A stretch of 64,000 nucleotides of DNA from Anaerofustis stercorihominis (lineage in GTDB: Bacteria; Bacillota; Clostridia; Eubacteriales; Anaerofustaceae): NCBI RefSeq assembly GCF_005844425.1, contig NZ_SPHL01000001.1, positions 1 through 64,000 on the forward strand. The letters are read 5' to 3'. Below are positions 1-64,000 of this stretch, piece after piece. The stretch's first letter is position 1. Every line of letters begins with the position of its first letter. The notes under the pieces are model-generated. The model saw only the letters and a list, made by a program, of their open reading frames with translations. It had not been told where the DNA came from and ran no database searches. The position numbers were made by a program, and so were the translations under genes.

Positions 1-269
1 ATTTAAGCTGGGGTGTTTTTAAAAAAGTAATAATAGATAATAATGAAGACAGTAAATTTAAAACATATTTTGAAGATATGATAAAGAATTCGGGTTATGA
101 GTTCGATAATTATGAATTTATGTTTTATACGATATTAGAACTCGTTAATTCAACATGTCACAATGTAATTTTATATAATGAACCTGTATACCTTGATGTA
201 TTAAAGAAATATTTATATAAAGATATAAAATCTATAATAGATAATCATATAATTAAAAAAGACCTTTAG
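1..269 (+). CDS. C-terminal part of a TetR-like regulator (5' end outside window)
   Basis: The reading frame is open from the first bases of the window to the stop at 267-269, so this is the 3' end of a longer gene. About 88 residues are visible, with no DNA-binding part. The end of the protein is helical, with spaced hydrophobic residues and a pattern like LELVNS..ILYNEPVYLDVLKKY, which resembles the ligand-binding C-terminal domain of TetR/AcrR regulators. It sits just upstream of, and in line with, an ABC exporter, a common place for such a repressor. The family call is by general resemblance only; it could be another all-helical protein. Confidence 0.45.
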   Translation, partial: LSWGVFKKVIIDNNEDSKFKTYFEDMIKNSGYEFDNYEFMFYTILELVNSTCHNVILYNEPVYLDVLKKYLYKDIKSIIDNHIIKKDL

Positions 270-282
270 GGTCTTTTTTATA
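255..282 (+). terminator. Intrinsic terminator
   Basis: Stem AAAAAAGACC / GGTCTTTTTT with a five-base loop; it overlaps the stop codon of the partial upstream gene. Confidence 0.75.
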
Positions 283-293
283 TAGATAAGTTG

Positions 294-322
294 TTGACTA
301 CTTATTTAAAAACATATATAAT
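294..322 (+). promoter_or_regulatory. Sigma-A type promoter for the ABC exporter
   Basis: TTGACT, 17 bp, TATAAT, placed about 55 bases before the ABC ATPase start. Confidence 0.6.
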
Positions 323-382
323 TTAAAATAAGTTTTTTTATTTGGAATATCAAATAAAAGTAAAGATCAAACGAGGTAATAT

Positions 383-1243
383 ATGAATAAAAATAAAGAT
401 GTAGTTATTAAACTCGAACACATTAATAAGAAATTTGGAGAAAAAGAAGCATTAAAAGACGTTACTTTTAATGTAAAAAAAGGAGAAATTCTCGGTTTTC
501 TCGGACCTTCGGGAGCAGGTAAAACAACTTTAATAAAAATTCTTACAGGACAAATAACATCGGATCTTGGTATAGCCGAAGTTTTTGGAAAAGAATGTAT
601 AAAACTTCAAAACGAAGATTATGAAAAAATAGGTATGGTTCTTGATGACAGTGGTGTATACGAAAGACTTACATGTTTTGATAATATACTTCTTTTTGCT
701 GATATTTATGGTATGTCAAGACAAGATGTTCATGATATTTTTGATAAAGTAGATCTTGCTGACGATAAATGGGAAAAAGCGGGAAATTTGTCAAAAGGTA
801 TGAGACAAAGACTTGTAATAGCAAGAGCAATTTTACATAGACCGGAATTGCTTTTTTTGGATGAACCTACAAGCGGTCTTGATCCTTTGACTTCTCAAAA
901 AATACATAATTTATTGTTTGAGCTTAGAGAAAAAGGAACGACAATATTTTTAACTACGCATAATATGGAAGAAGCTACGAAATTATGCGATCACGTTGCT
1001 CTTCTTAACGAAGGTGTAATTGTAGAATACGGAGTTCCCGATGAACTTTGCAGAAAATATAATGATAGAAACGAAGTTACAATGTTATTAAAATCAGGCG
1101 AAGAAGTTATTTATCAAAATAATAGTGAATATGCAGATAAAATAGCTAATCACTTTAGAAATAATGAAGTTGTTTCAATTCATTCATCAGAACCAACTTT
1201 GGAAACTGTATTTATTTCACTTACGGGAAGGAAGTTAATATAA
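383..1243 (+). CDS. ABC transporter ATP-binding protein (ABC-2 exporter type)
   Basis: Cytoplasmic ATPase of a two-gene ABC exporter, 286 aa. Walker A is GPSGAGKTT near residues 42-50, the ABC signature is LSKGMRQR near 137, Walker B is LLFLDEPTSGLDP just after it, and the switch histidine is in TTHNMEEA. The C-terminal 70 residues resemble the extension of drug- and antibiotic-export ATPases (CcmA-like). The stop TAA shares its last base with the ATG of the permease gene (TAATG), so the two are translationally coupled. The start at 383 follows a GAGG ribosome site. Substrate is unknown; drug or lantibiotic export is the usual assignment. Confidence 0.9.
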   Translation: MNKNKDVVIKLEHINKKFGEKEALKDVTFNVKKGEILGFLGPSGAGKTTLIKILTGQITSDLGIAEVFGKECIKLQNEDYEKIGMVLDDSGVYERLTCFDNILLFADIYGMSRQDVHDIFDKVDLADDKWEKAGNLSKGMRQRLVIARAILHRPELLFLDEPTSGLDPLTSQKIHNLLFELREKGTTIFLTTHNMEEATKLCDHVALLNEGVIVEYGVPDELCRKYNDRNEVTMLLKSGEEVIYQNNSEYADKIANHFRNNEVVSIHSSEPTLETVFISLTGRKLI

Positions 1244-1962
1244 TGAATAAAACTAAGAGCAAAAATAATTCGTTTAGAAAAATAAAAGCCATATTTATAA
1301 AAGAATTTAAGGATGCATTTAAAAGTAATAAAATAGTATTTATGTTTTTACTTTTCCCTGTTTTTACGTATTTTTTGGCATTTGTAATGAAAGGTAATGC
1401 AGGATCAAATCCTTTAATATTTTTAATGATGCATATATCTATGGTTCCTGTTATGGTTACGGCTGCATTAATTGCGGAAGAGAAGGATAAAAATACTTTA
1501 AAAGTTCTTATTTTATCAAACGTAAGACCTATGCAGTATTTGATTGGTGTGGGAAGCTTTGTTTTTATTATAAATATAATTACTTCTTGTTTATTTTTAC
1601 CTTTATTACATTTACAACTTGTTTTTATACCTAAATTTTTGATTGTAATTTCAATAGGTATGCTTTGTTCTACCATATTGGGGGCAATTGTTGGTATGAT
1701 AGTTAAAGGAGGAGCAAATATAGCCGCAGCTACTCTTCCTGTTTCAATTGTATTTGCGATTTTTCCTTTATTAGCATCAGGTTCTGGAAATCCCTTTTTG
1801 GCAATGGTGGCAGAATTGTTATACAGCGGCCAGCTTATAACTATAATATTTGACGTAGCAAACAATTTTACTTTTATAAGGTTGTTAATAATGATATTAA
1901 ATGCAATATTCTTCTTAATTGTATTTACTTTGGTATATAACAATAAAAAATTATCAGATTAA
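1243..1962 (+). CDS. ABC-2 type permease
   Basis: Membrane partner of the preceding ATPase, 239 aa. After a basic N-terminus containing KEFKDAFKSNK, about six hydrophobic segments follow (near residues 30-50, 65-80, 105-125, 130-155, 165-185 and 215-235). The layout and the motif VTAALIAEEKDKNTLKVLILS match ABC-2 permeases of the fluoroquinolone/bacitracin export group. It overlaps the ATPase stop by one base. The ATPase and permease are adequate for a complete homodimeric half-exporter. Substrate cannot be read from the sequence. Confidence 0.85.
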   Translation: MNKTKSKNNSFRKIKAIFIKEFKDAFKSNKIVFMFLLFPVFTYFLAFVMKGNAGSNPLIFLMMHISMVPVMVTAALIAEEKDKNTLKVLILSNVRPMQYLIGVGSFVFIINIITSCLFLPLLHLQLVFIPKFLIVISIGMLCSTILGAIVGMIVKGGANIAAATLPVSIVFAIFPLLASGSGNPFLAMVAELLYSGQLITIIFDVANNFTFIRLLIMILNAIFFLIVFTLVYNNKKLSD

Positions 1963-1988
1963 AAAAAGCACTTTAAAGTGCTTTTTTT
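1961..1988. terminator. Bidirectional terminator between converging genes
   Basis: A perfect palindrome AAAAAAAGCACTTT / AAAGTGCTTTTTTT separates the permease and ybaK, with a T-run in either direction. Confidence 0.85.
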
Positions 1989-2454
1989 ATACTATATTGT
2001 CTATTTTAAAATTAATTATTTTTTTTAAATCTTCTATATTTACTTCTACTTGATATCCAACTTTTCCTGCAGAAAATATTATTGTTTCAAAATCTTTTGC
2101 TGTTTCATTTATAACAGTTGTAAAAAACTTTTTCATACCAATAGGAGAACATCCACCGTGTATATACCATGTTAAAGGCAGAAGTTCTTTTTCTTTAATC
2201 ATTGATATTGATTTTTCACTAACGCTTTTTGCGGCTTTTTTAAGATTTAATTCTTTATTTACAGGTATTACAAAAACATAATGCTCCTTGCTCTTTCCTA
2301 CTGTAACAAGTGTTTTAAAGACTTGATTTTCATTTTGGTTTAAAGATTTTGCAACATCGTTTCCGCTTAAACCTTGATTAGGATCATATGAATAACTTTT
2401 ATAGTTAATTTTTTTTTGAGATAAAATTCTCATTACATTTGTTTTTTCACTCAT
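1987..2454 (-). CDS. ybaK: Cys-tRNA(Pro)/Cys-tRNA(Cys) deacylase YbaK
   Basis: Trans-editing enzyme that hydrolyses Cys mischarged on tRNA-Pro, 155 aa, the normal family length. The YbaK fold is recognisable from LSGNDVAKSLN, the conserved lysine in NQVFKTLV near residue 47, FVIPVNKELNLKKAAK, and the loop GGCSPIGMKK near residue 100. It stands alone, converging on the ABC permease and sharing its terminator. The start at 2454 is preceded by a GAGG ribosome site. Confidence 0.9.
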   Translation of the reverse strand: MSEKTNVMRILSQKKINYKSYSYDPNQGLSGNDVAKSLNQNENQVFKTLVTVGKSKEHYVFVIPVNKELNLKKAAKSVSEKSISMIKEKELLPLTWYIHGGCSPIGMKKFFTTVINETAKDFETIIFSAGKVGYQVEVNIEDLKKIINFKIDNIV

Positions 2455-2537
2455 AATTTACCTCTTTTATATAAATTAATAAGTATATTATAATGAAAAT
2501 TTTTATATATTAAAGATAAAATTAAATATTTATATGC

Positions 2538-2576
2538 TTTACAACATTTATATTTTATGTTATAGTGTATATACAC
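2538..2576 (+). promoter_or_regulatory. marR promoter with palindromic operator candidate
   Basis: TTTACA at 2538-2543, 17 bp, TATAGT at 2561-2566. A perfect 12-bp palindrome GTGTATATACAC (2565-2576) covers the expected transcription start, where an autorepressor would bind. That the MarR protein encoded just downstream binds it is an inference. Confidence 0.6.
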
Positions 2577-2590
2577 GAAAGGAAATTTTT

Positions 2591-3001
2591 ATGAAAAGTA
2601 AAGGATGTTATTGTATTAATTTTAGAAGGGCTGCAAATAGCATAACAAAATATTATGATGATTATTTAAAAGAAAGTTCTCTTACTTTAAATCAGTTTTC
2701 TTTAATAAAGAATATTTTAAAAATACAGCCGGCTTCAATAAGTGATATAGCATCTAAGGTAAGACTAGAAAGGACAACAGTTGTAAGGAATTTAAAAACT
2801 TTGTTTAAGGAGGGGCTTATAGAAGATATTTCAAAAGAAAACGAGAGAAATAAAAAAGTTATAGTTACCAAAAAAGGAAAAGAAGTTTTGGATATTGCCA
2901 TACCTTTATGGCAGGAGGCTCAAGAAAATATTGAAAAAATTTTAGGAATGGATAATTATAAAAAGTCTCTTGAAATTTTTAAAGTAATCGAAAATTTATA
3001 A
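2591..3001 (+). CDS. MarR family transcriptional regulator
   Basis: Winged-helix repressor of 136 aa. The start at 2591 has an AAAGGA ribosome site 7 bases upstream; a frame-compatible ATG at 2534 lies inside the promoter and is rejected. The MarR core is visible as LTLNQFSLIKNIL, the helix-turn-helix ISDIASKVRLERTTVVRNLKTL (residues about 50-72) and the wing GLIEDISKENERNKKVIVTKKG. It is 24 bases before a DUF2148 redox protein and probably co-transcribed with it, so regulation of that protein is the likely job. A palindrome over its start site suggests autoregulation. Confidence 0.88.
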   Translation: MKSKGCYCINFRRAANSITKYYDDYLKESSLTLNQFSLIKNILKIQPASISDIASKVRLERTTVVRNLKTLFKEGLIEDISKENERNKKVIVTKKGKEVLDIAIPLWQEAQENIEKILGMDNYKKSLEIFKVIENL

Positions 3002-3025
3002 ATATAATATAAAGGAGATAAAAAA

Positions 3026-3574
3026 ATGTTTTACGAAGAAAAACAAATGGAAGAAAAAGCTTTAATGGAAACTGCTGCAAAAATGTGTGCTGCTGCAAGA
3101 ACAGCTCCAAAAGCAAAAGGGGTTGATAATATTATCACATTGGTTCTTACAGGAAGTGAAAAAAATGCTCTTGCAGACAAAATGGATGAAGTTTATCTTA
3201 GAGAGTTTGGTGAAACTGAAGGACATTATGTAAGAGATGCGAAAAATTTAAGAGCATCAGGTGCAGTTGTTTTAATAGGAGTAAAGAAAGCCTATACAGG
3301 TCTTGACCATTGTTCATTCTGTGGTTTTAAAAACTGTGAAGAAAATAAAAATCATGGAGGAAGATGTGCTTTTAATACTATAGACCTTGGTATAGCTATT
3401 GGTTCTGCAGTTTCTGTTGCTGCTGATAACAGAGTTGACAGCAGAGTAATGTTTTCTATAGGTAAAGTATTTGAAGAAATGGATTATATAAAAGAAAAAG
3501 ATATATTATGGCAAGGTATTCCAATCAGTATAAGCGGTAAGAGTCCTTACTTCGACAGAGTAAAGAAAAAATAA
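3026..3574 (+). CDS. DUF2148 ferredoxin-domain protein
   Basis: A 182-aa soluble protein of a family annotated as containing a ferredoxin domain. A four-cysteine cluster motif is visible around residues 96-114 (CSFCGFKNC then GGRC), able to hold an iron-sulfur cluster. The rest (ETAAKMCAAARTAPKAKG, LGIAIGSAVSVAADNRVDSR) matches the family's nucleotide-like fold related to nitroreductases. Found mainly in anaerobes; function not established. It follows a MarR gene by 24 bases with a GGAG ribosome site and ends in a strong terminator, making a two-gene unit. Confidence 0.8.
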   Translation: MFYEEKQMEEKALMETAAKMCAAARTAPKAKGVDNIITLVLTGSEKNALADKMDEVYLREFGETEGHYVRDAKNLRASGAVVLIGVKKAYTGLDHCSFCGFKNCEENKNHGGRCAFNTIDLGIAIGSAVSVAADNRVDSRVMFSIGKVFEEMDYIKEKDILWQGIPISISGKSPYFDRVKKK

Positions 3575-3600
3575 AAAGACAATGTATATTGTCTTTTTTT
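3573..3600 (+). terminator. Intrinsic terminator after the DUF2148 gene
   Basis: Stem AAAAAGACAAT / ATTGTCTTTTT, four-base loop, T-run. Confidence 0.85.
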
Positions 3601-3625
3601 ATTGTTTCGATTTTCTTAACCAATA

Positions 3626-3654
3626 TTGATAGAGAAAATATTTTATTTTATAAT
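3626..3654 (+). promoter_or_regulatory. Promoter of the arsR-EFR1-tag operon
   Basis: TTGATA, 17 bp, TATAAT; it lies 29 bases before the chosen ArsR start and covers an upstream in-frame ATG, which supports the downstream start. Confidence 0.6.
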
Positions 3655-3682
3655 ATCTTATGTATTAATGGAAGGTTTATTT

Positions 3683-4009
3683 ATGAAGAAAAAATGTGAT
3701 GAAAATATAATAAAGGAGTTTAAGGATTATAAGAATGTTCTTTCTGCTTTAGGGGATCAAACAAGGCAGGCTATAATAATTTATATGATGATAAATTGTG
3801 ATGGCAATGGTTTTAGAGTAGGGGAATTATCTGATAAAGTATCTGTTTCAAGAACATCTATATCACATCATTTAAAAATATTAAAAGAGAATAAAATTGT
3901 TGATATGAGAAAAGAAGGAACGAAAAATTATTATTATATAAATAAAGAAAGCAGTAGCTTAAAAACCTTAATTAACTTATTTAAAGATTTGGAAGAATAT
4001 ATTAAATAA
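3683..4009 (+). CDS. ArsR family winged-helix regulator
   Basis: 108-aa repressor of the ArsR/SmtB fold. The start at 3683 has GGAAGG 7 bases upstream. The fold shows as VLSALGDQTRQAIIIYMM, the recognition helix region SVSRTSISHHLKILKENKIV (near residues 62-80), and the wing RKEGTKNYYYI. No cysteine pair of the metal-sensing type is present in the recognition helix, so the inducer may not be a metal. It is 11 bases before an EFR1 ferredoxin gene and is probably its regulator. Confidence 0.85.
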   Translation: MKKKCDENIIKEFKDYKNVLSALGDQTRQAIIIYMMINCDGNGFRVGELSDKVSVSRTSISHHLKILKENKIVDMRKEGTKNYYYINKESSSLKTLINLFKDLEEYIK

Positions 4010-4020
4010 AGGAGATAAAT

Positions 4021-4785
4021 ATGAAAAAAGTAAACAATATATATTTTAGTCCTACATTTTCTACAAAAAAAGTCGTAGAAACAGTTGGAAATACCATAAG
4101 TGATAATACTTTTAATTTAGATTTATCAAAAAAAGACGAAGATTATTCAAAGTATGAATTTAATGAAAATGAAATTTGTGTAGTTGGAGTTCCATCTTTT
4201 GGAGGAAGAGTTCCTTCAACTGCAAGTGAGAGAATAAGTAAATTAAAGGCAAATAATACTCCTTGCATAATAATTACTACTTATGGAAACAGAGCTTATG
4301 AAGATACTTTAATAGAACTTAAAGATATTCTAAGTAGTGAAGGATTTAAAGTTTTTGCCGCAATGTCTATTGTATGTGAACATTCAATAATGAATGAATT
4401 TGCAAAAGGCAGACCTGATGAAAATGATGTAAATGAAATAAAAGATTATGCTATAAAAATAAAAGAAAAAATTGAAAGTAACAATTTTGAAGAAATTGAA
4501 GTACCTGGTAATAATCCTTATAAAAAATATGGTGCTATTCCAATGGTTCCAAAAGCAGATAAGAACTGTATAAAATGCGGTAAGTGTGCAGATGAATGTC
4601 CTGTTGGTGCAATTGATTTTAATGAACCTGATAAAACAGATAAAGATAAATGTATTTCTTGTATGAGATGTATAAAAGTATGCGACTATAATGCAAGAAG
4701 TTTAAATAAAGTTATGTTAATGGCTGCAAGAAAAAAACTAAAAAAAGCATGTGAAGGCAGAAAGGAAAACGAACTTTTCATATAA
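4021..4785 (+). CDS. EFR1 family ferredoxin (flavodoxin-like plus 2[4Fe-4S])
   Basis: 254 aa. The N-terminal ~150 residues have the flavodoxin-like pattern (YFSPTFSTKKVVE, VVGVPSFGGRVPS, IITTYGNRAYEDT); the C-terminal part has two 4Fe-4S motifs, CIKCGKCADECP near residue 184 and CISCMRCIKVC near residue 214. This is the EFR1 architecture, an electron carrier or flavin-iron-sulfur oxidoreductase of anaerobes whose partner is generally unknown. It lies between an ArsR regulator and tag with very short gaps, so the three are co-transcribed. Confidence 0.85.
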   Translation: MKKVNNIYFSPTFSTKKVVETVGNTISDNTFNLDLSKKDEDYSKYEFNENEICVVGVPSFGGRVPSTASERISKLKANNTPCIIITTYGNRAYEDTLIELKDILSSEGFKVFAAMSIVCEHSIMNEFAKGRPDENDVNEIKDYAIKIKEKIESNNFEEIEVPGNNPYKKYGAIPMVPKADKNCIKCGKCADECPVGAIDFNEPDKTDKDKCISCMRCIKVCDYNARSLNKVMLMAARKKLKKACEGRKENELFI

Positions 4786-4787
4786 TA

Positions 4788-5345
4788 ATGGATAATAAAA
4801 AAAGATGTAAGTGGGTAGATTTAAAAAGCGAAATTTATATAGCTTATCATGATAATGAATGGGGTGTTCCTGTTTATGATGATAGAAAACTTTTTGAAAT
4901 GCTTATTTTAGAGTCTTTTCAAGCCGGTCTTTCATGGATAACAATACTTAAAAAAAGAGAAGCATTTAAAAAAGCATATGATAATTTTGATTATAATAAA
5001 GTTATAAATTATGATGAAGATAAAATAAATGAACTTTTAGAAAATAAAGATATAATAAGAAATAAAAACAAAATAAAATCATCAATATCAAATGCAAAAA
5101 TATTTGTAAAAATACAGGAAGAATACGGGAGTTTTTCTAATTATATATGGTCTTTTACAAATGGAGAAATAATAAAAAATAAAGATGATAATTTTAATAC
5201 AACAAGTCCTCTTTCAGATAAAGTTTCAATGGATTTAAAGAAAAGAGGAATGAAGTATGTCGGAAGTACTATTATTTATTCATATCTTCAAGCTATTGGA
5301 ATAATAAACGACCATGAAATAGATTGTTTTAAATATAAAGGTTAA
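4788..5345 (+). CDS. tag: DNA-3-methyladenine glycosylase I
   Basis: Base-excision repair enzyme removing 3-methyladenine, 185 aa, normal length. Tag signatures: CKWV near residue 7, YHDNEWGVPVYDDRKLFE, the helix region ESFQAGLSWITILKKR, and the C-terminal INDHEIDC. The Cys and His residues at both ends form the structural zinc site known in Tag. It begins two bases after the EFR1 stop, so it is the last gene of that operon; a repair function beside a redox operon suggests a stress unit, though this is inference. Confidence 0.93.
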   Translation: MDNKKRCKWVDLKSEIYIAYHDNEWGVPVYDDRKLFEMLILESFQAGLSWITILKKREAFKKAYDNFDYNKVINYDEDKINELLENKDIIRNKNKIKSSISNAKIFVKIQEEYGSFSNYIWSFTNGEIIKNKDDNFNTTSPLSDKVSMDLKKRGMKYVGSTIIYSYLQAIGIINDHEIDCFKYKG

Positions 5346-5369
5346 GAAAGTTATTCTTTCTTAACCTTT
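5337..5369. terminator. Bidirectional terminator, tag and the Rieske oxidoreductase
   Basis: 14-bp stem AAAGGTTAAGAAAG / CTTTCTTAACCTTT with a 5-base loop; it includes the tag stop and abuts the opposing gene's stop. Confidence 0.85.
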
Positions 5370-6820
5370 TTTTCTATACATTCTAAATCATAAATACTTG
5401 GAGAATAAATAATATTTCCCATATAATCAAATCTTGAACCGTGACATGGACAGTCCCATGTTTTTTCATCAGGATTCCACGAAAGTTCGCAGTTTAAATG
5501 AGGACATTTGCTTGGAACTATATAACAGTTTCCTTCTTCGTCTTTATATACTCCTACTTTTTCTCCTTTATATTCTACTATTCCTCCATGACCTAAAGGA
5601 AGAGCTTGTAAGGTAGTATCCGGAATATTTAAAAATTCTTTTCCTATTCCTTTTATTGAATAAGGACCTTCTTTAATTATAGATTTTTTTATTCCTTTTG
5701 TATCAAATCTTTCGGGAGAAAATATACTGTCTTTATAATCAAACCCTTTAAGTATCATATCACTTATTATATTTGCAGCAACCATTGAAGATGTCATACC
5801 CCATTTATTAAATCCGGTAATTACATAAATATCTTTAAATGCTTTTGAAAATAAACCTATATAAGGTACTTTGTCAATTGTCATACAATCTTCACTTGCA
5901 TAATGCCCTATTTCTTCAAAGCCTGGATATAATTTTTTTATTTCTTCTCTTAGATTTTGATATTTTTCTCCTTTTTTGTTTTCCCCGCTTCTGTGTTTTT
6001 CTCCTCCAAACAATAATATATCGTCGTAACCTCTAAAAGAGTATCCTTTTTCATCCACATTTAAATATATATCTTTTAATTTTTTTGTATTTTTTAAAAT
6101 TAAAAAGTATGAAAGTTCTTGGTGCATTCTTAAAAAATAATATCCCGGAACATTTAAAAAAGGAAAAGAACATGCAAATATTATTTTATTTGCTTTTATT
6201 TTGTATCCGCTGTCTGTAAAAAGAGTTTTTCTTTTAGCTTTTACTTCTTCTATAAAAGTATTTTCGTATATTGTAAGGTCTTTTAATATGTGTTTTATAA
6301 ATTTAAATGGATTGAATTTTCCTTGATTTTTATATTTTATTGCTCCTTTGAATTTTAAAGGAAGAGAGCTTTCTTCTATATACTCGCAGTCAATATCGCA
6401 TTTTAAAAGAGCATTATATTCTTTTATTAATTTGTTTTCATCTTCTTTTGTATATAAATAAGCATTGCATTTTTCAAAATCGCATTCTATATTTTCTTCT
6501 TTTATTATATTCTCATATTCTTCTATTGCTTTTTTATTTAAATATGCATATTCTCTTGCTTTTTCAGTGCCAAAGTTGCTTATTAGTTCTTCATATATAA
6601 GTGAATGCGCAAGAGTAATTTTTCCCGTTGTATAAGCCGTAGTTTTTTGGCATATTCTGTCTTTTTCAAAAATAACTGCTTTTATTCCTTGTTTTTTTAA
6701 CTTATAAGCAGTAAGAATTCCTGATATTCCTCCCCCTATTATTGCAACATCTACATTTATGTTTTTATTTAATTCTTCATACATCGGTAAGTTAACGGTG
6801 TTTTCCCATAATGAATTCAT
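5351..6820 (-). CDS. FAD-dependent oxidoreductase with C-terminal Rieske domain
   Basis: 489 aa. The N-terminus is a DadA-like FAD enzyme: dinucleotide fold VAIIGGGISGILTAYKLKKQ at residues 26-45, YTTGKITLAH near 65, and the FAD-contact region FNKWGMTSSMVAANIISDMI near 340. The C-terminal ~95 residues are a Rieske [2Fe-2S] domain with CPHLNC and CPCHGSRFD, giving the full Cys-His/Cys-His ligand set. This fusion resembles glycine/sarcosine-oxidase-like proteins of unknown substrate in Firmicutes. The start follows an AGAGG site. It is monocistronic, converging on tag. Confidence 0.85.
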   Translation of the reverse strand: MNSLWENTVNLPMYEELNKNINVDVAIIGGGISGILTAYKLKKQGIKAVIFEKDRICQKTTAYTTGKITLAHSLIYEELISNFGTEKAREYAYLNKKAIEEYENIIKEENIECDFEKCNAYLYTKEDENKLIKEYNALLKCDIDCEYIEESSLPLKFKGAIKYKNQGKFNPFKFIKHILKDLTIYENTFIEEVKAKRKTLFTDSGYKIKANKIIFACSFPFLNVPGYYFLRMHQELSYFLILKNTKKLKDIYLNVDEKGYSFRGYDDILLFGGEKHRSGENKKGEKYQNLREEIKKLYPGFEEIGHYASEDCMTIDKVPYIGLFSKAFKDIYVITGFNKWGMTSSMVAANIISDMILKGFDYKDSIFSPERFDTKGIKKSIIKEGPYSIKGIGKEFLNIPDTTLQALPLGHGGIVEYKGEKVGVYKDEEGNCYIVPSKCPHLNCELSWNPDEKTWDCPCHGSRFDYMGNIIYSPSIYDLECIEKKVKKE

Positions 6821-7031
6821 AATAATACCTCTAAATCTATTTTTTATATATTATTGACAATTATAGGAAATATATAAGGTCGAAAAATAAAAAATAAGAA
6901 AAGCTGTTTTACAATTTAAGATTTATAATAAAATAATGAAAAATTTATATATAAAATTTTAATTATATATACAAAAACATATTAAAAATTAATATAATAT
7001 AATAACCCAATAAATATCGAAAGGATTTAAA

Positions 7032-7784
7032 ATGCAGGAAGAAAAACTTGTTTCATATATGTTGGATTTGGGGGAAATGCTTTTGACTTCTGGAGCTGAA
7101 GTTAGTAGGGTAGAGGATACTTTAAACAGAATAGGAAAAGCTTATTTATTACAAAAAGTAGATATTTTTACAATAACTTCTACTATTATTCTGACTGTTA
7201 AATTTTCAGATAGTAATATAATTACTCAAACAAGAAGAATAAAAAAATATGAAACAAACCTTGAGCAAGTTGAATATGTAAATCAGTTATCAAGAGATAT
7301 ATGTGTAAAAACATTAAGCATTAATGATTTAAAAAAAGAAATAGATAAAATAAGGAATACTAATAAATACAATAAAAAACTTATATTTCTTTCTTATGTT
7401 TTTGTCTCAGGCGCTTTTTCAGTATTTTTCGGTGGAAGTTTAATGGATAGTATTGCTTCCATGATAACCGGAGGGGTAATGTATTTTACGGTAAATGCAT
7501 TAAATAAACTTAATATAAATAATTTTGTAACCAGCCTTCTTTCTTCACTAATAACCGCTCTTTGTGCTGTTGTTTTAAACAGTATAGGTATAGGTGAAAA
7601 TATAGATAAGATTATTATAGGAAATATTATGCTTCTTATTCCCGGTCTTACTCTTACATCTTCATTAAGAGATATGATAAACGGGGATATTATTTCCGGT
7701 CTTCTTGGAGTTTTGGAATCAATTTTAAAGGCAATAGCTATTGCAATGGGTTTTGCTTTTATATTAATTCCTATAGGAGGTTAA
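7032..7784 (+). CDS. Threonine/serine exporter ThrE family, N-terminal component
   Basis: 250 aa, first half of a split ThrE transporter. The soluble N-terminal part has the family motif MLLTSGAEVSRVEDTLNRIG (residues 17-36) and a TIILTV strand; five hydrophobic segments follow from residue 118 on. In actinobacterial ThrE the two parts are one protein; here the second part is the next gene, one base away. Together they would export threonine, serine or small organic acids by a proton-driven route. The start is supported by GAAAGG at 7019-7024. Confidence 0.85.
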   Translation: MQEEKLVSYMLDLGEMLLTSGAEVSRVEDTLNRIGKAYLLQKVDIFTITSTIILTVKFSDSNIITQTRRIKKYETNLEQVEYVNQLSRDICVKTLSINDLKKEIDKIRNTNKYNKKLIFLSYVFVSGAFSVFFGGSLMDSIASMITGGVMYFTVNALNKLNINNFVTSLLSSLITALCAVVLNSIGIGENIDKIIIGNIMLLIPGLTLTSSLRDMINGDIISGLLGVLESILKAIAIAMGFAFILIPIGG

Positions 7785-7785
7785 A

Positions 7786-8232
7786 ATGTTACAAGGTATT
7801 ATACAGATAATTATGGCGGTTATAGGTTCTCTTGGTTTTGCGATTTTATTTAACATAAAAAGAGATAAACTTTCTATTATAGGTATTGGTTCTGCCATAG
7901 GCTGGATTTGTTATTTGTTTTTCTTTAGTTTTAACGCAAATAAAGTTATAACTCTTTTTATAACAACAACCATACTCTCTTTATTTTCGGAAATTTTAGC
8001 AAGAAAAATAAAAACTCCCGTTATTGTTCTTTTGGTTCCAATACTTATACCTTTAATTCCCGGAGGAGATTTATACTATACTATGTATAATCTGGTAACG
8101 GGCAATATGGATAAATTTATATATTATTTTTCTCTTGTAATGAAAGAAGCTGCGGCTATATCTTTTGGAATAATCATTATTACGTCAATAATGCAGATAT
8201 TTACAAAATTTCAACGATATAAATTAAAATAA
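7786..8232 (+). CDS. Threonine/serine exporter ThrE family, C-terminal component
   Basis: 148-aa integral membrane protein with four or five hydrophobic segments and the ThrE_2 motif PILIPLIPGGDLYYTMYN near residue 86. An AGGAGG site overlaps the end of the preceding gene, one base separates stop and start, and the two must work together. It ends at a strong terminator. Confidence 0.85.
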   Translation: MLQGIIQIIMAVIGSLGFAILFNIKRDKLSIIGIGSAIGWICYLFFFSFNANKVITLFITTTILSLFSEILARKIKTPVIVLLVPILIPLIPGGDLYYTMYNLVTGNMDKFIYYFSLVMKEAAAISFGIIIITSIMQIFTKFQRYKLK

Positions 8233-8260
8233 AAAATCATGCTTATGCATGATTTTTTTA
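8231..8260. terminator. Bidirectional terminator
   Basis: Stem AAAAAATCATGC / GCATGATTTTTT with loop TTAT between the ThrE pair and the MATE gene, which converge. Confidence 0.85.
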
Positions 8261-9598
8261 TATTTGTCTTGGTATTTTTTTTGTTTTAAATATTAAAATC
8301 AACGTTATAATAAAAGTCGTTATTTCAGCAAAAGGAACAGCCATCCACATTCCGTTTAAATCAAAGAATAAAGGAAGAATTTTTAAAAACAGTATTAAAA
8401 GTATAAAGGATCTAAGAGATGTTATAACCGCTGAGTATTGACCTTTTGCATAGGAAGTAAGTCTTACTGCCGTAAAAATACTAAGTCCCGAGAAAAAGTA
8501 TCCTATGGAATATATTCTCATTCCCATTACACCTAAGTTGTATACATTTGTTCCTTTTGTTGCAAAAAATGATACTGCCAAAGGAGCAAATATAAAAGAT
8601 ATTATATATAAAACACTTGGTATAATGCTAAAAAATCTATATGAATATTTTTCCAGTTTAATAAGTACGTCTTTATTTTTATTTCCATAATTATAACCAA
8701 GAAGCGGAGATATACCCATTGAATATCCGGTATAAATACCAAGGAAAATAAATTGTACGTACATTATTATAGAAACAGCAGCAACACCGTCATCTCCTGC
8801 ATATGTAAGAGCTGTTTTATTAAAAACAACAGTTGTAATTGCTATTGCAAGCTGATTTATAAATTCAGAAGAACCATTTATAATGCAAGGAGGTAGAAAG
8901 TTTAATTTTATTTTTTCTATTTTAAATTTTATATTATTACTATATTTTATAAAATAAATTATTCCCAAAATCATTGAAAGGATAAGTCCAAGTATTGTTG
9001 CTATTCCTGCCCCAAAAATTCCAAGTGACATTTTACCTACAAATATATAATCGAGAATAATATTTAAAACACCTCCCGATGCCGAAACTATAAAACTTAT
9101 TTTTGGGTTTCCGTCAATTCTTATAAAATAAACAAAAATTTCTTTAAGCATAATGGCTATTGTTCCAAACAGCCAAATTTTTATATATATCTTACAGTAA
9201 TCTAACGTTATACTTGTTGCACCGAGAAAAACTAATATATCCGATAAATAAAGAAGTATTACCCAGGAAATAATAATTCCTATTATTAAGCTTGAAACAA
9301 TACAAAATTGAAACATTTGATTTGCTTTTGTTTTGTCGTTTTTTCCAAGATATATAGAAGAAAGAGAACTTCCTCCTACCGCAAACATCATTGCAATTCC
9401 GGTTAATAAATTAACTATTGGATATACTATGTTTATTGCAGCAAGTGCATTTGTTCCTACATATTGTGAAACGTATATACCGTCTACTATTGTATATAAA
9501 GTAGTAAATAAAGCAGTAAGATATGTTGGTATTATAAATTTTAAAACCTTATAGAAATTTATATTTTTTATATCCTTAAACATTAAAATATTTTTCAT
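8258..9598 (-). CDS. MATE family multidrug efflux transporter
   Basis: 446 aa from the chosen ATG at 9598, which has AGGTGG 6 bases upstream; a longer frame to 9634 would run through the promoter and is rejected. Twelve hydrophobic segments in two similar halves, starting FIIPTYLTALFTTLYTIVDGIYVSQYVG, the MATE pattern near the first helix. Predicted Na+ or H+ driven export of drugs or metabolites across the cytoplasmic membrane. It faces a MerR regulator across a promoter with the long spacer that MerR proteins act on, so inducible expression is likely. Confidence 0.88.
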   Translation of the reverse strand: MKNILMFKDIKNINFYKVLKFIIPTYLTALFTTLYTIVDGIYVSQYVGTNALAAINIVYPIVNLLTGIAMMFAVGGSSLSSIYLGKNDKTKANQMFQFCIVSSLIIGIIISWVILLYLSDILVFLGATSITLDYCKIYIKIWLFGTIAIMLKEIFVYFIRIDGNPKISFIVSASGGVLNIILDYIFVGKMSLGIFGAGIATILGLILSMILGIIYFIKYSNNIKFKIEKIKLNFLPPCIINGSSEFINQLAIAITTVVFNKTALTYAGDDGVAAVSIIMYVQFIFLGIYTGYSMGISPLLGYNYGNKNKDVLIKLEKYSYRFFSIIPSVLYIISFIFAPLAVSFFATKGTNVYNLGVMGMRIYSIGYFFSGLSIFTAVRLTSYAKGQYSAVITSLRSFILLILFLKILPLFFDLNGMWMAVPFAEITTFIITLILIFKTKKIPRQI

Positions 9599-9616
9599 TT
9601 TTCCACCTCGAAGTAA

Positions 9617-9647
9617 ATTATAAAGTTTAAACATAGTTTAAGGTCAA
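9617..9647 (-). promoter_or_regulatory. MerR-type promoter of the MATE gene, 19-bp spacer with inverted repeat
   Basis: On the minus strand, TTGACC (9642-9647), 19 bp, TATAAT (9617-9622). The spacer contains the inverted repeat TTAAAC-N3-GTTTAA at 9627-9641. A 19-bp spacer with a centred dyad is the hallmark of MerR-activated promoters, and a MerR gene starts 45 bases away on the other strand. Confidence 0.75.
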
Positions 9648-9691
9648 TGGTTTTTATGATAAAATATATTAAAACTTTTAGGAGAATAAAA

Positions 9692-10441
9692 ATGAAAGAT
9701 GTTTTTTCAATAGGAGATATATCTAAATTTTTTAATATTCCAACTTCAACACTTAGATTTTGGGAAAAGAAGGGGTTATTGTCTCCAAGAAAAGAAGATA
9801 ATAATTACAGGGAATATTCCCTTCCTGATTTAATGAAAATATCCGATATTGTTTTTTATAAAAATTTGGGAATTCCTTTAAAAGATATTTTAAATTTAAA
9901 AAATAAAAATATTATAGAACAAGAGTTTTTTTGCAGTGAACATTTAAAAGAACTTGAAAGTCAAAAAGCATTGATTAATAGACAAATACAAAGATTAAAA
10001 CAACATCAAAAAGCTTTAAATATAATAAATGAACTTAAGGATAAGGATTATATAATTGCTGATATAGATACTGAATGTATTGTATCCTTTGAACTTACAC
10101 AAAAAGAAAAAATAAAAATGTATATAAAAAATCCATATTTATATTCCAGAGTTCAACATTCAAATGCTACCGATAAAGAACAAAGGGGAATAACCGTAAT
10201 AAAGCCGAAAAATAATAATGATATTATATGGCAGAAAAATAACGATAAATATGCCGTTTGTTTGATGAAAGAAGAAGTAGTAAAAGATTATCCAAATAAC
10301 CTTAATAGTCTTTTATCAAAAGTACAGAAAAAATACGAAACAGGGTATATTATAAGCAGATTTTTAACTTCTGCAAGGGAAGAAAATAAAATATATGATT
10401 TTTATAAAACTTATATTGAAATAAAAAAAGAGATTGATTAA
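9692..10441 (+). CDS. MerR family transcriptional activator
   Basis: 249 aa; the start at 9692 follows AGGAG 8 bases upstream. The N-terminal MerR helix-turn-helix reads FSIGDISKFFNIPTSTLRFW then EKKGLLSPRKEDNNYREYS (residues 4-45), followed by a coiled-coil dimerisation helix near 75-115. The C-terminal ~130 residues resemble GyrI/BmrR-like effector domains that bind hydrophobic drugs. It is divergent from a MATE pump whose promoter has the 19-bp MerR spacer, so it most likely activates that pump on sensing a toxic compound. Whether it also controls itself is not clear. Confidence 0.85.
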   Translation: MKDVFSIGDISKFFNIPTSTLRFWEKKGLLSPRKEDNNYREYSLPDLMKISDIVFYKNLGIPLKDILNLKNKNIIEQEFFCSEHLKELESQKALINRQIQRLKQHQKALNIINELKDKDYIIADIDTECIVSFELTQKEKIKMYIKNPYLYSRVQHSNATDKEQRGITVIKPKNNNDIIWQKNNDKYAVCLMKEEVVKDYPNNLNSLLSKVQKKYETGYIISRFLTSAREENKIYDFYKTYIEIKKEID

Positions 10442-10451
10442 TCTCTTTTTT
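10424..10451. terminator. Bidirectional terminator
   Basis: Stem AAAAAAGAGATT / AATCTCTTTTTT, loop GATT, between the MerR and SorC genes. Confidence 0.8.
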
Positions 10452-11382
10452 ATTTATTTAGAAGATAGTTTGCCGTATTTTCATCTGTTATTAATTTATT
10501 AACATATCCGCTTTTAACTGCAAGATAAATTGCGAACATTTTGCTTTCTCCACCTGCAACAGCTATTTTGTAAGGTACTTTTTTATAAACATCACTGCTT
10601 ATTCCTATAATTCTGTCAAGTATATCTAAAGCTCCTTCGTTACCGTCTCTATCTAAGAATATTGAAGAAACAATATCGCAGCATATATCTCTTTGTTTTA
10701 ATTCTTTTAAATCTTCATCTTTAAAGTATCCTGATTTATGTATTGTTGCATTGTCGTCTGCAGGATTACCAAGAGATGTTATAACGCAGTCTAATTTTTT
10801 ATACATATCGAATACTTCTTTTATTGAACCTTCATTTATTATTATGTCTTTGAATTTTTTATTGTCTACTATGGAAGGCGCAAGAAGCACCATTGCTTTA
10901 CTGCCGAATACTTCACCTATTTTTGCGGTAATTTGATTTGAATGACGGTCTATTGATACATTCCCATATCCTCCAAGAAGAGAAACAAAAGTTTTTTCAG
11001 GGTATTTTATGTCACTTTCAATATTAATATGACTTAAAGTGTTTCCCCAGCCTATACCTATATTATTATATTTTCTTACCATATCTTTTAACTCTTCACC
11101 GGCACCGTCTGCAAGAGAACGAGTTAATTTTTTACTGTCTTTAAAATATGGAACAACTTTAAAGTCTACATTAGGATATTTATTTTTTAATGCTTCCTCC
11201 AAATCGTTTAAAGGAGTAAATTCTTTTATTTTTATTTCGACTATTCCTTCATCTATACATCTTTTAAGTGCTCTTGATATTCCTATTCTTGAAATACCCA
11301 TGCTGTCCCCTATTTGCTTTTGGGTCATGCCGTCAAGATAGTACATTTTTGCTATTTTTGAAAGGGTATTATTATCTAACAT
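10450..11382 (-). CDS. SorC/DeoR-type (SorC family) transcriptional regulator
   Basis: 310 aa. N-terminal helix-turn-helix in LSKIAKMYYLDGMTQKQIG then DSMGISRIGISRALKRCIDEGIV (residues 7-49); the remainder is the SorC sugar-phosphate binding domain with IGIGWGNTLSHI near 111 and ITSLGNPADDNATIHKSGYF near 203. The Bacillus subtilis DeoR, which controls deoC and senses deoxyribose-5-phosphate, belongs to this family. This gene is divergent from a dehydrogenase-deoC operon with two CATATG-centred palindromes in the gap, so it is probably their repressor. The ligand is not proven. Confidence 0.87.
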   Translation of the reverse strand: MLDNNTLSKIAKMYYLDGMTQKQIGDSMGISRIGISRALKRCIDEGIVEIKIKEFTPLNDLEEALKNKYPNVDFKVVPYFKDSKKLTRSLADGAGEELKDMVRKYNNIGIGWGNTLSHINIESDIKYPEKTFVSLLGGYGNVSIDRHSNQITAKIGEVFGSKAMVLLAPSIVDNKKFKDIIINEGSIKEVFDMYKKLDCVITSLGNPADDNATIHKSGYFKDEDLKELKQRDICCDIVSSIFLDRDGNEGALDILDRIIGISSDVYKKVPYKIAVAGGESKMFAIYLAVKSGYVNKLITDENTANYLLNK

Positions 11383-11409
11383 TTTTTTCTCCTAAAATTA
11401 TAAAAGTGG

Positions 11410-11438
11410 TTGACATATAAAATCTTTTATTATATAAT
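11410..11438 (+). promoter_or_regulatory. Consensus sigma-A promoter of the dehydrogenase-deoC operon
   Basis: TTGACA (11410-11415), 17 bp, TATAAT (11433-11438): exact consensus boxes with the optimal spacer. It predicts very strong basal transcription that needs a repressor. Confidence 0.85.
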
Positions 11439-11449
11439 ACGGTTGAAAT

Positions 11450-11484
11450 TGAACATATGAGCATTTAAAGTGTTCATATGAACA
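11450..11484. promoter_or_regulatory. Tandem palindromic operators just downstream of the promoter
   Basis: A perfect palindrome TGTTCATATGAACA (11471-11484) and an imperfect partner TGAACATATGAGCA (11450-11463), both centred on CATATG and 21 bp apart centre to centre, two helical turns. They cover the region from about +5 to +40 of the operon transcript, where a bound SorC-family protein would block transcription. Confidence 0.7.
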
Positions 11485-11558
11485 AATAAATATTAACATA
11501 TCAATTAAGTGATGTCAATAAAATATAAATATTTTTAAGTTTCTTAGGAGGAAAAAAA

Positions 11559-12656
11559 ATGCAAGGTAAAATGAAAGCTGGCAGACTTCATGCTATCAAC
11601 GACATAAGATGTGACGAAGTGGATATTCCACAAATAAAAGATGACGAAGTATTACTTAGAGTATACTGTGCAGGTATATGTGGTTCTGACTTAGGTAGAG
11701 TTTTCTCAACAGGTACATATCACTTCCCTACAACACTAGGTCATGAATTCGGTGGTGAAATAGTTGAAATCGGTAAAGGTGTAAAAGACCTTGACTTAAG
11801 AGAAGAATTAAAAGTAGGTCAAAGAGTTGACGTAAACCCTATGACAGGATGCGGAAAATGTAAAGACTGCTTAAATGGTAATATAAATTTATGTGATACA
11901 TACGGCTACACAGGTTCAAGAAGTGACGGTGGTTTTGGTCAATACGTTGCAGTAAAAGCTACACAATGTTATGTATGTCCTGATGACTTTAGTTGGGATA
12001 TGATTTGCCAAATCGACCCTGCTGTTATTTCATTACACGGTGCTTTAAGAGCCGGTATCAAAGTTAACGATGCAGTTGTAGTATTCGGTACAGGTCCTGT
12101 TGGATACTATATGGTACAATGGGCAAACATCTGCGGAGCAAGAATGGTAATCGCAGTTGACATTAAAGATGAAAAACTTGATTTAATTAAGAAAGTAGGC
12201 GCTACTTATACAATTAACTCATTAAATATGACAAATGAAGAAGTTGTTGCAAAAATTAAAGAATATACTGGTGAAGATGGTCCTGAAGTATGTATAGAAG
12301 CAGCAGGTTCTCCTATAACATTTAACCAAGCATTACAATGCTTAAAGAAACACGGTACATTTACATGTATAGGTACTCCACACGGAGATGTAAATGTTCT
12401 TGATAAATCTTATGATAAATGTATTTTAAGAAAAGAACTTACAATAAAAGGTTCTTGGTGCTATAACTTTACACCTGAATATGAAGAATTCTGTGCAACA
12501 ATAGATGCTGCTAAGAAAGGTTTACTTGACTTAACATCAATTATTTCTCATAGATTTAAAGTTGATGATGTAAAAGATGCATTTGAATTAATTGAAAGAA
12601 AAGAATTCTTTAACAAAATCGTAATTACACAAGATGGTTACGAACCTGGAAAATAG
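11559..12656 (+). CDS. Zinc-dependent polyol/alcohol dehydrogenase
   Basis: 365-aa medium-chain dehydrogenase. Catalytic zinc ligands in GICGSD (near residue 40) and GHEFGGEI (near 65); structural zinc cysteines in GCGKCKDCLNGNINLC (about 104-119); NAD-binding GTGPVGYYMVQWANICGA near 185. Similar to sorbitol, threonine or galactitol-1-phosphate dehydrogenases. It is the first gene of a two-gene operon with deoC under a consensus promoter and tandem operators. Codons are richer in C-ending forms than neighbours, which suggests high expression. The exact substrate is not recognisable; a sugar alcohol or its phosphate fits the context. Confidence 0.85.
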   Translation: MQGKMKAGRLHAINDIRCDEVDIPQIKDDEVLLRVYCAGICGSDLGRVFSTGTYHFPTTLGHEFGGEIVEIGKGVKDLDLREELKVGQRVDVNPMTGCGKCKDCLNGNINLCDTYGYTGSRSDGGFGQYVAVKATQCYVCPDDFSWDMICQIDPAVISLHGALRAGIKVNDAVVVFGTGPVGYYMVQWANICGARMVIAVDIKDEKLDLIKKVGATYTINSLNMTNEEVVAKIKEYTGEDGPEVCIEAAGSPITFNQALQCLKKHGTFTCIGTPHGDVNVLDKSYDKCILRKELTIKGSWCYNFTPEYEEFCATIDAAKKGLLDLTSIISHRFKVDDVKDAFELIERKEFFNKIVITQDGYEPGK

Positions 12657-12703
12657 TTTTTAATTAAAATAAAATATAAATAAAATTTAAGGAGAAAATT
12701 AAT

Positions 12704-13375
12704 ATGTTAACAAAATACGAATTAGCAAGAGCAAATGACCACTCTTTATTAAAACCACAATTAACTTATGATGAAGTAAGAAAAGGAATCCAATTCGCAA
12801 AAGAATGGAAATGTAGAACTGTATGTGTTACTCCATCAAGAGTAAAAATGGCTTATGATATTCTAAAAGGTTCTGAAACAGCAGTATGTGCATGTGTTGG
12901 TTTCCCAAACGGTGCAGAACTTACAGAATCAAAAGTTGCTGATACTCAAAGAGTATACAACATGGGTGCAACAGAAGTTGATATCGTACTTAACGTTTCA
13001 GCTTTAAAATCAGGTGATTATGATACAGTATTTAACGATGTTCATGCAGTAGTAAATGCTTCTCCTGCTAATATCAAAGTTATCTTAGAAAACTGCTTAT
13101 TAACAAAAGATGAAATCGCAAAAGCTTCAAGAATTTGTTCTGATGCTGGTGCTGGATTTGTTAAAACATCTACAGGTTTCTCATCAGGTGGTGCTACACT
13201 TGAAGATATCGCAATCATGAAAGCAAATATCGATACAACAAGAGTTCAAATTAAAGCTGCCGGCGGTATTTCAACAGTTGCTGATGCTGAAGCATTCTTA
13301 AAAGCTGGTTGTTCAAGACTTGGTATTTCAAGAACACAAGCTATGTTTGATGAAATTGACGCAGCAAGCAAATAA
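12704..13375 (+). CDS. deoC: Deoxyribose-phosphate aldolase
   Basis: 223 aa, normal DERA length. Cleaves 2-deoxyribose-5-phosphate to glyceraldehyde-3-phosphate and acetaldehyde by a Schiff-base lysine. The catalytic motif FVKTSTGFSSGGATLEDIA is near residue 155; other marks are ANDHSLLKP, CVGFPNGAE, ATEVDIVLN and IKAAGGIST. It follows the dehydrogenase by 47 bases with an AAGGAG site and has the same expression-type codons. The divergent SorC-family gene fits control by deoxyribose phosphate. The dehydrogenase is not part of the standard deo pathway. Confidence 0.92.
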   Translation: MLTKYELARANDHSLLKPQLTYDEVRKGIQFAKEWKCRTVCVTPSRVKMAYDILKGSETAVCACVGFPNGAELTESKVADTQRVYNMGATEVDIVLNVSALKSGDYDTVFNDVHAVVNASPANIKVILENCLLTKDEIAKASRICSDAGAGFVKTSTGFSSGGATLEDIAIMKANIDTTRVQIKAAGGISTVADAEAFLKAGCSRLGISRTQAMFDEIDAASK

Positions 13376-13401
13376 TAACTTACATTTTTCCTAATATATA
13401 A

Positions 13402-13434
13402 AAAAAGAAGAGAATATTTTCTCTTCTTTTTTTA
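13402..13434. terminator. Bidirectional terminator
   Basis: Stem AAAAAGAAGAGAA / TTCTCTTCTTTTT, loop TATT, between deoC and the SirTM gene. Confidence 0.85.
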
Positions 13435-14301
13435 TAATATATCATTTATAGCAGTTTTTATGTCTTGTTTTAATAATATTGCTCTATTTTGTATTTGTAA
13501 TGGAATATTATCATCTTGGTTATTAATTGAACAATAAAATGAATTTTTATTGTTAAAGGTCATTTGCCAAAACGGATATTTTATAATTGATGGTGTATTG
13601 TATCCAACACCGAGTTCTAAAAATAAAATTTTTTTATCTTTATTTTTATTTAGAAAATTTTCATATCTTTTATATGCTTTATTCCAACCTTCATCTTCAA
13701 CAAAAGTATCATCTTGTCTTAAATTCATTGTTAAAGGTTTATTACAGTATGGACATTTGGGAATTAAATATGAAGGTATTTTCATATCTTTCTGCTCTTT
13801 AACCATTTTTATTACTTGCTCTTTATTGTCAAATGTTTCATTATGACAAGGTGTAGAGCATTGAAACAAACCATAATCACCTTGTGTATAAAATAGTCTG
13901 GTTTTATCAATTCCCGCTTTTTGAAATAAATGGTCTACATTTGTTGTAATCACAAAATAATCTTTATCTTTTAAGATTTTTAAAAGATTACTATACGTTT
14001 CATTATCATTATCTTTATATCTATTAATAAATATATATCTGCTCCAAAAAGCCCAGTATTCTTCTAGTGTATCAAATGGATAAAAGCCGCCTGAGTACAT
14101 ATCCTGTATGCCGTATTTTTTATGAAAATCAGAAAAATATTTAAAAAATCTTTCTTTTGAATAAGTAAAACCTGCTGATGAAGAAAGTCCTGCTCCTGCT
14201 CCTACCAGTATAATATCAAAATTATTTATTTTTTCTTTTACAATTTTAATTAAATCATAGTAGTTTTTTGTATATTTCATAGTCTTTTGATTTGAAAACA
14301 T
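13432..14301 (-). CDS. SirTM-type (class M) sirtuin, predicted protein ADP-ribosyltransferase
   Basis: 289 aa from ATG at 14301, with GAGGTG 7 bases upstream; a TTG one codon earlier is possible. NAD-binding start GAGAGLSSSAGF at 34-45. The sirtuin asparagine is in TTNVDH (N121), but the catalytic His of deacetylating sirtuins is replaced by Gln in YTQGDYG (Q140), as reported for SirTM enzymes that ADP-ribosylate instead of deacetylate. Zinc cysteines C148, C152, C183, C186. The start lies inside the end of the macrodomain gene, so the pair is translationally coupled. The known target, lipoylated GcvH-L, is not encoded nearby. Confidence 0.85.
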   Translation of the reverse strand: MFSNQKTMKYTKNYYDLIKIVKEKINNFDIILVGAGAGLSSSAGFTYSKERFFKYFSDFHKKYGIQDMYSGGFYPFDTLEEYWAFWSRYIFINRYKDNDNETYSNLLKILKDKDYFVITTNVDHLFQKAGIDKTRLFYTQGDYGLFQCSTPCHNETFDNKEQVIKMVKEQKDMKIPSYLIPKCPYCNKPLTMNLRQDDTFVEDEGWNKAYKRYENFLNKNKDKKILFLELGVGYNTPSIIKYPFWQMTFNNKNSFYCSINNQDDNIPLQIQNRAILLKQDIKTAINDIL

Positions 14302-15025
14302 CAAATATCACCTCAATTGTTGATTTTGTTTCATCTAAATATTTAATAACTGTATCAACGGCAATCTTAGCTGCTATATCATTTGGAAAATGAAATTCTC
14401 CTGTTGATATACAACAAAATGCAATAGATTTTAATTTATATTTGTCAGCAAGTTTTAGACATGAAGTGTAACATGATTTAAGAGTTTCAATGTCACTATT
14501 TTTAAGTATATTATCTATATAAGGTCCAACCGTATGTATTATATATTTACATGGTAAATTATATGCTTTTGTTATTTTTGCTTTTCCTGTCGGTTCTTCG
14601 CTTTGTTGTATATTCATGATTTTACTGCATTCTAGTCTTAATTGAATTCCTGCTTTTGAGTGAATGGTATTATCTATGCATTTATGACATGGTATAAAAC
14701 ATCCAAGAAGTGAAGAATTGGCTGCATTTACTATTGCGTCAACTTCTAGTTTAGTTATATCTTCTTTTATTAAATATATATTTTTCTTTAAAGGTTTTAA
14801 ATTTGTTATATTAATTATTTCTTGTTTTTTTAATTCTTCATTTAGATATTCATCTTGAATTTTTAAAAATTCTTTTGCTATATTTTTTGCAGGACGAATA
14901 TTCATTAGAGAGCGAAGTAGGATTTTTTGTTCATCTTCATATCTTGGTATTTTAATATTTTTATAATCTTCTTTTTCGTTTAATAAATAGTTAATTAAAT
15001 ATTTTCTTCTATCATTTTGATTCAT
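14255..15025 (-). CDS. Zinc-containing macrodomain ADP-ribosyl hydrolase
   Basis: 256 aa from ATG at 15025, which has a strong AAAGGAGG site; longer frames lack one. Macrodomain core from about residue 82: EDITKLEVDAIVNAANSS with the catalytic-loop asparagines at 100 and 103, then LGCFIPCHKCIDNTIHSKAG, the Cys/His/Cys zinc loop (C109, H114, C116) of SirTM-linked macrodomains, and IIHTVGPY near 180. It removes ADP-ribose, reversing the SirTM reaction. The N-terminal ~80 residues are the helical lead typical of this subgroup. It is first in the two-gene operon and overlaps its partner by about 47 bases. Confidence 0.88.
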   Translation of the reverse strand: MNQNDRRKYLINYLLNEKEDYKNIKIPRYEDEQKILLRSLMNIRPAKNIAKEFLKIQDEYLNEELKKQEIINITNLKPLKKNIYLIKEDITKLEVDAIVNAANSSLLGCFIPCHKCIDNTIHSKAGIQLRLECSKIMNIQQSEEPTGKAKITKAYNLPCKYIIHTVGPYIDNILKNSDIETLKSCYTSCLKLADKYKLKSIAFCCISTGEFHFPNDIAAKIAVDTVIKYLDETKSTIEVIFDVFKSKDYEIYKKLL

Positions 15026-15345
15026 TTTTTCCTCCTTTATATATAATAAATAATTAATATAAAAAAATAAAGTAGGCACTTTTTTGTAATATGGTTACTT
15101 TTTAGAAACTAATATCATTATTTAAATAAAAAAAAAGTTTAAAAACTTGCTTGATATTGCTATTTTTTAATTTTTTGTTTTTTCTAAGATATTTTAATTT
15201 TCGATTTTATCATTAAATATAATAATTAATTTCTCTTATTCGTTTTGCTTTAATAACTTACAATGACTTCATAAAATTTTCTATATCTAATCATATTAAG
15301 TTATATATAATGTCGTTATTATACCTGTTATTATTCAGTTTTATA
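15026..15345. other. AT-rich intergenic stretch with possible decayed anchor
   Basis: No gene seen. On the minus strand at about 15297-15341, just past the SGNH hydrolase stop, a frame reads IITGIITTLYIT, reminiscent of the hydrophobic end of the surface anchor at 34.7 kb; this is weak. The remainder is low-complexity AT sequence and presumably holds the macrodomain promoter. Confidence 0.35.
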
Positions 15346-16665
15346 TTAAAAAATATTTATATTAAAAAATAAATGTATAACATTGTTTTCATCAGATGTA
15401 TTTGGAGTATTGATATTTTTATCTTTTTCTTCTTTAGTATTGTTGTTATCACTTGTATTTGTATATGCTGTTGTTTCAATAACAGTATCTATTGGTATTA
15501 TTTCTGAGTAAAATCCGTTATATTCAAGTTGTACTGTGAGATTGAAGCTTCCTTTAGTTCCTTTAACATTATCTTTTGTTCCTTCTTTTGCAGAAGTAAA
15601 GTCTAATATTGTTACGTTTACTTTCATCCCATTAGGTAAAACAGGTTTTATTTGGTTTTCCACCCATGTTTTTGCTTGTTGTTTTGTTTTAACTTCTGAT
15701 ATTGATGTCGTTTTTAATTCATCCATTTCCATAATTTTCATTAATGTAGGATTTAATAAATTAAGAGCTTCGTCTTGGTCTTTAACGAATTGTAATTCAT
15801 CAATTTTTCCCGCAATCATATCGGTTATTAACTCATGTCCATATGCATTTGGATGGAAATCAAGGTTTAAATTTAATGGAGCTTCGAAGCTTGCATTGCA
15901 TGGATTTTCATTAGCATCATTAAATCTTTCATATACATCTGCAACCGCAAATGTTGAAGAGCTTGTATTTACTTTCTTAATAACTTGATTTAATTGTTGT
16001 ACTCCTTGTTCAAAAGTTGTATTTATTAATTCCAATGTGGTTGCCATGGCAGTTCCTTGTCCTTGTTGAGGAAGGAATTTATATGGATTATACTGTGTTG
16101 TAATAATTATCCATGCATCAGGATTATTTGTTTCAATATAAGAGATTATATCATTTAAGTTATCTTTAAAATTAGAAAGGGCGGTTTTTGCTTGTGGTGA
16201 ATCCATGAACGTACTAATTTTTCCTGCTGCAAATAAAATTATAGTTAAATTTCCATTATTAAGCTCTTCTTTTATATAATCTCCGTTATATGAAGTTGCA
16301 TTTTCAGAGTTATATTCTTCTGCCAAAAAATCATACAAGGCATTCATTAAGTCATTTCCGCCTATTGTAAGTGTTATTACATCGGCATCTTCGATATCTG
16401 ATTTTAATGAATTACTGTTTAGTTTATCAAGCAGGCTTTGGCTTGTTTCGCCATTGTCTGCCTTGTTTGTTAAGTTGTATCCGTATTTGTCTGTAATCTG
16501 ATCAACGAAGCCGTTTTGTGACAAACCGTATCCTGTTGATATGCTGTCTCCAAGTGCAAGGTAGTTCTTTTCGCCTGCCGCTTTTATTTCATTAGGTATA
16601 AATGAAATTACAAGGAAGAAAGCAAGGGAAAAAGATAATATTTTTTTTATTAAGCTGTTTTTCAT
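15346..16665 (-). CDS. Secreted SGNH/GDSL hydrolase, anchor region apparently truncated
   Basis: 439 aa. Signal peptide in residues 1-30 (basic start, hydrophobic core, cleavage near KAAG). SGNH esterase blocks: block I GDSIS with the nucleophile Ser41, block III GGND at 102-105, block V D269 and H271 in DFHPNAYGHE. Predicted extracellular lipase or polysaccharide deacylase. A ~90-residue domain and a Thr/Asn/Lys linker follow. The C-terminus reads TPNTSDENNVI and then stops within 13 residues, without the hydrophobic segment and basic tail that follow similar motifs elsewhere in the window, so the wall anchor appears lost. Confidence 0.82.
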   Translation of the reverse strand: MKNSLIKKILSFSLAFFLVISFIPNEIKAAGEKNYLALGDSISTGYGLSQNGFVDQITDKYGYNLTNKADNGETSQSLLDKLNSNSLKSDIEDADVITLTIGGNDLMNALYDFLAEEYNSENATSYNGDYIKEELNNGNLTIILFAAGKISTFMDSPQAKTALSNFKDNLNDIISYIETNNPDAWIIITTQYNPYKFLPQQGQGTAMATTLELINTTFEQGVQQLNQVIKKVNTSSSTFAVADVYERFNDANENPCNASFEAPLNLNLDFHPNAYGHELITDMIAGKIDELQFVKDQDEALNLLNPTLMKIMEMDELKTTSISEVKTKQQAKTWVENQIKPVLPNGMKVNVTILDFTSAKEGTKDNVKGTKGSFNLTVQLEYNGFYSEIIPIDTVIETTAYTNTSDNNNTKEEKDKNINTPNTSDENNVIHLFFNINIF

Positions 16666-17186
16666 GTATGTTTCTCCTTTAATTGAAAATGATGATTTTA
16701 TGTTGATAATATTATATCTTAAATGAAAACTTTACACATCCTCCGTTTTTAAACAAAAATGGGGGATAAAAAAGATTATTTTTTATTATTTATAAATATA
16801 CTTTTTCTTTATATTTTTATGGCTTGCTTATATTATTTTATTATTAGCTATTATTTGTTTTACTTTGATTTTAATTTTATTTAATTATTAATATCATTTT
16901 CATTTACATAAATTTTTGTATGTTTAATGTAATTAATATTTTTTGTTTTTTCATCCTTTTTTATTAATTTTTTATAATGTTACTTTTATTAAAAATATGG
17001 CTATATTACCCATTTTTATGCGAAAATGTAGGATATGAAAAATCCTATTTTTTTGGTATAATTTATTAAAAGATATACATTATTTTTTAATTTAGAATAA
17101 TATTTTTAATATATGTTTTATAGGTATTTTTTGAACACTGATTATAAAACATTTATCCTATTAAAAAAGTATAGGAGGATATTTAT
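16666..17186. other. Long AT-rich divergent intergenic region between two surface-protein genes
   Basis: No gene seen. It holds a 13-bp plus-strand hairpin at 16738-16767 (arms ATCCTCCGTTTTT and AAAAATGGGGGAT, two G-U pairs, loop AAAC), a TAGGAT/ATCCTA hairpin followed by seven Ts near 17029-17052, and a TATAAT at 17057-17062. Control of the large surface protein could lie here; nothing is proven. Confidence 0.45.
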
Positions 17187-20100
17187 ATGAATAAATTTTC
17201 TAAGAGGTTAATTGCATTATTGGTTACATTTTCTTTGGTACTATCCATGATGGCGAACTTTAATAACTCTGTTGTGTTCGCTTCTTCTATGGAAAATAAT
17301 AAAATCGAAACAGACATAGATAATAATAATCAGACATCAAATAATGGTAATGTGTCTATTGTGAAGAATTCTGATAATTCTTCTAACGTAAATATTAATG
17401 CTTATTCTGATACAAAATATTCTTCTGAAATAACGAATGTAGAGGTTGATATTTCTAATAAAACCATGATCATAGAGTGGTATGGTCAGGCAAGTAAAGT
17501 TGTTATTGAGTTTTATGATGAAGAATTTGACGGTGAAAATGATGCGGCTTCTCATTTGATTTCAAGGAAGACACAAGATGTTACATCTTCTGCGACAGAG
17601 ATTGTAAAGACTAATGTTTCATATGAAAATGACAGTTCTATTCCTATGTATTTTATATTAAAAATTTATATGCTTGATGAAAAAGGGAACGTTGCTTCTT
17701 ATGATTTTCTTTCTAATTCATATACTAAAGATATTTATGAACTTAGGAACATGACCGCAGAGGATTATAAAGACGAGGGAGATCGTTTAATTGATGTTGA
17801 TAAGGTTGCAAGCGATGATGAAGAACTAAAAGATAATGATACTTTTATGGTTCTTAAGGATGATGTTATTTTAATAAAAGAAGAAAGTGCTTCTGAAGAA
17901 GGAACTGATAGTTTACAGGTTAATATTGTTCCTACAAATGATGAAAACTCTCTTATGTTTTCCCTTGGAAATGTTGATTCTAAACTTGCTGATGAGTTAA
18001 ATAATATAGAGGGAAAAACTCCTGTTTTTGTAATTGATAAATCATCTGAATCTTCTGGTGTAAAAACTAATTTTTATATGCTTAACATAAATAGTGCGCA
18101 AATGGATGATGCAAACGGTGCAATTATTTATGGGGAAAATTTGAATGCAAACACAGATGAGGGAGAAGTCGAATATTCTAATTTACAAACTATATTTGAA
18201 GCTTATAAAGGACATACTGAAAAAGAGTATTCAACTTCCTTTTCTTTACCTCTTGGTGCTTATGGAACAATAAGTGCAAAACCACAAGGGAAAATAACCT
18301 TTGAATTATGTATTGATTTTGGTAAAAGTAATATATGCGCAATTTCCTTTGAAAATGACTTGCATTGCAAAGATACTGAAGTTGACATAGATTCACCTTC
18401 TGTGTTCTTTGATATTCCTGTTCTTCAAGTTCCAATAGGCATGCCTGGAGTAATAGAATTTGATATTGGCATTAATGCCAGAATTTCAGGAAGTGCAACA
18501 GGCGGTGTAAGATTTGATTATGATTTAAATTCAGGTTTTGAACTTGGAATGACAAATAAGGGAAAAACATTTTTAAATAATAAGTCTAAGGGAAGTGATA
18601 CTAAGTTCCAAGGATTTAGTCTTACAGGAAGTGTATTTACGGGGTTTGCTTTTGGTGTTTCTTTTGAAATAATAAAACTTATTTCGTTAAGCGCAGATCT
18701 TGCATCCGGCTTTGATATTTCAGGAACTTTAAATTCAGGGCACTACTTTGAAGAAGAAAAAATATATCATGCATGTAAAGATTTTGAATGTATTGACGGA
18801 GAGGTAAGTTTAAAACTTCTGGGATATAGCTTTTCAATTAATTTGCTCATGTTCAGTAGAGGAATTTCGGGAGATATTCTTCCGCCTCAATTGATATGCA
18901 ATTTATATTACTCCGGCACATACAAAACATCAGGTCAAACGGAGTGTCCTCATAAAGGATATAAGCTTAATGTTCATGTAGTAGATCAAAATGGTAATAG
19001 TTTATCCGATGTAGATGTTTCATATCCTAATGATGATAAGCAGTTTGAATCTCTAAAAGAAGGAAAGACCGATGCTGATGGTAATGCAGTTATATATGTT
19101 CCTGAAGGAACTTATGATATTACTGCGGATTTATATAAAAGTAATTTAAACCATCATTTTTCTTCGGTTGCTAGTTTTGTTGAACAAGGATTTGATGAAG
19201 AAAACGGGGATTTATATAATTCAGAATTTGAAATTACAATTGACATGAGTTATAATACCGTTTCTTTCCATGATTTAAATCAAGAAGGGAAAGCAAGCAA
19301 TATGCCCGGCAATGTTTATACATATCCAGAAAGTACCTCTACGGTAATTCCTGATAATACGCCTACAAAAGACGGTCATATTTTCCTTGGATGGGATACT
19401 AATGAAAGTTCAAAAAACGTAGTATATAAACCGGGAGATAAAATAGAGGCTACGAATGATATAAGGCTTTATGCTGTATGGGCATATGATTCATATAATG
19501 TTAAATTTGATTCCAACAAACCAAAAAATGCTTCAACTGAAATGTCAGGAAGTATGTCAGACATGACTTTAAAATACAATGAAAGTAAAAATTTAAGTGT
19601 AAATGCTTATTCACTTCCAGGATGGAGCTTTAAAGGCTGGAATACAAAAGCGGATGGAAGCGGAGATAGTTTTACCGATAAGCAGGAAGTAAAAAATTTA
19701 TATGGAGCAAATGTTAAAAATATTACGTTATATGCACAGTGGGAGCCAAAGACTTATACGGTAACCTTTGATGATAGAGAAGGAAATACAAAAACTCAAG
19801 AAATGGTATTTGATACTGCTGAAAAATTAGATCCTTGCACCTTTACGAAAACAGATAATATATTTACATATTGGTCAACCCTTGCTCTTGGAAGTAAGTA
19901 TTTAGATGAATCTTCTGTAGTAAATTTATGTAATCTTGATAGTAACGGAAATCCTACGGGTATAACGTTATATCCAAACTGGGTTATGTCAGACAGTGCA
20001 GTAATTTTAATTACGGATAATGGAAAATCGGTGGATACAAATAATCCAGAAAATGATATTACTTTAATAAATTATAATACCGGTGAAGAGTTTAACGGTG

Positions 20101-21566
20101 TATTTGAACGTATGGAAAGCGGAGTTTATGCAATATCTGATACTGCTGCTATACCTGAGGGAACCTACAAAGTTAGATTCAGCGGTGCATTGGAAGGATA
20201 TGATACAGATGATAGAACAATAGAAGTTGATACTTTAGGTGGAGCATATAACTTTAATTATTGTACTGTAAGCATATCTTCAGACGAGCATGCAACCTCA
20301 TGGATAGAATCTAAAGGAAATACAACGAAAGAAAAAATCTTAGTTGGAACGCAGATTGAAATAGGAACAGATGTAGATGAAGGATACAGCTTTGAAAGTT
20401 ATACTGCTGTTGGAAGTACTCCAGGATTTGAAAAGGATGATCCTACAAAGGCTAATCAAACTATAACCGTTACAGGTGAAGTTCAAATTGATGCTCATCC
20501 TTTGGCAAATTTATATACAATCCAGTTTATTCCTAACTTTGAAAATGGCGGACCATCAATAACTCAGGATATGGTATACGATGAACCTCAAAATCTATTT
20601 GAAAATCAATTCGTAAGATATGGATATGAATTTGCAGGCTGGACTGAGGGCGAAAAATGGAGCGGTGAAGAAAAATTATATGCCGATATGGAAAGTGTTA
20701 AGAATTTAACATCTGAAAATGGCGGTAATGTTAAATTATACGCACAGTGGAATCCTGTTCAAACATTTATTAAATTTGATGCTAACGGCGGTGACGGTTC
20801 AATGCTTGATCAGACCACTTATTATGAAAATAATACTAAACTTGTTCCATGTGAATTTACAAAAGAATATTATGACTTTGTCGGTTGGAATACAAAAGCC
20901 GACGGAAGCGGAACTTCATATGCTGATGAAACAGAATTTATTTCTAATAATGGAGAAAAAAATTCTACTATTACATTATATGCACAGTGGAAATTAACGG
21001 ACTATAACATAGAATATGATTTAGGCGGAGGTACCCTTTCAAAGGCAAATCCAGTTACTTATACATATGAAACAGATTCTTTCAAACTTAATAATCCTGT
21101 TAAAATAGGATATAACTTCATAGGCTGGACCGGTTCTAACGGAGATACTCCTGAAAAGGATGTTACGGTTAAGAAAGGTTCAAGCGGAGATTTGAAATAC
21201 ACTGCAAACTGGGAACCAATAACTCTTACTATAACCTTTGACCCTAACGGAGGAACCTGGGCTGACGGTTCAAAAGGTAAGAAAGTAATAACTGCCGAAT
21301 ATGGAAGTACAATTACAATACCTGATGCTCCTAAGAAAAATGGTGCAACTTTTGAATACTTTGAAGGTTCTAATAACAAATACAGTTCAGGTCAAAAAAT
21401 TAAAGTAACATCTAATCTTGAATTTAAGGCGCACTGGTCTACAAACAGTAGCAGTGCAGCAACGGGGGATAATAACGATATTTCAGGTTTAATCTTCCTA
21501 ATGACTATTTCTGTTATCGGTATAGGACTAAGTATAAGAAATATTAAAAGACAAAGAAAAATCTAA
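17187..21566 (+). CDS. Large cell-surface protein with InlB B-type repeats
   Basis: 1459 aa. Signal peptide about 1-33 (LLVTFSLVLSMMANFNNSVVFAS). Residues 35-590 form a large unassigned region; a carboxypeptidase-regulatory-like beta domain (VVDQNGNSLSDVDVSYP, EGTYDITADL) lies near 592-655. From about 690 to 1418 there are seven InlB B-type (Listeria-Bacteroides) repeats, each with a YTVTFD-like strand, a GYxFxGW motif and a closing LYAQW. The C-terminus is AATGDNNDIS, a hydrophobic segment and IKRQRKI, a sortase-like anchor with a degenerate motif. Probable adhesin. AGGAGG ribosome site, monocistronic. Confidence 0.85.
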   Translation: MNKFSKRLIALLVTFSLVLSMMANFNNSVVFASSMENNKIETDIDNNNQTSNNGNVSIVKNSDNSSNVNINAYSDTKYSSEITNVEVDISNKTMIIEWYGQASKVVIEFYDEEFDGENDAASHLISRKTQDVTSSATEIVKTNVSYENDSSIPMYFILKIYMLDEKGNVASYDFLSNSYTKDIYELRNMTAEDYKDEGDRLIDVDKVASDDEELKDNDTFMVLKDDVILIKEESASEEGTDSLQVNIVPTNDENSLMFSLGNVDSKLADELNNIEGKTPVFVIDKSSESSGVKTNFYMLNINSAQMDDANGAIIYGENLNANTDEGEVEYSNLQTIFEAYKGHTEKEYSTSFSLPLGAYGTISAKPQGKITFELCIDFGKSNICAISFENDLHCKDTEVDIDSPSVFFDIPVLQVPIGMPGVIEFDIGINARISGSATGGVRFDYDLNSGFELGMTNKGKTFLNNKSKGSDTKFQGFSLTGSVFTGFAFGVSFEIIKLISLSADLASGFDISGTLNSGHYFEEEKIYHACKDFECIDGEVSLKLLGYSFSINLLMFSRGISGDILPPQLICNLYYSGTYKTSGQTECPHKGYKLNVHVVDQNGNSLSDVDVSYPNDDKQFESLKEGKTDADGNAVIYVPEGTYDITADLYKSNLNHHFSSVASFVEQGFDEENGDLYNSEFEITIDMSYNTVSFHDLNQEGKASNMPGNVYTYPESTSTVIPDNTPTKDGHIFLGWDTNESSKNVVYKPGDKIEATNDIRLYAVWAYDSYNVKFDSNKPKNASTEMSGSMSDMTLKYNESKNLSVNAYSLPGWSFKGWNTKADGSGDSFTDKQEVKNLYGANVKNITLYAQWEPKTYTVTFDDREGNTKTQEMVFDTAEKLDPCTFTKTDNIFTYWSTLALGSKYLDESSVVNLCNLDSNGNPTGITLYPNWVMSDSAVILITDNGKSVDTNNPENDITLINYNTGEEFNGVFERMESGVYAISDTAAIPEGTYKVRFSGALEGYDTDDRTIEVDTLGGAYNFNYCTVSISSDEHATSWIESKGNTTKEKILVGTQIEIGTDVDEGYSFESYTAVGSTPGFEKDDPTKANQTITVTGEVQIDAHPLANLYTIQFIPNFENGGPSITQDMVYDEPQNLFENQFVRYGYEFAGWTEGEKWSGEEKLYADMESVKNLTSENGGNVKLYAQWNPVQTFIKFDANGGDGSMLDQTTYYENNTKLVPCEFTKEYYDFVGWNTKADGSGTSYADETEFISNNGEKNSTITLYAQWKLTDYNIEYDLGGGTLSKANPVTYTYETDSFKLNNPVKIGYNFIGWTGSNGDTPEKDVTVKKGSSGDLKYTANWEPITLTITFDPNGGTWADGSKGKKVITAEYGSTITIPDAPKKNGATFEYFEGSNNKYSSGQKIKVTSNLEFKAHWSTNSSSAATGDNNDISGLIFLMTISVIGIGLSIRNIKRQRKI

Positions 21567-21567
21567 T

Positions 21568-21600
21568 AAAAAACAGAACCTTTAGTGGTTCTGTTTTTTA
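21568..21600 (+). terminator. Terminator of the large surface protein gene
   Basis: Stem AAAAAACAGAACC / GGTTCTGTTTTTT with a six-base loop. Confidence 0.85.
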
Positions 21601-21605
21601 ATTCT

Positions 21606-21728
21606 TTATTTTTCATCAATAATTATTTTTTTACACTGTTTACATATATATACATTTATTTTATCTCCGTTTAATCTTCCAATAATTCCGCTTTCATCGT
21701 AGTCGGTTTTTTCCCCTTTTTCTAATTA
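21606..21728 (-). pseudogene. 5'-truncated remnant of a small zinc-ribbon protein gene
   Basis: A minus-strand frame of about 39 codons without any start codon, bounded upstream by TAA, ends YICKQCKKIIIDEK and stop. The spaced cysteines and the closing CKQCKKIIID resemble the end of small two-domain zinc-ribbon proteins of Firmicutes (DUF6487-like). The first half, which should carry another CxxC pair, is missing. It lies exactly at the border of the restriction-modification block, so insertion of that block probably cut it. Family call tentative. Confidence 0.6.
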
Positions 21729-21814
21729 TATGATGTATTTTACGTTTTATACTAATATAGAGAGCTTAATTAAAATAATATAATTTTATATGTATTCTTA
21801 ATGTAGTGAGAAAA

Positions 21815-21856
21815 TAAAAAGCCATAAAGCTATATTTTATAGTCTTTATGGCTTAT
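21815..21856 (-). terminator. Terminator for the defence operon
   Basis: Long stem AGCCATAAAGCTATA / TATAG-CTTTATGGCT with one bulge; read on the minus strand it is followed by a T-rich run, placing it about 155 bases after the TrlF-like stop. Confidence 0.65.
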
Positions 21857-21873
21857 GTTAAAATTACTCGAAC

Positions 21874-21912
21874 TCCTAAGTGCAAAACAGATATTAACTG
21901 ATTTCGCTTAGG
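21874..21912. repeat. Imperfect inverted repeat of unknown role
   Basis: Arms CCTAAGTGCAAAACAG and CTGATTTCGCTTAGG around ATATTAA. No T-run on either side, so not an obvious terminator. It lies at the downstream edge of the transferred defence block and could be an end of the inserted segment. Confidence 0.4.
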
Positions 21913-22007
21913 TGTTTTGACTTAATTTAATATACAATGATACATATTATCTTAATTCTATAAGGTACATTGACTTCTGCTATCAAATAGCTATCACTTG
22001 AGTGCTA

Positions 22008-24785
22008 TCAGATATGATACTTATTCTTCCTTAATTCAAACGCTGACTCACCACCCTCTAAAATATCACAGATATGTTGTTGTATTCCTCGAGAATTTAA
22101 AATACCTTGTTCAATAGTTCCGTCATCAGTATACACAGGCATATTATTCTCTATAGCACCTGACCTGTATTCAAATCTAAATTTTTTATTTGGAACATTA
22201 CTTCCTTGCTGATTAGCTACAATTACTTCTTCAGCATCTGCTCCAAGAACTACATTTGCATTATGTGTAACAATTATAATTTGTCTATCTTTTTTTTTCT
22301 TTTTGATGAATGGAATTAAGTCTTTGAAAACAGATCGATTGTCCAGATCATCCTCTGGTTGATCTATAAGAATAGGACATTTACTGTCTGCTAAGTCTAT
22401 TAACAACTTTAACAAAACCAGAGCTTTTTTACCGGGGGACATAACATCAATGGTATCATTGTCCATTTGAACATTATACTTAATCTCAAACCAATCATCG
22501 CAAATATCTCTAATTACACTTTCCTTATTGTTGCCTTTTTTAGGTTGTAGCTGATCATTAAGAATTTTACAAATAATATCTTTTAAAAAGTCCTGCGAAT
22601 ACTGAGCTTCAGTAAACTCATCGATTGATATCGTTTCTTTAAAGATTATAGAGCGATTATCTAAAAGTTTTGAAATTTTATCCAAAAATGCTTCTTTTTT
22701 GAAAGGCACACATACAGAAAACTCCAAATCGCTACTTCTGAACTCAGGCTTCGAATTAACTGTTTCAGCATACTCTGTATGGAATTTTTTGAATTTTTCT
22801 ATACACAAAGAAATATCATTAATATATTTATTTTCTTTTTCAACAAGACTTTTTTCTTTTTCCTCTAACATTTTCAGCTTTTTTAACTTATCATTTTCTT
22901 GTTGAATATTGTTTGATATTTCTGTAATCACTTTATTATCTTGAATTTTAGATTTCAAGCTATCTCGTATTTCAAATAGTTCGTTTTGTCGATTTTCTTT
23001 TTCATTTAATCCAGTAGATATGTTGGTTAGTATAGTGTGTTTACTGCTTTCCCAAACAGCATCTGCAGCTTCTATTGCTTTGTTCATTGTTATATCTATA
23101 AGATTTTTAGTATCACTTGAAAAAGAATAATTGAGTTTTCTTTTTTCCACCAATGAATCTATTTCTTCTAAAAAAGCAAGGTCGTTTTTCAATAATAAGA
23201 TTTGTTCTTTGAGTGTACTTATTTCAAAAACAGTTTTTTCATATAAATCCAAATCATATTTAGATAAATCAAGTTCATTTGACAATATATCTTTTCTAGA
23301 AGATAGTTTTTCTATTTGAGCCTTGATAGCTTCTTGATCACCTATTTCTTTTTTGTCCTCTTTTACGCTATTTATTTCTTTGTGATTTTCAATTAATCCA
23401 AGAATACTCATATTCAATGTAGACTTATAGTCTTTTATTGACTGCAACATAGAAGTATAAGTTGACTTAGCTTTAGCATCAATCCAAACAATATCTTGAA
23501 TTATTCTATCGATTTCTGTAGTGGATTCTTTTGCGTCACTTAATCTATTTAAGTAGGTTTGAGGAATATATACAATCTTGCGAGGTTCGTCTTTTTTTCC
23601 ATCTTTCCAAGTTACAAAAATGTTTTGAATATTCTTATTAATAGAAGAGGACTTCTCTTCTTTTTCCTTAACCTGCAATGGGTCTATTGCGTTAGCTAAA
23701 TTATGTAATAGTATGGATTTACCTGTTGATTTGCCACCAATGATACAGGTTAAATTTTCATTAAAATTGATAGGTGCGTCCTGAAAATCTTTATCTATGA
23801 ATTCTACTTTATCGATAACATAATACTCAGCTTTATAGTCAGGTAATGTCTGAGAAATTTTAACTCGCTCTTCAGGTTCATAAAGGATCTGCTTTAGACC
23901 ATTAAATGTTGGATCTGCTTTTATCCAGCAATATTTTTGCTGGTCTGGTTCAAATATTTCTTCATTTTTGTGAGCATCACTTCCGTGTACGCAAGGTTTT
24001 AGTGAACCACACTCTTTTACTACTGCTTCAACAGAGCAATTGGATTTCTTTCCTAAAAAGTATTTAATGTCAGAAGGAGTAGCTGAAAAAATACCATCGA
24101 CAAATTTATATATTGATTGTCTAAACGCTTTTAGTTGACTATCTCCTTGAAAACCATCTAAGTAATCCGAATGGTTTACTGCACCACTTACGCCATCTGT
24201 GGAACTATTAGAAACAAAAATAATAGTGTTATCACGCAGTTCTCTGTCATTCAAAAAGATTTCCTGTATCTTGTCAAAAGATGGAACAAATTGTTCTATT
24301 CCTTTTTTATATGCTGCTGAGTCTTCTAAAGTTGAATCTATGGTTTTTCCTAATCTAATTAGTTCAGAGTGAGATGCCGAAAAAGTAGTTGAACTATATC
24401 TGAAATTTATCTTTGAGAAAAACCTGCTATCAATAGAGCTTATAATATCAGGGTTAAATATAAAATGGATATTAATAGGGGAATCATTGGCTATTGGCTG
24501 AATTCTCATTTCAACATTTGGCAATACAAGTTTAACACTTTTGGGTAATTTGTTATCTGCTATAACTTTCTTATAATTATCAATAGACAAATAATCTGTT
24601 ATCGCTATAACTGCTACTGCTTTTAGTGGATCATCTCCACTACCAATATATGTACTAATATCTTGATAGTATTTTTCCCATTTTTCTTCAGATGAAGACC
24701 CAGTAAAATTATCATTTTTTTGAGTATCTGGTGTGTGAATATGTAATTCCCATCTTCGCCATTCAGATCCTTTTGTAGATTCCAT
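22008..24785 (-). CDS. TrlF-type AAA/ABC ATPase with N-terminal PHP domain
   Basis: 925 aa. The N-terminus is a PHP-like metallohydrolase: RRWELHIHTPD at residues 10-20 and VHGSDAHK near 265. Then an ABC/SMC-type ATPase: Walker A IIGGKSTGKSILLH near 347, a long coiled-coil middle (about 470-690), signature SPGKKALVLLKLL near 783, Walker B ILIDQPEDDLDN near 803 and the switch histidine in IIVTHNANV. This matches proteins annotated as TrlF family AAA-like ATPases, of unproven biochemistry and often near defence genes. It follows the restriction enzyme by 39 bases on the same strand, so it is probably co-expressed with it. Confidence 0.78.
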   Translation of the reverse strand: MESTKGSEWRRWELHIHTPDTQKNDNFTGSSSEEKWEKYYQDISTYIGSGDDPLKAVAVIAITDYLSIDNYKKVIADNKLPKSVKLVLPNVEMRIQPIANDSPINIHFIFNPDIISSIDSRFFSKINFRYSSTTFSASHSELIRLGKTIDSTLEDSAAYKKGIEQFVPSFDKIQEIFLNDRELRDNTIIFVSNSSTDGVSGAVNHSDYLDGFQGDSQLKAFRQSIYKFVDGIFSATPSDIKYFLGKKSNCSVEAVVKECGSLKPCVHGSDAHKNEEIFEPDQQKYCWIKADPTFNGLKQILYEPEERVKISQTLPDYKAEYYVIDKVEFIDKDFQDAPINFNENLTCIIGGKSTGKSILLHNLANAIDPLQVKEKEEKSSSINKNIQNIFVTWKDGKKDEPRKIVYIPQTYLNRLSDAKESTTEIDRIIQDIVWIDAKAKSTYTSMLQSIKDYKSTLNMSILGLIENHKEINSVKEDKKEIGDQEAIKAQIEKLSSRKDILSNELDLSKYDLDLYEKTVFEISTLKEQILLLKNDLAFLEEIDSLVEKRKLNYSFSSDTKNLIDITMNKAIEAADAVWESSKHTILTNISTGLNEKENRQNELFEIRDSLKSKIQDNKVITEISNNIQQENDKLKKLKMLEEKEKSLVEKENKYINDISLCIEKFKKFHTEYAETVNSKPEFRSSDLEFSVCVPFKKEAFLDKISKLLDNRSIIFKETISIDEFTEAQYSQDFLKDIICKILNDQLQPKKGNNKESVIRDICDDWFEIKYNVQMDNDTIDVMSPGKKALVLLKLLIDLADSKCPILIDQPEDDLDNRSVFKDLIPFIKKKKKDRQIIIVTHNANVVLGADAEEVIVANQQGSNVPNKKFRFEYRSGAIENNMPVYTDDGTIEQGILNSRGIQQHICDILEGGESAFELRKNKYHI

Positions 24786-24824
24786 TCCTTTTGTCCTCTT
24801 TAAACAATCTTAAAATATTTTCTG

Positions 24825-25643
24825 TTATTTGGCATTAAATCCATTATAACTTCCAAATCCAAGCATATACGTAGCCATCGCAATCGCCAAATCTTCTGAT
24901 TCAACATTCTGTTCGCTCGCCAAAGCTCTCAGCTCGTCAATAACTGTATCGTGTGGCACAATTGTACCTTCTAACTCTTTAACTGCCTTTTCAATAACGG
25001 ATGGCAATACCATACACATCTGATAAAAAGCATCGTCCTGTCCTGTTACTAAGGCGTAGAATTGATCAAGACTTACCCTGCGGATAAGTTTATGACCAAC
25101 CTTTTTTTTATCAACTGTCGTTTCCCATTTGATATTCTGAGATCGATGTGCAATCGCTTCTACCAAAAAACAAGCACAGTCATCGTCATTTAACAACTGA
25201 TTTTGCATTTTGATAAAGGTTTTACCTGCTGAAGCAGAATTCATTGTATTATGTTTATTTTTCATTTCAACATAAACGGTATGTACATTTCCTGCGTCAG
25301 GAATAGGAATACCATCAGCATTTTCGTAAATTACATCCCAACCGCCTTCTTCGCCATTTGGCGGAACGTGACAATTTTTAATGTATTGGAAAATACGCTG
25401 ATGAAAATATCCAATATCGTTGTTGTTAGACTTGTCTCTTTGACGGAAAATTTCGTTACTTACAATTTCTTCCCAAGAAGATTGATATACTGTCTTGTCA
25501 AAAATTAACTTAATCGGATCAATGATATTTTTATTAAAGCGCTTTAAATCAAATGATTCAAGCTTTTCTCCGTATTTTTCAATCGTTGCTTTGACATGAT
25601 TTGAAAAATCTTCTTCGTTTATAAAAGTTAAATTCCACATCAT
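24825..25643 (-). CDS. Type II restriction endonuclease, Eco47II-like (predicted GGNCC specificity)
   Basis: 272 aa. The core reads FDKTVYQSSWEEIVSNEIFRQ, RDKSNNNDIGYFHQRIFQYI and WDVIY..VEMKNKHNTMNSASAGKT, with a PD-(D/E)xK style catalytic set: D in GGWDV near 100, then E and K in VEMKNK near 127. The pattern is that of the Eco47II/Sau96I family, whose members cut GGNCC. The start ATG overlaps the methyltransferase stop (ATGA). A second ATG directly follows. The specificity prediction comes from family resemblance only. Confidence 0.75.
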   Translation of the reverse strand: MMWNLTFINEEDFSNHVKATIEKYGEKLESFDLKRFNKNIIDPIKLIFDKTVYQSSWEEIVSNEIFRQRDKSNNNDIGYFHQRIFQYIKNCHVPPNGEEGGWDVIYENADGIPIPDAGNVHTVYVEMKNKHNTMNSASAGKTFIKMQNQLLNDDDCACFLVEAIAHRSQNIKWETTVDKKKVGHKLIRRVSLDQFYALVTGQDDAFYQMCMVLPSVIEKAVKELEGTIVPHDTVIDELRALASEQNVESEDLAIAMATYMLGFGSYNGFNAK

Positions 25644-26866
25644 AAACTCTCCAATGCTTCTCTTATTTTTACTGCAATTTCATACGCTAAATTAACTGGT
25701 ACAGCATTTCCAACTTGTTTGTATTGCTGTCCTACACTTCCACAGAATTGCCAATCATCAGGAAAACTCTGACATCTTGCATTTTCTCGTATTGTAAATG
25801 GACGAGGCTCCAATGGGTGACAACGGTCAGTCTGTTTTTGGCTTGGAGAAGTTAAAACAGTAAGTGAAGGTTCATCTAAACTTAATCTTCTTAAAATACC
25901 TGTTCTACCGCCTTCCATATACCAACAACTTTTCATATATTCTTTCGCAATATCTTCGGGAATATCTCTCCAATAACCGCCTGGGGGAACAAGCTCAAAT
26001 ATTTTGCGTTTATGATCGGAATATTGTGAGCCTTCACTTTGAGGACAATCTAAAAGAATATCTCTTAGTACTGGTTTATATTTATGAGGAGTAGGGAAAT
26101 GAAATTTAATTTTTGGAACTAAATCATTTCTAATTCCAATCGTAATTAAGCGTTCTCTTTTTTGAGCAACTCCGTAATCCCAAGCATTTAAGACTTGTTT
26201 TTGTATGGTATAACCTTCGCTTTCAAAAATGTCTGTAATTGTTTTATATGTGCGTCCTTTATCATGTGTCAACAAACCTCGCACATTTTCGAACAAAAAC
26301 ATTTTTGGTTGGAGTTGTTTCAAAAATTTTGCGTAATGATAAAATAATGTACCTCGTGCATCTTCCAATCCTAATCTCTTTCCAGCATAGGAAAATGCTT
26401 GACAAGGCGCACCACCTGATAATAAATCAAGCTCTCCTTTTTTTATGTTAAAATACTCTTCCAAATCTAAACAAGAAATGTTAGCAATATCATCATTGAT
26501 AACTCGCCAATTCGGACGATTGCATTTTAATGTATCTGACGCAGCTTTATCAAATTCTATTAAGCCGATTGTATCAAATCCAGCTTTCTCAATTCCTAAA
26601 GCAAGTCCACCAGCGCCTGCAAACAATTCAATAGTCATTGGCTTTTTCTCAACAACCTCTGTCGGCTCTTGAACAAACTCTACTACATCGCCAATATTAC
26701 AATTTAAAGCTGCACAGATTTTCTCTATACTTTCAAATGACACTGTTTCATTTTTGCCCATTCGAGCCATTACATTAAAGCTAATACCGGCAGCTTCTTT
26801 CAATTCAGTACGATTCATATTTTTGTCTATCAGTATCTTCCAAAGATTATTATAACAAACAGCCAC
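25640..26866 (-). CDS. DNA (cytosine-5) methyltransferase with N-terminal HTH regulator domain
   Basis: 408 aa, GTG start at 26866 with GGAGG 10 bases upstream. Residues 1-66 are a Cro/CI-type helix-turn-helix (LKEAAGISFNVMARMGKNET, then FESIEKICAALNCNIGDVVEF). From about 77 the m5C motifs follow in order: I IELFAGAGGLALG, IV GAPCQAFS with the catalytic Cys, VI FLFENVRG, VIII QKRERLITIGIR, and X QVGNAVPVNLAYEIA at the end. It protects host DNA from the overlapping endonuclease. The fused HTH makes it a likely autorepressor; a TATTGT-N7-ACAATA dyad precedes the gene. Confidence 0.9.
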   Translation of the reverse strand: MAVCYNNLWKILIDKNMNRTELKEAAGISFNVMARMGKNETVSFESIEKICAALNCNIGDVVEFVQEPTEVVEKKPMTIELFAGAGGLALGIEKAGFDTIGLIEFDKAASDTLKCNRPNWRVINDDIANISCLDLEEYFNIKKGELDLLSGGAPCQAFSYAGKRLGLEDARGTLFYHYAKFLKQLQPKMFLFENVRGLLTHDKGRTYKTITDIFESEGYTIQKQVLNAWDYGVAQKRERLITIGIRNDLVPKIKFHFPTPHKYKPVLRDILLDCPQSEGSQYSDHKRKIFELVPPGGYWRDIPEDIAKEYMKSCWYMEGGRTGILRRLSLDEPSLTVLTSPSQKQTDRCHPLEPRPFTIRENARCQSFPDDWQFCGSVGQQYKQVGNAVPVNLAYEIAVKIREALESL

Positions 26867-26889
26867 CGTGTTAATACCTCCGCTATAAA

Positions 26890-26908
26890 TATTGTCTAAA
26901 ATACAATA
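26890..26908. promoter_or_regulatory. Candidate operator for the HTH-methyltransferase
   Basis: Inverted repeat TATTGT-N7-ACAATA lying 24 bases before the GTG start, between it and a minus-strand TATAAT near 26931-26936. Position and symmetry suit a Cro/CI-type HTH autorepressor. Binding is inferred. Confidence 0.5.
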
Positions 26909-27064
26909 ATGGTTTGTTATATTATAGCTTATTTTGTTGTAAAAACCAAGTTATCTCACGATTTCGTTAGAAATTCTTTTCTGCCAACACGAACTGTAAT
27001 TTATTCTATTATTAATACTAATCATAAAAAATCGGGTGCAGCTATTTAGCTATACCTGAAACTT

Positions 27065-27271
27065 TTACGCATAAATTACTTTTGTATTCACAATCTGCGT
27101 TGCACGATTACGAATACTATTCATCTTCTGCACCAATAGTATTTGATTTTCAGTTTTTAGCTTTTTCTTTTTGTTTTCTTTTTTCGCCAGTTGTTCTACC
27201 AGCCAAAGAAACATATCTTCAGCCTGCTTATCAATATCGGCATGGTAGTTGTTCAACTTGCAGAAAATCAA
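27065..27271 (-). pseudogene. tnpV: Truncated TnpV (transposon-encoded protein) remnant
   Basis: About 66 codons matching only the C-terminal half of TnpV, the small protein carried by Tn4451-like and related elements of Firmicutes. The match runs from GKLNN-type sequence (here CKLNNYHADID) through KQAEDMFLWLVEQLA, ENQILLVQKMNSIRNRATQIVN to the end. The N-terminal half of TnpV is missing and no ribosome site precedes the in-frame ATG. It is a scar of a mobile element immediately upstream of the restriction-modification genes. Confidence 0.75.
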
Positions 27272-27336
27272 TAGATTAATATAGAAAGAGCTTTTATTTT
27301 TTTATATACCACAAAATCTCTTTGCCTCACACACTT

Positions 27337-27432
27337 TTACTGGTTTTGTTCTTTTTTATTGGTGATAGGCAGTGGAGATAATAATCTCCTTGCAGCCCAT
27401 ACTGCAAACTGTTCTTTTTCATCTTTATAATT
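27337..27432 (-). pseudogene. Second short gene remnant of mobile-element type
   Basis: A stop-to-stop minus-strand frame of 31 codons without a start, reading EQFAVWAARRLLSPLPITN near its middle. The amino-acid composition and compact end (KKEQNQ, stop) look like the C-terminus of a real protein rather than noise, and its codons are less AT-rich than the surroundings. I do not recognise the family. Next to the TnpV scar it is probably another piece of the same lost element. Confidence 0.45.
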
Positions 27433-27510
27433 TTAAAGCATGAAACATACTATTTAAATTTTCTTTATTGATTTAAAAATAATGAAGTTACATATTATAT
27501 TTATTAAAAT

Positions 27511-27556
27511 AAAAAAAGCATTACGGACTGAAAAAATCAGTAATGCTTTTTTATTT
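27511..27556. terminator. Terminator after guaA
   Basis: Stem AAAAAAGCATTAC / TAATGCTTTTTT with inner CTGA/TCAG; about 50 bases beyond the guaA stop on the minus strand. Confidence 0.8.
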
Positions 27557-27603
27557 GAAATATTTTAAATCCGTATAAATATTAGGGATTTAAGTTCATT
27601 GTA

Positions 27604-29151
27604 CTACTCAAACTCAATCGTTCCAGGTGGTTTGCTTGTGCAGTCATACAGTACTCTGTTGACATGATCCACTTCGTTTACGATTCTTGTTGTTACTTTT
27701 TGTAGAACTTCCCATGGAAGTTGTGCGGCACTTGCTGTCATGAAGTCAGATGTCATAACCGCTCTTAGTGCTATGGCATAGTCGTATGTTCTGAAGTCTC
27801 CCATAACACCTACTGAACGCATATTTGTCAGTGCTGCAAAATATTGTCCAAGGTCTTTGTCTACTCCTGCTTTTGCAACTTCTTCACGATATATTGCATC
27901 GGCATCTTGAACTATTTTTACTTTTTCTTCGGTAACTTCACCGATTATTCTAATTGCAAGTCCAGGACCAGGGAATGGTTGACGCATTACCAAATACTCA
28001 GGTATTCCAAGTTCCTTTCCTGCTTTTCTTACTTCATCTTTAAATAAATCTCTAAGTGGTTCGATAATTTCTTTGAAGTCTACATGATCAGGTAGTCCTC
28101 CAACGTTGTGGTGAGATTTTATAACCGCACTTTTATCAAGTCCGCTTTCTACAACGTCAGGATAGATTGTTCCTTGAACAAGGAAATCAACCGCACCGAT
28201 TTTTTTGGCTTCTTCTTCAAATACTCTTATGAATTCTTCACCGATGATTTTTCTTTTTGTTTCAGGATCTGTTACTCCTGCAAGTTTGTCGTAGAATCTT
28301 TGTTGTACATTTGCTCTTACAAAGTTTAAGTCATAAGGACCGTCCGGGCCAAATACTGCTTCTACTTCATCTCCTTCGTTTTTACGAAGTAAACCGTGAT
28401 CTACGAAAACGCAAGTAAGTTGTTTTCCTACTGCTTTTGCAAGAAGTACTGCTGCAACAGAAGAGTCAACTCCGCCTGATAGGGCACAAAGTACTTTTCC
28501 GTTTCCTACTTTTTTTCTGATTGCTTCAATGGTTTCTTCAACGAAAGAATCCATTTTCCAATCACCCTTGCATTTACATACATTGTATAGGAAGTTATGA
28601 ATCATCTTTGTTCCGTTTTTTGTATGCATTACTTCTGGGTGGAATTGTACAGCATAAAGATTTCTTTCTTTGTTTTCCATTGCCGCAACGGGACATACAG
28701 GTGTATGACCTGTTATTTTAAAACCTTCAGGTTGTTTTTTTATATAATCTGTGTGGCTCATCCAGCAAACATTTTCTTCATCGATTCCTTCAAATAATAG
28801 GGAAGAAGTATCAAGATTAACGTTTGTGTGACCATATTCGCTTACGGGAGCTGTGGCAACTTCGCCTCCAAGTTTATGAGCCATTAATTGTGAACCATAA
28901 CATATTCCAAGGATTGGAATGTTTAAATCGAAGATATCTTTTGTATATGTTGCAGAATCTTCTTTATATACACTGTTAGGTCCGCCTGTGAAAATGATAC
29001 CTTTAGGATTTAAGGCTTTTAAATCATCAAGGGAAATTGTATAAGGTTTTATTTCACAGTACACATTACACTCTCTAACTCTTCTTGCGATTAGTTGGTT
29101 ATATTGCCCTCCAAAGTCCAATACTACTACTAATTCATTTTTGTTACTCAT
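27604..29151 (-). CDS. guaA: GMP synthase (glutamine-hydrolysing)
   Basis: 515 aa, full length. Converts XMP to GMP with glutamine and ATP. The N-terminal class I amidotransferase has Cys in GICYGSQ near residue 84 and His/Glu in QFHPEVMHT near 170; the ATP-pyrophosphatase P-loop is [14 protein letters not shown] near 225; the C-terminal dimerisation domain ends [11 protein letters not shown]-like ([10 protein letters not shown]). It follows guaB by 12 bases, so the two guanine nucleotide steps form one operon. Confidence 0.97.
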
Positions 29152-29163
29152 ATTTTATTTTCC

Positions 29164-30679
<1,516 letters not shown>

Positions 30680-30784
30680 TAAAATGTAAACTATATTTAA
30701 TTTATATATATATTAATGCAAAAATTGATTTTTGTAAACAGTAATTTTAACAAAAAATAAGAAAATATTTTCAGTTTTTCCAAA

Positions 30785-30800
30785 TGTTTCACGTGAAACA
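30785..30800. promoter_or_regulatory. parS site 1
   Basis: Perfect 16-bp palindrome TGTTTCACGTGAAACA, the ParB binding-site consensus, in the guaB-parA gap. Confidence 0.95.
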
Positions 30801-31175
30801 TTTACTGCTTTTATTTATCTTATTATTATATAGTATATATTTTTTATTTTTGCTATTCATATATAATAAATCATGGTTATAAAATATTTATAAATTAAGT
30901 TATATTTTAATATTACTTTGTGTCTTATATAGCTTCATCGTATGATATACAGCTAATTATTAACTAAATTTTTTTAATTTTAATTATACATTTATATATT
31001 TAATCTATAATATATATACTTTCTTATTAATTATTTTATATTAGAAAAAAATATAATCATTTTTTCATTTTAATTTCATATAATATTTATGTTTATTTCT
31101 TATAATATATAAAACATTAATGTGATATTTAATATGAACAGTTTAAATTTACTCCTTTGAAATTTAGTAATATTA
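30801..31175. other. AT-rich gap between two parS sites
   Basis: About 375 bases of very AT-rich sequence with no coding frame and no RNA gene that I can recognise. It is bounded by parS sites 1 and 2 and lies between guaB and parA. Confidence 0.5.
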
Positions 31176-31191
31176 TGTTTCACGTGAAACA
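31176..31191. promoter_or_regulatory. parS site 2
   Basis: Second exact copy of TGTTTCACGTGAAACA, about 390 bp from site 1 and 77 bases before parA. Confidence 0.95.
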
Positions 31192-31210
31192 ATTTTTAAT
31201 ATTAAATTTA

Positions 31211-31239
31211 TTGAAGGGGTAGTTTTTCTATGTTACAAT
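31211..31239 (+). promoter_or_regulatory. parA operon promoter
   Basis: TTGAAG, 17 bp, TACAAT, 28 bases before the parA start and just after parS site 2. Confidence 0.6.
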
Positions 31240-31267
31240 GTGTTAGTAAAAAAATATAGGAAGAAGA

Positions 31268-32038
31268 ATGTTTATGACTAAAATTATATCATTATTTAAT
31301 CAAAAAGGCGGGGTAGGGAAAACTACAACTGCCGTAAATTTATCCGCTTGTCTTACAAAAATGGGTAAAAAAGTTTTGGGAATAGACCTTGACCCTCAAA
31401 GTAATTTTACAAGCGGACTTGATATCGATAGAACAACATTGGAAAACAGTACATATGATATTATAGTAAATGAAATGGATGCAGCTGATGTTGTAATAAA
31501 AACAGAAGTTGAAAATTTGGATTTAATTCCTTCAAGCATAGATCTTGCAAGTGCAGAAATAGAAATTGCGGGAAGACCTAAAAGAGAAACAATATTAAAA
31601 AGAGGGATAAAAAGCATAGTAAATAATTATGATTATGTAATAATAGACTGTGCACCTTCTCTTGGACTTTTACCTGTAAATGCACTTTGCGCTTCAAATA
31701 GTGTTCTTATCCCAATTCAATGTGAATATTATGCACTTGAAGGGGTAAGCCAACTTATGAATACAATCAACCTTGTAAAAAAAGGTATCAATCCTAAATT
31801 AAAGGTTGAAGGGGTATTACTTACTATGTTTGATAATAGAACTAATCTTTCAATGCAGGTTGTGGAAGAAGTTAAAAGATTTTTTGGAAAAAAAGTTTAT
31901 GAAACTATTATTCCAAGAAATATAAGACTTGCGGAAGCACCAAGTTATGGACAAACTATTGTTGATTATGATCCATCTTCAAAAGGATATAAAGCTTATA
32001 TGCAGCTTGCAGATGAGCTTATTAAGAAAGGGGAATAA
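31268..32038 (+). CDS. parA: Chromosome-partitioning ATPase ParA/Soj
   Basis: 256 aa. Deviant Walker A FNQKGGVGKTTTAVNL at about residue 10, Walker A' LGIDLDPQSN near 40, and VIIDCAPSLGLLPVNAL near 123. It binds DNA as an ATP dimer and is stimulated by ParB to move and separate origins, and can affect DnaA. Two ATGs compete: 31268 (4 bases after AGGAAG) and 31274 (10 bases after); the family usually begins as from 31274 (MTKII). It is five bases before parB. Confidence 0.96.
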   Translation: MFMTKIISLFNQKGGVGKTTTAVNLSACLTKMGKKVLGIDLDPQSNFTSGLDIDRTTLENSTYDIIVNEMDAADVVIKTEVENLDLIPSSIDLASAEIEIAGRPKRETILKRGIKSIVNNYDYVIIDCAPSLGLLPVNALCASNSVLIPIQCEYYALEGVSQLMNTINLVKKGINPKLKVEGVLLTMFDNRTNLSMQVVEEVKRFFGKKVYETIIPRNIRLAEAPSYGQTIVDYDPSSKGYKAYMQLADELIKKGE

Positions 32039-32043
32039 ATAAT

Positions 32044-32925
32044 ATGGCAAAGAAAAAGTCAGGAGGGCTTGGAAGAGGACTTTCCGCGTTGATTCCGCAG
32101 GAAGATGTGGATGGAGTTTTTTCTGAAAATGAAGAACGAGACATAAAACATATTGACATAAATTTAATAAGAGCTAATACAAATCAGCCTAGAAAACAAT
32201 TTGATAAAGAAAAAATAAACGAGCTTGCAAGCTCTATTAAAGAACATGGAATTATTCAACCTTTACTGGTTGTTAAAAAAGATGATGATTATATAATCGT
32301 TGCAGGGGAAAGAAGATACAGAGCTGCCATTGTTGCAGGTCTTAAAGAAATTCCTGTTATCGTTAAAGAATACAGCGAAAAAGAAATAAGCGAAGTTGCT
32401 TTGATTGAAAATCTTCAAAGAGAGGATTTAAATGAAATTGAAAAAGCTGTGGCTTATAATGAGCTTAAAGAAAGTTTTAATATGACTCAAGAAGATATCG
32501 CAAAAAGACTTGGAACAAGCAGGGCTTCAATTGCAAATACATTAAGACTTTTATCTTTAAGCGAAATAGTAAAAGATGCAATAAGAAATAATCTTATTTC
32601 TGCGGGGCATGCAAGAGCGATTCTTTCTGTGGAAGAAGAATACAGAGAAGAGTTTTTGGAACTTATTATAAGTAAAAAGCTTTCTGTTAGGGAAAGTGAA
32701 AAATTGGCTAAAGAATTTAAAGGTAAAGAAAAAGAAAAACCTATAAAAAAAGAAAAGAAGGAAAATCCTTATATTAAAGATTTGGAAAACAGATTATCTT
32801 TTACGTTCGGAACAAAAGTAAAATTAAAAGATAATGGAAATAATAAAGGTAGTATTGTGATAGATTATTATTCAAATGATGATTTATCAAGACTTTTAGA
32901 ACTTTTTAAAATAGAGGAAAAATAA
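32044..32925 (+). CDS. parB: Chromosome-partitioning protein ParB/Spo0J
   Basis: 293 aa. N-terminal GGLGRGLSALIP box, the CTPase/ParB box IVAGERRYRAA near residue 94, ENLQREDLNEIEKA, and the parS-binding HTH MTQEDIAKRLGTSRASIANTLRLL near 145; a lysine-rich linker precedes the C-terminal dimer domain. It binds parS and spreads, loading SMC. Three exact parS sites lie nearby (0.9-1.3 kb upstream and 3.2 kb downstream), supporting chromosomal rather than plasmid identity. Confidence 0.96.
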   Translation: MAKKKSGGLGRGLSALIPQEDVDGVFSENEERDIKHIDINLIRANTNQPRKQFDKEKINELASSIKEHGIIQPLLVVKKDDDYIIVAGERRYRAAIVAGLKEIPVIVKEYSEKEISEVALIENLQREDLNEIEKAVAYNELKESFNMTQEDIAKRLGTSRASIANTLRLLSLSEIVKDAIRNNLISAGHARAILSVEEEYREEFLELIISKKLSVRESEKLAKEFKGKEKEKPIKKEKKENPYIKDLENRLSFTFGTKVKLKDNGNNKGSIVIDYYSNDDLSRLLELFKIEEK

Positions 32926-32928
32926 ACT

Positions 32929-33810
32929 ATGAATAATAAAGAAACAAAATATTTTGCAACAGCTATGTTAGTAAACGGACTTCAGTTATTATTATGTTTT
33001 ATAATTTATCTTGTAAGTCTGATAATCGGAGTAAATAATGTAATCATTGCGGGAGTTATGCTTATAGCGGAAATGATTATATGGCTTGTATGTGGATTTA
33101 AACTTGCGGTAAGCGGTAAAATGGATAAATTCTGGAAGTTGTTTGTAGGTGCTTTTATTGCAATAGTTCCTATCTTGGTTTATACTTCCATTGCTTATGG
33201 AGTAAGTAAACTTGTGCCTACACAGTCCCAAGGCTGGACAGAGTTTTTCTTCCTTGGCGGTCCATTAATATTCTATAATAAACCAGTTACTCTTTTAATG
33301 AGTATTTTTAGAGGTCATGGTTATTTATTATTTGCGGCAAATTATGTCATTATTACTGTTTGTTACTTTATCGGTGAATTTTTCGGTTTTGTAATTAATG
33401 GCGGTAAAAGAATGATGAATAATAAAAAAAGTGCTAAGGCAAGCAAAAAAGAAAAAACACCAAAAGTTAAAGAAAAAAAGTTAAGCAGAAAAGAAAAGAA
33501 ACAATTAAAGAAAGAACAAAAGAAAAATAAAGAATTATCTATTGAAGAAGATGATAATGAAGAAGAAGCTAAAGACTCTTTAGATACAGAAAAAGAATAT
33601 GTCAATACAGAAAACGAAAATAAAAGCGCTGAAGAATTAAAAGAAAAAAACGAAGTTGTTGAAGAAGAAACAAACGTAAATGTATTAACAGAAAAAATTA
33701 CTCCTGAAATTGAAGAAAAAGAAGACAGATTGGCAGAGGAAATTGTAAATAATATTTTAAAGGAGAATTTAAAAGAGCAAAGAGCAAAACAAAATAAAGA
33801 AAATGAATAA
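32929..33810 (+). CDS. Membrane protein of unknown function in the par operon
   Basis: 293 aa, starting three bases after parB. Residues 1-160 contain about five hydrophobic segments (near 10-32, 36-60, 70-92, 108-125, 128-152). A strongly basic stretch follows (about 163-203, nearly half Lys), then an acidic Glu-rich tail to the end, which I expect to be disordered or coiled. No known family recognised. Tight coupling to parAB suggests a link with origin or membrane organisation, but translational convenience is equally possible. Confidence 0.75.
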   Translation: MNNKETKYFATAMLVNGLQLLLCFIIYLVSLIIGVNNVIIAGVMLIAEMIIWLVCGFKLAVSGKMDKFWKLFVGAFIAIVPILVYTSIAYGVSKLVPTQSQGWTEFFFLGGPLIFYNKPVTLLMSIFRGHGYLLFAANYVIITVCYFIGEFFGFVINGGKRMMNNKKSAKASKKEKTPKVKEKKLSRKEKKQLKKEQKKNKELSIEEDDNEEEAKDSLDTEKEYVNTENENKSAEELKEKNEVVEEETNVNVLTEKITPEIEEKEDRLAEEIVNNILKENLKEQRAKQNKENE

Positions 33811-33835
33811 TCTTTGCTATTTAACAAAATAGATT

Positions 33836-34516
33836 ATGCTTACATGGATAGATATTTTAATTGTCGGTATTATATTGGTATGTATGATATGGGGGACATT
33901 TAGAGGGCTTGTTAAAAGTATATTTTCCATAATAACAATTATATGCAGTTTTATTGTAGCAAAAGTTTTTGCAGGAACATTAAGCATTTGGCTTATTAAT
34001 AATACAAGAATAGAAGATACAATTCATACTTTTTTAAGAGTAAATAATGTTATTCCGGAAAGTGTGTCAAATAGTGTAGAGCAGGGAAGTGCTAATGTAA
34101 CAGATTGGTTTGCGGGTTTGAACATAGGAGATATTCCATCATCGATAATTCATTTTTTTGAAAATCTATGGAATAGTGGTTCAAACACTGTAAGCTCGGG
34201 AGGTAATATGGCAGTAGATGCGCTTACCGCATCAATTGTTTCATTTATATCTTTTGTAGGTATTTTAATTTTGGCTTACGTAGTGTTATCTTTGATAGTT
34301 GAAATTTTAAATCTTGCAACAAAACTTCCTGTTATAAGAACATTTAATAAACTCGGTGGAGCATTGTTTGGAATTGTTAAAGGGCTTATAATAAACTTAA
34401 TACTAATAAGTATTATATTTGTCATAGCGATATTCTTAAAAGATTCATCTCTTAATGTTGCACTGAGAGATTCGATGTTTGCAAGTTATTTTTATATAGG
34501 ATATATATTGTTTTAA
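33836..34516 (+). CDS. cvpA: CvpA family membrane protein
   Basis: 226 aa. The start MLTWIDILIVGIILVCMIWGT followed by FRGLVKSIFSI is the CvpA pattern (colicin V production/peptidoglycan-associated). Four hydrophobic segments: 1-30, 33-52, 130-160 and 183-207, with a longer than usual soluble insert (about 55-125) between the second and third. The ATG lacks a clear ribosome site, so the start is less certain. It lies in the parAB operon, followed at 9 bases by a DUF951 gene. Confidence 0.8.
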   Translation: MLTWIDILIVGIILVCMIWGTFRGLVKSIFSIITIICSFIVAKVFAGTLSIWLINNTRIEDTIHTFLRVNNVIPESVSNSVEQGSANVTDWFAGLNIGDIPSSIIHFFENLWNSGSNTVSSGGNMAVDALTASIVSFISFVGILILAYVVLSLIVEILNLATKLPVIRTFNKLGGALFGIVKGLIINLILISIIFVIAIFLKDSSLNVALRDSMFASYFYIGYILF

Positions 34517-34525
34517 GAGGTTATT

Positions 34526-34705
34526 ATGGAAGAAAAATATTATGCGGATGATATTGTGGTTATGAAAAAAGGTCATCCATGCGGTGTAAATGAATGGAAA
34601 ATAATAAGAATAGGGCTTGATGTCAAGCTTGAATGCATGGGATGTGGAAGAATAATTACAATTCAAAGAAATAAATTTAATAAAAGTGTAAAGAACAAAA
34701 AATAA
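34526..34705 (+). CDS. DUF951 small zinc-finger-like protein
   Basis: 59 aa, GAGG ribosome site. It matches DUF951: YADDIVVMKKGHPCGVNEWK, then LECMGCGRIITIQRNKF near residues 37-53. The HPCG and CMGCG motifs provide conserved cysteines likely to bind a metal. This family is typically encoded near parB and serS in Firmicutes; its role is unknown. Last gene of the par operon, directly before a strong terminator. Confidence 0.88.
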   Translation: MEEKYYADDIVVMKKGHPCGVNEWKIIRIGLDVKLECMGCGRIITIQRNKFNKSVKNKK

Positions 34706-34732
34706 AAGGATATCGATTGATATCCTTTTTAT
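34704..34732. terminator. Bidirectional terminator after the par operon
   Basis: 11-bp stem AAAAGGATATC / GATATCCTTTT, loop GATT, T-run. Confidence 0.85.
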
Positions 34733-34733
34733 T

Positions 34734-36029
34734 TTAGTGTTGTTGTTTTTTCTTTAATGTAATTGCAGTTGTAATTCCAATAATTGAAATCATAAATGTA
34801 ATTACAAATAATGTCATATTTGAATTGTCACTTGTTTGTGGTGAAAGAGTTCCTGCATTATCATTTGTATTATTATCTGTTGATGTAGAACCTGAGCTGC
34901 TTGAAGAATCATCTTTATCTGTTGGAGGTGTTGTGATATTACCACCTGTATTTAGGTTTTCATCATTTATAATAACGTTATTTCCTGAACTATTAATTAC
35001 TTTAACATTTTCTGGTATAGAAAGTTTTGTGTTTTCAGGAACAGCTAGAAGTTCAATTTCATCACCTGATTTTAAATTATTAATTGCTTCATTAAAATCT
35101 TCTTCTCCAATTACTGTTTTATTGCCAATTTTTGCACTATATTCACTGTTTACCTTAACATTATCACCAAGTTTTTGAAGGAAAGTTCCACCTGTTATTT
35201 CAATTTTATTTGTTCCTGTTGAATCAACAGTACCATTTATAGTTCCTTTTTGAATGATAACTTTACCTTCTTCTGTACTAGATACGTTACCGTTAATATC
35301 AGTACCATTAATTGTAATTACAGGTGATTGAGAATCATATCCTGCACTTGTATAATTTGATGCTAAAACTTCACCGTTTATTGTTCCTCCGTTTAGAGCC
35401 ATTTTACCGCCGTTTGTAGCATTAATATTACCATTTATTGTTCCGTTTTCAAGAATAACATTTCCACCGTCGTAACCGCCCCATTTGTCAGAATCAAATG
35501 CCATTCCTCCTGCAGCTGCAGTTATTTCACTGCCACCGGTTATTGTTGTTGAACCATTGTTATTTGAAACGATATATTGTGTTAAATTGTCAGTTCCTGA
35601 TAATTTAACATTATCAATAGTTAAGTCGCAATAATTTTGAATTAATAGTTTTGCTGTTTCTGATGTTATAGCACCATTTTGAATTTTAACTGTTGAGCCT
35701 TTTAATAATTGAAGACCATTTGTTTCAGTACCTGTTGAACCTACAGTGTCTGTAATATCCCATGTAAAATTATTTAAATCGAATGTTATGTTTTGATTTT
35801 CATTTACTTTTACACCGGAACCCGTAAAATTGTCGTTAAATGTAATTACTGCATTAGTATTGTCCTTTGGAACAGCTGCCACCGCTTCTGCCACAGTATC
35901 ATAATTTTTTTTGCTGTCTCCAATTTGGAGTGTTACTGCATCTGTTGCTGCGAATACATTTGAAAATAAAGAACATATGATAGCAATAATCGCAAAAACA
36001 GATATAATTTTTTTGCTTTGTTTTTTCAT
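34734..36029 (-). CDS. Secreted repeat-rich surface protein with C-terminal anchor
   Basis: 431 aa. Signal peptide 1-28 (KKIISVFAIIAIICSLFSNVFA). The middle part (about 40-300) has short degenerate repeats of the type GTINGNI / NGGTINGEV / KGTINGTV / ITGGTF, the spacing expected of a right-handed beta-helix as in adhesins and pectate-lyase-like proteins. A Ser/Thr/Asp/Asn-rich linker, then SPQTSDNSNM, a hydrophobic segment and KKKQQH: a sortase-type anchor in which the usual TG is TS. Probable wall-anchored adhesin. Monocistronic. Confidence 0.82.
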   Translation of the reverse strand: MKKQSKKIISVFAIIAIICSLFSNVFAATDAVTLQIGDSKKNYDTVAEAVAAVPKDNTNAVITFNDNFTGSGVKVNENQNITFDLNNFTWDITDTVGSTGTETNGLQLLKGSTVKIQNGAITSETAKLLIQNYCDLTIDNVKLSGTDNLTQYIVSNNNGSTTITGGSEITAAAGGMAFDSDKWGGYDGGNVILENGTINGNINATNGGKMALNGGTINGEVLASNYTSAGYDSQSPVITINGTDINGNVSSTEEGKVIIQKGTINGTVDSTGTNKIEITGGTFLQKLGDNVKVNSEYSAKIGNKTVIGEEDFNEAINNLKSGDEIELLAVPENTKLSIPENVKVINSSGNNVIINDENLNTGGNITTPPTDKDDSSSSSGSTSTDNNTNDNAGTLSPQTSDNSNMTLFVITFMISIIGITTAITLKKKQQH

Positions 36030-36139
36030 TAGTTTCTCCTTTTTATTTTATAATTATTTTTACAACAACTTATATATAGTATATATTATTAACTATATAT
36101 TTTCAAGGGAAACCTTTATTTATAATATTATTAAAGAAA

Positions 36140-36155
36140 TGTTTCACGTGAAACA
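36140..36155. promoter_or_regulatory. parS site 3
   Basis: Third exact TGTTTCACGTGAAACA, between the surface protein and AEC transporter genes, 3.2 kb past parB. Confidence 0.95.
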
Positions 36156-36158
36156 TTT

Positions 36159-37103
36159 TTATATTAAGTTTAGTGTTTTTAATATAAAAAGCCACATAGT
36201 CAAAGTGAACGAGCTTAATAGTGTTGTTATCATAACGGTTGAAGATGATAAAATGCCTTCATGCCCCATATTCTTTGCCATAATAAATGAGCTGACTGTT
36301 GTAGCACTTCCAAGCATAACAAGTATTGTAACAAGATAATCATTTCTGTATCCCATATAAACGCCGAGGGGTAAAAATAAAGCACAAAATACTATTAACT
36401 TAAGAACAGCACATATGATTGTAGGTTTTATTTCTCCAACTGCCTTTTTAAAATCAAAACTTGCACCTATGGATATAAGACCAAGCGGAGTTGCAAGATT
36501 TGCCAAGTTTTTTAATGTATTATCCATTATTACGGGTTTTGAAAGTCCGGATAAAGACCATAAGATTCCAAATAAAATACCTAAAATTATAGGATTTTTT
36601 AGTATATCTATAAAGGTAGACTTTATAACTTTTCCATCAAGTTTTTCTTTATTTGGTTTGAATATTGAAAGTATTATAACAGCGGCAACATTATAAAGAG
36701 GAACTGCGCCTATAATCATTAAAGGGGAGGCTCCTATGTTTCCGTAAATGTTTTGTACAAATGCTATTCCGATAATTGATGCAGAGCTTCTGTATGAACC
36801 TTGAATAAATTCTCCCTGTATATTTTTGTTTTTTAAGAATAAAGATATAACATAGGATATCAAAATTGAAATAAAAGTAGCTATAAAGCAGAATAAAACA
36901 AATTTTGTATCCCAAAGTTCAATAAAATCAACACTGCTTACATCTTCAAATAAAAGTATTGGAAGAGCAATAGAAAATACTATTTTATTTAAGCCCTTAT
37001 TAAATTCTTCATTTATTATATTTATCTTTTTTAAAAACATACCCACAATCATAATAAGGAAAATAGGTATTGTCGCGTTTAAACTGAAAATCAAACTGTT
37101 CAT
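36159..37103 (-). CDS. AEC family transporter (auxin efflux carrier type)
   Basis: 314 aa with ten hydrophobic segments split into two groups of five. The start ATIPIFLIMIVGMFLKKINII, GLNKIVFSIALPILLF and LATPLGLISIGASFDF near 225 match the AEC/BASS-like family that exports or imports small organic acids such as malate. Substrate unknown. Its 3' end is four bases from parS site 3. Monocistronic. Confidence 0.85.
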   Translation of the reverse strand: MNSLIFSLNATIPIFLIMIVGMFLKKINIINEEFNKGLNKIVFSIALPILLFEDVSSVDFIELWDTKFVLFCFIATFISILISYVISLFLKNKNIQGEFIQGSYRSSASIIGIAFVQNIYGNIGASPLMIIGAVPLYNVAAVIILSIFKPNKEKLDGKVIKSTFIDILKNPIILGILFGILWSLSGLSKPVIMDNTLKNLANLATPLGLISIGASFDFKKAVGEIKPTIICAVLKLIVFCALFLPLGVYMGYRNDYLVTILVMLGSATTVSSFIMAKNMGHEGILSSSTVMITTLLSSFTLTMWLFILKTLNLI

Positions 37104-37334
37104 AATAACACCTCAAAGAAAATTTTAACACATTATTTTTTTCTTCAAGAACATTTTTATTATGTATTTGTTTTCAAATTAAACAATGATACATATTTAG
37201 TGATTAAATAATATTTAAAGTAATTAATATATTATTTTTAAGGGGAAAAGTTATTACTTTAAATGTTATAAGTATTTTGAAATAGTAATAAAGCACTGTT
37301 ATGTAATATTACAAAATATATTAAGGTATAATAA

Positions 37335-37366
37335 AAAAAAGAGATACAATATTGTATCTCTTTTTT
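37335..37366. terminator. Terminator of the nitroreductase gene
   Basis: Perfect 16+16 palindrome of AAAAAAGAGATACAAT and its complement, touching the stop codon. Confidence 0.8.
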
Positions 37367-37889
37367 ATTTGATTATTATACTGTAATTTTCTTTTCTTGG
37401 TTTTGCTTCTTTTATTTCGCCCTTTGAGTAACCAAGAGATAAAGCTCCTATCCCAACTAAATCATCACTTAAATTCCATTCTTTTAAAAGAGCTTTTCCT
37501 TCATCTGTATTAAACATTTCGTATTCTCTGTTTATCCAGCAAGTTGAAAGGCCCAAAGAATGAGCAGCAAGCATCATATTTTCAAGTGCACAAGTACCGT
37601 CTTGAACATGCGTTCTTGCATTTTTGTCAGCTAAAACTATTATTACTGTTGGAGCATCATAATAAGGATTTGAATCACTTCCCATAATCTCTGCATTCAT
37701 TTTTGCAAGTTTTGTTAAAGTATCTTTGTTTTGTACGGCCACGATAACAGGAGATTGTTTGCCCATTCCAGAAGGTGCATATTCACCTGATTTTAAAATA
37801 AGCTCAAGTGCTTTGTCACTTATTTGTGTATCCTTATAACTTCTTACGCTTCTTCTTGAAAGAATATTTTCAATAACCTGGTTTGACAT
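37365..37889 (-). CDS. Nitroreductase family protein
   Basis: 174 aa, FMN-dependent oxidoreductase of the short (NfnB-like) group. RRSVRSYKD at 12-20 is the FMN phosphate/flavin contact; YAPSGMGKQSP near 37; MLAAHSLGLSTCWIN near 107; GIGALSLGYS near 152. It reduces quinones or nitro-compounds with NAD(P)H, natural substrate unknown. Its closest features are those of the Clostridia ferredoxin-less subgroup. Monocistronic, AGGAGG ribosome site. Confidence 0.88.
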   Translation of the reverse strand: MSNQVIENILSRRSVRSYKDTQISDKALELILKSGEYAPSGMGKQSPVIVAVQNKDTLTKLAKMNAEIMGSDSNPYYDAPTVIIVLADKNARTHVQDGTCALENMMLAAHSLGLSTCWINREYEMFNTDEGKALLKEWNLSDDLVGIGALSLGYSKGEIKEAKPRKENYSIIIK

Positions 37890-37986
37890 ATAAATCCCTC
37901 CTAAACGTCTGTTATTATATATATTTTAATACAAATAATTAATATATACAATATTTAAGAATAAATAAGGATATATGTAATTTGTA

Positions 37987-38661
37987 TTAGTAACGTTTTT
38001 CAACTTCTTCAATAAACATTAGAGTAAATACTATAATAAGTCCTATTACTGAAAATAATACGGCTTTTGTGAAAAATATCTTTGTTAAAAGACTTCCAAT
38101 AATAGCACCTAAAATAAAGAAACATATTATTCCATAATATTGAATGCTATTTCTTAATAACTGTTTGTTTTTGGTTTGTTTGTATTTGTATAAATTTTCT
38201 GTTGCACTTCTTAAATTTCCTGTGCACATTGTTGTTGCATATGCATTGCCGTTTACTTTTCTAAAGCCCTCTACCTGCAAAGAGCATACAAAGGATATTA
38301 ATATGTTACATAAAGTGTCTAAATTTCCGGAAGGAATAAATCCTACAATTAAAAGAGTTATAATTTCAATTAAAATAATTATTTGTCTCCAATGTATGTT
38401 GTCGTTGTATTTATGTCTTTTCTTTATCATTTCTGCTGCAAGTATTCCGATAAAAAACGCGAATATAGGAAGGAAATAGAATCCAACCATTTGAAGATTT
38501 CCTTTTGATACATTTATTCCAAGCAAAACTATATTTCCTGTTTGGGCGTTTGCAAAAACACCTCCTCTTGAAATATAAGTATATGCATCTAGGAAACCTC
38601 CAACAATTGCCAAAATCATTCCCAGCCTATAGGTTTCGGACATTTGTTTCTTTTCTGTCAT
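37987..38661 (-). CDS. DUF1275 (YoaK) membrane protein, copy 1
   Basis: 224 aa with six hydrophobic segments. Family start: GGFLDAYTYISRGGVFANAQTGNIVLLG (residues about 16-43). Widespread inner-membrane family of unknown transport function. A paralogue with the same motif (GAYTFNLRGGVFCNAQTANFV) lies 7 kb away. It is downstream of rlmH on the same strand, 18 bases away, and may be co-transcribed with it. Confidence 0.85.
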   Translation of the reverse strand: MTEKKQMSETYRLGMILAIVGGFLDAYTYISRGGVFANAQTGNIVLLGINVSKGNLQMVGFYFLPIFAFFIGILAAEMIKKRHKYNDNIHWRQIIILIEIITLLIVGFIPSGNLDTLCNILISFVCSLQVEGFRKVNGNAYATTMCTGNLRSATENLYKYKQTKNKQLLRNSIQYYGIICFFILGAIIGSLLTKIFFTKAVLFSVIGLIIVFTLMFIEEVEKRY

Positions 38662-38679
38662 TTTATTGTCTTCCTTAGT

Positions 38680-39153
38680 TTATTTGTGATAGGTTTCATT
38701 GTTTATTATTTTAAAACTTCTATATATTTGTTCAAGTAACATTATTCTAAATAGCTGGTGGGGGAAAGTCATTTTGGAAAAGGAGATTTTTTTATCTGCC
38801 TTTTTAAGTACGCTGTCGCTTATTCCAAGGCTTCCGCCGATAATAAAGGTTATGTTGCTTTTGCCTGTTATTGATAAATTTTCTATTTGCTTTGAAAATT
38901 CTTCTGATGATAATTGTTTTCCTTTAATATCCATTGCAATAACAAAAGAGTTTTTAGGAATTTTTGAAATAATTTTTTCGCCTTCTTTTTCTTTTGCAAT
39001 ATTATCGAGAGAGTCATTACCGGTTAGTTTCTCATCCGGAAGTTGAATTAAATTTAACTTTACAAATCTTGAAAGTCTTTTTGAATATTCATTCTCAGCC
39101 ATAACCCAATATTTTTCTTTTAATTTACCTACACATATTATATTAATATTCAT
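38680..39153 (-). CDS. rlmH: 23S rRNA (pseudouridine-1915-N3)-methyltransferase RlmH
   Basis: 157 aa, normal length. SPOUT fold: N-terminal INIICVGKLKEKYW, ENEYSKRLSRF, IAMDIKGKQLSSEEF, the SAM-binding knot FIIGGSLGIS near 103, and the end FRIMLLEQIYRSFKIINNET then YHK. It methylates pseudouridine 1915 in helix 69 of assembled ribosomes. rlmH is usually origin-proximal in Firmicutes, consistent with parABS nearby. It overlaps the thioesterase gene by 11 bases. Confidence 0.95.
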   Translation of the reverse strand: MNINIICVGKLKEKYWVMAENEYSKRLSRFVKLNLIQLPDEKLTGNDSLDNIAKEKEGEKIISKIPKNSFVIAMDIKGKQLSSEEFSKQIENLSITGKSNITFIIGGSLGISDSVLKKADKKISFSKMTFPHQLFRIMLLEQIYRSFKIINNETYHK

Positions 39154-39901
39154 CTTTTTTCTTCCAAAGTATTTTTATTAATGTATAAATTTCATTTTCT
39201 TTACTGCATATTTTAATGTTTGTATATTTTTGCCCGTCTTCTATCGTATCTTTTGAATATACAATAGGTTTATCATTTATAGTAATTTGTTTTTTATATG
39301 TAACTTGGATTTTATAAGGTAGATAATTACTTAAAACATCTTCATCTACATAGTCTAAGAAATATGAAAAATATAAAGCATTGTTTACGTGATTGTTAGT
39401 ATCTAAATCGCAGTGTCTTATTTGAAGAGGTTTATATTCTACATTATTAAATAGTTCGTCATCAATTTTATCAACATCAAAGCCTCTTCCTTTTTCTATA
39501 TCTTCAATGTCATAAACATTTGCTATTTCTTTTGTTACTTTTCTTATTTTAAAAGTATCTTTTTCAACGAACAGCCATCTTGTTTTTGCTTCTATTAGAA
39601 TTTTTCCATTTTCATCTTTTAACAAAAATATTCTGTTACCATAGAATTTATTAAATGAATAAGGATATGTTTCAACTGTTATATTATCGCCTATTTTACC
39701 AAAGTGGTATATGTTCATATCATAATTTAAAAGTATCCAAGTAAGGTCACTTGTTCTGTCTATGCCAAGTGTTTCATCTTGTTTTAAAAATATATCTTGA
39801 AACCACCTTGCAGCTTCCATAGGTTTTAGTCTGTTAAAATTATCAACGTTTGAAAACTTTATTCTATGCTTTTCCGTTATATATGATTTTAAATTCTGCA
39901 C
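39143..39901 (-). CDS. Acyl-ACP thioesterase (FatA/B family)
   Basis: 252 aa, double hot-dog fold. It releases fatty acids from acyl carrier protein. Marks: RIKFSNVDNFNRLKPMEAARW near the start, TRWLFVEKDTFKIRK near 108, and the second-domain motif IRHCDLDTNNHVNNALYFSYF near 155-178, including the DTNNHVNN catalytic segment of plant-like bacterial thioesterases. First gene of a likely operon with rlmH and DUF1275. Confidence 0.9.
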   Translation of the reverse strand: MQNLKSYITEKHRIKFSNVDNFNRLKPMEAARWFQDIFLKQDETLGIDRTSDLTWILLNYDMNIYHFGKIGDNITVETYPYSFNKFYGNRIFLLKDENGKILIEAKTRWLFVEKDTFKIRKVTKEIANVYDIEDIEKGRGFDVDKIDDELFNNVEYKPLQIRHCDLDTNNHVNNALYFSYFLDYVDEDVLSNYLPYKIQVTYKKQITINDKPIVYSKDTIEDGQKYTNIKICSKENEIYTLIKILWKKKDEY

Positions 39902-39992
39902 TTTATCACCTGCTTATAATATTTTTTTATATTATACTACCAAAAATATAATTTTCAAATAATCCTTCAAATGTATCATATATATTTTTTTC

Positions 39993-40020
39993 TTGACAAA
40001 GGTATATGCGGTGATATAAT
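39993..40020 (+). promoter_or_regulatory. Promoter of the pantothenate-transport/coaX operon
   Basis: TTGACA (39993-39998), 16 bp, TATAAT (40015-40020). About 60 bases of transcribed leader precede the start, with GGT-AATA-ACC and CATCCTT/AAGGAGTG pairing that could fold over the upstream AAGGAG; no riboswitch class recognised. Confidence 0.75.
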
Positions 40021-40086
40021 GATTTTGTTAAAACGTCTTGCATCCTTGGTAATAACCTAAAAGAAGGAGTGAGAACGGAGGTAAAT

Positions 40087-40692
40087 ATGAATAATAAATT
40101 ATTTAAAGACACAAAATCTTTTACATTTTTAAGCATAATGCTTGCTTTAACTATTTTTTTCACTTATACGGTCGGAATGATTCCTACGGGGATGGCTTCG
40201 ATGGCAGTTCTTGCATTTTTCCCAACAGTTTTAACTTCACTTATATATGGTCCTAAGACGGGTGCATTTATGGGTATTTTAGCGGGAATTGTTGCTATGT
40301 CAAAAAATATCATAATGCCATCAGGATTACTTTCTCCTTATTTTATTAATCCTCTTGTATCAGTTTTCCCAAGAATGTTTATAGGAATTATACCTTATTA
40401 TGTATACAGACTTTTGGATAAAATAATAAAACAAAAAGATATAGTAGCCTTTATATCAGGAATGATGGGTGCTGTTACAAATACAGCTTTTGCAATGAGT
40501 ATGCTTTATCTTGTTTATGCAAAAGATATAATAGCTGTTACGGGAAAAGCTTTTAAAGTTGTTTTGCTTGGAATTATTACTTCTTCTTCTGTAATAGAAG
40601 CTATAATAATGGGTATTGCAACTTTTGCTGTTTTAAAAATTTATTTAATGAAAAAAAATACAATTGCGGCAAATATAAAAAAAGATATATAA
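40087..40692 (+). CDS. ECF transporter S component, copy 1 (probably pantothenate)
   Basis: 201 aa from ATG at 40087 (GGAGG upstream). Six hydrophobic segments typical of ECF substrate-binding S components; N-terminal LFKDTKSFTFLSIMLALTIFF is the face that contacts the ECF T subunit. No ATPase or T subunit here, so it would share the cell's general ECF module. It is followed by a closely similar copy and by pantothenate kinase coaX, so pantothenate or a precursor is the best guess for substrate. Confidence 0.82.
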   Translation: MNNKLFKDTKSFTFLSIMLALTIFFTYTVGMIPTGMASMAVLAFFPTVLTSLIYGPKTGAFMGILAGIVAMSKNIIMPSGLLSPYFINPLVSVFPRMFIGIIPYYVYRLLDKIIKQKDIVAFISGMMGAVTNTAFAMSMLYLVYAKDIIAVTGKAFKVVLLGIITSSSVIEAIIMGIATFAVLKIYLMKKNTIAANIKKDI

Positions 40693-40731
40693 AATTTATA
40701 TATAATTATAAAAAGAAAGAAGGATAATATA

Positions 40732-41322
40732 ATGGGTAGCTTATTTAAAGATACGAAGCAGTTTACATTTATGAGCATAATGTTTGGAATAACAATATTT
40801 TTTACTTATACTGCAGGAATGATTCCTGCAGGTATGGCTTCCGTTGCAATACTTTGTTTTATTCCAACTGTTCTTACATCTCTTATTTATGGAATAAAAG
40901 CTGGTGCATTTATGGGGGCGCTTGCTGGTCTTGTTACTCTTTCAAGAGCAATTATCGCTCCTGCGGGAATACTTGATCCATACTTTATAAATCCACTTGT
41001 ATCAGTTCTTCCAAGAATTTTTATAGGTATTGTTCCGTATTTTATATATAAGATTGTAAAAATATTAACAAAATCAAAGGCTTTAAGCTTTTTCTTTTCC
41101 GGTGCCTTTGGGGCAATAATAAATACAGCACTTGTTATGCCAATGTTATATTTAATTTATGGTACAGAAATTGCCAAAGCAGTAGGAACTAGTTTCAAAG
41201 TTCTTTTGATTGGTATTATTACATCTTCCATGTTGTTGGAAGCATTTGTAATGGGAATATTTACTGTTGCAATAATGATGGTATATATAAAGAAAAATCC
41301 AAATATAAAAGTAGAAAAATAG
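40732..41322 (+). CDS. ECF transporter S component, copy 2 (probably pantothenate)
   Basis: 196 aa. A tandem duplicate of the previous gene, sharing LFKDTKxFTFxSIM, FFTYTxGMIPxGMAS, PTVLTSLIYG, PYFINPLVSVxPRxFIGI and GIITSS by direct reading, well over half identical. The retained substrate-site pattern suggests the same or a closely related ligand. It is 9 bases before coaX, the strongest reason to link the pair to pantothenate uptake. Confidence 0.82.
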   Translation: MGSLFKDTKQFTFMSIMFGITIFFTYTAGMIPAGMASVAILCFIPTVLTSLIYGIKAGAFMGALAGLVTLSRAIIAPAGILDPYFINPLVSVLPRIFIGIVPYFIYKIVKILTKSKALSFFFSGAFGAIINTALVMPMLYLIYGTEIAKAVGTSFKVLLIGIITSSMLLEAFVMGIFTVAIMMVYIKKNPNIKVEK

Positions 41323-41331
41323 GAGAGAAAA

Positions 41332-42102
41332 ATGATTTTAGTTATTGATGTAGGCAATACCACTACACAACTTGGTATTTTTAAAAATGATAAGTTAATA
41401 CATGAGTTTAGATATATTACAAAGCAAGATAGAACAAGTGATGAAATAGGAACTCTTATAATAACATTCTTTTCTCATTTTGGTATTAATATAAAAGATT
41501 TTCAAGGAGCAATTATTTCAAGTGTTGTTCCTGATGTAAATTATCATTTAGTTAATGCAATAAAAAAATATTTATGTGTTACTCCTATGATTGTTGGTAG
41601 CGGAATTAAAACAGGTATTAACGTAAGAACAGATAACCCAAAAGAAGTAGGTGCAGACAGAATCGTAGATGCAGCGGCAGCTTATAATATATATAAATGT
41701 CCTGTTATAGTGGTAAACTTTGGAACTGCAACAAGATATGATTATGTAAATAAAGATGGAGTATTTTCTTATGCGGTAACATCTCCCGGTATTCAAATAT
41801 CAGCCGATGCACTTTGGAAACAAGCTGCAAAACTTCCTAAGATAGAAATAAAAAAACCAGATAGTATACTTGCAAGCAATACTATAACAAGTATGCAGGC
41901 AGGTCTTGTATACGGATATATCGGACAAGTTGAATATGTTATAAGAAAAATGAAAGAAGAATTAAACGAAGAGGGAATAAAAGTCGTAGCATGTGGAGGA
42001 TATGGAAAAATAATTTATCCTGAAACAAATGTTATAGACGATTTTGACCCATTACTTACATTAAAAGGATTAAAGATTATATATGACAAAAACAAAAAAT
42101 AA
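41332..42102 (+). CDS. coaX: Type III pantothenate kinase
   Basis: 256 aa. Phosphorylates pantothenate, first step of coenzyme A synthesis; CoaX is not feedback inhibited by CoA. ASKHA fold: MILVIDVGNTTTQLGIF at the start with catalytic Asp6, GADRIVDAAAAYNIY near 103, VVNFGTATRYDYV near 125, and VACGGYGKII near 221. Part of a tight run of genes from the ECF components to dus, overlapping dus by 20 bases. Confidence 0.95.
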   Translation: MILVIDVGNTTTQLGIFKNDKLIHEFRYITKQDRTSDEIGTLIITFFSHFGINIKDFQGAIISSVVPDVNYHLVNAIKKYLCVTPMIVGSGIKTGINVRTDNPKEVGADRIVDAAAAYNIYKCPVIVVNFGTATRYDYVNKDGVFSYAVTSPGIQISADALWKQAAKLPKIEIKKPDSILASNTITSMQAGLVYGYIGQVEYVIRKMKEELNEEGIKVVACGGYGKIIYPETNVIDDFDPLLTLKGLKIIYDKNKK

Positions 42103-43078
42103 TTATTTTAGCAAACTTTTTAAACAAAATAAAGGAATATTAGCTCCAATGGCAGGTGTAACAAACCTGCCTTATCGTATTTTTATGAAGGAAATGGGCT
42201 GTAGAATATTTGTAAGCGAAATGGTAAGCGCTAAAGGAATATTTTACGGAAGTAAAAACACATTTCCTTTAATGGAAACAAATGAAATCGAGCATAGGGA
42301 TTGTGCCTGTGGAATTCAAATATTCGGAAGCGACCCTGAAATTATGGGTAAGATAACAAATGAACATTTGAATGATACAGAGTTTGACTTTATAGATATA
42401 AATATGGGCTGTCCTATGAAGAAAATCGTAAATAATGGGGACGGTTCTGCGCTTTTAAAAGATCTTGTAAAAGCAAGAGAGGTTACTGAGGCTGTTAAGA
42501 AAAACTCAACTAAACCCTTAAGCGTAAAAGTAAGACTTGGCTTTAATGAAAAATATATACTCGATATTATAAAAGCTGTAGAAGACGGCGGAGCAGATAT
42601 GATTACCGTACACGGAAGAACAAGGGAGCAGGTATTCACCGGAGAAGTTGATTATGATGAAATTAAAAAAGCAAAAGAGAATGCAGATGTTCCTATAGTA
42701 GTAAACGGTGATTTGGATAACTACCTTAAAGCAAAGGAAAAAATGGATTATACAAAAACAGATGCCGTAATGATAGGAAGAGGGGCAAATTATGATCCGT
42801 TTATTTTTTCTCAGTTTAACGAACTTATTGAAGGTAAGGAAGTTAGCGTATATAATAATCAAGATAAAATAAATGCAGCAAGAAAACATTTTGAAATTCA
42901 TATGAAATACTCAACTGCAAAGAAAAGCGTTGTGGAATTTAGAAAATATTTATATTGGTATATAAAAGGAATAAAAAACAGTGCCAAAATACGAAACAGC
43001 ATAAATAACATTTTTGAACAAGAACAAGTATATGAAGTATTTGACAGAATAGACGATATATTAAAAGAAGGAGAATAA
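42083..43078 (+). CDS. dusB: tRNA-dihydrouridine synthase
   Basis: 331 aa, FMN-dependent TIM barrel. Reduces uridine in the tRNA D-loop. LAPMAGVTNLPYRIFMKEMG near 20-40, SEMVSAKGI, the catalytic cysteine in DINMGCPMKKIVNNGDGSALL near 112, VKVRLGF near 148, and MITVHGRTREQVFTGEVDY near 176. The start overlaps the coaX end by 20 bases. DusB-like by neighbourhood (coaX-dus is frequent in Clostridia); subclass not certain. Confidence 0.92.
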   Translation: MTKTKNNYFSKLFKQNKGILAPMAGVTNLPYRIFMKEMGCRIFVSEMVSAKGIFYGSKNTFPLMETNEIEHRDCACGIQIFGSDPEIMGKITNEHLNDTEFDFIDINMGCPMKKIVNNGDGSALLKDLVKAREVTEAVKKNSTKPLSVKVRLGFNEKYILDIIKAVEDGGADMITVHGRTREQVFTGEVDYDEIKKAKENADVPIVVNGDLDNYLKAKEKMDYTKTDAVMIGRGANYDPFIFSQFNELIEGKEVSVYNNQDKINAARKHFEIHMKYSTAKKSVVEFRKYLYWYIKGIKNSAKIRNSINNIFEQEQVYEVFDRIDDILKEGE

Positions 43079-43082
43079 AAAT

Positions 43083-43958
43083 ATGAAAAGCATGACGGGC
43101 TTTGGAAGAGGTGAATATAGAAGTGAAAACCTTGTAATTGATGTTGAAATAAAAACAATCAATCATCGTTACAGAGATTTTAATATAAGACTTCCAAGAA
43201 GATATTCAGCCTTTGAAGAAAAAATCAGAAACCTTATAAGTGAAAAAGTAAACAGAGGAAGAATAGATGTATTTATAAAGACTGAAAAATTTGGAAGTGA
43301 AGATGTATCTCTTCATTATGATAAAGAGCTTGCAGGGGAATATTATCAAATATTAAATCAAATAAAAAATGATTTCCCTGGGGTAAATGATGATATATCA
43401 ATCATAAACATTGCAAGATATCCTGATGTAATAAAAGCAGAAGAAGCAGAAATTGACCTTGAGGAACAATGGAAATACTTTGAAAGTACCATAAAAGAAG
43501 CAGTAGATACACTTGTTGAAAGCAGAAGTGCAGAAGGTGAAGCATTAAAGAAAGATTTCGTAAAAAGAATTAATATTATCGATGAACAAAAAGAAACAAT
43601 ATCAAAACTTGCTCACGAAATCCCAGAAAATTATGCAAAAGAATTAAATGACCATATAGAAAAATATAAAATAGGCGTTATTGATTCTGATAGGATAGCA
43701 ACTGAAATTGCACTTTATGCAGAAAGAGTAAACATAACAGAAGAACTTGTAAGACTTTCAAACCATTTAAAATCTTTCCTTTCAATAATAGAAAAAAAAG
43801 AACCTATTGGAAGAAAGCTTGATTTTCTTTTACAGGAAATTAACAGAGAAGCAAACACAATTGCATCAAAATCAAACAGCTTTGAAATAAGTACTGCAGT
43901 TGTTGAAATAAAAAGCGAGCTAGAAAAAATAAGAGAACAAGTTCAAAATATAGAATAG
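43083..43958 (+). CDS. yicC: YicC family protein (putative endoribonuclease)
   Basis: 291 aa, normal length. N-terminal MKSMTGFGRGEYRSENLV then EIKTINHRYRDFNIRLPR, and the C-terminal EPIGRKLDFLLQEINREANT with KSNSFEISTAVVEIKSELEKI, are highly conserved. YicC proteins have been shown to act in RNA decay as endoribonucleases. It is encoded immediately before gmk, the usual Firmicute arrangement, with 12 bases between. Confidence 0.93.
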   Translation: MKSMTGFGRGEYRSENLVIDVEIKTINHRYRDFNIRLPRRYSAFEEKIRNLISEKVNRGRIDVFIKTEKFGSEDVSLHYDKELAGEYYQILNQIKNDFPGVNDDISIINIARYPDVIKAEEAEIDLEEQWKYFESTIKEAVDTLVESRSAEGEALKKDFVKRINIIDEQKETISKLAHEIPENYAKELNDHIEKYKIGVIDSDRIATEIALYAERVNITEELVRLSNHLKSFLSIIEKKEPIGRKLDFLLQEINREANTIASKSNSFEISTAVVEIKSELEKIREQVQNIE

Positions 43959-43970
43959 TAGGAGAAGAAA

Positions 43971-44516
43971 ATGAGAGGAAACTTATTTGTAATATCAGGT
44001 CCTTCAGGAAGTGGCAAAAGTACAATATGTTCACTTCTTGAAAAAGAAGATAAAATAAAGATATCAATTTCAGCAACAACAAGAGATAAAAGAACAGGTG
44101 AAGTTGACGGAGTAAATTATTTCTTTCTTACAAAAGAAGAATTTGAAAAAAAGATAAAGGAAAATGCTTTTTACGAATATGCCAATGTATTTAATAATTA
44201 CTACGGTACTTTAAAAGCAAAAGTTGATGAAATGCTCGATGAAGGATATCATGTAATACTTGAAATTGATGTTCAAGGAGCAATGCAGATAAAAGAACAA
44301 AATAGTGAAGCAAAGTTAATCTTTATAATGCCTCCAAGCGAAGAAGAGCTTATAAACAGACTTACAGGAAGAAACACTGAAAGTGAAGAACAGCTTAAAC
44401 TTAGAATAGGCACGGCAAAAAAAGAGATATCATATAAAGATAAATACGATTATGTTGTAGTAAATGATAATCTTGAAAAAGCCGTAGAAGAAATAAAAGA
44501 AATAATTTTAAAATAA
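43971..44516 (+). CDS. gmk: Guanylate kinase
   Basis: 181 aa, slightly short of the usual 190-205. Phosphorylates GMP to GDP. P-loop SGPSGSGKSTIC at 9-20, SATTRDKRTGEVDGVNYFFL near 36-55, EYANVFNNYYGTLKA near 67, EIDVQGAMQIK near 98, and lid residues in INRLTGRNTESEEQLKLR. It completes GDP synthesis begun by guaBA elsewhere in the window. It ends at a short terminator. Confidence 0.95.
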   Translation: MRGNLFVISGPSGSGKSTICSLLEKEDKIKISISATTRDKRTGEVDGVNYFFLTKEEFEKKIKENAFYEYANVFNNYYGTLKAKVDEMLDEGYHVILEIDVQGAMQIKEQNSEAKLIFIMPPSEEELINRLTGRNTESEEQLKLRIGTAKKEISYKDKYDYVVVNDNLEKAVEEIKEIILK

Positions 44517-44540
44517 AATCGACAAAATAGTCGGTTTTTT
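44515..44540 (+). terminator. Terminator after gmk
   Basis: Stem with core CGAC/GTCG plus flanking A-T pairs, loop AAAATA, then a T-run. Confidence 0.7.
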
Positions 44541-44572
44541 TGTATAATAAAATAAAAAAAGGAAGAAAGCAA

Positions 44573-45241
44573 ATGGAATATAAAATCAGCCCATCTCTTA
44601 TGTGTATGGATTTACTTAATATCGAAAAGCAAATAAAAATACTAAATAAATATGTATATTCATATCATGTTGACATAATAGACGGAGTATACTTCAAGAA
44701 TTTTTCTTTTACACCCCCTTTTATGAAGGCTATACGAACTATTACAGATAAAAAGTTAGATGCACATGTAATGTTAATAGATCCATTTTATTATTTAGAA
44801 GAAATGGTTGAAAGCGGGGCAGACTGTGTAAGTATTCACAGCGAGAAACTTATAAACGAAGCATTTAGAACAGCAAAATTTCTTCATGATAGAAATAAAG
44901 ATTTTGGGGTAGTGTTAAGTCCCGAAGCAAAAGCAAGTGATTTGGAAAAATATATTGAAAAGGTAGATAAAGTTACTGTAATGAGCGAAGAACCTGGGTT
45001 TGCCGGAGGAGAGTTTATTTCTGGAAGTCTTGATACAATAAAAGAACTTGTTAAAATTAGAGAAGAAAAGAAATTAAACTTTTTGATTGAAGTTGATGGA
45101 GTAGTAAATAAAGATCATTTTAGAGAATATAAAGATGCGGGAGTTGATATTTATATAGTAGGAAACAGAGGATTATTTTCTCTTGATGATGATTTGGAAA
45201 AAGCAGTAAATATAACCCTTGAACAAATAGCAAAAGCATAA
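44573..45241 (+). CDS. Ribulose-phosphate 3-epimerase-like protein (AlsE-like)
   Basis: 222 aa from ATG at 44573, with GGAAG upstream; an earlier in-frame ATG lies in the terminator region. RPE fold: KISPSLMCMDLLNIEKQI, YHVDIIDGVYFKNFSFTP (metal-binding His and Asp), DAHVMLIDP, VTVMSEEPGFAGGEFI with catalytic-loop features and LIEVDGVVN. The normal MSVxPGFGGQ of true Rpe is MSEEPGFAGG, closer to allulose-6-phosphate 3-epimerase types. Substrate is therefore a ketose phosphate, precise one unknown. Confidence 0.83.
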   Translation: MEYKISPSLMCMDLLNIEKQIKILNKYVYSYHVDIIDGVYFKNFSFTPPFMKAIRTITDKKLDAHVMLIDPFYYLEEMVESGADCVSIHSEKLINEAFRTAKFLHDRNKDFGVVLSPEAKASDLEKYIEKVDKVTVMSEEPGFAGGEFISGSLDTIKELVKIREEKKLNFLIEVDGVVNKDHFREYKDAGVDIYIVGNRGLFSLDDDLEKAVNITLEQIAKA

Positions 45242-45267
45242 AAAGAACGGTACTACCGTTCTTTTTT
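45241..45267. terminator. Bidirectional terminator
   Basis: Stem AAAAGAACGG / CCGTTCTTTT, loop TACTA, between the epimerase and DUF1275 copy 2. Confidence 0.8.
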
Positions 45268-45985
45268 AATGTCCCGCAGGTTTTCTATAAAGTAGATCAT
45301 GTTCTTTATATGTATCCCCGTATATAAATATAGCTAAAGTTATTAAAAGAGGAATAATAGCAAGCCATATTGATTTTTCAACAAGAAAACTACAAGCAAA
45401 TGTTAATATAAATCCACCTATTACAAAGAAGAATAACATACATAAATGAGTTAAGCATTTATTTAACAATGTATAGTCTTTTTTCCTTATGATTCTTGAC
45501 ATCGCTATTCCTATTTGTCTTAAATGATTAGTGCAAAAAGTTGTGGACATTGGAATGCCTTCAGCTTGTCTGAATGTATTATACTGCATTGAAGCAATAA
45601 AATTAATGGATAACTGTACTATTTGATTTGGAAGTGTAAGAGGAATAAGCCCCATGATAAAAAGAACAATTATTTCAAAAGCGATAAGATACGTATCCCA
45701 TCGTAAAAATCCCAGTTTTTTTATTGGAGAGGGGAGAGATTCTGATATGAAAGCTCCGAGAAAGTAAGCAGTTATTGGAATTAAAAAATAAAAACCGTGT
45801 GATATGTTTCCTTTTCCAAATGCGATTGCCATCATTACAAAGTTTGCTGTTTGTGCATTACAAAACACACCGCCTCTTAGATTAAAAGTATATGCTCCCA
45901 TCATTCCTGCACTGCACATCAAAAGCAAATATACCAGTTTCGATTCACAAAAAAGGTATTTTGAATTATTTTTTTCTTTATTCAT
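45266..45985 (-). CDS. DUF1275 (YoaK) membrane protein, copy 2
   Basis: 239 aa, six hydrophobic segments and the family start GAYTFNLRGGVFCNAQTANFV near residue 30, PSPIKKLGFLRWDTYLIAFE in the middle, and STTFCTNHLRQIG near 150 corresponding to TTMCTGNLRS of copy 1. A diverged paralogue of the gene at 38 kb (G to A in the NAQTG motif). Function unknown. Monocistronic. Confidence 0.85.
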   Translation of the reverse strand: MNKEKNNSKYLFCESKLVYLLLMCSAGMMGAYTFNLRGGVFCNAQTANFVMMAIAFGKGNISHGFYFLIPITAYFLGAFISESLPSPIKKLGFLRWDTYLIAFEIIVLFIMGLIPLTLPNQIVQLSINFIASMQYNTFRQAEGIPMSTTFCTNHLRQIGIAMSRIIRKKDYTLLNKCLTHLCMLFFFVIGGFILTFACSFLVEKSIWLAIIPLLITLAIFIYGDTYKEHDLLYRKPAGH

Positions 45986-46077
45986 ATTCTTACCTCAAAA
46001 CATGTTATGTTTTATAGTATAGAACAGTAGCAATAAAACTTCAAGTGTTAAAGAAATATGATTATTTCCTGGGTAAT

Positions 46078-46111
46078 AAAAAGAAGAGTCATATATATGA
46101 CTCTTCTTTTG
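46078..46111. terminator. Terminator of the nitrogen-assimilation operon
   Basis: Stem AAAAGAAGAGTCATA / TATGACTCTTCTTTT, 40 bases past the ANTAR gene stop on the minus strand. Confidence 0.75.
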
Positions 46112-46148
46112 GGTAAAATTATATATTAAAAGTAAAAATGATAGATAT

Positions 46149-46718
46149 CTACATAATGTTATATTTTATTAAAATATCTTTAGCTACCAAGTATCTGCTT
46201 ACTCTTTCATTCATTGCTTGTTTTTCTATATATTTATGTGCCTGTTCTTCATTAAGCTTTTCATTTTCCATTAAAATAAGTTTTGCTCTATCAACAATTT
46301 TAATTTCTTCTATTTTGTTTCTTAACTTTTCATTCTCTTTTTTAAGATTTAAAAGTCTGTTTTTAAGTGCCATTTGCATTTTAAAAGCTTGATAAAACAT
46401 AGGCTTTATAATTGGTTTTTGAAGTACAAAAACCCCTGCAAATTCAACATCAGCGCTTATTTGTTCAACAATTTCGCTTTTTACCATTAAAATTGTTCCT
46501 ATATTGAGCCTTGCAAAATCAAGGCTAAGTTGAGTTCCTGTTTCTTCTTTTAAAGGAGTATTTATAATTGCAACAGCTACTTCGTTGTTTGTTACATATC
46601 TTCTTGCCTTTGAAGCAGAGGATGTCGTGATTATTTGAACATTATGATATTCTTTTAATAGTTGACATAAAGTATCTTTTGCTTTTTCGCTATATGAAAC
46701 TATCAATACTTTATCCAA
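46149..46718 (-). CDS. ANTAR-domain RNA-binding antiterminator (NitR-like)
   Basis: 189 aa. The start is a TTG at 46718, 5 bases after a perfect GGAGGTG; an upstream TTG lies on that site. Residues 1-120 have the response-regulator fold, but the phospho-acceptor position is Asn53 (AIINTPL) and the acidic pair after the first strand is Ser8-Tyr9, so phosphorylation is unlikely; the lysine near 106 (LQKPI) is kept. A coiled-coil linker leads to the ANTAR domain VDRAKLILMENEKLNEEQAHKYIEKQAMNE-type, residues 140-182. It is the last gene after glnA, and ANTAR-type hairpins precede three transcripts of this block. Confidence 0.87.
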   Translation of the reverse strand: MDKVLIVSYSEKAKDTLCQLLKEYHNVQIITTSSASKARRYVTNNEVAVAIINTPLKEETGTQLSLDFARLNIGTILMVKSEIVEQISADVEFAGVFVLQKPIIKPMFYQAFKMQMALKNRLLNLKKENEKLRNKIEEIKIVDRAKLILMENEKLNEEQAHKYIEKQAMNERVSRYLVAKDILIKYNIM

Positions 46719-46748
46719 ATAATCACCTCCCAATGATATATACTTTTT

Positions 46749-48044
46749 TTACTCAGTTAAAAAATATTTAAGTTCCTGAATGTCTTCGTCTATTTGTAAA
46801 TCTTTTTTTCTTTTATTAACAAAGTTGTATACAAGATTTTCTCCAAGACATTCTTTTACGAATATACTGTTTTCAAAAACGCCAAGTGCTAAACTAAAAT
46901 TATCTGCAAGATTATCAAAATTTTCTATTTTTGTATCTTGGGTAAAATATTTCAAATTAGCATTTTCGTTTAATTCTTCTTTTTTCTTAATACCCTCTAA
47001 TCCTGCATTGATTACAAGAGCAAAAGCCAAGTAAGGATTAGCCGTAGGGTCAAGACTTCTTAATGTAATCTTGCTTCTTTTTTCAATATAGTCTGTTATT
47101 TTAATAAGAGTATTAGGGTTCTTCTTTGACCAAGTAATTGATTTTGGCGCATAAAATTCCCCAAATCTTTTATATGAGTTTCTTGTTGGATTTAAAATTG
47201 CGGTTATTTCTTTTATTCTGTTCATGATTCCTGCAATAAAATATTTTGCATCTTTAGAATCTTCAAGTCCTTTTGATAAAATATTTTCATTGTCTTTAAA
47301 TACAAGAAGATTAAGATGAAGCCCGCTGCCTGATAATTCTTTTAGAGGTTTAGGCATGAAAGTAGCATATCCGCCGTTTTTATTTGCAATTGCTTTTACA
47401 ATCCATTTGAATGTAACAAAATCATCTGCAGCAAGCAAGGCTTCGGAGTTTCTAAATATTATTCTGTTTTGTCCAGGGCCTCTTTCATGATGAGAACTTA
47501 TAGGAGTTATTCCCATTTCTTCAAGAGTAAGGCAAATTTCTCTTCTGATATTTTCTCCCTTGTCAACAGGGGAGATATCAAAATATCCTGCTTCATCATA
47601 AGGCATTAAAGTAGGCTGTCCTTCGTCGTCTGTTTTGAAAATATAAAATTCGCATTCAGTACCTACTTTTATTGTATATCCCATTTCCTTTGCTTTGTTA
47701 ACTGCTTTTGTAAGAATTCTTCTTGAGTCATTTTCAAAATTTTCTCCATTTGGATACTTTACATCACAAAAGAATCTTGCAACCCTTCCTTCCGATGGTC
47801 TCCAAGGAAGAATTGATAAAGTAGTCGGATCCGGAAATAAAAGTAAAGTATTGTTTTTTTCGTTTGAAAATCCGTCTATGGCAAATCCGTCAAAGGCTAT
47901 TCCGTTTTCAAAAGCATTTTGCAGTTCATCTGACATTATAGCTATATTTTTTTGAATGCCGAACACATCACAAAATGCAAGTCTAATGAATTTAATGTCG
48001 TTTTCTTTAACGAAATTGATGACTTCCTTTGTAATATTATTCAT
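46749..48044 (-). CDS. glnA: Glutamine synthetase, type I
   Basis: 431 aa. Makes glutamine from glutamate, ammonia and ATP as a dodecamer. RLAFCDVFGIQKNIAIM near 21, GFAIDGFSNEKNNTLLLFPDP, the glutamate/metal motif KVGTECEFYIF near 122, SHHERGPGQNRIIFRNSEAL near 185, and LRSLDPTANPYLAFALV near 320. No adenylylation-site sequence is evident, as in Gram-positive GSI-alpha. It is 8 bases after the GltB C-terminal-domain gene and before the ANTAR gene. In other Gram-positive bacteria, feedback-inhibited GlnA passes the nitrogen signal to regulators directly. Confidence 0.95.
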   Translation of the reverse strand: MNNITKEVINFVKENDIKFIRLAFCDVFGIQKNIAIMSDELQNAFENGIAFDGFAIDGFSNEKNNTLLLFPDPTTLSILPWRPSEGRVARFFCDVKYPNGENFENDSRRILTKAVNKAKEMGYTIKVGTECEFYIFKTDDEGQPTLMPYDEAGYFDISPVDKGENIRREICLTLEEMGITPISSHHERGPGQNRIIFRNSEALLAADDFVTFKWIVKAIANKNGGYATFMPKPLKELSGSGLHLNLLVFKDNENILSKGLEDSKDAKYFIAGIMNRIKEITAILNPTRNSYKRFGEFYAPKSITWSKKNPNTLIKITDYIEKRSKITLRSLDPTANPYLAFALVINAGLEGIKKKEELNENANLKYFTQDTKIENFDNLADNFSLALGVFENSIFVKECLGENLVYNFVNKRKKDLQIDEDIQELKYFLTE

Positions 48045-48052
48045 ATACCCTC

Positions 48053-48784
48053 CTAATGATTAGTATATAATTGTTTGTATGGACTTTTTGTGTTTGGAAT
48101 TATAATATAAAATTTACTTTCTATAATATTATCATAATCTTTATTAAAATAATTACAATATTTTTTTATATTATCTTTTATTTCCTCTAAATCTTCTTTT
48201 TCTGCTTCTTTAACGATAAGTTTATCACCTTCAAATACAGGTGGGTTATTTGTTCTAAGATAAATTTTACCCCCATGCATTCCCGTTGCACAGAAATTAC
48301 CCATTGGAATTTCTTTATCTTCATATCCCAATCCTAATATAACGATATTTCCGCCTGCTTGGTATTCACCAAGGAATGAGCCTGTTTTCCCTCCAACGAT
48401 TATGGCTGGTTTTTTGTCTTTATAGGCTTTCATATGGATACCTGCTCTGTATCCTACATCACCTTCAACAAATATTGTACCACCACGCATTGCATATCCT
48501 GTCGCATCTCCGCTTGAACCGTGAATTATAATTTCACCGTCATTCATTGTATCACCTGTCGCATCTTGTGCATTTTCATTTATGGTGATTTGTGCACCGT
48601 CAAGATATGCGCCTACTGCATTTCCAGGTACTCCGTTTATTGTAAGATTAACTTTAGACATACCTGCACCTATAAATCTTTGTCCCATTACATCATCAAT
48701 AGTTATGTCTAAATCTTTTAAAGCACAAGCTTTAATCTGTTCGTTTATTTGTCTGTGTTCAAGTCCTTTTGCCCCAAATCTCAT
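48053..48784 (-). CDS. Glutamate synthase C-terminal (GXGXG) domain protein
   Basis: 243 aa. A right-handed beta-helix with repeated Gly motifs (GQRFIGAGMSK, GAYLDGAQITINENAQDATG, GDATGYAMRGGTIFVEGDVGYRAG, IVGGKTGSFLGEYQAGG) equal to the C-terminal domain of the large glutamate synthase subunit, here a free protein. It helps shape the ammonia channel and complex. It overlaps the oxidoreductase gene by 4 bases. This split layout is known from methanogens and Clostridia. Confidence 0.88.
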   Translation of the reverse strand: MRFGAKGLEHRQINEQIKACALKDLDITIDDVMGQRFIGAGMSKVNLTINGVPGNAVGAYLDGAQITINENAQDATGDTMNDGEIIIHGSSGDATGYAMRGGTIFVEGDVGYRAGIHMKAYKDKKPAIIVGGKTGSFLGEYQAGGNIVILGLGYEDKEIPMGNFCATGMHGGKIYLRTNNPPVFEGDKLIVKEAEKEDLEEIKDNIKKYCNYFNKDYDNIIESKFYIIIPNTKSPYKQLYTNH

Positions 48785-50016
48785 AACTTTTTACCTCCAA
48801 GCTTAGAGTCTCTGTAATCTCTTGAAAATGCCATAAGTCCCGGATTATCTTTAACTAAATCAAAATCTATGTCATTTAGATTAATTTTTTCTCTTATTAA
48901 ATAAGTATATATTCCGGCTTTATCTACATCTCCTATGATAATGAAACCTTTAAGAAGATTATTTTTATATACAAGTTTCTTATATTCATTTTCATTTTCT
49001 ACTATATATTCTTCACCGTCGTAGTTTCCTGCTGTTACCATATGAAGACCAAATAATCCAAGAGAATTCATCGGCATTGCATTTTTATAGGATTTTTCTC
49101 CTCCTGCCATGTTTACTCCTGCTGTTTCGCCTTTAAAGTAAGCATTTGGAAGAAGTGCAAGGATGATATTTTGATCTCTTGTAATATCATAACTTTCAGT
49201 ACAGTCTCCTGCAGCATAAACATCTTTAATTGTCGTCATACCATGTTCATCGGTTATAATACCTCTGTTTACTTCACATCCTATTTCCTTTGCTAAGTTT
49301 ACGTTTGGTCTTACACCTACCGCAACTACGAATATATCATAATCAAGCTTTGAACCATCTTTTAGGGTAGCTTGTTTTTCATCAATTTTATCAATACTGT
49401 TACCAAGTATAAATTTAACACCTTGGTTTTCAATATGTTTTTGGACCAGTTTGCATCCTTTTTCATCAAGAATACTTGGTAAAATTCTATCGGCAAGGTC
49501 AACAACGGTAACATTTTTAACTTTATTGTTAATTGCTTCCGCACATTTAAGACCGATAAGTCCTGCACCTAAAATTAATACTTTACTGTCTTTTGTAATT
49601 GCTTTTTTAAGATTTAACGCATCATCCAAAGACATAAAAGTAAATTTGTTTTCTACCTTTTCTTCTCCTTCAATGTGAGGTGTAAAAGGGGAAGAGCCGG
49701 TTGCAATCATTAGTTTTTTGAAAGGGATGTTTCTTTTATTATTAAGGACGATACATTTATTTTCATAATCGATTTTTTCCGCCTTAACCCCTTTTATCAC
49801 TTCCACATTGTTTTTTATATAAAAATCATCTTCTCTATATCTCATTTTTTCCAAAGTTGTCTTTCCTTCAACAAGATAAGATATCAAAGGTCTTGAATAG
49901 ATAAAATGATTTTCATCCGTAACTAAAGTTATATCACCTGTTTTATCAACACTTCTTATTCCTTCTATTGTTCCAATGGCGGCAATAGAACCGCCGATAA
50001 TTACATATTTACTCAT
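48781..50016 (-). CDS. NAD(P)/FAD-dependent oxidoreductase of the glutamate synthase operon
   Basis: 411 aa, pyridine nucleotide-disulfide oxidoreductase fold. FAD site YVIIGGSIAAIGTIEGIRSVD at the start, NAD site VLILGAGLIGLKCAEAINNK near 144, and IKDVYAAGDCTESYDITRDQ near 263. It resembles nitrite-reductase/rubredoxin-reductase type subunits. In this cluster it probably delivers electrons from NAD(P)H to the ferredoxin components. It lies 2 bases after the ferredoxin gene. Confidence 0.87.
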   Translation of the reverse strand: MSKYVIIGGSIAAIGTIEGIRSVDKTGDITLVTDENHFIYSRPLISYLVEGKTTLEKMRYREDDFYIKNNVEVIKGVKAEKIDYENKCIVLNNKRNIPFKKLMIATGSSPFTPHIEGEEKVENKFTFMSLDDALNLKKAITKDSKVLILGAGLIGLKCAEAINNKVKNVTVVDLADRILPSILDEKGCKLVQKHIENQGVKFILGNSIDKIDEKQATLKDGSKLDYDIFVVAVGVRPNVNLAKEIGCEVNRGIITDEHGMTTIKDVYAAGDCTESYDITRDQNIILALLPNAYFKGETAGVNMAGGEKSYKNAMPMNSLGLFGLHMVTAGNYDGEEYIVENENEYKKLVYKNNLLKGFIIIGDVDKAGIYTYLIREKINLNDIDFDLVKDNPGLMAFSRDYRDSKLGGKKL

Positions 50017-50018
50017 AA

Positions 50019-50453
50019 TTAACCCCTTTCCTCGAAAACAATGGCATTATTTGGACATCCTTTAACACAGTTAGGTTCTCCAAAAGAATTGTTTGTACAA
50101 AATTCACATTTGTTTACAACACTGTTTTCTTCATCGGGATGAATTGCACCGTAAGGACAAACTAAAACGCATGTCAAACATCCGATACATTTTTCTTTAT
50201 CTACACTGATAAGTCCGTCTTTTATTGATAAAGCACCACTTATACAGCTTTTTACGCATATTGGTTCTTCGCAGTGTCTGCAAGATACAGCAAAGTGAAT
50301 TTGATCTTTATCTTCAACTCTTATATTAGGATAGATTTTCTTTCCTTTAAGAGCTTTTATCATATTGTCTTCTTTACTGTTTGCAAACGCACAGTTATAT
50401 TCACATAGGTGACATCCAAGGCACCACTTTTCGTTGACGTAAATTCTTTTCAT
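50019..50453 (-). CDS. 4Fe-4S dicluster ferredoxin subunit
   Basis: 144 aa with many cysteines grouped as CLGCHLCEYNC (near 12), CRHCEEPICVKSC (near 57), CIGCLTCVLVCPYGAI (near 88) and CEFCTN...CVKGCP (near 116): four 4Fe-4S motifs of the HycB/HydN type. Electron transfer subunit linking the oxidoreductase to the glutamate synthase core. Spacing is 2-3 bases on each side. Confidence 0.9.
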   Translation of the reverse strand: MKRIYVNEKWCLGCHLCEYNCAFANSKEDNMIKALKGKKIYPNIRVEDKDQIHFAVSCRHCEEPICVKSCISGALSIKDGLISVDKEKCIGCLTCVLVCPYGAIHPDEENSVVNKCEFCTNNSFGEPNCVKGCPNNAIVFEERG

Positions 50454-50456
50454 ATT

Positions 50457-51962
50457 TTATTCTCCTGCATGCTTTATTCCTAGTATTTCAAGTTCTTTTT
50501 CGTTAAGACCTACACCTCTTAACATTAATCTGTTTCCTTTTAGGGCTTCTATTGAGTTTATTCCCATACCGCCCATCATTTCTTTTATTTCATGTTCCCA
50601 AGCGGTTACAAGGTTTACTACTCTTTTATATCCAATATCAGGATTTAATCTTTTTACAAGGTCTGGTCTTTGAGTTGCAATACCCCAGTTGCATTTTCCG
50701 CTGTGGCAGTTTCTGCATAAGTGGCAGCCAAGAGCCATTAATGCTGAAGTTGCGATATAAACACAGTCGGCACCAAGGGCAATTGCTTTTACTACATCTG
50801 CACTGCTTCTTATACTTCCGCCAACTACAAGAGAAACATTATCTCTTATGCCTTCACTTCTAAGTCTTGAATCAACACTTGCAAGGGCAAGTTCAATCGG
50901 AATACCTACGTTATCCCTAATTCTTGTTGGAGCTGCTCCCGTTCCTCCTCTAAAACCGTCTATTGCAATTATATCTGCACCGCTTCTTGCGATACCGCTT
51001 GCAATTGCGGCAACGTTATGTACTGCGGCAATTTTTACGATAACTGGTTTTTTATATCCGGTTGCTTCTTTTAAAGAAAGAACAAGCTGTCTTAAATCTT
51101 CAATTGAATAAATATCATGATGAGGAGCGGGGCTTATTGCGTCGCTTCCTTCAGGAATCATTCTTGTTTTTGAAATATCAGGTCCGATTTTTTCTCCCGG
51201 TAAATGTCCTCCAATACCGGGTTTAGCACCTTGTCCCATTTTTATTTCAATAGCCGCTGATGTATCAAGATAATCTTTATGTACACCAAATCTACCTGAT
51301 GCAACTTGAACTATTGTATTTTTTCCATATTTATAAAAATCTTCGTGAAGACCACCTTCACCGGTGTTATACATTATTCCAAGTTCACTTGCTGCTCTTG
51401 CTAAACTTTCATGAGCATTGTAACTTATTGATCCGTAAGACATTGCAGAGAACATTATTGGAACGTTTAATTTGATTTGAGGAGGAGTGTTTGGAACAAT
51501 ATTTCCTTTATCATCTCTTTCAATTTTTACATTTTTCTTTCCTAAGCTTACTTTTGTTTCCATTGGCTCTCTTAGGGGGTCAATAGATGGGTTTGTTACT
51601 TGAGATGCGTTTATAAGCATTTTATCAAAGTAAATAGGGTACTCTTTAGGATTTCCCATTGATGCAAGAAGCACTCCACCGCTGTCAGCTTGACGGTAAA
51701 TGTTTTCTATATGTTCAGCTTTCCAACTTGCATGAGGTTTAAAAGTATGATCGCTTTCAACGATTTTTAAAGCTTTTGTAGGGCATAGAGATACACATCT
51801 ATGACATGCAACGCAGTTTGTTTCGTCACTTAACATAAGTTTGCTGTCTTCGTCATAAAAATGTACTTCATTTGCACATTGTCTTTCGCATACTCTGCAC
51901 TGTATACATCTGTCTTGATTTCTTACCACTTCAAACTGTGGATGTATAAAATTAATTCCCAT
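50457..51962 (-). CDS. Glutamate synthase FMN/Fe-S domain subunit with N-terminal ferredoxin domain
   Basis: 501 aa. Two 4Fe-4S motifs at the N-terminus (CIQCRVCERQC near 18, CVACHRCVSLCP near 47), then the GltB-like FMN barrel: PIMFSAMSYGSISYNAHESLARAA near 170, TGEGG, KMGQGAKPGIGGHLPGEKI near 240, IAIDGFRGGTGAAPT near 330, and a Cys set CHLCRNCHSGKCNWGI near 412. Carries out reductive 2-oxoglutarate amination. It begins two bases from the amidotransferase gene. Confidence 0.93.
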   Translation of the reverse strand: MGINFIHPQFEVVRNQDRCIQCRVCERQCANEVHFYDEDSKLMLSDETNCVACHRCVSLCPTKALKIVESDHTFKPHASWKAEHIENIYRQADSGGVLLASMGNPKEYPIYFDKMLINASQVTNPSIDPLREPMETKVSLGKKNVKIERDDKGNIVPNTPPQIKLNVPIMFSAMSYGSISYNAHESLARAASELGIMYNTGEGGLHEDFYKYGKNTIVQVASGRFGVHKDYLDTSAAIEIKMGQGAKPGIGGHLPGEKIGPDISKTRMIPEGSDAISPAPHHDIYSIEDLRQLVLSLKEATGYKKPVIVKIAAVHNVAAIASGIARSGADIIAIDGFRGGTGAAPTRIRDNVGIPIELALASVDSRLRSEGIRDNVSLVVGGSIRSSADVVKAIALGADCVYIATSALMALGCHLCRNCHSGKCNWGIATQRPDLVKRLNPDIGYKRVVNLVTAWEHEIKEMMGGMGINSIEALKGNRLMLRGVGLNEKELEILGIKHAGE

Positions 51963-51963
51963 C

Positions 51964-53070
51964 TTATTCTACCCCCTTGTTTAATGTAACTATTACAGGT
52001 TCACCACCGGCAGGTGAGTAAATTTTATCTACTTGTTTTTGTATTATTTTTATTGCACTTTCTTCACTTGCCATATATACACTTTCTCCTTTTTCGGCAA
52101 CAACCATTGAACGAAGTTTTAATCTGTCGTTAAGAGCCATAAGTCCTCCGTTAAAGCCTAAGATAATAGAGAAAGGACCTGTAATAAGTAGACTTGAAAA
52201 CATAGTTCTTAAATATGAAAGTCTTTCTTTTTCTTTTTCGTCTTTTGTTTTTATTGTTTCCCAGAAAGGAGCAGCAACAACTTCAGCTGCTTCTTTTAAT
52301 GTAAGTTTATTTTTTCTAAGCAAATAATCCATCATATATGTAATTACTTCTGTATCTGTTAGAAGATTACATTTATATCCAAACATTTCAATATATCTTC
52401 TGTTTGCATCATAAGAAGATATTTCACCGTTATGAACTATTGAGTAGTCAAGAAGACTAAAAGGATGGGCACCACCCCACCAGCCGGGAGTGTTGGTAGG
52501 GTATCTGCCGTGTGCTGTCCATGAATACGCTTTGTATTCATCTAGTTTATAAAATTCGCCTACATCTTCCGGATAACCTACTGCTTTAAAAGAACCCATG
52601 TTTTTGCCGCATGAGAATACATAGCAGCCTTGCATATTTGTATTTATATTCATAACGCATTCAACTACAAATTCTTTTTCGTCTAATTGAGAAGATTTTA
52701 GTTTAGATTCTTTTGGTAATACAAAATATCTATATATTAAAGGTTCGTTTGTGATTTTATCGATTTTTCTGGTTGGAATGATTCCTTGTTCGATAATATC
52801 AAAATGAGTATCTAAAAAAGCTTCACATTCTTTTCTTACAATATTGTCATCATAAAAAACATGAAAAGCATAATAATTTTTATATTCCGGATATATTCCG
52901 TAAGCAGCAAAACCTCCGCCAAGCCCGTTGCTTCTTTCGTGCATTACTTCAATTGATGTTATTATGTCTCTTCCGTCGGTTCTTTTCCCGTCTTTGTGAA
53001 AAATACCGCTTATGGCACATCCTGAAGGTATTCTTACATTTCCTTCTTTGTATCTTTCGTCAAATATCAT
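51964..53070 (-). CDS. Glutamate synthase class II glutamine amidotransferase subunit
   Basis: 368 aa from ATG at 53070 after GGGGGTG; a longer frame would start inside the attenuator. Class II enzymes need an N-terminal Cys: here Cys18 in RIPSGCAISGIF follows a short propeptide to be cleaved. Other amidotransferase marks: GGGFAAYGIYPEY, HGRYPTNTPGWWGGAHPF, VHNGEIS and LTDTEVITYMMDYLL. It hydrolyses glutamine and channels ammonia to the FMN subunit. First gene of the seven-gene operon, with an attenuator in its leader. Confidence 0.9.
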   Translation of the reverse strand: MIFDERYKEGNVRIPSGCAISGIFHKDGKRTDGRDIITSIEVMHERSNGLGGGFAAYGIYPEYKNYYAFHVFYDDNIVRKECEAFLDTHFDIIEQGIIPTRKIDKITNEPLIYRYFVLPKESKLKSSQLDEKEFVVECVMNINTNMQGCYVFSCGKNMGSFKAVGYPEDVGEFYKLDEYKAYSWTAHGRYPTNTPGWWGGAHPFSLLDYSIVHNGEISSYDANRRYIEMFGYKCNLLTDTEVITYMMDYLLRKNKLTLKEAAEVVAAPFWETIKTKDEKEKERLSYLRTMFSSLLITGPFSIILGFNGGLMALNDRLKLRSMVVAEKGESVYMASEESAIKIIQKQVDKIYSPAGGEPVIVTLNKGVE

Positions 53071-53082
53071 TTTTACACCCCC

Positions 53083-53141
53083 AAAAAATAAAGCGCCCAA
53101 TAAGCACATAAAAATAAAGTACTTATTGGACGCCGTTGTCC
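53083..53141 (-). promoter_or_regulatory. Attenuator of the glutamate synthase operon: ANTAR-type hexaloop overlapping a terminator
   Basis: On the minus strand, GGAC-AACGGC-GTCC (53141 down to 53128) forms a small hairpin with a six-base loop, A first and G fourth. Its 3' half is also the start of a 15-bp terminator stem (53119-53133 with 53093-53107) followed by TTTATTTTTT. Only one of the two can form. Ends 13 bases before the GGGGGTG ribosome site. Confidence 0.8.
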
Positions 53142-53163
53142 TTAATATTTAGTTAGTGTTATA

Positions 53164-53192
53164 AGTATAAACATAAAATTATAAAAATGCAA
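53164..53192 (-). promoter_or_regulatory. Promoter of the glutamate synthase operon
   Basis: Minus strand TTGCAT (53187-53192), 17 bp, TATACT (53164-53169); about 15-20 transcribed bases before the hexaloop hairpin. Confidence 0.65.
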
Positions 53193-53249
53193 GAGAAATT
53201 TGTATTTTTTTTGAATTTTCTAAAAATTTAAAAAATTAAAAAAAATAAC

Positions 53250-53278
53250 TTGACAAAAATAAATCCTCGTAGTAAAAT
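53250..53278 (+). promoter_or_regulatory. glnN promoter
   Basis: TTGACA, 17 bp, TAAAAT. The start site would fall near 53285, just before the hexaloop hairpin. Confidence 0.7.
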
Positions 53279-53289
53279 CCATTCATACA

Positions 53290-53335
53290 CAGCAAAGGCG
53301 CTGTAAGCAAAATGCTTACGGTGCCTTTTTGTTTT
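53290..53335 (+). promoter_or_regulatory. glnN attenuator: ANTAR-type hexaloop overlapping a terminator
   Basis: CAGC-AAAGGC-GCTG (53290-53303), six-base loop with A first and G fourth. It overlaps the terminator AGGCGC-T-GTAAGC / GCTTAC-G-GTGCCT (53296-53326) followed by TTTTTG. Mutually exclusive folds, same plan as the leaders of the glutamate synthase operon and amt. Confidence 0.8.
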
Positions 53336-53468
53336 TAATAAGGCTCTTGTTAGATGAAATAATTATTAAATTTATAGTAGAAACCTAAAAGAAAAAATTG
53401 TATAATTATTTTATATGCAAAACTTATTAAGGTAGATACAAAATTAAACATGAAAGGATGTAAAAATT

Positions 53469-55553
53469 ATGAGCGGAATACCCGAATTATTTGGCAGCAA
53501 GGTTTTTAATGACAAAACTATGCAAGAAAAATTACCGAAGGATACATATAAAAAATTAAAAGAAACAATAGAACAGGGAAAAAGACTTGATATAAGCATT
53601 GCGAATGAGGTTGCACACGCAATGAAAGAATGGGCACTTGAAAATGGTTGTACACATTATACTCATTGGTTCCAACCAATGACAAGTTTAACAGCTGAAA
53701 AACATGATGCATTTATCGAACCTGACGGAGATAATGTTGTTTTACGTTTGTCAGGTAAAGATTTACTACAAGCAGAACCTGATGCTTCATCTTTCCCATC
53801 AGGCGGACTTAGAGCAACAAACGAAGCAAGAGGATATACTGTTTGGGATCCTACAAGTTATGCTTTTATTAAAGATAATACTTTATGCATTCCTGCAATT
53901 TTCTGTTCTTACAATGGTGAAGTTCTTGATAAAAAAGCTCCACTACTTAAATCTATTGAAGCAATCAGTAATCAAACAAAAAGATTATTAAAACTTCTTG
54001 GAAAAGAATGCAGCGGTGCTAATACATCAGTTGGGGCAGAACAAGAATACTTTATTATTTCAGAAGAAATGTATAAGAAAAGACCTGACCTTATCTATAC
54101 AGGAAGAACATTATTCGGTTCACCTTCTCCAAAAGGTCAAGAACTTGATGACCATTACTTTGGTTCAATAAAAGCACAAATTTTAGAATATATGGAAGAT
54201 TTGGATAAAAGCCTTTGGGAATTTGGTATTACCGCAAAGACAAGACATAACGAAGTTGCCCCTGCGCAACATGAGCTTGCACCTGTATATTCATCAACAA
54301 ATACAGCAACAGACCAAAACCAAGTTATGATGGAAATGATGAAAAAAATTGCAAGAAAACACGGGCTTGTATGTCTTCTTCATGAAAAACCATTTGAAGG
54401 CATAAACGGAAGCGGTAAACATAATAACTGGTCTATCACAACAAAAGAAGGAGAAAATTTATTATCTCCGGGAAACGACCCTAAACAAAACATGCAGTTC
54501 TTATTAGTTCTTGCAGCAGTTGTAAAAGCAGTTGACGAACATCAAGATTTACTTAGAATTTCTGTAGCAAGTGCAGGTAATGACCATAGACTTGGTGCAA
54601 ACGAAGCTCCCCCTGCAATTATCTCTATATTCCTTGGAGATGACTTAAAAGGTGTAGTTGATGCAATTATTTCAGATAATGATTATAAGAGCGAAGGAAA
54701 AACAAAATTCTCATTAGGTGCTACTGTAATTCCTGATTTAACAAAAGATACAACAGACAGAAACAGAACATCACCTTTCGCATTTACAGGTAACAAATTT
54801 GAATTTAGAATGGTTGGCTCAAAAGACTCTGTTGCTTGTCCTAACATGATTTTAAATACAATTGTTGCAGATGCATTTAGTGAATTTGCAGATAAATTAG
54901 AAAAAGATAATTCAGAAGAAGCAATCAAAGCTTTAATTAAAGAAACATTTACTGCTCATCAAAGAATTATTTTCAACGGAGACGGATATTCTGATGAATG
55001 GGTTGAAGAAGCTGCTAAGAGAAATCTTTTAAATTTAAAAACAAGTGCAGAAGCAATTCCTTATTACAGAAAGGAAAACAATGTAAAATTATTTGAAAAA
55101 CATAAAGTTCTTTCTAAAGATGAACTTGAAAGCAGAACAGAAGTTTTACTTGAAGAATATGCAAATGTACTTTCAATTGAAGCAAAAGCTACCCTTGAAA
55201 TGGCAAAAGGTTCAATCCTTCCTGCTTGTATAGCTTATGTAAAAGAAGTTGCAGAAACATTACAAGTTAAAAAGGCAGTTTGTCCTTTAGCAAACAGTGA
55301 TGTTGAAGAAAAAACAGTTGTAAGAATAAGTGATTTAAATGCTAAACTATATAATTCAATTAACGTATTAGAAGAAGGTTTAAATGAAGCCGATAAAGTT
55401 GAAGATGCAGAACAAAGAGCAATGGCATTTAAGGAAAAAGTATTTGATAATATGGAAGAAGTAAGAAAATATGCAGACGAACTCGAAACAATTGTTGACA
55501 AAAAATACTGGCCATATCCTGCATATGGTGACATCTTATTTAGTGTTCAATAA
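53469..55553 (+). CDS. glnN: Glutamine synthetase, type III
   Basis: 694 aa, the normal GSIII length. N-terminal GSIII region with MSGIPELFGSKVFND, HWFQPMTSLTAEKHDAF near 65, FPSGGLRATNEARGYTVWDP near 107; core motifs VGAEQEYFII near 188, HNEVAPAQHELAPVYSSTNT near 259, GINGSGKHNNWSI near 317, and DRNRTSPFAFTGNKFEFRMVGS near 435. A second glutamine synthetase beside GlnA is common in anaerobes, often used under ammonia limitation. It is divergent from the glutamate synthase operon, with its own attenuator; amt follows. Confidence 0.96.
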   Translation: MSGIPELFGSKVFNDKTMQEKLPKDTYKKLKETIEQGKRLDISIANEVAHAMKEWALENGCTHYTHWFQPMTSLTAEKHDAFIEPDGDNVVLRLSGKDLLQAEPDASSFPSGGLRATNEARGYTVWDPTSYAFIKDNTLCIPAIFCSYNGEVLDKKAPLLKSIEAISNQTKRLLKLLGKECSGANTSVGAEQEYFIISEEMYKKRPDLIYTGRTLFGSPSPKGQELDDHYFGSIKAQILEYMEDLDKSLWEFGITAKTRHNEVAPAQHELAPVYSSTNTATDQNQVMMEMMKKIARKHGLVCLLHEKPFEGINGSGKHNNWSITTKEGENLLSPGNDPKQNMQFLLVLAAVVKAVDEHQDLLRISVASAGNDHRLGANEAPPAIISIFLGDDLKGVVDAIISDNDYKSEGKTKFSLGATVIPDLTKDTTDRNRTSPFAFTGNKFEFRMVGSKDSVACPNMILNTIVADAFSEFADKLEKDNSEEAIKALIKETFTAHQRIIFNGDGYSDEWVEEAAKRNLLNLKTSAEAIPYYRKENNVKLFEKHKVLSKDELESRTEVLLEEYANVLSIEAKATLEMAKGSILPACIAYVKEVAETLQVKKAVCPLANSDVEEKTVVRISDLNAKLYNSINVLEEGLNEADKVEDAEQRAMAFKEKVFDNMEEVRKYADELETIVDKKYWPYPAYGDILFSVQ

Positions 55554-55576
55554 GAATATAAATTAAATAAATCAAG

Positions 55577-55625
55577 GCACAAAGGCGTGTATGTAATCTT
55601 TATATTTACATACACGCCTTTTTAT
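55577..55625 (+). promoter_or_regulatory. amt attenuator: ANTAR-type hexaloop overlapping a terminator
   Basis: GCAC-AAAGGC-GTGT (55577-55590), same loop as glnN. It overlaps the 5' arm of a 14-bp perfect terminator stem AGGCGTGTATGTAA / TTACATACACGCCT (55583-55619) with a T-run. It serves as the glnN terminator by default, with read-through into amt when opened. Confidence 0.8.
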
Positions 55626-55652
55626 TTTATATATTTTAGGAGGAAAAGAAAA

Positions 55653-57395
55653 ATAGGAACAACATTTTCTGCTCTTGATACTATTTGGGTATTACTTGGA
55701 GCAATATTAGTATTTTGGATGCAAGCGGGGTTTGCAATAGTAGAGGGAGGTTTTACCAGAGCAAAAAATGCAGGTAACATTATTATGAAAAACTTAATGG
55801 ATTTTGTTCTTGGTACCATTATTTTCTGGGTACTTGGTTTTGGCATAATGATGGGTGATGATATTGGTGGAATTATAGGTAAAGTGGATTTCTTTATTAG
55901 AGGAAACTATGATAGTACTTTCCCTACAATGGCCTTTATTATTTTCCAAACTGTATTTTGCGCAACGGCTGCTACAATTGTATCCGGTGCAATGGCAGAA
56001 AGAACAAAGTTTATTGCATATTTAATTTACTCGGCTGTAATCAGTGCAGTTATTTATCCAATTTCAGGTCACTGGATTTGGGGTGGTGGTTGGTTAAGCC
56101 AACTAGGATTCCATGATTTTGCCGGTTCAACTGCGGTGCATATGGTAGGAGGAATATCTGCTTTGGTAGGTGCAAAGATTTTAGGAGCAAGACTTGGTAA
56201 GTATGATAAAAATGGAAAGAGTAAAGCTATTCCCGGACATAACATTGCTTTAGGCGCTCTTGGTGTATTCATCTTATGGATGGGTTGGTTTGGATTTAAC
56301 GGTTGTTCAACAGTTGCAATGTCAACAGATGCAGATATGGTTTCTGCGTCAACAATTTTCGTAACAACAAACATGGCAGCAGCAGCTGCTGCATTAATGA
56401 GTTTAATTGTTACTTGGGTTAGATACGGTAAACCTGATGTTTCAATGACTCTAAACGGAGCTTTAGCAGGACTTGTTGCTATTACGGCAGGTTGTGATAT
56501 GGTTTCTACTACAGGTGCTTTCTTTATTGGTGCAATCGCAGGTGTGCTTGTTTTATTTGCAGTTGAATTTATTGATCATAAATTAAAAATTGATGACCCT
56601 GTTGGTGCAATCGCAGTTCATGGATGCTGTGGTGCGACAGGAACACTTTTAACAGGTTTATTTGCAGTTGACGGCGGTTTGTTCTATGGTGGTGGAATTC
56701 ATATGTTCCTAACTCAACTTTTAGGTGTTGCGAGTGTAGCCGTTTATGTATTTATCGCAATGTTTATTGTATTTAAAATAATTGATAAAACAGTTGGTTT
56801 AAGAGCTAGTGAAGAGGAAGAAATCTTAGGTCTTGACATAACGGAACACGGACTTGTAAGTGCATATGCAGACTTTGCTCCTGCAGGAGATTTCTATTAT
56901 TCATTGGATGATGAAAGTGAAGTCCTTGGAATTGAAACACAACCTACAACAGCTAAAGAAGAAATAAAAGAAGTTGTACCTACTACTCAAACAACTCCGG
57001 TTGAAGATGATATTAAAGTTACAAGACTTGACAGCGGTATAAGTAAAGTTACTATAGTGATTAATAAAGATAAATTTGGAGCTTTAAAAGCCTCAATGCA
57101 AAAAATCGGAGTTACGGGTATGACAGTAACAAACGTTCTTGGATGTGGTGTTCAAAAAGGAAGAAAACATTTCTATCGTGGTAGTGAAGTAGAATCTATT
57201 TTACTTCCTAAATTAAAGGTAGAAATCGTAGTTGCGGCAGTTCCTGTAAGAACAGTAATTGAAGAAGCGAAAAAAGCTTTATATACAGGTAATATCGGAG
57301 ATGGTAAAATCTTTGTTTACGGACTTGACAATGTTGTTAAAATCAGAACAGGTGAAGAAGGCTTTGATGCTCTACAAGAACCAGAAGAAGAATAA
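55653..57395 (+). CDS. amt: Ammonium transporter Amt fused to a PII signalling domain
   Basis: 580 aa from the apparent start at 55653, an ATA codon 9 bases after a perfect AGGAGG; no ATG, GTG or TTG lies between that site and the conserved start GTTFSALDTIWVLLGA. A GTG at 55587 sits in the terminator stem and lacks a ribosome site. Residues 1-395 are an eleven-helix Amt channel (AGNIIMKNLMDF, SGHWIWGGGWL, DFAGSTAVHMVGG, HGCCGATGTLLTG). After a linker, residues about 470-575 are a PII (GlnK) domain with KGRKHFYRGSEV as T-loop region. The fused PII presumably gates the channel by 2-oxoglutarate and nucleotides. Confidence 0.92.
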   Translation: MGTTFSALDTIWVLLGAILVFWMQAGFAIVEGGFTRAKNAGNIIMKNLMDFVLGTIIFWVLGFGIMMGDDIGGIIGKVDFFIRGNYDSTFPTMAFIIFQTVFCATAATIVSGAMAERTKFIAYLIYSAVISAVIYPISGHWIWGGGWLSQLGFHDFAGSTAVHMVGGISALVGAKILGARLGKYDKNGKSKAIPGHNIALGALGVFILWMGWFGFNGCSTVAMSTDADMVSASTIFVTTNMAAAAAALMSLIVTWVRYGKPDVSMTLNGALAGLVAITAGCDMVSTTGAFFIGAIAGVLVLFAVEFIDHKLKIDDPVGAIAVHGCCGATGTLLTGLFAVDGGLFYGGGIHMFLTQLLGVASVAVYVFIAMFIVFKIIDKTVGLRASEEEEILGLDITEHGLVSAYADFAPAGDFYYSLDDESEVLGIETQPTTAKEEIKEVVPTTQTTPVEDDIKVTRLDSGISKVTIVINKDKFGALKASMQKIGVTGMTVTNVLGCGVQKGRKHFYRGSEVESILLPKLKVEIVVAAVPVRTVIEEAKKALYTGNIGDGKIFVYGLDNVVKIRTGEEGFDALQEPEEE

Positions 57396-57396
57396 T

Positions 57397-57430
57397 AAAA
57401 AGACTTGTACATTATGTACAAGTCTTTTTA
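57397..57430 (+). terminator. Terminator after amt
   Basis: 15-bp stem AAAAAGACTTGTACA / TGTACAAGTCTTTTT, three-base loop. Confidence 0.85.
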
Positions 57431-57554
57431 ATTACTTATTAAACATTTATAAATTTTAATAAAATAAAAATTCCCTTTGCAAATTTTTTCAGTATTGTAA
57501 TATATTTCATTCTCCATTAAACTGTAATTAAGAAAAGATTAAGGAGAATAGAAT

Positions 57555-58604
57555 ATGAAAGCATTAATTTTTAACGGACCGAATGATTTTTATTATGGGG
57601 ATATTGAAACACCCGAGTGTCCTGAAAATGGTGTACTTATAAAAGTTATATCAGTTGGACTTTGCGGTTCTGATATAAGAACTTTTACTTCGGGACATAA
57701 AAAGGTAAAACCTCCTTTTGTAATAGGGCATGAGGTTGCAGGTATTATTGAAAAAAGTGACAGTGAATATTACAAAGAAGGTCAAAAAGTTATGTTAAAT
57801 CCGGGTATAACTTGTGGAAAGTGCAGTTATTGTACATCGGATAAAAATATTAAGAATCAATGTAAAAATTTAATAGTGCCTGGAATGAATTTTTATGGCG
57901 GTTATGCTCAGTATATGGCAGTACCTGCAGTTGGTTCAACTCCTGAATTTTTACATATTTTACCTGATGACTTTAATTTAGACCTTGCTCCGTTATCGGA
58001 AACATTGGCAAGCGTATATTCTACACATGATTTTATCAATGTAACAAAAGGGGATACGGTTCTTGTAATAGGGGCAGGACCTCTTGGAAATTTACATAGT
58101 GCAATGGCAAAATTAAGAGGAGCTAAAAAAGTTATATTATCAGAAGTAAACCAGCCTAGACTTGATAAAGCAAAGAGATTTGATTATATAGATGTGTTCG
58201 TAAACCCAACAAAAGAAAGCTTGGAAGAAGTCGTTATGAGAGAAACAAACGGAGATGGGGTAGATGTTGCAATTACAGCCTGTCCTGTAGGTTCTGCGCA
58301 GGAAGAGGCCACTCATTATCTCCGTCCAAGAGGAAAACTTTTATTATTTGGCGGACTTCCACATGATAACTGCCGTGTAAATTTTGACAGCAATTTAATT
58401 CATTATAAAGAACTTCAACTTTGTGGAGGTTATAGCTTTGATCCTGCTTCTTTTAAATCTGCACTTGATTTAATAGTAGAAGGAAAAATTGATGCAAGCA
58501 AATTTGTTACTCATACAATTCCTTTAAAAGAAATAAAACACGGCATTGAAATGACAAAAACAGGGGAAGCTATAAAAGTAATTTTAAAGCCATGGGAAGA
58601 ATAA
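57555..58604 (+). CDS. Zinc-binding medium-chain dehydrogenase (polyol dehydrogenase-like)
   Basis: 349 aa. Catalytic zinc motif VGLCGSD near residue 35 and GHEVAGII near 59; structural-zinc cysteines in CGKCSYCTSDKNIKNQC (about 85-101); NAD-binding VLVIGAGPLGNLHSA near 166. It belongs with sorbitol or sugar-phosphate dehydrogenases; substrate unknown. It stands alone with an AAGGAG ribosome site and its own terminator, one of three such dehydrogenases in the window. Confidence 0.83.
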   Translation: MKALIFNGPNDFYYGDIETPECPENGVLIKVISVGLCGSDIRTFTSGHKKVKPPFVIGHEVAGIIEKSDSEYYKEGQKVMLNPGITCGKCSYCTSDKNIKNQCKNLIVPGMNFYGGYAQYMAVPAVGSTPEFLHILPDDFNLDLAPLSETLASVYSTHDFINVTKGDTVLVIGAGPLGNLHSAMAKLRGAKKVILSEVNQPRLDKAKRFDYIDVFVNPTKESLEEVVMRETNGDGVDVAITACPVGSAQEEATHYLRPRGKLLLFGGLPHDNCRVNFDSNLIHYKELQLCGGYSFDPASFKSALDLIVEGKIDASKFVTHTIPLKEIKHGIEMTKTGEAIKVILKPWEE

Positions 58605-58636
58605 AAAAAAGAGCAGGACAACCTGCTCTTTTTTTT
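58603..58636 (+). terminator. Terminator after the dehydrogenase gene
   Basis: 15-bp stem AAAAAAAAGAGCAGG / CCTGCTCTTTTTTTT, loop ACAA. Confidence 0.85.
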
Positions 58637-58695
58637 GGTAAACATGAAAATTATTGATAATAGTTTTGTTATTTTATTAATATAATTATAATCTA

Positions 58696-58724
58696 TTGAC
58701 AAATGGGGTATAATATATTAAAAT
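58696..58724 (+). promoter_or_regulatory. tRNA-Tyr promoter
   Basis: TTGACA, 17 bp, TAAAAT; ends 16 bases before the tRNA. Confidence 0.65.
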
Positions 58725-58740
58725 ATTATAGCATATTCAC

Positions 58741-58825
58741 GGGGGAGTGCCCGAGTGGCTAAAGGGGGCGGACTGTAAATCCGTTGGCTCAGCCTACAAT
58801 GGTTCGAATCCATTCTCCCCCACCA
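58741..58825 (+). tRNA. tRNA-Tyr (GTA)
   Basis: 85 bases including an encoded CCA. Acceptor stem GGGGGAG pairs with CTCCCCC; D arm GCCCGAGTGGC; anticodon loop CTGTAAA with GTA at 58775-58777; a long variable arm (class II) TTGGCTCAGCCTACAA; T loop GGTTCGAATCC. Class II with GTA means tyrosine. It has its own promoter and terminator. Confidence 0.97.
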
Positions 58826-58833
58826 TTTTTATT

Positions 58834-58860
58834 AATACCGATTAAACGGTATTTTTTTTA
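58834..58860. terminator. Terminator after tRNA-Tyr
   Basis: Stem AATACCG / CGGTATT, loop ATTAAA, T-run; it also lies at the 3' end of the opposing flavin reductase gene. Confidence 0.8.
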
Positions 58861-59403
58861 TGTATTTTTTCCCATTGTAATTGCTTTATTTATTATATTT
58901 TCATTACTTTCAATATCTTTTACGTTTGTTATGTTTGTTGCACATAAATGTCCCATAAGTTTTACACCTTCAAAACATGATATCCAGCCTTCAATTTCTT
59001 TTAATATTATATTTATTGCACTTTCTTCTTCATCGGCACATGAGGCAAGTAGATATATTTCTTTGAAATTATATTTCATTGCAAATACTGGGTTCATTCT
59101 ATCTAGGAAATTTTTTAACTGTCCACACATTGTGTAATAATAAACAGGTGTTGCAAACACAATTGCATCGGCATTTTTAAATTTATCTAAAAGTAATTTA
59201 GCATCGTCATTTATAACGCATTTATGTTCCTTTTGACAGTATAGACATCCTCTGCAAAAGTTTATATTGTAATTTCTTAAATATACAATTTCGACAATAT
59301 GTCCTTTTTCTTCTGCTCCCTTTTTAAAATTTTCAGCTAATATTTCTGAATTTCCCCCTTTTCTCATTGTGGAAGAAATAATTAAAATATTCTTTTTTTT
59401 CAT
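58858..59403 (-). CDS. NAD(P)H-dependent flavin reductase / flavodoxin family protein
   Basis: 181 aa flavodoxin-like fold. FMN phosphate site ILIISSTMRKGGNSEILAEN at 5-24, a cysteine cluster CRGCLYCQKEHKCVIND near 52-68, and ADAIVFATPVYYYTMCGQLKNFLDR near 82-106. Proteins with this Cys pattern include iron-sulfur flavoproteins and multimeric flavin reductases. It is 4 bases after the cyclophilin-like gene, a pairing suggesting a two-gene unit. Substrate unknown. Confidence 0.85.
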   Translation of the reverse strand: MKKKNILIISSTMRKGGNSEILAENFKKGAEEKGHIVEIVYLRNYNINFCRGCLYCQKEHKCVINDDAKLLLDKFKNADAIVFATPVYYYTMCGQLKNFLDRMNPVFAMKYNFKEIYLLASCADEEESAINIILKEIEGWISCFEGVKLMGHLCATNITNVKDIESNENIINKAITMGKNT

Positions 59404-59407
59404 ACTT

Positions 59408-59911
59408 TTACTCCTTTACTTTAATATGTACTTGAACTTCATTTTTATTTGTAAAATTGTCTTCATCCAGATTTTCTATTACTCCGATTTTGGTATATTG
59501 ATATGAAGTGTCAAAATCCTTATAGAATATAACCAGAGTATCTGCTCCGTAAAGCATAACATCACCTTTTTTTATTTTTCCTACATTATATTCATCCGTA
59601 GGAAGAGAGGATGATAAATTATAATACTTTTCATTTTGGTTAAAATCCTGCATTGTAATATTTAATGGAAGAATTTTTATAAGTTCCTTTGTCGTTTGAT
59701 TGTTTTCTAAATTTAAAACATAATCTTTACCGTCGATATTTATGCTTAATGACTGAATATTTTCGGTATTTGATGTGTTTTTTGCTATATCTGTTGTTCC
59801 ACTCATTATCTTGTTTTCTTTTTTGTCAGAAGATTTATCATTTTTATAATTTATAAAAATTAAACATATAAATATAAGTAAAATAATAAATATAAAGATG
59901 AATTTCTTCAT
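59408..59911 (-). CDS. Membrane-anchored cyclophilin-like fold protein
   Basis: 167 aa. N-terminal signal anchor at 3-22 (FIFIFIILLIFICLIFINY) without a lipobox cysteine, then a linker. The C-terminal ~115 residues match the cyclophilin-like small domain: INIDGKDYVLNLENNQTTKELIKILPL, YYNLSSSLPTDEYNVGKIKKGDV, LYGADTLVIFYKDF and YTKIGVIEN. These proteins lack prolyl isomerase residues and commonly sit next to flavodoxin-like genes in anaerobes, as here. Function unknown. Confidence 0.8.
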   Translation of the reverse strand: MKKFIFIFIILLIFICLIFINYKNDKSSDKKENKIMSGTTDIAKNTSNTENIQSLSINIDGKDYVLNLENNQTTKELIKILPLNITMQDFNQNEKYYNLSSSLPTDEYNVGKIKKGDVMLYGADTLVIFYKDFDTSYQYTKIGVIENLDEDNFTNKNEVQVHIKVKE

Positions 59912-59971
59912 GATTACCTCCTTTTTATTTTACTTTACTATATGGACTTAACTCCAAGTCAAGAGAAAATA

Positions 59972-60003
59972 AAAAAACACTTCATTTAAGAAGTGTTTTT
60001 TTA
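59972..60003. terminator. Terminator of the sorbitol PTS operon
   Basis: Stem AAAAAACACTTC / GAAGTGTTTTTT, loop ATTTAA, 4 bases past the srlE stop. Confidence 0.85.
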
Positions 60004-60005
60004 TA

Positions 60006-60992
60006 TTAATACATTCCGATACTAAATAAGTAAGCAATTACTACGGCTATTGGACCTGTTACAAGTCTGGAGAAAAGCATAGCCGGTACGCCTGCTTTAA
60101 CTGTTTCATCTTCTGCTTCTGCCATTGTTAAAGCAACCGGAACGAAGTCGCAACCAACTTGAGAATTTATTGCAAAAAGTGCAGGTAATGAATAAGAAAT
60201 AGGTATTGTTCCTTTTCCGATTTCAACCCCAAGAAGTACACCGACAACTTGAGCGATTACGGCTCCAGGACCAAGAATAGGAGATAAGAATGGTAGGGCA
60301 CATATTACTGATAAGATAAGTAATCCCGGTAAAGTTCCTGCCAAAGGTTTTATTGCATTTGCTATAATATCACCAAGACCTGAGAATAGGATTATACCAA
60401 CAAGTACACTTACAAATGCCATGAAAGGTAGAATATTTTTTATTATGATATCTATTGAATCTCTACCTGCTTGATAGAATACATTAACGAATTTACCTAT
60501 TACTTTACCTACAGATGCTATTATATTTAAGAATTTATTTCCTTCATCAGCATTTTCAGCTTCTATTGTTTCATTTACAGCTGTTGTTTCGCTTTCTTCG
60601 CTTTTTTCAAATTCAATTTCTTTATCATCTTCCATAAGAGATAGGTTGTCTTCTTTTACGCCTGATACAAAATTGTTTTCATTCATATAACTTGCTAAAG
60701 GCCCTGATGGTGAAATTGGATGAATATCTATTGTAGGTACACCCATTTTGGGATAAACACCACATCTTAAAGTACCGCCACAGTCAACAACTGCTATAAT
60801 GATTGTTTCAGGTTCTACTTTATTGTTGAATCCGTCTACTGCTGGAACATCTAAAAGTTCGGCTATTTTTGCTGCTAGAGGATGAATTCCTCCCCCTGTT
60901 ATTGATGCAACAACTTTTTTTGTATCTGTTTCATATACTGTTAGAGGACCGCCCCAACCGCCTTTTCCTTTTGTAACCGTTAATTTTTTCAT
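60006..60992 (-). CDS. srlE: PTS glucitol/sorbitol transporter, EIIBC subunit
   Basis: 328 aa. Begins with the EIIB domain: TKGKGGWGGPLTVYETD, then the phosphorylation region DCGGTLRCGVYP with Cys71 and Cys77, and TIDIHPISPSGPLASYM. An acidic linker (about 115-145) leads to the membrane half with IGKFVNVFYQAGRDSIDIII, LSPILGPGAVIAQVVGVLLG and NSQVGCDFVPVALTMAEAED. It transports and phosphorylates a hexitol. Two bases after srlA. No EIIA (srlB) gene is visible in this operon. Confidence 0.92.
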   Translation of the reverse strand: MKKLTVTKGKGGWGGPLTVYETDTKKVVASITGGGIHPLAAKIAELLDVPAVDGFNNKVEPETIIIAVVDCGGTLRCGVYPKMGVPTIDIHPISPSGPLASYMNENNFVSGVKEDNLSLMEDDKEIEFEKSEESETTAVNETIEAENADEGNKFLNIIASVGKVIGKFVNVFYQAGRDSIDIIIKNILPFMAFVSVLVGIILFSGLGDIIANAIKPLAGTLPGLLILSVICALPFLSPILGPGAVIAQVVGVLLGVEIGKGTIPISYSLPALFAINSQVGCDFVPVALTMAEAEDETVKAGVPAMLFSRLVTGPIAVVIAYLFSIGMY

Positions 60993-60993
60993 C

Positions 60994-61518
60994 TTATTGT
61001 GCCTTTCCTTTCTTAAGTAGTTTTACTGTGATAAATTCTGTTAAGTTCCCTCTGATAAAAGCAACGATAAAAGCAACGAGGATTGCTCTAACTGCTAAAG
61101 GTGTGATTGATGCACCAAGGGTAGTTATGCCGGCTGCTATACCTGACCATACGAACAATTCTCCTGGGTTTGCATGTGGGAAAAGTCCAAGCATAGGATG
61201 TGCAAATGTAAACATACCGTCTATACAAGCTGCTTTGTCTTTTTCTTCAACGAAACGAGCCATTGTATAACACATAGGATTTGTTAAAAAGAATAAAGCC
61301 ATAAAAGGTAATAAAGTATATCTTAATATTCTGTATTTGGTTATTTTCTTTGCAAAGTTCATAACCCTTTCTTCACCTATTAATGCGATAATGGCATTAA
61401 TTAATGTTAATAAAATGATTAAGTTGGGAAGTATGCTTGTTATTAATCCAACTAAATTTTCTCCCCCTTTACTTATCATGCCGTTAAAACCTTCTGCAAT
61501 TTTTACTACTAGTTCCAT
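60994..61518 (-). CDS. srlA: PTS glucitol/sorbitol transporter, EIIC subunit
   Basis: 174 aa, the usual SrlA length. Four hydrophobic segments; motifs LTLINAIIALIGEERVMNFA near 37, FFLTNPMCYTMARFVEEKDK near 76, FAHPMLGLFPHANPGELFVW near 105, and GASITPLAVRAILVAFIVAF near 134. Membrane channel part of the hexitol PTS. It is 18 bases after gutM and 1 base before srlE. Confidence 0.92.
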   Translation of the reverse strand: MELVVKIAEGFNGMISKGGENLVGLITSILPNLIILLTLINAIIALIGEERVMNFAKKITKYRILRYTLLPFMALFFLTNPMCYTMARFVEEKDKAACIDGMFTFAHPMLGLFPHANPGELFVWSGIAAGITTLGASITPLAVRAILVAFIVAFIRGNLTEFITVKLLKKGKAQ

Positions 61519-61536
61519 GTTTTTACCTCCGTTTTA

Positions 61537-61929
61537 TTATTGTTCTAAGCATTCCAGTTTTTTGTTTTGTAATAATTCTTTTGCATTTTCCAAAGCTAAT
61601 TTCAATTTTTTGTTAGATACTTTTTCATGTAGAGAGTCAATAGAAAGATTTGTATAGTCTTCTTTGTTTTTTAGTCTTGAAAAAACCGTATAGCCACTCA
61701 TTTCTAAAAATTCGATAATATTATCATTATTATCAATAACGGTAACTATCAAAAATCCTTTTCCAAATGACAGTTTTCTTTTGCTTGTACCTGTAACCAA
61801 ATAATATTCATCTTTATACTTACTCTTTAGCTGTGCTATTTTTGTATAAATATTTTTAAGCTGCAAGTAAGAAAATATGGTTTGGACAAATATAACAAGA
61901 AGAAACAGTACCATAACCATAACCCACAT
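61537..61929 (-). CDS. gutM: GutM-like activator of the glucitol operon
   Basis: 130 aa. N-terminal membrane anchor (about 3-24) then a soluble domain with LKNIYTKIAQLKSKYKDEYY, SFGKGFLIVTVIDNNDNIIE and MSGYTVFSRLKNKEDY, the GutM family pattern. GutM is described in enterobacteria as an activator of the sorbitol (gut/srl) operon. First gene of the gutM-srlA-srlE operon, consistent with that role. Confidence 0.88.
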   Translation of the reverse strand: MWVMVMVLFLLVIFVQTIFSYLQLKNIYTKIAQLKSKYKDEYYLVTGTSKRKLSFGKGFLIVTVIDNNDNIIEFLEMSGYTVFSRLKNKEDYTNLSIDSLHEKVSNKKLKLALENAKELLQNKKLECLEQ

Positions 61930-61962
61930 TTTTTATACCGCCTTTCCTTTATTCTTGATTTG

Positions 61963-62021
61963 ATATTAATTTTGGGGAGAAAAAATGTCAATGCGATATG
62001 CATAAGTGGAACATATTCCAC
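61963..62021 (-). promoter_or_regulatory. gutM-srlAE promoter and upstream palindrome
   Basis: Minus strand TTGACA (61986-61991), 16 bp, TAATAT (61963-61968). Just upstream lies a palindrome GTGGAA-CATA-TTCCAC at 62006-62021, a plausible activator or repressor site. Confidence 0.6.
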
Positions 62022-62042
62022 AAAATTGACGAGATATATATT

Positions 62043-62119
62043 TGTTCAAGGAACATATGTGTAACATTTGTTCTTTATGGGAACAAATAATTGACTTGTG
62101 TTACTTGTAACATTATTAT
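62043..62119 (+). promoter_or_regulatory. Promoter and inverted repeats before the SorE-like gene
   Basis: TTGACT (62091-62096), 17 bp, TATTAT (62114-62119), with TGTTAC-TT-GTAACA (62099-62112) inside the spacer. Upstream are TGTTC-AAG-GAACA (62043-62055) and TTTGTTC-N7-GAACAAA (62067-62087). The TGTTC/GAACA half-sites are like those of the operators at 11.47 kb. Confidence 0.6.
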
Positions 62120-62164
62120 GTTTACAAGATTTAGCTTTAATGATAAGCAGAAAGAAGGTATATA

Positions 62165-63430
62165 ATGAAAACAAAGGCAATAAGGCTATATGGAGAAAAT
62201 GATTTAAGACTTGAAGAGTATGAACTACCAAAAATGAAAGATGATGAAATATTAGCAAAGATTATTACAGATAGCGTATGTATGTCTACTTATAAATTAT
62301 CAAAACAAGGAGAAAAACATAAAAGAACTCCTGATAATTTAAAAGAAAATCCTGCAGTAATAGGTCATGAGTTATCCGGTATAATAATAGAAGTAGGAGA
62401 TAAGTGGAAAGATAAATATAAAAAAGGTCAAAAGTTTACAGTACAACCTGCAGTTAGTGTAGATGGAAAAGTAAAAACAGTAGGGTATTATTATCAGTAT
62501 TACGGCGGAGATAGTACATATAGTATTATTCCAAATGAAGTAATGGAAAATGATTGTTTAATTCCTTTTAACGGAGATTCTTTCTTTGAAGCTTCTTTAT
62601 CAGAACCTGTTTCTTGTATAATTGCCGGATATAACAGAATATATCATACAAATGATGAAAATCATATTCACTCAATGGGCGTTAAGAAAAATGGAAAGAT
62701 AGCAATTTTAGGTGCTTGCGGCCCTATGGGACTAGAATGTATAGATTATGCACTTCAGCTTGAGGATGCACCAAGTCTTGTTGTTGCAGTTGATGTATCA
62801 GAAGACAGACTAAAAAGAGCAGAAAAACTTTTATCTAAAAAAGCTCAAAAAGATACAAAAATAGTATTTGTAAATTCAAATGCATATGAAGATTCTACAA
62901 GTAAATTGATGGAACTAAGTGATAATGAAGGTTATGACGACGTATTTGTATATGCACCTATTACTCCGTTAATAGAACAAGCTGATAGTATACTTGGTAA
63001 AGATGGGTGTTTAAATTTCTTTGCAGGTCCTATTGATAAAACATTAAGTGCAAATATAAATATGTATAATGTTCATTATAACTACACACATATTACCGGT
63101 TTTACAGGAAGCACAAACCAAGATGTTCTTGATGCTTTATCTTTAATGGAAGAAGGAAGATTAAGCCCTACTATCATGGTAACTCATATTGGTGGACTTG
63201 ACAGTGCAATTTATGCAACTCAAAATGTTCCTGATATTCCAGGGGGTAAAAAGATGATATATACTCAAATTGATATGCCACTTACAGCAATAGATGATTT
63301 TGAAAAACTTGGCGAAGATAATGAATTATTTAAAAGGTTATATGAAGAGTGTAAAAAATATGATGGATGCTGGAATAAAGATGCAGAAAAAGTATTATTA
63401 GACTATTATAATATTTCACTTAATGAATAG
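62165..63430 (+). CDS. Zinc-type dehydrogenase, L-sorbose-1-phosphate reductase-like (SorE)
   Basis: 421 aa, longer than ordinary members. Catalytic-site region DSVCMSTYKLSKQGEKHKR near 36-54 replaces the usual GICGSD; GHELSGIIIEVG near 66-77 is retained; structural-zinc cysteines are absent. Nucleotide-binding IAILGACGPMGLECIDYALQ near 179. This layout matches SorE-type enzymes that interconvert ketose-1-phosphates and hexitol-6-phosphates. It is divergent from a sorbitol PTS and followed at 10 bases by a class II aldolase, a coherent path for a hexitol or sorbose. Confidence 0.82.
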   Translation: MKTKAIRLYGENDLRLEEYELPKMKDDEILAKIITDSVCMSTYKLSKQGEKHKRTPDNLKENPAVIGHELSGIIIEVGDKWKDKYKKGQKFTVQPAVSVDGKVKTVGYYYQYYGGDSTYSIIPNEVMENDCLIPFNGDSFFEASLSEPVSCIIAGYNRIYHTNDENHIHSMGVKKNGKIAILGACGPMGLECIDYALQLEDAPSLVVAVDVSEDRLKRAEKLLSKKAQKDTKIVFVNSNAYEDSTSKLMELSDNEGYDDVFVYAPITPLIEQADSILGKDGCLNFFAGPIDKTLSANINMYNVHYNYTHITGFTGSTNQDVLDALSLMEEGRLSPTIMVTHIGGLDSAIYATQNVPDIPGGKKMIYTQIDMPLTAIDDFEKLGEDNELFKRLYEECKKYDGCWNKDAEKVLLDYYNISLNE

Positions 63431-63440
63431 GAGATAAAAT

Positions 63441-64000
63441 ATGTTAGTAAACACAAAAGAATTATTAGTAAATGCACAAAAAAACAAAAAAGCTGTAGGC
63501 GCATTTAACTGCCCTTCTCTTGAAGCAATAAGAGCTACAATAAAAGCAGGGGAAAGCTTAAACTGTCCGATTATTTTACAGCATGCTCAGTCGCATGATC
63601 CGATAATGGAAATGGAAGAGATGTTACCTATATATATGTACTATGCAAAAAGAGCAAGTGTTCCTGTTAGTGTTCACTTAGACCATGGCAGTACTTTTGA
63701 AAAATGTATTATGGCAATAAGAATGGGTGTAAGCTCTATTATGTACGATGCATCAGCAAAGGATTTTGAAACAAATATAGAAGAAACAAAATATATTACT
63801 GAAATTGCTCATGCAGCAGGGGTATCTGTAGAAGCAGAGCTTGGTCATGTTGGAAGTTTTGCTTCATCTGATGAAGGCGGCGGTAAAGATGATGAAGGTA
63901 TATATACAAATCCGGAAAGCGCATATGAATTTGTTCAAAGAACAGGAGTAGACTTTCTTGCAATATCTTTTGGAACTACTCATGGCGTATATTTAACAGA
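63441..64000 (+). CDS. Class II fructose/tagatose-bisphosphate aldolase family (3' end outside window)
   Basis: First 186 residues only; frame open to the window end. GAGG-type site (AGGAGA) before the ATG. Motifs: AVGAFNCPSLEAIRATIKAG, PVSVHLDHGSTFEKCIMAI with the zinc His and catalytic Asp, SIMYDASAKDFETNI, VEAELGHVGSF, and VDFLAISFGTTHGVY with a further zinc His. Cleaves a ketose-1,6-bisphosphate to two trioses. Co-transcribed with the SorE-like reductase. Confidence 0.9.
   Translation, partial: MLVNTKELLVNAQKNKKAVGAFNCPSLEAIRATIKAGESLNCPIILQHAQSHDPIMEMEEMLPIYMYYAKRASVPVSVHLDHGSTFEKCIMAIRMGVSSIMYDASAKDFETNIEETKYITEIAHAAGVSVEAELGHVGSFASSDEGGGKDDEGIYTNPESAYEFVQRTGVDFLAISFGTTHGVYLT

Follow-up and report, generated by a model that had tools for sequence, protein, structure and literature searches.

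A TrlF-family PHP/ABC ATPase encoded in an Eco47II-type restriction-modification operon: a proposed exchangeable second layer of defence against phage

Within the 64,000-nucleotide stretch of Anaerofustis stercorihominis DNA analysed here (the window), a type II restriction-modification (R-M) operon carries an attached gene for a TrlF-family protein. Our preferred reading, to which we give a probability of about one half, is that TrlF would serve as a modular, Ppl-like second-line effector, probably autonomous for the most part, that is co-expressed with modification-based defences and is not a subunit of the Eco47II system. To judge from the sequences, it seems to be an exchangeable back-up against phage and not a component of this particular enzyme. 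The reading draws on the operon layout, the domain build and ATPase motifs of the protein, its remodelled PHP site, its repeated linkage to modification systems, its switching of partners and its existence without any, all taken from sequence and comparison. The usual view of restriction-modification is of a device with two parts. If a mobile ATPase has become attached time and again to unrelated defences based on modification, it would amount to a second layer common to them, and the TrlF family, present in about 4% of the phylum's genomes and on more than 200 plasmid records, gains a concrete hypothesis. TrlF is already a named family, and what is new, as far as we found, is the partner switching across R-M and BREX systems together with the remodelled PHP site. 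Our literature search yielded no paper on the family, the open-access literature gave no published mechanism for it, and no description of R-M/BREX-wide partner switching or of the remodelled PHP site was found in a search that did not include Krishnan et al. 2020, the key comparative paper, which probably already describes ABC proteins of this sort.

The three open reading frames of the operon lie on the minus strand and are transcribed in the order methyltransferase, endonuclease, TrlF (Table 1). The first two genes overlap by 4 bp, the endonuclease stop and the TrlF start are separated by 39 bp, and a terminator scan of the window reported no minus-strand terminator-like site between the three genes. 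These coordinates agree with the preliminary description, which had placed the ATPase gene on the same strand, 39 bases after the endonuclease, as the third gene of an R-M operon. The same description spoke of an only terminator. A strong hairpin does follow TrlF, about 150 bp past its stop codon, but a second, bidirectional terminator is present at 21567-21600. A gene for a 1459-aa protein with Listeria-Bacteroides (InlB-type) repeats (17187-21566) is convergent to the TrlF gene. The R-M pair itself is ordinary. A PF09553 endonuclease adjoins a C5 methyltransferase, as in the tandem Eco47II/Sau96I-type pairs, and the pair is also present in other loci. The recognition sequence expected of an Eco47II-type system is GGWCC/GGNCC.

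Table 1 Features of the operon in the window and partner systems of TrlF relatives
Feature	Position in window, or locus	Strand	Evidence
C5 cytosine DNA methyltransferase with N-terminal Cro/C1-type HTH (HTH_26), 408 aa, GTG start	25640..26866	(-)	PF00145 3e-85; PF13443 1.5e-18; TIGR00675
Eco47II-family type II restriction endonuclease, 272 aa	24825..25643	(-)	RE_Eco47II PF09553 1.1e-89; PADLOC REase_II
TrlF-family PHP / coiled coil / ABC ATPase, 925 aa	22008..24785	(-)	NF045780 8e-163, 544 bits (cut-off 350); AlphaFold2 mean pLDDT 87.3
PHP domain, ~residues 9-311	23853..24761	(-)	Foldseek: RNase AM (7ug9, 9etk), phosphoesterase BAD_1165 (3o0f); 9etk profile match residues 12-143, E 1e-4
PHP HxH motif H15 + H17, kept	24735..24743	(-)	near-invariant
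PHP motif II D64-Y65, Tyr where TDH has His	24591..24596	(-)	near-uniform in subclade; aligned to RNase AM TDH
PHP ligand E92, kept	24510..24512	(-)	invariant
S192-N193 replacing PHP AH motif	24207..24212	(-)	subclade motif comparison
PHP last motif D270-A-H272, kept	23970..23978	(-)	conserved among relatives
Walker A GGKSTGKS, residues 350-357	23715..23738	(-)	G350, G355, K356 invariant
Coiled coil between ATPase lobes, ~residues 437-677	22755..23477	(-)	DSSP on model; profile matches to SMC, Rad50 coiled coils
ABC signature SPGKK, residues 783-787	22425..22439	(-)	S783, G785 invariant
Walker B ILIDQPEDDLD, residues 805-815	22341..22373	(-)	D808, Q809, P810, L814, D815 invariant
Intrinsic terminator hairpin with U-rich tail, operon end	21819..21854	(-)	fold -17.6 kcal/mol, z -7.2, 0/200 shuffles fold as well
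Type I R-M partners	L051, L072, L085, L076, L096, L099, L108		HMM matches
Type II partner, two Dam-type methyltransferases + endonuclease	L086, L088		HMM matches
Type II partner, C5-endonuclease-C5	L090		HMM matches
Type II partner, HNH + two C5	L102		HMM matches
Type II partner, methyltransferase + HNH	L094		HMM matches
IIG partner	L107		HMM matches
Type III partners	L101, L116		HMM matches
BREX partners	L055, L087, L063		HMM matches
Mza partner	L070		HMM matches

The family assignment of the third gene product rests on a full-length match to NF045780 (544.4 bits, profile positions 1-944 of 944), and the gene is present in a single copy in the genome. A Pfam profile search of the protein returned no match. 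In an AlphaFold2 model built from 50 relatives, the PHP domain is followed by an ABC ATPase split by the coiled coil, with the signature and Walker B in the C-lobe, the same order as in the family. A Foldseek search with the model matched the ATPase to SMC, MukB, JetC (Wadjet), LmuB (Lamassu), RecF, Rad50 and AriA (PARIS). TM-scores were low because the matching is part by part, and a profile search against PDB sequences agreed with the structure matches for both the ATPase and the PHP parts. In this confident model the ATPase is predicted to be of the SMC/Rad50/RecF type. Walker A, signature and Walker B are all intact and are near-invariant in relatives (50-56 members). The family and domain assignment of the preliminary description (TrlF, with PHP, long coiled coil and SMC-like ABC ATPase) was upheld.

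The PHP domain, which also matches the DNA polymerase III alpha chain in the structure search, presents a different picture. Its metal ligands HxH, D64, E92, H107, D270 and H272 are retained, but two histidines are replaced (TDH by TDY and AH by SN) in nearly the whole subclade of the window protein, which is mostly Clostridia (39-59% identity) and differs in this respect from the rest of the family. The exceptions are L107 and L091; the L106 reading frame lacks its N-terminus. Both L107 and L091 look chimaeric, with a PHP domain nearer the L115/L059 lineage (~40% versus 30%) and an ATPase nearer the window's subclade. In other TrlF lineages (L103, L108-L110) the HxH motif reads QxQ. The replaced ligands make the PHP chemistry uncertain and, taken with the QxQ lineages, mean that catalysis may be weak, altered or absent. 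With near-invariant ATPase motifs beside a variable PHP site, it is the ATPase that is conserved in the TrlF family, and the PHP chemistry varies. On sequence grounds, the PHP domain may cut, bind or do something else.

Ppl of E. coli (NF042955) also joins a PHP domain and an ABC-type NTPase in one chain. TrlF matches it weakly, however, mainly in the ATPase C-lobe and mainly outside the PHP domain; at 87.6 bits against a cut-off of 1000 it was rejected as a Ppl member, and Ppl is a single-gene system. The Spaf_1101 family AAA-like ATPase (NF045781) shares the architecture at only ~20% identity, and membership was rejected with a score below the cut-off; L150 of that family keeps TDH- and AH-type PHP motifs. 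Ppl is the nearest characterized protein by architecture, which favours an autonomous, stress- or end-triggered second-line effector. The E. coli enzyme is a PHP single-stranded DNA 3'-5' exonuclease that bound NTPs keep inactive until nucleotides run short and 3'-OH ends are present (PMC12904381). By analogy, an ATP-bound SMC/Rad50-like head dimer would keep the PHP domain of TrlF off, and a cue arising when restriction fails to stop a phage, such as free DNA ends, falling nucleotide levels or the two together, would free it to process nucleic-acid ends. Co-transcription would let TrlF travel and be expressed alongside the modification system, of any type, that provides the self mark of the host.

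The preliminary description had proposed that TrlF acts jointly with the R-M pair, and it called for a search for the same three-gene order in other genomes. That order was not found: none of the 17 other Eco47II loci (plasmids, IMG/VR contigs and one genome of the phylum, some with short flanks) has a TrlF gene nearby. One of these relatives (L214) is 85% identical and has the same HTH-fused methyltransferase, and TrlF is absent there. A conserved Eco47II-TrlF gene order was accordingly rejected, and the narrow claim of a specific bond fails on the very comparison by which it was to be judged. Eco47II occurs in only 2 of 399 genomes, which is so rare that genome-level co-occurrence statistics are uninformative.

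The partners of TrlF are instead diverse (Table 1). Close relatives are typically encoded downstream of the genes of type I, II, IIG or III R-M, BREX or Mza systems, with small gaps or overlaps, and other TrlF contexts lack R-M and contain SNF2/TIR, SbcCD, HipA or recombinase genes. The BREX locus L063 has the order BrxC-PglX-TrlF-Schlafen-PglZ-BrxL, in which an AlbA_2 protein (the Schlafen) sits with TrlF between PglX and PglZ. The TrlF tree pairs the window protein with the Mza-linked L070 as its sister (97% SH-aLRT), followed by the BREX-linked L055 and the IIG-linked L107; with Mza, BREX and IIG on neighbouring branches, partners switch over short distances. Two loci with closely related TrlF genes are colinear. 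Directly upstream of TrlF, L090 carries a 3.76-kb C5 M-R-M cassette (6254-10011) where L148 has 165 bp (9847-10011). Both loci keep an intact TrlF gene, so a partner can be acquired or lost cleanly, and the two loci offer a ready natural experiment with and without the R-M cassette. A bolder proposal, which we regard as possible though doubtful, is that TrlF couples to all of these systems through a consequence common to them, that the remodelled PHP site represents a new chemistry, and that the gene is handed on as a cassette.

This diversity bears on the suggestion that TrlF takes over the ends made by the endonuclease and breaks down the cleaved DNA of the phage in the manner of MRN/SbcCD-type nucleases. 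The position of TrlF as third operon gene, 39 bp past the endonuclease, its SMC/Rad50-like head, the resemblance of its PHP domain to the exonuclease RNase AM and the action of Ppl on 3'-OH ends (PMC12904381) are all in keeping with such a role. We nevertheless consider it unlikely, given the 17 other Eco47II loci without TrlF, the incomplete PHP metal site, and partners that include enzymes of differing cut types as well as BREX, which a review heads as restriction without cleavage (PMC12707154). The partners have self marking by methylation in common and differ in how they cut, if they do; this disfavours both a protein devoted to Eco47II ends and a role as subunit. Of the two possibilities raised by the preliminary description, handling of the ends made by this nuclease and a backup when restriction fails, the diverse partners and the occurrence of TrlF with and without an R-M cassette favour only the second, in the form of a general back-up effector.

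The broader linkage to modification systems was counted in the 25 close TrlF loci whose upstream sequence spans 4 kb or more. A DNA methyltransferase was encoded within 5 kb in 16/25 and in the same operon in 12/25 of these loci, which are not fully independent (L086 and L088, for example), and about a third of the close loci show no methyltransferase. The corresponding values were 7/98 and 0/98 for random genes of TrlF-bearing genomes and 1/26 and 1/26 for AbiEii loci (Fisher versus TrlF, 4e-6 and 3e-4). More distant TrlF genes are less linked (15/54 within 5 kb, 10/54 in the same operon). Neighbours of TrlF had served as seeds for the methyltransferase profiles; a motif-only recount was therefore performed, and it agreed (close TrlF 15/25, random genes 9/98, AbiEii 2/26). 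The statistical link expected by the preliminary description was thus recovered in its broad form: the general pairing of TrlF with R-M is real in these sequences, while the Eco47II pairing is not conserved. As NF045781 supplied only 3 loci, AbiEii, random genes and OLD-TOPRIM (OLD/PARIS-type) ATPases were used as controls in its place. OLD-TOPRIM ATPases gave 6/19 within 5 kb and 8/19 in the same operon; they are known R-M/BREX associates (PMC12839542) and therefore no neutral control. With comparable counts, TrlF resembles these ATPases; other proteins share its linkage, which would also fit a guard.

Such a guard is the main rival to a back-up effector. TrlF would watch the R-M or BREX enzyme, or phage blockers of it, and launch an abortive response when restriction is inhibited. 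PrrC (EcoprrI) and PARIS AriAB, established R-M guards (PMC12707154; PMC12839542), similarly place ABC ATPase modules in or near R-M or BREX loci; AriA came up in both the structure and the profile searches with TrlF, and TrlF is linked to a wide range of restriction systems about as often as the PARIS-type ATPases are. The effectors of PrrC and PARIS differ, however, being an anticodon nuclease in PrrC, which is tied to a type IC system, and a TOPRIM domain in PARIS, with no PHP domain in either. TrlF has the PHP plus ABC fold, and the Pfam search revealed no HEPN or TOPRIM toxin domain. TrlF also persists without R-M (L148 and Klebsiella plasmids), and its partners are structurally unrelated, meaning that direct protein contact would need to re-evolve at each switch. 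We judge a guard role rather improbable on balance, and a back-up effector of the Ppl kind remains our preferred reading.

The wider distribution of TrlF was assessed with a subclade profile search of genome contigs, which gave 202 candidates, of which 80 were kept; a single-sequence scan of the same kind of contigs found no TrlF relatives. Of the 216 plasmid records that carry TrlF, 143 are from Klebsiella and 167 are conjugative. Two Enterobacteriaceae plasmids were inspected (L153 and L154), and in both TrlF has no adjacent R-M genes. The subclade patterns found no relatives in viral contigs, and with a single distant, partial phage match TrlF was rejected as phage cargo.

The least probable account is that TrlF is an unrelated defence gene which came to lie beside the R-M genes when it entered a variable island behind guaA, with no functional link. 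DNA synteny with both congeners (G007 and G008) covers guaBA and ends exactly at the guaA 3' end (27604), leaving the operon in a variable region; a second TrlF locus (L074, 9305-10001) also follows guaB-guaA and is without R-M, and many TrlF genes stand alone. Against this account stand the same-strand operon layout seen in 12/25 close relatives versus 0/98 random genes and 1/26 AbiEii loci, and the typical placement of TrlF behind the genes of its partner system, at short distances or overlapping them. Defence genes seem to insert repeatedly at guaA. Near the island, a gene at 14255-15079 encodes a Macro-domain protein (protein-ADP-ribose hydrolase, NF003163).

Follow-up and report, generated by a model that had tools for sequence, protein, structure and literature searches.

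An ANTAR gene closes a glutamate synthase operon

The 64-kb window (the whole stretch of DNA that was analysed) contains the following genes, assigned by their Pfam domains and, for the ANTAR protein, also by an AF2 model:

46149–46733, minus strand: NitR-like ANTAR regulator, with a pseudo-receiver, a coiled coil and an ANTAR domain
46749–48044, minus strand: glnA, glutamine synthetase
48053–48784, minus strand: GXGXG domain protein of the glutamate synthase cluster
48781–50016, minus strand: pyridine nucleotide-disulphide oxidoreductase of the glutamate synthase cluster
50019–50453, minus strand: 4Fe-4S protein (Fer4) of the glutamate synthase cluster
50457–51962, minus strand: glutamate synthase core domain protein (Glu_synthase)
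51964–53070, minus strand: class II glutamine amidotransferase protein (GATase_2), first gene of the operon
53469–55553, plus strand: glnN, type III glutamine synthetase
55653–57395, plus strand: amt, ammonium transporter with a fused C-terminal PII domain

The Pfam domains bear out the seven-gene operon of the initial annotation, with the order GATase_2, Glu_synthase, Fer4, pyridine nucleotide oxidoreductase, GXGXG, glutamine synthetase and, last, ANTAR (the glt operon). They also confirm the transporter identity of amt, whose product is in fact an Amt-PII fusion. The open reading frame of the ANTAR gene opens with TTG at 46733, and its more likely start, judged from the sequence, is the TTG at 46718, which is preceded by GGGAGGTGA. 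By comparison with congeners the GATase_2 gene was taken to start at the ATG at 53070, after GGGGGTG, the start proposed by the ORF tool (53109) falling within the terminator described below, and amt at an apparent ATA start codon at 55653. An inverted repeat with T's, seen by eye, lies 3′ of the ANTAR gene and is not listed by the consensus scan.

Leader hairpins share sequence with intrinsic terminators

Upstream of the glt operon, glnN and amt lie the following features:

53128–53141, minus strand (read 53141-53128): hexaloop hairpin GGAC-AACGGC-GTCC in the glt-operon leader (scanner; covariance model match of 23.4 bits)
53092–53134, minus strand: intrinsic terminator overlapping the glt-operon hairpin (terminator scan; folding versus shuffles)
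53164–53192, minus strand: possible glt-operon promoter TTGCAT-17-TATACT (weak; read by congener comparison, the scripts having placed the promoter elsewhere)
53250–53278, plus strand: promoter-like site of glnN, TTGACA-17-TAAAAT (consensus scan, 11 of 12 matches)
53289–53304, plus strand: hexaloop hairpin ACAGC-AAAGGC-GCTGT in the glnN leader (scanner; covariance model match of 24.9 bits)
53296–53326, plus strand: intrinsic terminator overlapping the glnN-leader hairpin (terminator scan; consensus scan; folding versus shuffles)
55577–55590, plus strand: hexaloop hairpin GCAC-AAAGGC-GTGT in the amt leader, between glnN and amt (scanner; covariance model match of 22.0 bits)
55583–55619, plus strand: intrinsic terminator overlapping the amt-leader hairpin (terminator scan; folding versus shuffles)

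The three leader hairpins reported earlier, each with a hexaloop and with a 3′ half shared with the 5′ arm of a terminator, are thus seen directly, and the leaders fold far more stably than shuffled sequence, with z values of −6.0 (glt leader), −6.8 (glnN leader) and −8.4 (amt leader). The overlapping terminators have 18 (glt), 14 (glnN) and 14 (amt) counted pairs, and the stem of the amt-leader hairpin consists of three Watson-Crick pairs and one G-U pair. Because the 3′ half of each hairpin is the 5′ arm of its terminator, the two structures are predicted to be mutually exclusive. The ANTAR gene stands behind the attenuator of its own operon, which is the autoregulatory layout that had been proposed. 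In two congeners the amt loop reads GAAGGC, and the A at loop position 1 (A1) is therefore lost there. A scan of the window with Rfam 15 at gathering score returned a tRNA at 58741 only, with no riboswitch or attenuator family in the leaders.

The loop letters are enriched and conserved

Strong terminators often start with GGC, and the hexaloop stems share their sequence, so that the leaders could in principle be plain stops or constitutive attenuators whose hexaloops are a fortuitous by-product of GGCGC-type terminator arms. Among 89 regions that precede glnA, glnN, amt or the glt operon (88 sequences; duplicate stretches, matches starting far inside the protein, starts less than 150 nt from the end of a locus and copies of glnA belonging to the glt operon were omitted), 26 contain an ANNG hexaloop with an overlapping terminator, whereas each of the other 15 letter pairs at loop positions 1 and 4 is found in 0–4 of the same regions. 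Dinucleotide shuffles of these regions give a mean of 0.85 sites (range 0–3, 20 runs). When whole loci are scanned, coding sequence included, the enrichment is smaller (40 matches for A..G versus 5–23 for each of the other 15 combinations).

In an alignment of 25 of the 26 sites (one was dropped, its 26 nt being identical to those of another), the C-G closing pair and an A at loop position 2 are invariant in all 25, and neither was demanded by the scanner; the 100% stem pairing in the alignment is there by construction, since pairing was demanded. Moreover, the terminator as counted reaches no further 5′ than loop position 3, so that its pairs include neither the first two loop letters nor the 5′ arm of the hairpin stem. 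Given these constraints, we consider plain stops or constitutive attenuators with hexaloops of chance origin highly improbable. We note that the scanner found no site in 63 of the 89 regions, including 38 of the 41 glnA regions, and that none was seen in four leaders of R. flavefaciens glutamine synthetase genes read by eye.

A fourth site lies on another contig

A covariance model built from the 25 sites and run on the genome to which the window belongs returned 11 matches with weak E-values (0.09–0.49). Four of these have an overlapping terminator, and all four lie before ammonium genes; at the remaining seven the scanner found no overlapping terminator. The best-ranked match is a previously unseen site before an amtB-glnK operon on another contig, followed by the three sites of the window, so that a site is present at both Amt genes of the genome. 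The covariance search suggested by the initial annotation therefore finds its three sites again and adds one outside the window. Its idea of one protein for all sites is in keeping with the genome having no second ANTAR match and with the position of every terminator-bearing site found before ammonium genes, the targets numbering four rather than three; its description of the circuit as self-contained does not survive the site on the other contig.

Among 13 genomes of the family searched at E ≤ 1, terminator-overlapping sites occur at ammonium target genes in five of the seven with an ANTAR match versus none of the six without (counted irrespective of the presence of the target genes in the latter). 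Two of those six contain site-like structures before other genes, as might be expected if the pseudo-receiver protein were not the reader and the leaders answered another RNA-binding protein, a small RNA or a metabolite, the ANTAR gene being a passenger. Against this stand the co-occurrence itself, the fit of a hexaloop with G at position 4 (G4) to the contacts of the ANTAR domain, and the Rfam scan, in which the tRNA was the only family in the window; a different reader therefore seems to us very improbable.

Each site has a single hexaloop

EutV of Enterococcus faecalis is described (PMC3369931, PMC8934654) as needing two hairpins, with natural linkers of 5–12 nt, and as being phosphorylated at Asp54; deletion of the upstream hairpin P1 is reported there to abolish induction. 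All four sites in the genome have, like the P2 hairpin of canonical ANTAR targets, an A1/G4 hexaloop overlapping an intrinsic terminator. The initial annotation named EutV and NasR as proteins that bind such hexaloops; it noted neither that the targets of these two have two hairpins, whereas those found here have one, nor the missing phospho-acceptor described below.

At the three window sites there is no P1 candidate upstream. A P1-like hairpin occurs within 60 nt upstream at 2 of the 26 sites, both times within the predicted promoter or 5′ of it, and shuffled upstream sequence yields one at 11% per site, or about 3 among 26. At consensus sites a P1 candidate is found in 1 of 29 cases here versus 7 of 20 in 20 ANTAR loci elsewhere in the phylum (Fisher p 0.005). 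The gap from the −10 box to the hairpin is 7–36 nt (26 sites with a promoter call) versus 23–47 nt elsewhere in the phylum (9 sites), which, if transcription starts about 7 nt after the −10 box, leaves only about 0–18 nt before the hairpin in most leaders. In the glt leader (taking TATACT as the −10 box) and in the glnN leader the interval from the −10 box to the hairpin lacks any G, which leaves no place for an ANNG loop there. A partner hexaloop 3′ of the site was also considered and rejected (2 of 30 versus 4.3 expected).

These observations bear on the possibility that the leaders are canonical dual-hexaloop attenuators with a cryptic or degenerate P1 and with transcription starting further upstream than assumed. 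Published dissections of EutV, NasR and AmiR targets describe two hairpins, and hairpin pairs accompany other ANTAR genes in the phylum; the rarity and placement of P1-like hairpins, the short leaders, the lack of G in two of them and the lack of a downstream partner nonetheless make this possibility unlikely. As read from the sequence, every site consists of one hexaloop, in most cases a short distance behind the promoter, and P1 is missing, usually with no room for it.

Excerpts of the open-access literature gave no description of single-hexaloop attenuators, a weak negative. ANTAR regulons predicted in Desulfotomaculum resemble the one found here in having attenuators before glutamate synthase and other nitrogen genes, and predicted attenuators across species also precede genes for glutamine synthetase, P-II and ammonium transporters (PMC3369931). 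The search model in that work was a dual-hairpin motif, however, and single sites like these would therefore probably be missed by it. A 2022 paper on the EutV-RNA structure asks why both hairpins are needed and calls for bioinformatic and experimental work on single-hexaloop sites; natural leaders of this kind, mostly without room for a recruitment hairpin, would make that question directly testable.

The ANTAR protein has lost its phospho-acceptor

The ANTAR protein matches Pfam ANTAR (PF03861) with 58.7 bits (cut-off 27.3). Its AF2 model (pLDDT 92.9) aligns with the EutV-RNA chain 6ww6_B over 188 residues (rmsd 3.4, Z 17.3). VIA-align returned receiver chains and EutV, with neither AmiR (1qo0) nor Rv1626 (1s8n) among the matches listed, an absence that is no evidence of a different fold. 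In the 82 usable rows of an 87-row homologue survey, the positions equivalent to EutV Lys149, Glu160 and Met172 are conserved throughout and that of Tyr164 is His throughout; Arg142 (Ile144 here) and Arg177 (Ser179 here) are not conserved. The protein resembles the EutV/EutW system in being a REC-ANTAR protein that retains several key ANTAR residues.

It differs from EutV in its receiver domain, where Asn58, at the end of strand β3, stands in the place of the phospho-acceptor Asp, and Ser13-Tyr14, at the end of β1, in the place of the acidic pair. Asn is found at position 58 in 70 of the 82 usable homologues and Asp in 6, and an acidic residue at position 13 or 14 in 5 of 87 rows (gap in 6 rows). 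From its sequence, the regulator probably cannot be phosphorylated. That it is nonetheless an ordinary response regulator, activated through phosphorylation by a histidine kinase in the manner of EutV and EutW, would agree with the receiver fold, which is intact in the model, and with the few homologues that keep Asp58; set against the residues of the great majority, it appears quite unlikely.

AmiR of Pseudomonas aeruginosa, which is regulated by AmiC (PMC8934654), is likewise a pseudo-receiver ANTAR protein with His at the G4-stacking position; AmiC is its partner there, whereas no such partner is found among the Pfam matches of this operon. The loss of the phospho-acceptor makes a protein partner, of the kind known for AmiR, a likelier means of control than a kinase, and we suspect that glutamine synthetase or PII could be that partner. 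The product of glnA would be a candidate; in 64 of 84 loci the gene immediately preceding the ANTAR gene encodes a GlnA homologue.

A proposed antitermination circuit for ammonium assimilation

Taken together, these analyses make it highly probable that transcription antitermination by a NitR-type ANTAR protein, with one hexaloop per site, governs a small regulon for ammonium assimilation. Where the protein is absent, RNA polymerase would halt at the intrinsic terminator near the promoter or, for amt, behind glnN. The active protein would bind the hexaloop hairpin, which is the first to fold, and since the 3′ half of the loop and the 3′ arm of the hairpin form the 5′ arm of the terminator, the bound hairpin would block termination and the genes would be read. 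The targets would be the glutamate synthase-glnA-ANTAR operon, glnN, the glnN-amt junction and the second amtB-glnK operon. As its gene lies inside a target operon, the protein should raise its own synthesis, and with a site at the glnN-amt junction, amt may pass two gates in series. Speaking against the scheme, the effect of P1 deletion in EutV means that a single hexaloop might not work.

Induction would presumably occur under nitrogen limitation, which we borrow from NitR. The role of NitR in C. saccharobutylicum/C. acetobutylicum reportedly originates with Stutz et al. in 2007. In a passage of PMC6316151 that cites earlier work, NitR of C. saccharobutylicum is an ANTAR protein that antiterminates genes of the GS/GOGAT cycle under nitrogen limitation; NitR is also mentioned in PMC4676874, and an ANTAR gene in the C. 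thermocellum cluster Clo1313_2030-2036 has been compared with it. Here too the ANTAR protein is tied to GS/GOGAT cycle genes, its gene lying inside the cluster with attenuators ahead of the cluster genes, and because antitermination of this type is already in print, the circuit is of a known kind. The single-hexaloop sites, glnN, the Amt-PII fusion, the second amtB-glnK operon and the loss of the phospho-acceptor are seen here and not in those passages on NitR.

A broader reading, which we put forward tentatively and think somewhat less probable than not, is that single-hexaloop ANTAR antitermination at the 5′ end of the transcript is clade-wide, so that the two-hairpin rule drawn from EutV and NasR is not general, and that the regulator is a permanently dimeric pseudo-receiver protein whose release depends on a metabolic partner, the glutamine synthetase encoded next to it or a PII protein being the most plausible. 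If so, this would be an enzyme-sensing antitermination circuit. Our findings suggest that nitrogen assimilation in some anaerobic Clostridia may be under RNA-level control, exerted by a regulator that is probably beyond phosphorylation.

Matches in the rest of the order

Outside the family, 34 of 40 genomes of the order have an ANTAR match. A search of these 40 genomes at E ≤ 0.4 with stricter filters led to 13 matches that were opened, none of which lies beside the nitrogen genes of the window and none of whose loci contains a match to the nitrogen proteins of the window. The scanner finds an overlapping terminator in three of these 13 loci (two weak, one strong), and two further loci, both from one genome, look terminator-like by eye.

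Two transcription units and their hexaloop hairpins

The window holds a divergent pair of transcription units. On the minus strand is an operon of seven genes (amidotransferase, glutamate synthase, ferredoxin-like, pyridine redox, GXGXG, glnA and ANTAR); on the plus strand glnN, which encodes a type III glutamine synthetase, is followed by amt, whose product joins an ammonium transporter to a PII domain. Both units, and also the glnN-amt junction, show a short hairpin (loop A-A-M-G-G-C), and its second half doubles as the 5' arm of a strong terminator. Re-inspection of the three leaders showed the hairpin coordinates and loops of the initial annotation to be correct. That annotation also placed ANTAR last in its operon, which is probably right because an inverted repeat and then T's lie behind the gene (seen by eye; the consensus scan does not list it).

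46149-46733, minus strand: gene for the NitR-like ANTAR protein
55653-55655, plus strand: amt-PII start, seemingly ATA behind AGGAGG (ATG in two congeners)
57396-57430, 3' of amt: bidirectional terminator-like repeat of 16 pairs

For the ATA, the options are an uncommon initiation codon, a mutation and a fault in the assembly. At the glnN-amt junction of two congeners (locus L089, 19255-19420, and locus L091) the hairpin loop reads GAAGGC, position 1 being G; stem and terminator are retained.

Hexaloop-terminator sites exceed chance at nitrogen genes

ANTAR loci were taken from named genomes (the best 80 of 125, plus added relatives). In these, glnA, the glt operon, glnN and amt contributed 89 upstream regions, which were scanned for hexaloops with A at position 1 and G at position 4, at least 4 pairs and an overlapping terminator. 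Such sites were found in 26 of the 89 regions (glnN 13/21, glt 8/20, glnA 3/41, amt 2/7), compared with a mean of 0.85 in dinucleotide shuffles, and each of the remaining 15 letter pairs at loop positions 1 and 4 occurred in 0-4 regions. A at loop position 2 and a closing C-G pair, neither demanded by the scanner, are invariant in all 25 aligned sites. Across whole loci, coding sequence included, A..G gave 40 matches and each other combination 5-23, a smaller excess that locates the signal in the leaders.

The genome-wide covariance search proposed in the initial annotation, run on the same assembly with a model of the hairpin alone (E up to 10), returned 11 matches, including an additional terminator-bearing site. 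This site ranks first; it lies on a different contig before amtB-glnK, with an overlapping terminator and TTGACA/TATAAT-like sequence upstream (Amt and PII were identified by Pfam, the PII frame being cut by the locus end). Ranks 2-4 are the three window sites, and at the other seven matches the scanner found no overlapping terminator. The short motif keeps E-values weak (0.09-0.49); what gives the result its strength is that all four terminator-bearing matches sit at ammonium genes. Since amtB-glnK and amt each have a site, the switch is present at each of the two ammonium transporters found in this genome.

Sites and the ANTAR gene tend to co-occur within the family

The genome has one ANTAR match. 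Thirteen genomes of the family were compared. Sites that overlap a terminator at these genes (model matches, E up to 1) were found in five of the seven with ANTAR (G000, G001, G002, G004 and G008) and in none of the six without it, irrespective of whether the target genes are present (probability by hand, 21/1287 = 0.016). Against this association, two ANTAR-negative genomes have site-like structures: a tandem pair ahead of an amidohydrolase-like ORF in G011, and one before a purF-like ORF in G012 (names read from translations). The former are hexaloop-terminator units around 1511 and 1627 of locus L162; in the latter, around 1828 of locus L161, a long terminator overlaps the hairpin GAAC-AACGGC-GTTC. 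Of 40 genomes from the remainder of the order, 34 match ANTAR, yet of the 13 model matches inspected in that set (E up to 0.4, stricter filters) none adjoins these genes, so the layout seems confined to a subset of ANTAR lineages.

Most sites appear to have a single, promoter-proximal hexaloop

EutV targets have two hairpins, P1 and P2, and induction is reported to be lost when the upstream P1 is deleted and crippled when the linker is shortened or lengthened (PMC3369931, PMC8934654); NasR is likewise described as needing both hairpins for full affinity and binding one weakly. The sites described here, in contrast, appear from their sequence to have a single, mostly 5'-proximal hexaloop. A P1-like hairpin within 60 nt upstream was found at 2 of 26 sites (chance expectation about 3); the two fall inside or above the predicted promoter. 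Promoter-like sites scoring at least 9 are predicted at 22/26 sites versus 14% of shuffles, with a median gap from -10 box to hairpin of 11 nt (range 7-45). The promoter of the window glt leader is weak, and two scripted scans placed it differently (we prefer a third reading); amt has no clear promoter in the window sequence.

Under a stricter consensus, an upstream hairpin candidate occurs at 1/29 sites of this clade versus 7/20 from 20 ANTAR loci elsewhere in the phylum (Fisher p 0.005), so the scanner does detect double sites where present. Those loci have plain double hairpins, with promoter gaps of 23-47 nt, and single sites too. These loci (L122-L141) were picked from among the top Pfam scores (ANTAR matched in 148 of 299 genomes); in all 20 the stretch also encodes proteins matching the nitrogen proteins of the window, and some mix single and double attenuators in one locus.

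The receiver domain is probably not phosphorylatable in the usual way

The AF2 model of the ANTAR protein (pLDDT 92.9) comprises a complete receiver fold, a long helix and a bundle formed by the ANTAR domain; its alignment to RNA-bound EutV covers 188 residues at 3.4 A. Asn occupies position 58, the phospho-acceptor place where strand beta-3 ends, in this protein and in 70 of 82 usable homologues (6 have Asp and 4 Ser), and an acidic residue at 13/14 is found in 5 of 87 alignment rows. Judged from these residues, the receiver is probably not phosphorylatable in the usual way. The equivalents of EutV Lys149, Glu160 and Met172 are invariant in 82/82 usable homologues (offset +2, our reading of an ungapped alignment), and those of Arg142 and Arg177 are not kept. 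At the G4-stacking position, Tyr164 in EutV, all 82 have His. AmiR has it too and is the nearest precedent, described as a pseudo-receiver regulated by AmiC (PMC8934654). In four Treponema-labelled records (L012, L018, L019, L022) a NitR-like ANTAR gene with Asp at position 58 lies beside glnA, reflecting either inter-phylum transfer or mislabelled MAGs.

The circuit is a variation on a known type. NitR is said to antiterminate GS/GOGAT genes under nitrogen limitation in a review of 2018 that cites Stutz et al. 2007 (PMC6316151); an ANTAR gene in a C. thermocellum GS-GOGAT cluster was noted in 2015; and a 2012 study with a two-hairpin model predicted ANTAR attenuators widely at nitrogen genes (PMC3369931). 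The 2022 structure paper leaves the reason for two hairpins open and calls for work on single-hexaloop sites (PMC8934654); it was the only open-access source found to pair "single hexaloop" with ANTAR, a weak negative. The protein domain and antitermination logic are thus already known, and the new elements would be the single, mostly 5'-proximal hexaloop and the receiver's probable departure from usual phosphorylation.

A model for the switch and a candidate partner

By default the leader terminator would form and transcription would stop; free ANTAR protein would capture the hexaloop upon its exit from polymerase and so block the terminator. Since one of the attenuators precedes its gene, the protein would amplify its own synthesis; amt would be gated twice if it lacks a separate promoter. 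The first candidate for a factor that would free the regulator is glutamine synthetase, because in Bacillus it is reported to govern a transcription factor through direct contact; PII is the second. Across 84 loci, the gene directly upstream of ANTAR is GlnA in 64, GXGXG in 4 and PII in 1, while the other 15 have none of the three at that place, and 75 of the 84 have a reference-set nitrogen-assimilation gene within 5 kb of ANTAR.
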